This document shows, one piece after another, positions 1-23,978 of a stretch of DNA of 23,978 nucleotides (position 1 is its first letter; the number at the start of each line of letters is the position of its first letter). The DNA comes from a virus: positions 1-23,978 of the IMG/VR virus record IMGVR_UViG_3300022752_000392, one strand, 5' to 3'. Below the pieces are notes generated by a model that worked only from the letters and a program-made list of their open reading frames with translations, had not been told where the DNA came from and searched no databases. Both the position numbers and the translations under genes were made by a program.

Positions 1-1
1 C

Positions 2-817
2 CACTATAAAGAGCATCTACCCATTAATACAGGCTGGATCAAAGTGCGCGATGGTGAAATTGCCGACGTGCCGCCAGGTCAATATATTCTACTTCAAGAC
101 GAGTGGAATACATATACCACAAAGGTCTTTCGCGCCGCAGAAAACGGAGCATGGAAACCCATAACTGATGGACGATTAAAGTCAAACTACTTTCCCGTCA
201 TTAAACCGCTCGACGAGTATCAAGCTTGCGCGATAGACTCTTTAAAAACTGATCAATTTACTATATTAACAGGCCACGCCGGCACAGGTAAAACTTTACT
301 TTCTCTTGCTTACGCTCTTGGTGAACTTCAATCGGGTCACCGCCGCAAACTTAACATCTATGTCAATCCCACAAAAGCCAAGGGGGCCGAGGAATTGGGG
401 TTTTATACCGGGGACCGCACAGAGAAACTACTTCAAAACTCTATTGGTGCAATTTTAACCACCAAGCTGGGGGATCCTATGGCGGTCGATATGCTTATGC
501 GGCAAAATAAATTGGAAATTTTTCCTATTTCAGACATTCGCGGCGCCGAAGTGCACCCTGAAGATATATTATACATCACAGAAGCACAAAACCTGTCCAC
601 TAGCCTGGCAAAACTATGTATACAACGGGCGGCTGAGGGCTCCAAGATCATTTTGGAGGGAGATCCCGAGACGCAACTAGATAACTGGGCTTTTGAGGGT
701 AAAAATAACGGCTTAAAGAGAGCAATTGAAGTGTTTGTAGGCTTTAAAGGCTTCGGCCACGTCAATCTGCCAGTAGTGCGCCGCTCTCGAATCGCCGCAA
801 GAGCTGAGGAAATGTAA
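2..817 (+). CDS. PhoH-like ATPase, 5' end outside the window (partial)
   Basis: P-loop ATPase of the PhoH family, which in bacteria and many phages is linked to RNA metabolism; its role in phage is not settled. The frame is open to the window edge, upstream of a GTG at 44, so the N-terminus is missing. Counting from that GTG, the Walker A motif GHAGTGKT is at about 77-84, a family-typical LGFYTGD follows at about 118-124, then RGAEVHPEDILYITEAQN at about 166-183 (Walker B) and EGDPETQLDN at about 205-214. The usual Walker B aspartate in DEAQN is threonine here (ITEAQN). The residues before the ATPase core (INTGWIKVRDG and on) resemble the linker found after a PIN nuclease domain in PIN-PhoH fusions, so a PIN domain may lie upstream; that is inference. 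It sits one base upstream of the next gene and shares its higher GC content. Family confidence is high, function is not. Confidence 0.87.
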   Translation, partial: HYKEHLPINTGWIKVRDGEIADVPPGQYILLQDEWNTYTTKVFRAAENGAWKPITDGRLKSNYFPVIKPLDEYQACAIDSLKTDQFTILTGHAGTGKTLLSLAYALGELQSGHRRKLNIYVNPTKAKGAEELGFYTGDRTEKLLQNSIGAILTTKLGDPMAVDMLMRQNKLEIFPISDIRGAEVHPEDILYITEAQNLSTSLAKLCIQRAAEGSKIILEGDPETQLDNWAFEGKNNGLKRAIEVFVGFKGFGHVNLPVVRRSRIAARAEEM

Positions 818-818
818 T

Positions 819-1910
819 ATGGATGTATTAACTTGTTCTAAGTGTCGCCGAGACATGAAAGACGACAATTTTTATATTGATAAAAACGGTCAAAAGATGA
901 CCACTTGCAAAAAATGTTTGACCATGCACGTAAATCCGCATGAACCTAGCACTGTCTACCATATTCTTCAAATGGTAGACGTGCCTTTTATTCCGGTTGA
1001 GTGGGAAGCCCTTATGGAACGCTACGGCGGGGATAAAGATGGACTTAAAGGTAACACTATAGTGGGCCGCTACCTGGGCAAAATGAAGCTCAAGCAGTTT
1101 GCGGACTTGACTTGGGCTGACACAGAGCGCCTAATTGAAGAACATAACGAAAAATTGCGCAAATTAAAGGTACTAGAAGAAGAACAACGCATGCGCTACA
1201 AGCAAGCACTCATTTCTGAAGGCGCTACACCCGAAGAAGCCGAGCAGGCATCCGATTTAAACCTCAAAGATGTGTTTGACTTCGGTTCAATGATAACAAA
1301 AGAAGAAAAACAGGTGCTCACGCTAAAATGGGGCAAGCTTTATAATGAAGAAGAGTGGCTTTTTCTAGAACAATTCTATAATCAGATGCACAACAGCTAT
1401 GATATACAGACCGCAAGCCATGAAGACTACCTAAAAATGATTGCAAAGACCAGTCTAAAGATGAATCAAGCCATAGATATCGGTGATATTGATGGTTTTA
1501 ACAAGCTCAGTAAGACTTATGACACCCTAATGCGGTCGGCCAAGTTCACTGCGGCGCAAAATAAGGCTGAAAGTGAGAATTTTATTGACTCTATTGGTGA
1601 AATGGTGGCCCTATGTGAGGCTGAAGGCTTCATTCCACGCTATCATGCGCGCGAAGATCAAGATGTTGTCGATATAACTATCAAAGATATTACAAATTAC
1701 CTAGATAATTTGGTAAAAAACGAGCTAAATTTAGGCGCTTTGATCGAATCTGCGCTTAAACAGATGGAAAATGAGCAAAATCGACCCGATTTTGACACTA
1801 TAGATGACGAAAATCTATGGGATGAAGGCATAATTAGTGATCAAGATTATACAGAATTTTCAGAAATGATTCAAAATGATGTCTTAAAAGACGAGGGGTT
1901 GAAAGAATGA
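819..1910 (+). CDS. Zinc-ribbon protein upstream of TerL, candidate small terminase subunit
   Basis: 363 aa. Two CxxC pairs (C6/C9 and C30/C33) form a probable N-terminal zinc ribbon of the kind that binds DNA or protein. A conserved-looking stretch (VYHILQMVDVPFIPVEWEAL, about 46-65) follows, then a charged helical segment at about 100-155 with likely coiled coil, and a very acidic C-terminus. It starts at ATG 819 with TGAGGA at 805-810, one base after the PhoH stop, and its end overlaps the terminase start by ATGA. The position directly before the large terminase is that of the small terminase, which recognises the packaging site and recruits TerL. No classical TerS helix-turn-helix is recognisable and the protein is longer than most TerS, so the role is inferred from position. 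It could instead be a packaging accessory factor. Confidence 0.6.
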   Translation: MDVLTCSKCRRDMKDDNFYIDKNGQKMTTCKKCLTMHVNPHEPSTVYHILQMVDVPFIPVEWEALMERYGGDKDGLKGNTIVGRYLGKMKLKQFADLTWADTERLIEEHNEKLRKLKVLEEEQRMRYKQALISEGATPEEAEQASDLNLKDVFDFGSMITKEEKQVLTLKWGKLYNEEEWLFLEQFYNQMHNSYDIQTASHEDYLKMIAKTSLKMNQAIDIGDIDGFNKLSKTYDTLMRSAKFTAAQNKAESENFIDSIGEMVALCEAEGFIPRYHAREDQDVVDITIKDITNYLDNLVKNELNLGALIESALKQMENEQNRPDFDTIDDENLWDEGIISDQDYTEFSEMIQNDVLKDEGLKE

Positions 1911-3637
1911 GCTTACAAGATTTACTAAAACAAGGCGCCCCAGGCAAAAAAATTGGCCTTTCTGAAGAGCGTGTGCGCGCTCAAATACCTAATTTTGTTA
2001 AGTGGACAAGCTTTTGGCGAGAATATCCCGATATATTAGTAGATATGATGACTCCTCTCGATTCTACTTTCCGATTATTCTTTTATCAACGTATATTTTT
2101 GCGGGCCGCCATTAGATATAAATATTGTTACGCTACATTTACTCGTGCCTTTTCAAAATCATTTTTATCAGTTTTAGTTTTAATGCTTCGCTGCGTACTT
2201 TACCCCGGCGCAAAACTATTTATTGCATCGGGTGGTAAAGAACAAGCCGCAAATATTGCGCGAGAAAAGGTTGAAGAACTTATTGATCTTTTGCCGCCCC
2301 TACATAAAGAAATAGACTGGCGGCCTGGCAAGACTCAATTTGCAAAAGACTATGTGCGGGTTCAATTTAAAAATGGTTCGCGGCTCGACATTGTGGCTGT
2401 GCGCGAATCCACTCGTGGAGGCAGGCGCCACGGGGGTCTAATTGAGGAAGTAATACTAGTAGATGGTGAAAAACTCAATACTGTTATTTTGCCGCTCATG
2501 AACGTATCGCGTCGCGCTGCAAATGGAGAAGTAGATCCAAGAGAAGTATTAAATAAAAGTCAGATTTATGTTACTACCGCGGGATTTAAAGATAGCTTTG
2601 CTTATCAAAAACAATTACAGTTATTGTTGTGGCAGATAGTGCGGCCGGGTCAAGCTTTTGTATTTGGCGGCACTTGGCGCATTCCTGTAAAACATAGATT
2701 ATTAGATCGTGGTTTCGTTCAAGATATGCGGCAGGATGGCACTTTTAACGAAGCAAGCTTTGGTCGTGAATATGAGAGTCAATGGTCTGGTAGTATGGAT
2801 GATGCATTTTTTAATGCAGACATGTTTGATAAATATAGAATTTTAAATCAACCAGAAAATGAATTTAGTGGTCGTGGCAATGCTGATCACTATTATGTAT
2901 TTGGTGTTGACGTAGGTCGTCAGGGTGCACAAACAGCTATCATGGTATTTAAAGTTAATCCGCAACCTAAGGGTGTGGGAATGAAATCCCTAGTCAATAT
3001 TTTTACTGCGGATTCAGAACACTTTGAACAACAAGCTTTAATTTTAAAAAGATTGTACTATCGTTTTATGCCTAAAGCAATAGCGGTTGATGCTAACGGT
3101 CTTGGAGCAGGATTAGTGGATTATCTAGTTACAAAAACTCGTGACAATCGTACAGGCGAAGAATTTCCTCCATTTGGCGTTATCAATGATGAACGGGGAG
3201 ATTATAGAAAATATTATGCAGATCAAGCCTTAGAAGGCAATCTTTTATATTTAATTAAAGCAAATGCCGAAATAAATAATGAAGCGCATGTTAATGTGGT
3301 AACACAATTTAGTTCTGGAAAAGTACGATTAATGATAGATGAAAAAACTGCAAAGGCAAAATTATTGTCTACAAAAATGGGCAATGATATGACGCCTGAA
3401 GCTCGCGCAGATTATATGCGGCCGTTCGTATTAACTTCTATTTTAAAAGAAGAGATGATGAATTTGCGTGAAAAGCGTGAAGGTAAAAATGTAGTATTGG
3501 AACGAGCTAATAATAAAATACAAAAGGACAAATTTTCCGCATTTGAATATGGTCTTTATTATATAAAAATACTTGAAGATTCTGATAAAAAGAAAAGAGG
3601 CAAATATCGCGCCTCAGATTTTATGTTTTATAATTGA
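1907..3637 (+). CDS. terL: Terminase large subunit (packaging ATPase-nuclease)
   Basis: 576 aa, the motor that pumps DNA through the portal and cuts the concatemer. The N-terminal ATPase has a degenerate P-loop, TRAFSKSF at about 79-86 (Arg80, Lys84, Ser85), in place of GxxxxGKT, as is common in terminases. The Walker B region is GGLIEEVILVD at about 176-186, with Glu-Glu where Asp-Glu is usual, and the coupling motif is YVTTAG at about 221-226. The C-terminal RNase H-like nuclease supplies acidic residues in FGVDVG (Asp335), AIAVDANG (Asp395) and KDKFSAFEYG (Asp541). ATG 1907 overlaps the previous stop, so translation is probably coupled. GC content falls along the gene, from about 45% near the start to about 30% in the nuclease half. 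The call rests on the ordered motif set and on the portal, protease and capsid genes downstream. Confidence 0.93.
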   Translation: MSLQDLLKQGAPGKKIGLSEERVRAQIPNFVKWTSFWREYPDILVDMMTPLDSTFRLFFYQRIFLRAAIRYKYCYATFTRAFSKSFLSVLVLMLRCVLYPGAKLFIASGGKEQAANIAREKVEELIDLLPPLHKEIDWRPGKTQFAKDYVRVQFKNGSRLDIVAVRESTRGGRRHGGLIEEVILVDGEKLNTVILPLMNVSRRAANGEVDPREVLNKSQIYVTTAGFKDSFAYQKQLQLLLWQIVRPGQAFVFGGTWRIPVKHRLLDRGFVQDMRQDGTFNEASFGREYESQWSGSMDDAFFNADMFDKYRILNQPENEFSGRGNADHYYVFGVDVGRQGAQTAIMVFKVNPQPKGVGMKSLVNIFTADSEHFEQQALILKRLYYRFMPKAIAVDANGLGAGLVDYLVTKTRDNRTGEEFPPFGVINDERGDYRKYYADQALEGNLLYLIKANAEINNEAHVNVVTQFSSGKVRLMIDEKTAKAKLLSTKMGNDMTPEARADYMRPFVLTSILKEEMMNLREKREGKNVVLERANNKIQKDKFSAFEYGLYYIKILEDSDKKKRGKYRASDFMFYN

Positions 3638-3653
3638 CAAGGGAGTGAGTCTG

Positions 3654-3830
3654 ATGCAAAATGTTTATTTAGATCCTCGAGCTATGGATAATTATATTTT
3701 TGAAAAATTACTAGAATCGGGTTATGCACCAGAACTTGAAGAAGTTCAGACCATTACCGATATTTTTATAGAATTATTAATTCAATTACAATTAGCCGAT
3801 CCAATAGAGTTGGAAAATGAGGAAGGATGA
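3654..3830 (+). CDS. Small acidic phage protein of unknown function
   Basis: 58 aa, starting at ATG 3654 with GGGAGTGAG at 3641-3649 as ribosome binding site. An upstream in-frame ATG at 3573 lies inside TerL and has no such site, so I reject it. The product is acidic and helical (NYIFEKLLESG, then DIFIELLIQLQLADPIELENEEG), with no cysteine, signal or membrane segment. It lies 16 bases after TerL, and its stop overlaps an ATG (3827) of the next gene. I do not recognise a family. Tight spacing on both sides and a good ribosome binding site support a real gene. A small terminase- or portal-associated partner is possible from position alone. Confidence 0.65.
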   Translation: MQNVYLDPRAMDNYIFEKLLESGYAPELEEVQTITDIFIELLIQLQLADPIELENEEG

Positions 3831-3832
3831 CT

Positions 3833-4204
3833 ATGGGCGCATTTAAAGCCGAGATGTCAAGAGGAGAAATAAAAGTTAAAGAAGTTTTAGAATTTGCGGG
3901 TTTGCTTTTTGAGCAACAATATGTTTTTCCAGATTTAAAAGCTTCTAACGGCTTGCCACTGCGATTTGATTTTGCAGTCTTTGATGAAGATGGCGGTCTT
4001 GACTTTTTAATAGAGTATAATGGTGAACAGCATTATACAGCAGTAGCGGCTTATGGTGGCGGACGTAAATTAGCACAACAAAAGCATAATGATGCCGCAA
4101 AAATGAGATACTGTTCAAAGCATGGAATTTCTTTAATTATTATTCCATATTATGACTATGAAAAAATAGATTTGGAATATATTTTTGAAAAGGCAGGAAT
4201 TTAA
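3833..4204 (+). CDS. Vsr-like / PD-(D/E)XK phage endonuclease
   Basis: 123 aa from ATG 3833; ATG 3827 is a second possible start that overlaps the previous stop, but GAGGAAGG (3819-3826) is spaced better for 3833. The fold signature is that of the very-short-patch-repair-like PD-(D/E)XK nucleases often found free-standing in phages: RFDFAVF (Asp46), then FLIEYNGEQHY (Glu61, Glu65, His67), then QKHNDAAKMRYC (His85, Asp87, Lys90), and the closing strand ISLIIIPYYDYEKID. The E/H/D set resembles the active site of Vsr and of the EDxHD homing endonucleases. It acts on DNA, either as a homing endonuclease or as a nicking factor in packaging; genes for HNH nucleases often flank terminases. It sits between terL and portal, in line with both. 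Family confidence is good, biological role open. Confidence 0.8.
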   Translation: MGAFKAEMSRGEIKVKEVLEFAGLLFEQQYVFPDLKASNGLPLRFDFAVFDEDGGLDFLIEYNGEQHYTAVAAYGGGRKLAQQKHNDAAKMRYCSKHGISLIIIPYYDYEKIDLEYIFEKAGI

Positions 4205-4549
4205 ATGATTAAAAAAATTTTAATGATATTTATTTTATTTATGTGTTTTTCTACTACAGCAGTATGGGCTGAATCTGAAGTATTGGAGCCACCAGCACAA
4301 TGCATAGTATATGAAGATGGAACTGAGCAATGTTTTAAAATAATAACTCCTGAACCGACAATATGTGAAAACTATCCTTATCCCGAACCTGAAGTAATTT
4401 ATGAAACTACAAACAATGTTGATGAATTAAAAAGAGAATTAGGTGCCAACATGGAAAATAAAAATAAAAATAATATTTTATATGGAATTATTGGAATATT
4501 ATCTGTTTTAACATTAATTTTTGGATTTAAAGCATTTAAAAAGAAATAA
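4205..4549 (+). CDS. Exported, C-terminally membrane-anchored small protein of unknown function
   Basis: 114 aa. The N-terminus is a signal peptide: MIKK, a hydrophobic core at about 5-20, and a likely signal peptidase I site after AVWA (residue 22). The mature part is short, acidic and proline-rich, with three cysteines (33, 43, 54), and leads through a charged helix (VDELKRELG) to a second hydrophobic segment at about 90-110 followed by KKK. The predicted topology is an outside domain of about 65 residues with a lysine-rich cytoplasmic tail. It begins directly after the nuclease stop, with AGGAAT in front. I recognise no family. An exported protein is unexpected between terminase and portal; superinfection exclusion, lysis-related or moron functions are possible, but nothing in the sequence decides among them. 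Confidence 0.72.
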   Translation: MIKKILMIFILFMCFSTTAVWAESEVLEPPAQCIVYEDGTEQCFKIITPEPTICENYPYPEPEVIYETTNNVDELKRELGANMENKNKNNILYGIIGILSVLTLIFGFKAFKKK

Positions 4550-4550
4550 A

Positions 4551-4559
4551 AAGGAGGTG
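4551..4559 (+). promoter_or_regulatory. Strong ribosome binding site that points to an ATT start
   Basis: AAGGAGGTG is a near-perfect anti-16S match. Eight bases after AGGAGG comes ATT at 4566, in the portal frame. The in-frame GTG at 4557 overlaps the site itself, the in-frame TTG at 4521 lies upstream of it inside the previous gene, and the first in-frame ATG is not until 4710. The site therefore favours ATT as initiator. Confidence 0.7.
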
Positions 4560-4565
4560 TTTTCC

Positions 4566-6083
4566 ATTAAGAATCGTTCTAGAACCTACTCTCCTTCATA
4601 TTTTGAAAGAGATAAATTAAAAGAACTTTCTACTCAAGAAATAAACTATGCTTATAAAAATCGATCTTCTGCTGGATATAATGATTATGATGTAGGTCAA
4701 TATCAAGCAATGGGGCGAAGCATTTATACTAAGCGAATAGTTGTAAAAGCTATTGAGAGTAGAGAACTTCCGCAAATTCGCTCTATAAGCAAGCACTTTT
4801 TTTATACTAGTGGTGTTTATGGTCGAGCTTGCAGATACCTAGCTTTTCTTCCTACATATGATCATTTAATAACCCCAATGTTAATTCATGATGAAGTAAG
4901 AAAAGATGTTTTAGCAGGAGACTTTAATCGAGCCCTACGTTTTGTTGATTCCATGAATCCAAAAACCAAACTTCAACAAATAGCCCTAGGTGTTATTGTT
5001 GAAGGTGTTTATTATGGATATGTGCGCAATAATGGAAATACTATACTAATCCAAGACTTACCTGTGAATTGGTGTAGAAGCTTATACAAAATAGATGGAT
5101 TTCCTGTAGTTGAATTTAATGTGAGATATTTTGATATTATGTACAAAAGAGAAGTGTCCAGAATTGAAGTTTTAAAATCAATGCCGGAAGAAATAGTATC
5201 TGGCTACTTGGCTTATAAAAAAGCTGAGGTTCCTATTGATTCTAGAGATGGCGGAGCTTGGATTAAATTAAATCATAGCAATACTATGAAATTTACTTTG
5301 AATGAAGATGATACGCCAATTTTTGCACAAGCTATTCCGCATATTATTGACTTTGATGATATGGAATCAATAGCAAAGAAAAAATGGGAACAACAATTAT
5401 TAAAAATTATGATTCAAAAAATCCCATTAGATAAAAATGGTGATTTTATTTTTGATATGCAGGAAGCCGCCGCAATGCATTCTAATGCTGTGCGCATGTT
5501 AGCGCGAGCAATGAACATTGACGTTCTAACTACTTTTGCTGATTCTCAATTATTAGATTTAGAAACTAAATCTTATGGTGGACAACAAACTACAGAATCT
5601 TGGGAACGATCTATTTATAATGATTTAGGATTATCTCAACAATTATTTAATACTGATGGAAATTTAGCTTTAGATAAGTCTATTCGAAATGATGAATCTA
5701 TAATGGTATATTTATTAAATCAAATAGAGGATTGGCTAAATTTTCAATTATCATTAAAATTTTCTGATAAAAAATATGATTATGTATTTAAAATTTGGTT
5801 TCCTCGATTAACTCAACATAATCGTGAAGAAATGGCAAAATTATATAAAGATCAAGCTGCTATGGGCTTTTCTAAACAACTTCCTGCATTAGCACTTGGT
5901 CAAAGTCAGGCAAATTTATTATCTACAATTTTATTTGAAAACGACATATTAAATTTAGACGATATTATGAAACCTTTAAAAATGGCTTCTACTATGTCTA
6001 ATAAGTCCGGCTCGGGCAGACCCGAAAAATCTGATGATCAAAAGTCAGAAAAAACTTTAGCTAATGAAGCATCGGAGGGTTGA
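4566..6083 (+). CDS. Portal protein (apparent ATT start)
   Basis: About 505 aa. The portal is the dodecameric ring at the capsid vertex through which DNA enters and to which terminase and neck bind. The N-terminal part (DKLKELSTQEINYAYKN, then HFFYTSGVYGRACRYLAFLP at about 77-96) and the long alpha/beta middle with EWSRSIYND-like helices (WERSIYNDLGLSQQLFN at about 349-365) fit phage portals of Firmicutes siphoviruses, and size and position between terminase and capsid protease agree. The end is disordered and polar (SNKSGSGRPEKSDDQKSEK). The start is taken as ATT 4566 because the only good ribosome binding site is at 4551-4559; a TTG at 4521 or GTG at 4557 would give 520 or 508 residues. If ATT is used, translation is probably weak, which suits a protein needed at 12 copies per head. 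The stop is two bases before the ATG of the protease gene. Confidence 0.85.
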   Translation: MKNRSRTYSPSYFERDKLKELSTQEINYAYKNRSSAGYNDYDVGQYQAMGRSIYTKRIVVKAIESRELPQIRSISKHFFYTSGVYGRACRYLAFLPTYDHLITPMLIHDEVRKDVLAGDFNRALRFVDSMNPKTKLQQIALGVIVEGVYYGYVRNNGNTILIQDLPVNWCRSLYKIDGFPVVEFNVRYFDIMYKREVSRIEVLKSMPEEIVSGYLAYKKAEVPIDSRDGGAWIKLNHSNTMKFTLNEDDTPIFAQAIPHIIDFDDMESIAKKKWEQQLLKIMIQKIPLDKNGDFIFDMQEAAAMHSNAVRMLARAMNIDVLTTFADSQLLDLETKSYGGQQTTESWERSIYNDLGLSQQLFNTDGNLALDKSIRNDESIMVYLLNQIEDWLNFQLSLKFSDKKYDYVFKIWFPRLTQHNREEMAKLYKDQAAMGFSKQLPALALGQSQANLLSTILFENDILNLDDIMKPLKMASTMSNKSGSGRPEKSDDQKSEKTLANEASEG

Positions 6084-6085
6084 TA

Positions 6086-8212
6086 ATGGGTGTAAGAAAT
6101 CTTCCATTAAACATGCCAGTTGAAGTTATTAATTTTGAGCCAGTAAATCCAATGATATCTAAGGCAACTGTTAAAATTTTTTATACAGGAAAAAATAGAA
6201 ATAATTCTTTTATTTCTAAAGAAGTTGCTGAAAAAATGATCAAAACACTTCCCAATATTCCAATAGTTGGTCAATACAACAGTGGAACAAAAGATTTTTT
6301 GGGGCATGGGCATGACTTCACTGAAGATGAGAATGGAAATATTATTCCTTCTAAAAAAACAATTCCTTATGGAGTAGTTCCTGCAGATACAAAAATATGG
6401 TGGGAAGCTTTTACTGACGAAAGTGGGCAAGAAAGAGAATATTTGTGTTCATATTGTTATTTATGGACAGGAAGATATCCAGAAGCTCGCAGAATTATAG
6501 AAACTGGTCGAAATAATCAATCTATGGAATTAGATCCAAACACTATTCAAGGTGAATGGACTAAATTGGATAAAAGTGGTCCAGAATATTTTGTAATAAA
6601 AGAAGCGGTATTTTCTGCACTATGTATTTTAGGAGAAGATAATGAGCCCTGTTTTGAAGGTGCAAAATTTGATCCTATAATTTATGCTTTACAAAAAGAA
6701 AAGCCATCAATAGATGTTGAAATTCAAAATTTACTATTTGAATTAGATGTAGCACTTTCAGATTACAAAAAAGAAGAAATTACTAACTTTCCTTCAAAGG
6801 GTGAAAATAAAGAGATTTCATTAAGAAATTCTCAATGGAAACTCTTTGATCCTGCTTTTGCTGCCAAAATTAAAAAAGAACATCCTGAAATTTGGAGATT
6901 AGGTGGCAATATAAGAGGAAATAGTCAATATAGAAAACTTTCAGGTGCTCTTGGTAAAACAGGTGAAAACCTATCTCGTGCAGAAAAAGATGCAATAAAA
7001 TTGCGTGAAGCATGGGTAGCAAGACACTATAAAGATCATCTTATTGCTGGAGTAATTGCTCAAATTAAATGGTTGGCAGTAGGATCTCGCGGCGAGTCTT
7101 ATATGAAAAAGCTTGTTAGAGAAGAAATAAAAAAACGAGAAAAGAGGAAAAAGAATATGAACCATTCTTTATACTCTAATGCTTCCGATCTGGCTGACAA
7201 AATGCTAGCATCAATTAAAAAATTAGATGCTTTGGCAGATAAATTTGAAGAACAACAAGATGCCGAATCTACTGATATGCTCGATTCTATCATTGAGGAA
7301 TTAAATACAATATTAGATTCAATGAGTCGAGAAGATGCTCCAATTCAATCAGATCCAGATTTAACCAGTCTTGAAAGTTATAAAAAGAAGGAGGAAGTAA
7401 ATTTGAAGGGTATTGATAAATTAAAAGCTTCTTATGAAGATGAAGAGATGAAAAAAGCTCAAATGGAAGAAGAAGAAATGAAAAAGTCTCAGATGGAAGA
7501 TGAAGTTGGCGATCCTGCAGTTCAAATGGAAGATGAAGATGAAATGAAAAAATCGCAAATGGAAGATGAAGATGAAGAAGAGACCGAAGAAATCAAGAAG
7601 TCCTCTATGGAAGACGAAGCTGCGGCTAACCCAGAAGATACAAAAGTAGCTGCAATCATCAAACAAATGGAAGATTTAATTAAAAATCTTAAAAAAGCCC
7701 AGGGTACTGATGAAGCAAGTGAAAGTGCTTATGAAGATGAAGAAGAAGATGCAAAAGCTGAAATGATTGGTAAACATATTGTTAAAACAGATGAACCTAT
7801 TGAAGATACAGCTGAACCTACAGGCTCAGGAAGAAAGCATCCCAAATCAAATCCACCACAACCTATGGCTGAATCAGAAGATATTTATGAAAAATATGGA
7901 AATTTAGTAATGGAAAATGAAGATTTAAAAATGCAATTAGAAGAAATGAAACAATATAAAGCAAAAATTGAAATGGAAGAAAAAGAATCCATGATTGAAA
8001 AATTTTCTGCTTTAGATCCTCAATTCTTATCTAATATTAAGAAAAAATTACAACAATATTCTCTTGAACAACTTGAAGCTAAATTATCTATTGAGGCAGT
8101 TCGATCTGGTATTAGAATAAAATCTGATTCCAGACTTGCTACATATTCTCTAGAATCTGACAATTCAGATATTCCTGGCTGGGTTGCGGCAATAGAAAAA
8201 TCTAAAAAATAA
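6086..8212 (+). CDS. Capsid maturation protease fused to scaffold
   Basis: 708 aa from ATG 6086 (GGAGG at 6074-6078; an upstream TTG at 6080 is less likely). Three parts are visible. Residues 1 to about 235 look like a prohead protease of the herpesvirus-type serine class: NIPIVGQYN, DFLGHGHDF with candidate catalytic His74/His76, IPYGVV, YLWTGRYPEA, and NQSMEL with candidate nucleophile Ser146. Residues about 245-355 form a separate basic, aromatic domain (SLRNSQWKLFDPAFAAKIKK through LREAWVARHYKDH and WLAVGSRGESYMKKL). Residues about 358-708 are scaffold-like: helical and coiled coil, with an acidic repeat tract at about 449-511 and a long coiled coil at about 600-640. Such proteins shape the procapsid, and the protease then cuts scaffold and capsid N-termini. 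Two internal in-frame starts (7157 and 7403) may give scaffold alone. Decoration and capsid genes follow directly. Confidence 0.85.
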   Translation: MGVRNLPLNMPVEVINFEPVNPMISKATVKIFYTGKNRNNSFISKEVAEKMIKTLPNIPIVGQYNSGTKDFLGHGHDFTEDENGNIIPSKKTIPYGVVPADTKIWWEAFTDESGQEREYLCSYCYLWTGRYPEARRIIETGRNNQSMELDPNTIQGEWTKLDKSGPEYFVIKEAVFSALCILGEDNEPCFEGAKFDPIIYALQKEKPSIDVEIQNLLFELDVALSDYKKEEITNFPSKGENKEISLRNSQWKLFDPAFAAKIKKEHPEIWRLGGNIRGNSQYRKLSGALGKTGENLSRAEKDAIKLREAWVARHYKDHLIAGVIAQIKWLAVGSRGESYMKKLVREEIKKREKRKKNMNHSLYSNASDLADKMLASIKKLDALADKFEEQQDAESTDMLDSIIEELNTILDSMSREDAPIQSDPDLTSLESYKKKEEVNLKGIDKLKASYEDEEMKKAQMEEEEMKKSQMEDEVGDPAVQMEDEDEMKKSQMEDEDEEETEEIKKSSMEDEAAANPEDTKVAAIIKQMEDLIKNLKKAQGTDEASESAYEDEEEDAKAEMIGKHIVKTDEPIEDTAEPTGSGRKHPKSNPPQPMAESEDIYEKYGNLVMENEDLKMQLEEMKQYKAKIEMEEKESMIEKFSALDPQFLSNIKKKLQQYSLEQLEAKLSIEAVRSGIRIKSDSRLATYSLESDNSDIPGWVAAIEKSKK
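7388..7394 (+). promoter_or_regulatory. Internal ribosome binding site for a nested scaffold start
   Basis: AAGGAGG lies eight bases before an in-frame TTG at 7403. It is encoded by Lys-Lys-Glu-Glu written as AAG AAG GAG GAA, while Lys and Glu nearby are mostly AAA and GAA; this change makes the motif and suggests selection. It could still be chance in a Lys/Glu-rich stretch. Confidence 0.5.
7403..8212 (+). CDS. Probable nested scaffold protein, same frame as protease-scaffold
   Basis: 269 aa beginning at TTG 7403 (protein starts MKGIDKLKASYEDEEMKKA) and ending with the full-length gene. It holds only the acidic repeats, coiled coil and C-terminal helices. Many phages make scaffold in excess from a start inside the protease gene, lambda C/Nu3 being the known case. 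Here the evidence is a full AAGGAGG at ideal spacing, and TTG is also the start of the tape-measure gene in this window. A weaker alternative is ATG 7157 with AAGAGG nine bases upstream, giving 351 aa starting exactly where the basic middle domain ends. Both may be used. Confidence 0.5.
   Translation: MKGIDKLKASYEDEEMKKAQMEEEEMKKSQMEDEVGDPAVQMEDEDEMKKSQMEDEDEEETEEIKKSSMEDEAAANPEDTKVAAIIKQMEDLIKNLKKAQGTDEASESAYEDEEEDAKAEMIGKHIVKTDEPIEDTAEPTGSGRKHPKSNPPQPMAESEDIYEKYGNLVMENEDLKMQLEEMKQYKAKIEMEEKESMIEKFSALDPQFLSNIKKKLQQYSLEQLEAKLSIEAVRSGIRIKSDSRLATYSLESDNSDIPGWVAAIEKSKK
7430..7618 (+). repeat. Tandem acidic MEDE/EMKKS repeats in the scaffold
   Basis: About five to six imperfect units of the form (S/A)QMEDE-EMKK, in which the SQMEDE and EMKKS blocks recur with insertions of acidic residues. 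A degenerate copy (AYEDEEEDAKAEM) occurs about 40 residues later. The DNA repeats ATGGAAGATGAA and AAATGAAAAAG blocks, so copy number could change by slippage or recombination. The region is probably disordered or helical, and highly charged. Confidence 0.75.
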
Positions 8213-8233
8213 TTTTAAGGAGGAAATAAAAAC

Positions 8234-9262
8234 ATGGCTTTATTATCTAAACAAGGTTATGGGCAATTAGAACCTAATTTTCTAATTTCTCAGCGTACTG
8301 GCGAAGTTTTTGCACAACTGCCTTTTGTTTATACAGGTGTTACATTAATTAACTCAAATAGTTTTAATGCTATTGAGCAAGGTATGTTTTTGAAATATGA
8401 TTATGCAAACCAAAAAGTATCTCTTCCAAATACTGCGGGTGGAGATAAATTAACTTTCTTGGTTATGAACGAAATTCGTTTATTCGGACCTTTCTTAACA
8501 AACAAAGATTTTGCACTTTTCCCATCACCAACTGATGCAACTTCTTCATATGTATCTACTGGTATTATTCCTGGATTGGCACAAACTGCAAATCAAATCT
8601 TGAGCACTACAGGAAATGTTGTTATCAACATTAACTCTTCACCAACAGGATTTACGGCTGGTTCATATTTGCAAGCAACTATAACATTTAATGATGGTAG
8701 TGGAAATACTACTTATACATTTACAAATACTGGAACAACAACTACTATCTTTACATTAGGTACTGTTCATGGAACTTTCTATTTAACTGGAAGTCAAATT
8801 AATAGTGTTACATTTACAACTACTAGTGGAATAGCTCCTAATATCACTGATAAATCAATTTCTGGTATTACTTTTACTGGTCTTAATGGATTTTATTCAA
8901 GTGCTGCTGGTGCAACAGTTGTAACTGGATCTGCTTATATTAATACTGCAATTGCAGCAGCTAGTACATATACTTCAACTGCTGTAGGCAATGCTTATGG
9001 ACAGCAAGTAGTATATCCTCGTTTGTACAAACCAACTGTTGGAGATGTTATTACTACTAACTTACTTGAACTTAATGCTCAAACTGATATTGCTGTAGGA
9101 CAAACTTACTCGCCATTTGCTCTTGCTGGATCAACAAACCCTGCAGTATTAGGATTTACAGGAACAGGTGCGGCTAATACTCTTCTTTATAGAGTTGTTG
9201 CAGTATCCACAACTCCAGATTTACAAAAAGCTGCAAAATTGCAATGTATCCAAACCCCATAA
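8234..9262 (+). CDS. Putative head decoration / capsid structural protein with beta-rich insert
   Basis: 342 aa, with AAGGAGG ribosome binding site and ATG 8234. The N-terminal part to about residue 115 (LEPNFLISQRTGEVFAQLPF, GMFLKYDY, LTFLVMNEIRLFGPFL) and the C-terminal part from about 258 (VVYPRLYKPTVGDVITTNLL, then LYRVVAVSTTPDLQKAAKLQ) look like one compact structural protein. They are separated by about 140 residues rich in Thr, Ser, Gly and Asn, with alternating hydrophobics, typical of surface beta-sandwich domains. The place between scaffold and major capsid gene is where decoration or cement proteins are encoded in many phages. No enzyme motif is visible. The insert is probably exposed on the capsid and may bind host or gut surfaces; that part is inference. 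Confidence 0.6.
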   Translation: MALLSKQGYGQLEPNFLISQRTGEVFAQLPFVYTGVTLINSNSFNAIEQGMFLKYDYANQKVSLPNTAGGDKLTFLVMNEIRLFGPFLTNKDFALFPSPTDATSSYVSTGIIPGLAQTANQILSTTGNVVININSSPTGFTAGSYLQATITFNDGSGNTTYTFTNTGTTTTIFTLGTVHGTFYLTGSQINSVTFTTTSGIAPNITDKSISGITFTGLNGFYSSAAGATVVTGSAYINTAIAAASTYTSTAVGNAYGQQVVYPRLYKPTVGDVITTNLLELNAQTDIAVGQTYSPFALAGSTNPAVLGFTGTGAANTLLYRVVAVSTTPDLQKAAKLQCIQTP

Positions 9263-9286
9263 TATAAATAAAGGAGGAAATATTAA

Positions 9287-10420
9287 ATGGCTTTAACTAA
9301 AGAACAGTTAAAACAGCTTATGTTTACTGTGGCAAAAGCTGATCGTAAAGCTCCTGTGGCTTATAGTCATGGGGATCGCAAATTTACTTATGAAGAATTA
9401 AATACAGCTCTTCGCACAGAACTTAAAGAGCTTGTTGGAAATTATAACCTTTATCGTCAAAATAAAAATACTCTTTTTGAATTAATTCAAGAAGTTGTTG
9501 AGCTTACATTACCTACCAATGTTTTTGAAAACATGAAAGAATTTGCAGAAGTTAAAACTTTCCAACATGGAGACAAACCCTTCTTCAAACGTCGTCAATC
9601 TCAAATTCGTGGTCGTGCGTTCGTAACTCGTGTAGCACCTGGTGGAATTTATGAAGCTTTCAAAATTGATTCTCAAATCGTAAATGTTGCTACTGAAACT
9701 TTTGGTGGCGCAGCACAAATTGGTCTTGAAGAATTCTTAGAAGGAACTGTAGACTTTGCAGAATTGATGGATGTTATCAATATCGGTCTTGAAATCGCTG
9801 TTTACAAAGAAGTTATGCGTAACTTAATTTCTTTGAGCTTCGGCGGCGCAGGATTGTATGTTGGATCCTTGAACCAAAAATTACCTGCTGCAAACATTAA
9901 AACTGTTGCAGGTTGGGCTCCTGTAGAATTTAACGCTTTAATTGGTATTGCGGCTGCATATGGAACACCTACTATCTTCTGTTCACATGCATTTGCTCTT
10001 AACGTTCGTCCTGAAGGTTACTGGGCTTCTGAAAATGCTAAAAATGAATTCATGAAAAATGGCTATATCGGAGTTTACAATGGTGCAAGAATCGTAGTTC
10101 TTCCACAATCCTTCTTCGATGTTACTAACAATACTGAAGCTGTATTCGTACCTGCTGGTTATGCTTGGATTATCCCAGCTGGAGATGACAAACCAGTTAA
10201 AATTGCATTTGAAGGCGACGTTGTTGTTGAAGAATTCCAAAACCGTGACTGGTCTCGTGAAATTCAAGTATTCAAAAAATTTGGTGTGGCTCTTGTAACA
10301 AATCCTGGTATTTGTGTATACCACAATACTGGTCTAGATCAATGGCCTTACATCTCTGGTCCTATTTTTACTTACGGCGCTGGAGCAATTACACCTACTT
10401 ACAACTTTATTATCAACTAA
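9287..10420 (+). CDS. Major capsid protein (HK97 fold)
   Basis: 377 aa. The capsid shell subunit, expected in hundreds of copies per head. The N-terminal helical region to about residue 70 is followed by the HK97-like pattern: VVELTLPTNVFENMKEFAEV (E-loop/P-domain start), PFFKRRQSQIRGRAFVTRV, a spine-helix-like IGLEEFLEGTVDFAELMDVI, the A-domain stretch TIFCSHAFALNVRPEGYWAS, ARIVVLPQSFFDVTNN, and a C-terminal IQVFKKFGVALVTNPGICVY typical of HK97-type coat proteins. Codon use differs from its neighbours: more AAC, TTC, ATC, CGT and GGT, as expected for the most expressed gene. It has AAGGAGG and ATG 9287 and is followed at once by a strong terminator. It is made as part of the unit with portal and scaffold. 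Confidence 0.9.
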   Translation: MALTKEQLKQLMFTVAKADRKAPVAYSHGDRKFTYEELNTALRTELKELVGNYNLYRQNKNTLFELIQEVVELTLPTNVFENMKEFAEVKTFQHGDKPFFKRRQSQIRGRAFVTRVAPGGIYEAFKIDSQIVNVATETFGGAAQIGLEEFLEGTVDFAELMDVINIGLEIAVYKEVMRNLISLSFGGAGLYVGSLNQKLPAANIKTVAGWAPVEFNALIGIAAAYGTPTIFCSHAFALNVRPEGYWASENAKNEFMKNGYIGVYNGARIVVLPQSFFDVTNNTEAVFVPAGYAWIIPAGDDKPVKIAFEGDVVVEEFQNRDWSREIQVFKKFGVALVTNPGICVYHNTGLDQWPYISGPIFTYGAGAITPTYNFIIN

Positions 10421-10428
10421 TCCAAATT

Positions 10429-10467
10429 TGGGAGTGTGGAGCACTACGCTCCTCCTCCCATTTTTTT
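10429..10467 (+). terminator. Rho-independent terminator after the major capsid gene
   Basis: TGGGAG (10429-10434) pairs with CTCCCA (10455-10460), and inside it GGAG pairs with CTCC around a CACTACG loop. Seven Ts follow (10461-10467). It lies nine bases after the capsid stop and one base before the -35 box of the next promoter. Confidence 0.9.
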
Positions 10468-10468
10468 G

Positions 10469-10497
10469 TTGACAAAATTTAAAAAATATGTTATAGT
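10469..10497 (+). promoter_or_regulatory. Vegetative sigma-A/sigma-70 promoter for the connector-tail tube unit
   Basis: TTGACA (10469-10474), a 17-base spacer and TATAGT (10492-10497), one base off consensus. The predicted transcription start is near 10504, so the AAGGAG at 10505-10510 would be at the very 5' end of the mRNA, with a leader of about 15 bases before ATG 10519. Confidence 0.88.
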
Positions 10498-10518
10498 GGA
10501 ATAAAAGGAGAGATTTAT

Positions 10519-11166
10519 ATGTCAAGTACTAAACATGATACTTATTCTTCATTTTTAGGAGAAGGTATTACAGGAGATTTAGAGGTTAAAGTTTGGTCAA
10601 CATCAATAGGAGAAGTAGTGTACGCACTACAAGATCCTCGAGTTCATCGATCTTGGAAACCAGGAGAAGTAAAAATTCTTACTTTTCATGAGGTATATCA
10701 ATTAGCTAATAGTCCTGGCGGCATGCCACTTTTAGCCAATCATTTACAAATTAGAGATGTAAAAATTAGAAAAGCTTTACAGTTACCAGTAGAGCCAGAG
10801 TATTTCTACACAGATGAAGATGCTAGAAAATTAGTAAATACTGGAACAGAAGAAGAAATTCTAGATGCTATTGAATTTGGTCCGCGAAGCTTAGCAGGAG
10901 CAATTCGTTATTATGCTATTCTAGATGTGGATTCTCTTGAAAAAATGAAATTTTTTAATACTTTATTTAGTATGAATATTCAACAAATTAGAGATAATTT
11001 AAAAGAAGATGGTGCAGAACCTAATTTAGGAGAAACAAATTCTAAGAGACGAGTAAAAAAAGAAGTAGTTAAAGAAGAAACCGTTTCAGAAGATCAACCT
11101 AAAAAAGTTCGCAAAACAAAAGCTTTGGAGCCATCAGAACAAAAAGAGCAAGTGCCCGTAGAATAA
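10519..11166 (+). CDS. Phage structural-module protein of unknown function with charged C-terminal tail
   Basis: 215 aa, first gene after the promoter. Residues 1 to about 155 are a compact domain: DLEVKVWSTSIGEVVYALQD, then LTFHEVYQLANSPGGMPLLA, LQIRDVKIRKALQLP, and a helical ILDAIEFGPRSLAGAIRYYA. Residues about 156-215 are a Lys/Glu-rich, probably disordered tail (KRRVKKEVVKEE, KKVRKTKALEP). I recognise the domain as a type common directly after capsid genes in Firmicutes phages but cannot name a function; a head-completion or capsid-associated role is likely from position. The basic patches could contact DNA or capsid. No membrane segment, cysteine motif or catalytic site is visible. Confidence 0.6.
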   Translation: MSSTKHDTYSSFLGEGITGDLEVKVWSTSIGEVVYALQDPRVHRSWKPGEVKILTFHEVYQLANSPGGMPLLANHLQIRDVKIRKALQLPVEPEYFYTDEDARKLVNTGTEEEILDAIEFGPRSLAGAIRYYAILDVDSLEKMKFFNTLFSMNIQQIRDNLKEDGAEPNLGETNSKRRVKKEVVKEETVSEDQPKKVRKTKALEPSEQKEQVPVE

Positions 11167-11189
11167 AAATATAAGGGGAGATAGGTTGT

Positions 11190-12245
11190 ATGATCGTAAG
11201 AAATTTAAACCTACAAGCACCCAATGGAACTTTATATAAAATTAGTGTATCCGCCAGTGGGTCTTCTACAACTACTGGCGTTATTAGTTCAGTTAAAAAT
11301 ACTGCTCGAGATGCAACAGGAATTCCTTTAATCCAATTAGATTCAACTTATTTTTTAAGCGTAGAAGATGATGGGACTTTAGTAGTTCAGGACTATGAAT
11401 ATATTTCAGGACCACTAACAGGACCTGTTTGGTTTGCGGATTCAACTACACCAGTTCCAAAAACTTATAAAATTATTCAGGGTGCAGATGGAACTGGAAA
11501 TATTCCTGTTGCTGCAGTATCGACATATACACGACAATCTGGAACTCCATTCTTTATTATATATAATAGATTTTTATCAAAAATTACAGATGATCTTTAT
11601 TTAGAATGGACTCTTGATGACACATATAAAAATTTAGAAGCTATATTATTAGATTCAATTCCACAGTTTGAATGGCCAAAATTTCCACTTTACAATTTTA
11701 GCACTCAGGTAGTGGGTATGGTAGATCAAACTGGTTCAGTTGTATCTTATGGAAAGTATAATGTAGATTTAACTTTAGAAGAAATTGATATTTTTGCAGG
11801 TATAATGGCATTAGAATGGTTAAATAGACAGATTATGACTGTAAATTTAACTCGTATGAAATTTTCTACAAAAGATTTTCAATTTACTTCTCAAGCAAAT
11901 CATATTAAAGCTTTAATAGCAGCAAGAACACATTTTGGTGAACAAAATAAAAAATTACAAAGATTATATCAAAGAAGAAGATTTGATGCAAATGGACGAG
12001 TTAGCCCAAATTTCTTTGGATTAGCATCATCTTCCATTATAGAACGTTGGAGATTATTGAGACTTGGTGCAGAATGGCTGTACGGTTCACCTTTCAACGG
12101 TGGTACTTGGTGGAATGAAGAATTAAACAATATGTATGGGGTTTACTTTGGAGGTATTCTTCCAGGAATTCCTTCTGGTGTTATGCCTTATGAACAAACT
12201 GATACAGTATTTCCTCAAGTTCCTCCTCCAGCTACTGTCCAATAA
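11190..12245 (+). CDS. Head-tail connector (adaptor-like) protein with N-terminal beta domain
   Basis: 351 aa, ATG 11190 after AAGGGGAG. Residues 1 to about 115 form a beta-rich domain that begins LNLQAPNGTLYKISVSASG, a pattern I know from receptor-binding and decoration domains in phage structural proteins. The core at about 123-265 (FLSKITDDLYLEWTLDDTYK, DSIPQFEWPKFPLYNF, VDLTLEEIDIFAGIMALEWL, TRMKFSTKDFQFTSQANHIK) matches the helical pattern of phage neck proteins that bind under the portal. The C-terminal part is Gly/Pro/aromatic-rich. It would form the first ring between portal and tail. The fused N-terminal domain may be exposed as a collar. The call is from pattern and position; it could be another neck ring protein. 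Confidence 0.6.
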   Translation: MIVRNLNLQAPNGTLYKISVSASGSSTTTGVISSVKNTARDATGIPLIQLDSTYFLSVEDDGTLVVQDYEYISGPLTGPVWFADSTTPVPKTYKIIQGADGTGNIPVAAVSTYTRQSGTPFFIIYNRFLSKITDDLYLEWTLDDTYKNLEAILLDSIPQFEWPKFPLYNFSTQVVGMVDQTGSVVSYGKYNVDLTLEEIDIFAGIMALEWLNRQIMTVNLTRMKFSTKDFQFTSQANHIKALIAARTHFGEQNKKLQRLYQRRRFDANGRVSPNFFGLASSSIIERWRLLRLGAEWLYGSPFNGGTWWNEELNNMYGVYFGGILPGIPSGVMPYEQTDTVFPQVPPPATVQ

Positions 12246-12260
12246 CAAGGAGGCAGTTTT

Positions 12261-12551
12261 GTGGTTGCAACTAAATATGGTAGAGATCTAGACCAAGAAA
12301 GTCTAGATCTTTATTTTAAAAAAATAAAAAATGATATTTTTAAATTACTTCCTTTGCGCGAAGAAGGTGCTGAATGGGATAAGCATTTAAGAACAATTTT
12401 AATTGAATTAAATGGCTTTGATCGATTAACAGAAGAATTTAAATTAATATCAATTTTATCAAAACTAGAATCACTTTATGAAATAAAAGAATTTGTTTAT
12501 TATAGAAAAACAATTTTTGAGATTCTATCATTATTTGATGGATTGAGGTGA
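12261..12551 (+). CDS. Small neck-module protein of unknown function (GTG start)
   Basis: 96 aa from GTG 12261, set by AAGGAGG at 12247-12253 with seven bases of spacing. The protein is helical: KYGRDLDQESLDLYFKKIKN, then LLPLREEGAEWDKHLRTILI and a C-terminal KTIFEILSLFDGL. This looks like a conserved small protein of phage neck modules, but I cannot assign a role. It is 15 bases after the adaptor gene and its stop overlaps the ribosome binding site of the next gene. A perfect 10-bp hairpin lies inside codons 8 to 17. Confidence 0.68.
   Translation: MVATKYGRDLDQESLDLYFKKIKNDIFKLLPLREEGAEWDKHLRTILIELNGFDRLTEEFKLISILSKLESLYEIKEFVYYRKTIFEILSLFDGLR
12284..12317 (+). promoter_or_regulatory. Intragenic terminator-like hairpin (attenuator or RNA-processing candidate)
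   Basis: AGATCTAGAC (12284-12293) and GTCTAGATCT (12301-12310) are perfect inverted repeats around CAAGAAA. A few further G-U and A-U pairs can extend the stem on both sides, and TTATTTT follows. It lies 23 bases after a GTG start, so translating ribosomes would melt it, while untranslated RNA would fold it. Confidence 0.5.
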
Positions 12552-12555
12552 AAAG

Positions 12556-13917
12556 ATGAGCGATAATCCATTACAGATTTATAAACGAAGAGTTAATAAA
12601 CTTATTGGAAACTCATTAGCTCCAGAACCAGAATCACCTAAAAAATATAATATTCCCGCATTTGACTTATATCAAAGAAAAGCCTTACATGCTGGTATGA
12701 GTCCAGATCCAACAACAAAAGATATTATTTTACAACAACAATCTTTAAAGACTGCTCTTAATAATAGCTATGATTCAGAAAGAATTCGTTTAGTAGTTGA
12801 TCCTACTGGTGAAACTGATGATACGCAAGATTATTTAGCTATCATTCAAAATGCTACAACTACGTGGATGGGTAGTGAACATACAATAGCTTTAGACATT
12901 GATACAATTTCTGCAACAGTAGGCACAACAATAGATTGGTTGCGCACAGGATATAAGTATTTGATTATGTTTAAAGATTATGATACTAAGGGTTATTTTT
13001 CTGGTAACATTGAGCGCGCTAATTATTTGATGAAGTGGACAGATGATAAGGGAAATGTTTATAAACAATGGGCTGTAATTCAAGGACCAAAACAAGTTGA
13101 CACTGCATATGCCACAAATAGAGAAGCTGAAATTATTATGGATAAGGGCGATAATCAATTTCAAATGTATTTAGGAAAGACCGAAGCTTCGACATATCTG
13201 CGTAGATATAATAGAATTATATTGAAAGATCCTTCGATTTATCATACCCGCGCTTGGATTATAGATGTTGTCGATGATGTTACTAATAAAAATTTAGTAA
13301 AAATAAGTCTTTCAGAACATTATATTGATCAAATTACAGATGACTATATTGAAGGTATAGCCTATAACTATGGCGTAAGCTCTACTTTATCAAGTGGAGA
13401 CCAAGTTACTGCAACAGCACAGGATTATGTGGTTACAAAAATTAATCATGGTCTTGAGCAAGGACAACCTATTTATAACGCTACTTATGGTAATATTTAT
13501 GTTAATTATATTGATGCCGATACATTTAAAGTCTCTCGTGTTATTAATGCAACTTCAATTCAATTAACAAATAATTTTGCTATACAATCATTTGTTTATA
13601 CTATTTTAATTAATGACTATACAATAAATGGTTCTGATTTTATGAAGTTGGGACAAAATTATGAATATGATTTAAATATTAATACTATTAAAAATTCGCC
13701 TACAGCTACATCGTATTGGTATTTAGGTGGAACAAATAATCTATCTATTGGAAGTTCGTATGGTGGAAATGTGTTTGTTACTTTAATAGATAATGATAGA
13801 ATTAAATTAAAATTAGGTAGTGGTGCAACAGTAGGTAGTGGATTTACATTGGCTTACAATAATGGTTCAAATATTAACTTAACAAAAACAATAGAAGTAG
13901 TTTCGTTAATATCATAA
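12556..13917 (+). CDS. Head closure / neck protein with C-terminal beta domains
   Basis: 453 aa; GAGGTGA ribosome binding site at 12546-12552 overlapping the previous stop. Residues 1 to about 265 follow the layout of phage head-closure-like proteins: N-terminal IYKRRVNKLIGNSLAPEPES, LVVDPTGETDDTQDYLAIIQ, a strand pair around TTIDWLRTGYKYLIMFKDYD, GYFSGNIERANYLMKWTDDK and a closing ARAWIIDVVDD-type strand (TRAWIIDVVDDVTNKN). About 290-345 is a beta domain with YVVTKINHGLEQGQPIYNAT then DADTFKVSRV, the same HGL-x-x-GQ pattern as the inserts of the second tube protein. About 350-450 is another Ser/Asn/Gly-rich beta domain ending TKTIEVVSL. The first part would plug or join the connector; the C-terminal domains are probably exposed. 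The assignment is from pattern and order. Confidence 0.6.
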   Translation: MSDNPLQIYKRRVNKLIGNSLAPEPESPKKYNIPAFDLYQRKALHAGMSPDPTTKDIILQQQSLKTALNNSYDSERIRLVVDPTGETDDTQDYLAIIQNATTTWMGSEHTIALDIDTISATVGTTIDWLRTGYKYLIMFKDYDTKGYFSGNIERANYLMKWTDDKGNVYKQWAVIQGPKQVDTAYATNREAEIIMDKGDNQFQMYLGKTEASTYLRRYNRIILKDPSIYHTRAWIIDVVDDVTNKNLVKISLSEHYIDQITDDYIEGIAYNYGVSSTLSSGDQVTATAQDYVVTKINHGLEQGQPIYNATYGNIYVNYIDADTFKVSRVINATSIQLTNNFAIQSFVYTILINDYTINGSDFMKLGQNYEYDLNINTIKNSPTATSYWYLGGTNNLSIGSSYGGNVFVTLIDNDRIKLKLGSGATVGSGFTLAYNNGSNINLTKTIEVVSLIS

Positions 13918-13938
13918 GGATTAAAAGGAGTGCTTTAA

Positions 13939-14472
13939 ATGGCAATTTATAATAGTGATGGGGTATGGAATCCGCAAGGAGCTAATCTTCGTAGCTTTTC
14001 TCAAATATCGACAGATCTACAATTAATTGTAGAAAAAATTGTAAATAATGATAATTTATGTAAGCTTTTATATTATGCAGATAAAAATGCACTTTCTAAA
14101 TCAACTTTAACTGATGATCAAAAATACTCTTTGATTGGTGATAAAGTTTTAGTAGTTCCTGTTATTCCAAAAGAAGATGAGTTGCAAAGCTATATTATAG
14201 TTCAATTTGATAATTTTTCACCTAATGAAACCTCAGAAGTCGTTTTTAGAGATTTTATTTTAACTTTTGATATTTTAGTAAATACAAAAATTTGGACTTT
14301 AGATGATTGGACTTTGCGGCCTTATGCTATTATGCATGAAATAGACTCTATGTTTAATATGTCGAAGTTAAATAGTCTTGGACCTATTAATTTTATTGGC
14401 GCTAATAATTTAATTATAAATGAATTTTTTATGGGCTTTACATTAGCTTATAGAATACATGATTTTAGATAA
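13939..14472 (+). CDS. Tail terminator / neck-tail joining protein (putative)
   Basis: 177 aa, AAAGGAG at 13924-13930 and ATG 13939. An alpha/beta protein of the size of tail terminator and tail completion proteins, which cap the tube and join it to the head. Typical features are the N-terminal helix SQISTDLQLIVEKIVNN, strands KVLVVPVIPKEDE and YIIVQFDNFSP, and the C-terminal part DDWTLRPYAIMHEIDSMFN followed by FMGFTLAYRIHDF. It lies just before the tube genes, where the tail terminator is normally found. It overlaps the next gene by 14 bases. Confidence 0.6.
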   Translation: MAIYNSDGVWNPQGANLRSFSQISTDLQLIVEKIVNNDNLCKLLYYADKNALSKSTLTDDQKYSLIGDKVLVVPVIPKEDELQSYIIVQFDNFSPNETSEVVFRDFILTFDILVNTKIWTLDDWTLRPYAIMHEIDSMFNMSKLNSLGPINFIGANNLIINEFFMGFTLAYRIHDFR

Positions 14473-15244
14473 TAGATTTTATGAAATAGATTCATTAACA
14501 TTAATGGCTGGCGCGCCGATAGTTATAAAAGAATATGGAACAATAGTTCATCAGCCAAGAATCAAAGAAATAGCTTTAATTGGAGAAAAAATTTTCTTTG
14601 AGGCTATTTCTATTTTTAATCTAGATAAGCAGGTATTTTTAAAATCAATTATTAAAGGAAAAAGTCCTGAAGAAACAGTTCAAATTACAAATTTTTTTTA
14701 TGACAAACATGAAAGTGAAATTATATTTTATATTTTGTCTAATCAATTAGAATTTTCTGAATTTGTTGAAAAAATATTTTCAATAATTTTTGAAAATTTA
14801 AATGAAATTAATTTTAATGAAAATAATATTCATATTGCTTTTAACGACGGTCACCAAATTATAATTAATTTGAATAATTTTTATATTATAAAAGATATTA
14901 TAAATCAAATTTTTTTACCAAAAAATGAGGGATCTGAGAAATATAATCCTGTCTCAGGTGCTGCTGAAATGATTGTTAAAAAATTACAAGAAAGAAATAA
15001 AAAGATTCAACAAATGAAAAATGAATCTTATAATGAATCAAAAAATGTACTGGCAAGCTATTTGTTAATACTATCTATTGGTTCAAATAATTTTAGTATG
15101 AATGATTTGTTGAATATGACTTTGTATCAGTTATTTGCCGTTATGAAAAAATACAGTCTATATGAACAATATCAAATGCAACTTAAAGCTCTAATGGCTG
15201 GTGCAAGTGATATTGAATTAATAGATTGGATGCAACAAAATTAA
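14459..15244 (+). CDS. Phage tail-module protein of unknown function, translationally coupled
   Basis: 261 aa. ATG 14459 lies 14 bases before the stop of the previous gene and has no recognisable ribosome binding site (upstream sequence is TTAGCTTATAGAATAC); the next in-frame ATG, 15 codons on, has none either. Coupled re-initiation is likely. The protein has a beta-rich N-terminus (LMAGAPIVIKEYGTIVHQPR), a long Asn/Ile/Phe-rich middle and a helical end (NDLLNMTLYQLFAVMKKYS, YQMQLKALMAGASDIELIDW). The C-terminal pattern is one I associate with phage proteins encoded next to tube genes; a tail assembly chaperone-like role is possible but not shown. It overlaps no catalytic or membrane motif. 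Confidence 0.6.
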   Translation: MILDNRFYEIDSLTLMAGAPIVIKEYGTIVHQPRIKEIALIGEKIFFEAISIFNLDKQVFLKSIIKGKSPEETVQITNFFYDKHESEIIFYILSNQLEFSEFVEKIFSIIFENLNEINFNENNIHIAFNDGHQIIINLNNFYIIKDIINQIFLPKNEGSEKYNPVSGAAEMIVKKLQERNKKIQQMKNESYNESKNVLASYLLILSIGSNNFSMNDLLNMTLYQLFAVMKKYSLYEQYQMQLKALMAGASDIELIDWMQQN

Positions 15245-15264
15245 ATTTTAGGAGGAAAACAAAA

Positions 15265-16182
15265 ATGAGATTTGGTGTTCGTGAAGTCACAGATATCGTA
15301 TTTCGTTCTATTGGTAACACATCTCTTGGTGGATTCATTTTTACTGATGGACAACCAGTTATCTTTATCGATTCTTCAAAAATGTCTACTTTAGAAACAA
15401 CTGTAGCAACAGTTTATGCTCAAGGTGGTCGCGGAAACCCAAGATTGTTAGCATGGGATGGAGACAAAACTGCAACTTTTAAATTTGAAGATGCTCTTGT
15501 TTCACCTTTAAGCCTTTCAGTTTTAAGTTCAGCAAGTTCGCAAACTGGAAATTTATCTAATTTAGTATTTCATATGAATGAAAGAGTATTTTTTAATACT
15601 AGTTCAGTTGGTCCAGTTATTTTAAATACTATTCCTGGCGCAGGTATTACGGTTAATAGTGATTATAGCTTTACAATTATTCCTTTAGATGCTACTGGTG
15701 ATATTCGTACAGGTATTTCTAACTATATTGTACAAAGTAGCATTTTAGCAACTTCAGCTCCTTATACTGCAGCAGCATCTACTGCTACAAATGCAGGTCA
15801 AATTACAATTACATTAGCAGCTGCATCTGGAGTTGCAACTTTTGGAAGTCAAGATAATGGAAATTATATTATTGATTATTATGTAGTAGATCCATCCAGT
15901 AAAGGTTCACAAATTCAAGTTGATCCACAAAAATTTGGTGGATATTATTATATTGAAGCAAATACACTTTTCCGTGGCCTAGATGGAAAAGATTATCCTG
16001 CTCAAATTACTTTGCCAAAAGTGAAGATTAAAACACAATTTACATTGACTATGAGCCCAACAGGAGATCCAACAACTTTTAGTTTTGAAGCTGATGCTCT
16101 TCCGGGTCGTACTCGTCAAAATAAAGGTACAGATGTTCTTTATGAGATTTTAATCGGTGGAACCTCAACAACTAATATTTAA
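15265..16182 (+). CDS. Major tail tube protein, short paralog
   Basis: 305 aa from ATG 15265, set by AGGAGG at 15250-15255; an upstream in-frame ATG at 15226 lies in the preceding gene and is rejected. Motifs shared with the next gene are MRFG(V/I)REVTDI at the start, TVYAQGGRGNPRLLAWDGDK at about 48-67, FGGYYYIEAN and the end with KIKTQFTLTMSPTGDPT and NKGTDVLYEIL. This beta-sandwich plan and the place between neck and tape-measure genes fit a tail tube subunit. Codons are biased as in the capsid gene (CGT, GGT, GTT, AAC), which suggests very high expression and makes it the likely main tube protein. A sheath is unlikely given the small size. Function is by order and pattern. Confidence 0.72.
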   Translation: MRFGVREVTDIVFRSIGNTSLGGFIFTDGQPVIFIDSSKMSTLETTVATVYAQGGRGNPRLLAWDGDKTATFKFEDALVSPLSLSVLSSASSQTGNLSNLVFHMNERVFFNTSSVGPVILNTIPGAGITVNSDYSFTIIPLDATGDIRTGISNYIVQSSILATSAPYTAAASTATNAGQITITLAAASGVATFGSQDNGNYIIDYYVVDPSSKGSQIQVDPQKFGGYYYIEANTLFRGLDGKDYPAQITLPKVKIKTQFTLTMSPTGDPTTFSFEADALPGRTRQNKGTDVLYEILIGGTSTTNI

Positions 16183-16201
16183 TAGATGGAGGTAAAGGAA
16201 A

Positions 16202-18121
16202 ATGAGATTTGGAATACGTGAAGTCACGGATATAACTTTCCGCTCCATTGGTAATACAAATTTAGCTGGATTTATTTATACTGATAAACAACCCGTAATG
16301 AATATAAATCGAGCAAAAATGAGCACCTTGGATACTACTGCCGCTACTGTTTATGCACAGGGCGGCCGTGGCAATCCACGCCTATTAGCTTGGGATGGAG
16401 ATAAAACCGCCACATTTAAATTTGATAATGCTTTAATAAGTCCTTATTCATTAGGAATATTAAGTGGAGCCGCAGTAGATACAAGTCAACAGCTAGCTTT
16501 TCATCAAAAAGATCGTTCTTATATAGCAACAAGCTCACAAAGTGAAGTATCTTTAAATACTATACCTGGATCATTATTAAATGTAAATTCTGATTATCCG
16601 TTTAATGTAACTAATTTGGATCCCACTTATGATGCAGTATCTGTACCTGCAAGATATACTACAATAAATCAAATAACTGCAGTTTATATTAGTTCTATTT
16701 CTAGTGGCGTTATTACAACTAGTGCTACACATAATTTACCTGCGGGCTTACCAATCGCTTTTGTTAGTACTGGAACTTTAACAGGTGCTAGTTTATTGAG
16801 CACTAGCGTTGGAGCTGAAGTATATTATGTAACACGAGATTCAAATTTAACTGCAACTACTTTTAAAATATCTTCAACATATACAAATGCCCTAGCGGGA
16901 AGTAGCAATGTTACACCAACTGCTTTTACAGGTACTGTATATGTTGTTCAAATGGGTGCCGCAGTAGATTCTGCAACAACAACCATCCTTTCTACCTTAA
17001 CTCCTCATAATTTAAGTGCAGGTCAAATTGTTCAAGTTAGAGGTACAAGTTTTGCTAGCATTACTACAAGTACTGATTATTATATTAGAACCGTTCCAAC
17101 CGCCAGAACATTTACACTTGCTTCTGATTCTGCATTAACAACTCCAATTACACTTACTGCTACTTCGGGAAACACTTCTGGAACATTAGTTTTTAATTCT
17201 CAGTTAGGAATTGGAGTTAGTGTTGGTGGAATTACTTATTTTAGAAGTACTACAGCAAACTTTAGAGTTGGAGATCAAATTGTTGCAACTACAACTACTA
17301 CAGGACTTATTGTCGGTCAGATTTATACTATGGATGCCATTGTTGTTGGTACTACAACATATTCATTTAGAGATCCAGCAGGAAATACTTTTCCATTTGT
17401 TGGTACAAATACAAACAATTTTGTTCAAGTTCTTTCTCCACTTCCTTTAGTTGCTGGGTCAACAAGTGCCAATGCGGGACAGCTTAAATTTGCATTTTCT
17501 AACATTATAGGAAATTTATCAAATACTACTTTATCGGTTACAACTAGCGGTACAACAGTATTTACTGGTTCTGTTGCACACGGCTTAACTACTGGCCAAA
17601 CTGCATATTTTAATACTGATTCTACTGCGGGAGTTACTCGCGGAATTCCATATTATGTAAATTATTCGGGTGTTACAAATGCATTTAATATTCGATTAAC
17701 TCCATCTGGTAGCAATATTTCATTGGGCACACAAGCAACTCCATTTAATGCATATTATGAAGCTCAAAGTATTCCTGGTACTAATAGTTGTATAGATTAT
17801 TATGTTGTAGATCCGAATGCTAATACTACCTCTTTTGCTGTTTCTCCTATTCAGTTTGGTGGATATTATTATATTGAAGCTAATACTATATTTAGAGGCT
17901 TAGATGGAAATGACTTTGCCGGGCAGATAACAATACCAAAAGGAAAAATTAAAACTCAATTTACTTTAACGATGAGTCCTACTGGTGATCCAACAGTAAC
18001 AAGCTTTGAAATTGAGGCTTTACCTGGCAGAACTTTGCAAAATAAAGGTACAGATGTTTTATACGAAATTTTAATTTCAGGTCAAACTTTAGATAGACCA
18101 GATTCAGATATTTCATTTTAA
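16202..18121 (+). CDS. Tail tube protein paralog with tandem beta-domain inserts
   Basis: 639 aa, GGAGG ribosome binding site and ATG 16202. The first 90 residues are, by my count, roughly three quarters identical to the short tube protein, and the last 110 (from CIDYYVVDP at about 530) are also very similar. The middle is expanded: relative to the short copy, extra sequence enters at about 150-417 and again at about 438-522, and holds about four related beta-rich units. Codons are less biased than in the short copy, so it is probably less abundant. The likely job is a decorated tube subunit whose domains project from the tail, as Ig-like domains do on lambda and SPP1 tube proteins. It could also form one specialised ring at a tail end. 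A terminator starts at its last base. Confidence 0.72.
   Translation: MRFGIREVTDITFRSIGNTNLAGFIYTDKQPVMNINRAKMSTLDTTAATVYAQGGRGNPRLLAWDGDKTATFKFDNALISPYSLGILSGAAVDTSQQLAFHQKDRSYIATSSQSEVSLNTIPGSLLNVNSDYPFNVTNLDPTYDAVSVPARYTTINQITAVYISSISSGVITTSATHNLPAGLPIAFVSTGTLTGASLLSTSVGAEVYYVTRDSNLTATTFKISSTYTNALAGSSNVTPTAFTGTVYVVQMGAAVDSATTTILSTLTPHNLSAGQIVQVRGTSFASITTSTDYYIRTVPTARTFTLASDSALTTPITLTATSGNTSGTLVFNSQLGIGVSVGGITYFRSTTANFRVGDQIVATTTTTGLIVGQIYTMDAIVVGTTTYSFRDPAGNTFPFVGTNTNNFVQVLSPLPLVAGSTSANAGQLKFAFSNIIGNLSNTTLSVTTSGTTVFTGSVAHGLTTGQTAYFNTDSTAGVTRGIPYYVNYSGVTNAFNIRLTPSGSNISLGTQATPFNAYYEAQSIPGTNSCIDYYVVDPNANTTSFAVSPIQFGGYYYIEANTIFRGLDGNDFAGQITIPKGKIKTQFTLTMSPTGDPTVTSFEIEALPGRTLQNKGTDVLYEILISGQTLDRPDSDISF
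16664..17749 (+). repeat. Four divergent beta-domain repeats in the long tube protein
   Basis: Protein-level repeats of about 60-90 residues, each with a pattern like T-x-H-(N/G)-L-x-x-G-Q, then YY(V/I), then a TF-(K/T)-(I/L)-x-S strand. Unit 1 is at residues about 157-245 (ATHNLPAGLPIAFV, YYVTRDSN, TTFKISS); unit 2 at about 255-330 (TPHNLSAGQIVQVRG, YYIRTVP, RTFTLASD); unit 3 at about 336-400, weaker (TANFRVGDQIVATT, TTYSFRDPAG); unit 4 at about 440-515 (VAHGLTTGQTAYFN, YYVNYSG, AFNIRLTPSG). DNA identity between units is low, so the duplications are old. Confidence 0.65.
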
Positions 18122-18153
18122 AAATTGGGGGAGAAATTTTCCCCAATTTTTTT
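18121..18153 (+). terminator. Rho-independent terminator after the tube genes
   Basis: AAAATTGGGG (18121-18130) and CCCCAATTTT (18141-18150) form a perfect 10-bp stem around GAGAAATTTT, with seven Ts at 18147-18153. The A-run in the left arm means it could also act on the other strand. It begins at the last base of the stop codon and is directly followed by a promoter. Confidence 0.93.
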
Positions 18154-18154
18154 A

Positions 18155-18183
18155 TTGACATTATTGCGATTTTATGATATAAT
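18155..18183 (+). promoter_or_regulatory. Consensus vegetative promoter for the tail chaperone gene
   Basis: TTGACA (18155-18160), 17-base spacer and TATAAT (18178-18183), a perfect match to sigma-A consensus. The predicted start is near 18190, so AAGGAG at 18191-18196 is almost the first part of the transcript. The stretch after the -10 (GAATAAAAGGAG) is identical to that of the promoter at 10469. Confidence 0.92.
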
Positions 18184-18204
18184 AGAATAAAAGGAGTGTA
18201 CACA

Positions 18205-18696
18205 ATGGCAAAAGTAGCTTTATCAAAATTAAAATTAGAAAAAGAAATAGAACCTAAAAAAATTATTATTAATGATATTGAAATTGAAGTATATCAATAT
18301 TTAGATACCGCCGTTAAAACTATGATTGTTCAGTCAGCGGCATGGGGCTCACTGGCAAAAAATATTGTAGATGAAATTTTATTAGACGCCTATCTTCATG
18401 TTTTAATTTTAGAATATTATACAAATATTACTTTAACAGATAAACACCGTGAAAATTTATTAAGTACTTTTGATTTGCTTCAATCTAATGGAATTTTTGA
18501 GCAAATTGTTGCAGCAATGCCTGATGGAGAATATGATTATTTATTTAATTGTGCATTATCACTATCTAAACGAATCAATGAATATAATGCATCAGTACCT
18601 GGATTAATGCAACAATTAATGGATTCAAGTCTTGGTGAGGCTTTTATTAAAAAGCTCAAAGAAAGATTTGATCAATTTTATGGCCAAACATCCTAA
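18205..18696 (+). CDS. Tail assembly chaperone (putative)
   Basis: 163 aa from ATG 18205 (AAGGAG at 18191-18196; an in-frame GTG at 18196 overlaps that site and is rejected). A helical protein with a short N-terminal beta hairpin: KKIIINDIEIEVYQYLD, AWGSLAKNIVDEILLDAYL, VLILEYYTNITLTDKHREN, DLLQSNGIFEQIVAAMPDGE and SKRINEYNASVPGLMQQLMD. This is the pattern of Firmicutes phage tail chaperones that bind the tape measure before tube assembly. It lies upstream of the tape measure as expected, but it forms its own transcription unit with a promoter in front and a terminator behind. No slippery heptamer leads into a second frame, so the classical G/GT frameshift is not seen. Confidence 0.68.
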   Translation: MAKVALSKLKLEKEIEPKKIIINDIEIEVYQYLDTAVKTMIVQSAAWGSLAKNIVDEILLDAYLHVLILEYYTNITLTDKHRENLLSTFDLLQSNGIFEQIVAAMPDGEYDYLFNCALSLSKRINEYNASVPGLMQQLMDSSLGEAFIKKLKERFDQFYGQTS

Positions 18697-18705
18697 AATT
18701 AGATT

Positions 18706-18737
18706 CCCTCTTGTTTAATAGACAAGAGGGCTTTTTT
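18706..18737 (+). terminator. Rho-independent terminator after the chaperone gene
   Basis: CCCTCTTGT (18706-18714) and ACAAGAGGG (18722-18730) form a perfect 9-bp stem with loop TTAATAG, then C and six Ts (18732-18737). No promoter is visible between it and the next start at 18764. Confidence 0.92.
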
Positions 18738-18763
18738 ATTTTGTGAGAAAAAGGTGATTGAGT

Positions 18764-20113
18764 GTGAATACAAATATAACATTAAAAAGAGGACGAGATT
18801 ATTATAGATTTCTTTTTACTCGTGAGGATTCTATTATGAAGTATCATATACAAAAATTAAAATTTTTGGAAAATACAAACTTTGAAGAAATTCTTAAAAA
18901 AACGGCTGAAAAAAAAAGAAATCAATCTGCGAAAGCATATGAAAAAACTTTAAAACCTTTGCTTAAATATTTGAAACAAGATAAGTTTAATGAATTAATA
19001 AAAGAACTTAAAAGAGATATAGCTTCTGAATTTGAAACAGAAGTAGATAAAAAAATTCAATCAATTTTTAAAAATTTACAACTTACTGCTGAGGGTGTTA
19101 AGCGTTCAAATATTCAAATTAAAAACATTACAAGCGGTCAATCAGATGCTCCCAAAGCATTAAAGAAAAGAGCTGAAGCTTTAGAAAATGATTTAAAAAA
19201 AATTGAAGAGACTTTTCAAAATATACAAACGATACAAAATAGTAGAATAGATTTAAAATTTGCTCAACAAAACTTTGAAAGAATTCAAGGTTATTATAAT
19301 ACTTTAACAAATTTACTTACAGACATAAAAGTAAAAAATCAACAGTTTCGTACATATTTATTAGCAGATTATGCTGAATATGCTTCTGCTTTAGCAGCTG
19401 AAAAAACTTTAACAAAACTTGAAGATAAATTTAAAAGCGACCAAGCATATATAGAATTTTTACAACAAGCAAAACTTATTTTAATGGGTGCTTTAAAGGA
19501 AAAAGTTGACTTTAAAATAAAATTTTTTATTCCAGATTCAGATGGAAAGTTTAAAGAAATGTTTATTAATATAAGTAATAAAGCTACACAAAATTTAGAA
19601 GAAATGAGATCAAATAAATTAGTAAATTTTGGTGGTTTTATTGAAGAGATTGAAAAAACTAGAAAAAATGCAATATCAAAATATGGTCAATATGAATTAG
19701 ATTACAAAGTACTTTCTCATTTATATTTATTAGATCCAGATCAAAGATATAAAGATTCAATTTTTGATATTTTAGAAAAGTTTTCAAGATATGCAGCAAT
19801 GGACATTAGTATGGAGGCTTTGGGATTAAATTCTCCAGATCCAGTTTTATTCTTACAAATTGGAAATAAACTTTATACCGGAGAAGAAATTTATAATAAA
19901 ATCCTAAGTAATGAATTATTTTTTTATATTGGACAATTTAGAGGTACTAAAGATTTTTTTATTTTAAGAGATAATCAAAAATTATATTCCGCTAGTGAAG
20001 AAATTTTATATAGAAGAAATAATCGCATACACGGTAGATATCAAATGTATATTCAAACAAAATTAACTTTTAATACTGTTCAGGCATTTTTAAGAAAATC
20101 TGCGGTTAAATAA
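18764..20113 (+). CDS. Helical/coiled-coil protein of unknown function before the tape measure
   Basis: 449 aa from GTG 18764, chosen because AAGGTGA at 18751-18757 gives normal spacing; an in-frame TTG at 18758 is too close. The protein begins NITLKRGRDYYRFLFTRED. It then has long Lys/Glu-rich helices at about 40-225 (TAEKKRNQSAKAYEKTLKP, LKKRAEALENDLKKIEETFQ) that look like coiled coil, and a mixed C-terminal domain (SHLYLLDPDQRYKDSIFDIL, LYTGEEIYNKILSN, LTFNTVQAFLRKSAVK). No signal, membrane segment or enzyme motif is visible. I recognise no family. Sitting between chaperone and tape measure it may be a second assembly factor or a tail-internal protein; that is inferred from position only. 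The nearest upstream signal is a terminator, so expression depends on readthrough or an unseen promoter. Confidence 0.7.
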   Translation: MNTNITLKRGRDYYRFLFTREDSIMKYHIQKLKFLENTNFEEILKKTAEKKRNQSAKAYEKTLKPLLKYLKQDKFNELIKELKRDIASEFETEVDKKIQSIFKNLQLTAEGVKRSNIQIKNITSGQSDAPKALKKRAEALENDLKKIEETFQNIQTIQNSRIDLKFAQQNFERIQGYYNTLTNLLTDIKVKNQQFRTYLLADYAEYASALAAEKTLTKLEDKFKSDQAYIEFLQQAKLILMGALKEKVDFKIKFFIPDSDGKFKEMFINISNKATQNLEEMRSNKLVNFGGFIEEIEKTRKNAISKYGQYELDYKVLSHLYLLDPDQRYKDSIFDILEKFSRYAAMDISMEALGLNSPDPVLFLQIGNKLYTGEEIYNKILSNELFFYIGQFRGTKDFFILRDNQKLYSASEEILYRRNNRIHGRYQMYIQTKLTFNTVQAFLRKSAVK

Positions 20114-20134
20114 AGACTTAAAGGAGTGATATAA

Positions 20135-23100
20135 TTGGCTAGTAATAGTTATGAGGTTATAGTTAAATTTTTAACTGATTATTCTGATGTTGATAAAGCA
20201 AGTCAAAAAATAAAATTATTACAAAAAGAATTAAGTGCTGCCGAAATGGCCGCAACTAAAGATCCTGTAAGAATAGATGCTATAAAACAATTAATTTTTC
20301 AAACAGAAAAATATATAGCAGATACAGATAAATCAAAACATTCTCAACATCTATATTCTTTACAAACAAGAGATTTAATTAAAGATTATGAAAAATTAGG
20401 TATTGAAATTCAAAATATTGTTAGACAAGAAAATATTTTAACAAATAGTTTAGAAAATCAAACTCGTCAGATGGGTCGGCTTCGTGATGCTCAAGGACGT
20501 TTTGTTTCTAGTAGAACGGTAACTGAGGGCGGAGCAGCATCAGAAAAAATTCCTGGAACTCCTGGCAGACCTCCGCAAACTATTGGTGAAGAAGGACTTA
20601 GAACAGCTAGACATGCGGCTTTGGCAGCTCCAATTTATGGTGTAATTTATAGTGGAATGACAGCAATTCAACAATCTTTTCAAGATTATGTTGAGTTTGA
20701 TAAAGTATTAAATAGAATTGCAATTGTTTCTGGTGAATCGGCAGAATCAATGAAAGCTTTTGCGGAAGAGGCTCATAAGTCAGGTATGTCGCTTAGTGTA
20801 ACCGCAAAAGACTATGCAGAGGCAGCTTTAATATTTTATCAACAGGGTGGTTTGGCAATGGAAAATGCTGAATCATTAGCAAAAGCTTCAATTGAATTAT
20901 CTAATGTTTTAGGTATGAGTATGCAAGATTCTTCAAGTGCATTAACTGCTATTATGAATTCTTTTGATCTTTTAGCAAAAGAAGGCGATAAGGCAGGTGA
21001 GCATATTGCAGATGTTTTAACTAAACTAGATCAATCAACTGCAACATCGGGTGATAAAATTGCAGCTGGTTTAAGTCGATTTGCTTCAACTGCAAGTGAA
21101 GCTGGATTTACTTTTGAGAAAGCTGCTGCTATGTTTGCTACAGTTGCTTCTGTTACTCAATTAGCACCTGAAGTAGTGGGTACTGCATTTAAAACTTTAA
21201 TTACAAATTTACAAGAAGTTCAAAATAAAGGACCTCTTGCAGTTGAACAATATACCAATAAATTAAAGCAGGTTTCAGATAGATATAATTTAGGAATTAA
21301 ACCTTTTGATGAAAAGGGACAATTAGTAAATGCCTCAGATTTAATTGATCAAGTTGCTGCTGCTTATAATAGATTAACAGATAATACAGCTAAACAAGAA
21401 TTGGTTCAAGCAGTGGCTGGAAAGCATCAAATAAATATATTACAAGCTCTTTTAACAAATTATGATAAAATGGATCAAAGCATGAAAGACGGCTTAGCAT
21501 CTCAGGGTACTGCCGCAGAAGCACAGAAAAAATCAGCAGAAACTCTTGAGGCATCATTAACAAGATTGACTGAGGCCTGGAATCATTTTACCAAACAATT
21601 ATATGATAATAAAGCTTTACCATATATTATTGATGCATTAACATTTTTAATAACTAAATTAGGAGATTTTATTAGCGGTCCATTTGGATTTATGAAATTT
21701 CTTACTCTAGTTTTATTTGTTGCAGGTACCCTTAAAAAAGATTTGTTTTCTAGTATAATTACAAATGTTAAAACAATGTTAACAGGTCAAAGAGAATTAA
21801 ATGCTCTAAAAGAACAAGAAATTCAAATACAAAAAAGTATTGAAACTGCTGATGCCGCAACAAATGTAGTAGATAAACAAAGACTCGAAACTGAGCTTGC
21901 TATTGTTAAGGCAAAACAAGCTCAAATTTTACTTGCATCAGGTCAAGCTGAAGCGGCTGCCGTTTTAATGGGAACAGCTGCAACTGGTGAAAAAGCTGCG
22001 GGTGGTGCTGGTGTTCCTGGAGCAGTTGCTGCAGGCGCTGCTGCTGCAGGAGGCCTTGCTGGAATTAAAAAAGGTGCTTTAGGAGCGCTTAAAAAAGCTC
22101 CTGGTGCTCTTTGGAAAGGATTCAAAACCGGAGGAACAATGGCCGGTATATTTGGATTGATGGAATTAGTTGGTGGTGGAGATTTTTCTGGTAGTGCATT
22201 TGCAAGAGCTGGTATAAAAACGGGTCTTTCAGTAGCTGGTGGAATGTTGGGTAATTTAATTCCAATTCCTGGTGTTGGAATGGTTCTTGGAGGGATAGCG
22301 GGAGCACAAGCAGGAGAATATATAGCTAATAAATTTTTTCCTAAAGCTATTTCAGAACAAGCTGATGAGGCAACAAAAAGCGTAGAAGATTTTACACAAG
22401 GTATTCTTGATGAAGTAAATGCTCAACAAAAAGCTGTAGATTTAAATGAAGAAATGATAAAGGGTCTTAATCAATTACAGACTCAAGTTGATAAAATGAA
22501 TATTCCTTTTTTAACAGAAATGGAGCGAACATTAGAATCTAATAAAACCTATTTTGAATCATTTAAAAATTATCAAGATTCAACACTGGATAATGCTGAA
22601 AAAATTATAGAATTTAGTCAATTACAAAGAGAAATAAATGAAAATTTAACATCAACTACAAATTTAAACACAATGAAATCTTTACAAGATTTACAATATA
22701 AAATTGCTGAACAAGGAAAAAATGGTGCTATTGCTACAAAAAATCAACTTGATTACTATAAAGAGCAATTAGATATTTTAAAGAAAAAAGTTGATTTAGA
22801 AAAACAAAGTAATGCCGAAAATCGTCTTATTCTTGTGCGACAAGCTGGCGGTGGATTTACATATCAATTTAAAAGAGGTATATCAACCCAAGCTGGACCA
22901 AGTGCTGCTGAAACTCGTGCATCACAATTAAAAGCTGCAGAAGGATATTTTACAACATCTGCGGGTGCGGCGTATAGTGAAGCAGACAAATTAAAAGGAT
23001 ATTTAAGATCTACATTAAAAGGAAAAACAGAGCAACAAATTTCAGATATTATTCAAAGTGGCGTTATGGGAAAAGCCATACCTGGAAATATACGTTTAAC

Positions 23101-23869
23101 AGGACCAGAAACAGAAACAGTAAGAAACTCACTTGTCTTATTAAAAAAATATAGTGAAGATGCTAGAGAAGCTCTTGCAGATATTGGAAAATATGGAGGA
23201 GATACAGCCGGATATCAACAACAATTAAATATGATTGGTCAGGTCATGAGCACTATTGGTTTACAAACTGGTAATGTGCAAACATCTTTAAATAATCTAT
23301 CTTCTATTTTTGATTATAAAGTGGCAGGAACTCCTGCATATGCCTTAGCTCAAGGTATTCTTAAATTAGGTGGTTATATGTCAAGTCTTGGTGCTAAAGT
23401 AGAACCAACACAAATTCCAAAAGAAGTTTTGAGTGGACCTACTTATAAATCTGAAACTACAGAAGAACGAGTAAAAAGAATCGGTGGGGAAATAACAGCT
23501 GGCAATAGAACTCTTTTTGATGATATAATAGATGTTTTTAGATGGATAAAAAGCACTACTTCATTTGATTCTGGGGGCTATACTGGAAATAATCAAGGTA
23601 TGGCAATGCTCCATAGCAAAGAATTAGTTTTAAACAAAGATGATACTAAAAATATATTATCTGCGGTCAGTATGTTTAGAGGAATTCCAATGTCTGCAAA
23701 TATCCCAAATTTTAATCGTCAATCTGGCGGCGCGGGACAAAATGTAAATATTAATGCAAACTTTCCAAATGTTTCATCTGCGGATGAGATTAAGCGAGCT
23801 TTTGCATCTATGTCTAATGACGCACTTCAATTTAATTCACGAGTTAAAGTTGTAGGTGCGGGTGTATAA
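20135..23869 (+). CDS. Tape measure protein (TTG start)
   Basis: 1244 aa from TTG 20135 with AAAGGAG eight to nine bases upstream. It sets tail length, fills the tube and leaves it during infection. Residues 1-130 are helical. About 155-480 is the conserved phage tail tape-measure core (YGVIYSGMTAIQQSFQDYVE, RIAIVSGESAESMKAFAEEA, ALTAIMNSFDLLAKEGDKAG, VVGTAFKTLITNLQEVQ). A hydrophobic stretch at about 495-533 and a Gly/Ala-rich part at about 620-735, with GMLGNLIPIPGVGMVLGGIA, look membrane-active. Coiled coil is at about 745-900. The end has FDSGGYTGNNQGMAMLHSKE (about 1143-1162) followed by LVLNKDDTKNIL, a hallmark of Firmicutes tape measures. By the usual 1.5 angstrom per residue this gives a tail of roughly 190 nm. 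No lytic transglycosylase or peptidase domain is evident. Confidence 0.93.
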   Translation: MASNSYEVIVKFLTDYSDVDKASQKIKLLQKELSAAEMAATKDPVRIDAIKQLIFQTEKYIADTDKSKHSQHLYSLQTRDLIKDYEKLGIEIQNIVRQENILTNSLENQTRQMGRLRDAQGRFVSSRTVTEGGAASEKIPGTPGRPPQTIGEEGLRTARHAALAAPIYGVIYSGMTAIQQSFQDYVEFDKVLNRIAIVSGESAESMKAFAEEAHKSGMSLSVTAKDYAEAALIFYQQGGLAMENAESLAKASIELSNVLGMSMQDSSSALTAIMNSFDLLAKEGDKAGEHIADVLTKLDQSTATSGDKIAAGLSRFASTASEAGFTFEKAAAMFATVASVTQLAPEVVGTAFKTLITNLQEVQNKGPLAVEQYTNKLKQVSDRYNLGIKPFDEKGQLVNASDLIDQVAAAYNRLTDNTAKQELVQAVAGKHQINILQALLTNYDKMDQSMKDGLASQGTAAEAQKKSAETLEASLTRLTEAWNHFTKQLYDNKALPYIIDALTFLITKLGDFISGPFGFMKFLTLVLFVAGTLKKDLFSSIITNVKTMLTGQRELNALKEQEIQIQKSIETADAATNVVDKQRLETELAIVKAKQAQILLASGQAEAAAVLMGTAATGEKAAGGAGVPGAVAAGAAAAGGLAGIKKGALGALKKAPGALWKGFKTGGTMAGIFGLMELVGGGDFSGSAFARAGIKTGLSVAGGMLGNLIPIPGVGMVLGGIAGAQAGEYIANKFFPKAISEQADEATKSVEDFTQGILDEVNAQQKAVDLNEEMIKGLNQLQTQVDKMNIPFLTEMERTLESNKTYFESFKNYQDSTLDNAEKIIEFSQLQREINENLTSTTNLNTMKSLQDLQYKIAEQGKNGAIATKNQLDYYKEQLDILKKKVDLEKQSNAENRLILVRQAGGGFTYQFKRGISTQAGPSAAETRASQLKAAEGYFTTSAGAAYSEADKLKGYLRSTLKGKTEQQISDIIQSGVMGKAIPGNIRLTGPETETVRNSLVLLKKYSEDAREALADIGKYGGDTAGYQQQLNMIGQVMSTIGLQTGNVQTSLNNLSSIFDYKVAGTPAYALAQGILKLGGYMSSLGAKVEPTQIPKEVLSGPTYKSETTEERVKRIGGEITAGNRTLFDDIIDVFRWIKSTTSFDSGGYTGNNQGMAMLHSKELVLNKDDTKNILSAVSMFRGIPMSANIPNFNRQSGGAGQNVNINANFPNVSSADEIKRAFASMSNDALQFNSRVKVVGAGV

Positions 23870-23879
23870 TTTTATTGGG

Positions 23880-23911
23880 TGGGGTAATTTATTTTACCCC
23901 ATTATTTTTTT
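23880..23911 (+). terminator. Rho-independent terminator after the tape measure gene
   Basis: TGGGGTAA (23880-23887) and TTACCCCA (23894-23901) form an 8-bp stem with loop TTTATT, followed by TTA and seven Ts (23905-23911). It starts about ten bases after the stop. No consensus promoter follows, unlike the two terminators at 10429 and 18121. Confidence 0.87.
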
Positions 23912-23946
23912 ATATTAAATAAGAACTGCGCAAAAGGAGGACTTTT

Positions 23947-23978
23947 ATGAATGGCGATTTAACATCTGTCATTAGAGA
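23947..23978 (+). CDS. Start of next tail gene, cut by window end (partial)
   Basis: AAGGAGG at 23934-23940 and ATG 23947 open a frame reading MNGDLTSVIR to the window edge. A second ATG at 23951 in another frame stops after three codons. Genes after the tape measure usually encode the distal tail protein and tail-tip or receptor-binding proteins, but ten residues do not allow an assignment. Confidence 0.7.
   Translation, partial: MNGDLTSVIR

Follow-up and report, generated by a model that had tools for sequence, protein, structure and literature searches.

Two tail-tube genes lie side by side in the DNA analysed here (the window), a 23,978-base viral record of IMG/VR taken at its full length, which is a piece of a large siphophage genome. 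One of them encodes a plain protein (TT1) and the next an enlarged paralogue (TT2), in which 381 residues stand between conserved ends that are separated by 53 residues in TT1. Within the tail-tube family this two-gene plain/enlarged pair, with an internal insert without predicted fold, is new. According to the most economical reading, which we consider fairly likely, the tube is a mixture in which TT2 makes up the scarcer, decorated subunits.

The tail-tube pair and its surroundings

TT1 (305 aa) occupies positions 15265 to 16182 and TT2 (639 aa) positions 16202 to 18121, both on the + strand, with ATG start codons at 15265 and 16202, respectively, and a gap of 19 bases between the genes. The structural block of the window runs from a PhoH-like gene through terminase, portal, capsid-region and neck-region genes to TT1, TT2, two more genes and the tape measure gene, several of these names being assigned by position and reading. 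The tape measure protein, a usual neighbour downstream of a tube gene, is encoded at 20135–23869 (+) and matched phrog_34405 at E 1.5e-64, a family annotated as tail length tape measure protein; the same order, with the tube gene before the tape measure gene, is present in phages 949, PJN02, vB_BcoS-136, and Sundance. At the left end of the window (positions 1–1910, with the PhoH-like gene at 819–1910) the first two genes presented GC3 values of 0.41–0.44, vs. 0.11–0.26 elsewhere, and this end is therefore unlike the structural block in composition.

Each gene of the pair displays its own Shine-Dalgarno site, as read in the sequence: AGGAGG at 15250–15255 (+) for TT1 and GGAGGT at 16188–16193 (+), inside the intergenic gap, for TT2. 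Because of the latter, TT2 is a separate gene and not a frameshift product; a frameshift or readthrough joining TT1 and TT2 was ruled out, as the two are complete genes with separate starts. Directly 3' of TT2 there is a terminator-like hairpin with a T-run (18128–18144, +), followed by a consensus promoter (TTGACA-17-TATAAT, 12/12; 18155–18183, +) which serves the next gene block.

The identity of TT1 and TT2 as tail-tube proteins is supported by PHROG, PDB profile, TT1 fold and position before the tape measure gene, which all concur. Both proteins matched phrog_2729 (E 4e-45 for TT1 and 1.6e-36 for TT2). A profile of TT1 and seven phage relatives matched an SPR-type tail tube protein in the PDB (E 3e-13), whereas a wider profile of TT1, TT2, and IMG/VR relatives, from which the group of phages 949, PJN02, and Sundance was left out, reached a PDB tail tube only at E 0.0012; the sequence link to the PDB tube therefore goes via that group. 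The TT1 model (pLDDT 71.5, built from 43 sequences) gave 18 PDB matches at E ≤ 0.001, all of them to tail-tube or tail/neck chains, and the top ones (from 3.4e-8) to tail tubes. In the AlphaFold2 model of TT2 the tube core alone was usable, and the best PDB match of this core was also a tail tube (E 1.2e-3, probability 1.00). The label "head and packaging" that PHROG gives to phrog_2729 was set aside because the fold and the PDB profile indicate a tail tube. A sequence-only reading of this DNA had proposed one plain and one enlarged tail-tube protein, and had named unrelated predicted folds as one outcome that would speak against it; phrog_2729, the PDB profile and the TT1 fold bear the proposal out, and for the tube core unrelated folds were not obtained.

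In tail tubes, the loop between strands 2 and 3 makes inter-ring contacts (PMC8718954). Judged from the model, its counterpart in TT1 is the loop at residues 45–66, which is of low confidence and lies between strands 31–43 and 70–77. Over the inter-ring loop (residues 48–74), TT1 and TT2 are identical at 27 of 27 positions.

The insert of TT2

BLASTP aligned residues 1–146 of TT1 and TT2 with 65% identity (E 2e-60), and residues 200–299 of TT1 with residues 528–627 of TT2 with 74% identity (E 1e-48). This similarity is far above chance and agrees with the earlier description of two open reading frames, at the positions given above, that share both ends. TT2 is composed of an N-terminal tube half (residues 1–146, including the inter-ring loop; 16202–16639), an insert that replaces the 53 TT1 residues (residues 147–527; 16640–17782) and a C-terminal tube half (residues 528–639; 17783–18118), all of them on the + strand. 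The distance between two family-invariant residues was 430 in TT2, as compared to 100 in TT1 and 66–173 (median 81) in 41 relatives. Enlarged single-copy tube proteins exist in the family, since phage Phass-1 has one 538-residue tube protein with a long middle and some relatives are extended at the C-terminus instead.

The extra sequence had been thought to enter at two separate points, but the TT1 linker and the TT2 insert aligned at the level of shuffled sequences (local alignment score 42 vs. shuffled means of 39–41; p = 0.3–0.4). The second point, which depended on matching SANAGQ with TNAGQ, was dropped, as the best alignment path bypasses this anchor and the anchor is no better than chance. 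One replaced segment is the safer reading than two insertions.

In the models, the insert is located after a helix and the fourth long core strand, and before the strand that opens the C-terminal half. The loop after strand 4 protrudes outside the tube in SPP1 and 80alpha (PMC8718954), and in the tube protein of YSD1 strands 4 and 5 are separated by an Ig-like domain (PMC9022992). This correspondence supports the location of the extra sequence of TT2 at the site that holds outward-projecting sequence in the tubes of YSD1, SPP1, and 80alpha (PMC9022992, PMC8718954); by analogy, the loop carrying the insert probably faces outward.

The insert is rich in Thr and Ser (31% taken together) and contains few charged residues. 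About four beta-domains with a common H-(N/G)-L-x-x-G-Q pattern had been read in it. The shorter motif H-[NG]-L-x-x-G does occur three times, as HNLPAG at residue 177 (16730–16747), HNLSAG at residue 269 (17006–17023), and HGLTTG at residue 460 (17579–17596), but the seventh residue is L, Q, and Q, respectively, the GQ form being present in only two of them. These motifs lie in units 1 (16679–16951), 2 (16952–17215), and 4 (17510–17785) of the + strand, whose mutual similarity is weak. In shuffle tests, with p values uncorrected for several comparisons, the resemblance supports kinship between units 2 and 4 (p = 0.004); for units 1 and 2 the support is weak (p = 0.03), and the value for units 1 and 4 was 0.5. 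The proposed unit 3 (17216–17476, +) is without the motif and was unrecognisable as a copy (p 0.1–0.5 vs. the other units), and AlphaFold2 gave no usable model of the insert fold (block-mean pLDDT about 30–73, mostly under 60); the count of four beta-domains was not upheld.

No relatives of the insert were found among 50,697 phage records. Neither whole TT2 nor its units matched Pfam, and no Ig-like, Big or FN3 domain was recognisable; PDB profile matches to antibody chains appeared only at E ≥ 0.38, which is not credible, and unit 2 gave a marginal PHROG match (phrog_9998, E 0.003, function unknown). On these results, with no PDB match of weight, assignment of the insert to a known domain was rejected. 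With p about 0.04, the resemblance between the insert of a single-copy relative (L092) and units 3 and 4 was too slight for a module common to both inserts to be claimed.

Elsewhere in the window, a neck-region protein (12556–13917) carries HGLEQG at residue 298, within a C-terminal part (residues about 290–453) that weakly resembles insert units 1 (p = 0.02) and 4 (p = 0.007) and that looks different in the L092 homologue. The gene before the capsid gene (8234–9262) encodes a Thr-rich product of 342 aa, vs. 202 aa in L092, and enlargement by sequence of this kind may therefore extend to several virion proteins of this phage.

Divergence, codon use and rarity of the two copies

TT1 and TT2 came out as sisters, with support 100/100, in a 52-row maximum-likelihood tree, and the duplication therefore arose within the lineage of this phage. 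The two are each other's closest known relative and about 58% identical over the core. Their evolution was unequal: the branch of TT2 was about nine times longer than that of TT1 (1.14 vs. 0.13), and departures at 82 conserved columns amounted to 23 in TT2 vs. 14 in TT1. By its longer branch and more frequent departures, TT2 appears as the specialised copy. Over 244 shared codons dN was 0.30 and dS 1.53 (near saturation), with a ratio of about 0.19.

Codon bias was expressed as a z value, each protein being compared with itself written in average late-gene codons. TT1 reached +4.1, as compared to −0.8 for the whole of TT2 and −2.4 for its tube core. The values of +4.3 for the capsid protein and +4.1 for the product of the gene at 8234 are inflated, as these two made up the reference set. 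ATA was absent from the 25 Ile codons of TT1 and accounted for 15 of the 44 in TT2. In L092, the single tube gene ranked third in codon bias, just under the capsid and decoration-like genes. As had been anticipated from the sequence, codon usage favours the plain copy, the bias of TT1 being on a par with that of the capsid gene and the codons of TT2 being ordinary. This supports TT1 as the probable abundant copy, codon bias being a mere proxy for amount and both genes having good Shine-Dalgarno sites.

Scans of IMG/VR with TT1 or TT2 as single sequences found no relative; the IMG/VR relatives were reached by searching with alignments. In the phage collection, the 40 matching records had one tube locus each, and no tandem tube pair was found in a whole-record profile search of about 130 records. 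Tube genes were compared at 285 loci, which amount to about 203 distinct sequences in a sample that leans to close relatives of the queries, is not a census, and includes many fragmentary records. Of these loci, only that of the window had intact tandem copies, and the other double matches were single genes broken by an intron-like insert or a stop. The two-gene arrangement is known from one 24-kb record, as none of the other contigs searched shows it.

Two rumen phages (the records of L066 and L072) carry a second phrog_2729 tube homologue (L107, 3906–4685, and L108, 3633–4463, both −), on the opposite strand, some 62 kb away from the main one. Genes nearby resemble, by eye, those for a sigma factor, RNA ligase, and PNK. 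These second homologues are shorter than the main ones, with the middle loop trimmed, the C-terminus extended and one in-frame TAG each, and the tree indicated a separate origin for them. In L261 (5760–6618) and L263 about 0.8 kb of DNA, containing an HNH-like ORF, splits the tube gene after about codon 245; this interruption matched a group I intron just below the Rfam cut-off (45.5 bits, E 8e-10). In L126 (653–1564, on a Clostridium MAG contig) the first 65 or so codons of the tube gene are separated from the rest by about 0.9 kb, also with an HNH-like ORF, the group I intron matches being marginal (E 0.2–0.4). Two different tube genes (L135 and L142) stand about 200 kb apart on a 402-kb contig (IMGVR_UViG_3300032167_000002), which may combine the genomes of two phages or represent a single jumbo phage.

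Role of the enlarged copy and comparison with known systems

In the reading that we prefer, a tandem duplication in the lineage of this phage gave rise to two tail-tube subunits. TT1 would have retained the ancestral job and be made in bulk, whereas TT2 would have kept the parts for tube-building and stacking while its loop region after strand 4 took up a large, Thr/Ser-rich insert, the structure of which is probably beta. TT2 would probably be made at a lower level and be built into the tube as a decorated minority, its inserts projecting from the tail and engaging the cell surface or the surroundings through contacts that are weak and multivalent. Projection and adhesion are argued from the insert site and from precedent, because the insert has neither a predicted fold nor a detectable relative. 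The unchanged inter-ring loop and the dN/dS of about 0.19 speak for a tube core that is kept in TT2, and the codon bias for unequal amounts; the 19-base gap, the separate Shine-Dalgarno sites and the terminator after TT2 also favour this reading.

The main rival, which we regard as unlikely, is that TT2 is confined to one special ring, or a few, at a set position in the tail (the ring that starts the tube at the tip, for example, or the one beneath the neck), with the insert contacting baseplate, collar or host. A low copy number would fit the lower codon bias of TT2, which also departs at more of the conserved tube positions than TT1 does, and the authors who described the adjacent tube-like gp179 and gp180 of phage G raised this option (PMC8570332). 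An inter-ring loop exactly as in TT1 is, however, what would be expected for free mixing, and single-copy relatives manage without such a ring protein.

It is less probable still that the pair represents a step of replacement or decay, in which TT2 would be redundant, its insert drifting and its task no different from that of TT1, or would swap for TT1 under some conditions. The 639-codon frame without a stop, the low dN/dS over the shared parts and the clean gene with its own Shine-Dalgarno site argue against this step, to which the fast branch of TT2, its lost codon bias and the finding of the pair on one contig only would conform.

We consider very improbable a role of TT2 inside the cell and not in the virion, where it might, for example, act as a decoy against defence proteins that detect tube monomers, as DSR2 senses the SPR tube. 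The family is indeed the one sensed by DSR2 (PMC11087589) and two other phages hold a second tube homologue outside the tail genes, but TT2 belongs to the tail operon and gives no indication of being expressed early, its DSR2-bound loop is the same as that of TT1 (PMC11087589), DSR2 should be triggered and not blocked by a soluble monomer of the type that it senses, and the 381-residue insert would have no evident role. Equally improbable is an assembly artefact fusing two phage strains, for although the pair comes from a single record and no second contig, TT1 and TT2 are mutually closest and yet, at about 58% identity over the core, too distant to be variants from two strains, a proper Shine-Dalgarno site is present in the 19-base junction, and the gene order runs on.

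Under the mixed-tube reading, a gene pair would leave the decorated copy free to change fast while the tube-forming copy stays constrained, which agrees with the unequal branches of TT1 and TT2. Tail decorations are known mainly as C-terminal extensions or frameshift products. We put forward tentatively, as a possibility, that the window encodes a mixed tail made from two tandem genes, with amounts partly set by codons and without a frameshift, bearing an undescribed multi-domain decoration in an internal loop. The two genes offer a natural plain/decorated pair for testing the roles of tail decorations, which reviews call unclear (PMC9022992).

Several known systems share part of this arrangement. 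The gp17.1 and gp17.1* proteins of SPP1 occur at 3:1 and derive from one gene with a frameshift that adds one C-terminal FN3 domain (PMC8718954). SPP1 has, as we infer for the window phage, a plain subunit commoner than the decorated one; in contrast to it, TT1 and TT2 are two genes and the extra sequence of TT2 is internal. In lactococcal 936 phages, TpeX enlarges part of the tube subunits through a frameshift (about 470–530 aa) and binds host cells (PMC6669499). There too an enlarged subunit stands beside a plain one, but its C-terminal module is frameshifted and BppA-like, whereas TT2 is a second gene whose internal insert matches neither BppA nor any other family. The pair, read as a mixed tube, would work like those of SPP1 and TpeX, yet it is not a member of that type, since it consists of two genes instead of a frameshifted one and the C-terminal tube half follows the insert.

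The insert of TT2, which follows the fourth core strand of the model, appears to lie in the region where YSD1 has its beta domain, between core strands 4 and 5 (PMC9022992); YSD1 has one gene and one Ig-like domain per subunit, as compared to 381 residues, in the second copy only and with no Ig match, in the window phage. The tube-like gp179 and gp180 of phage G (242 and 189 residues, with a division of labour that is unknown; PMC8570332) are likewise adjacent in one phage, but they belong to a contractile tail and have no giant insert, unlike TT2 of this siphophage. Finally, the tube proteins of 949, PJN02, EF1, and Phass-1 belong to phrog_2729 as well, with the same gene order where the regions were read, and each of these phages has a single tube gene in the place where the window has two.
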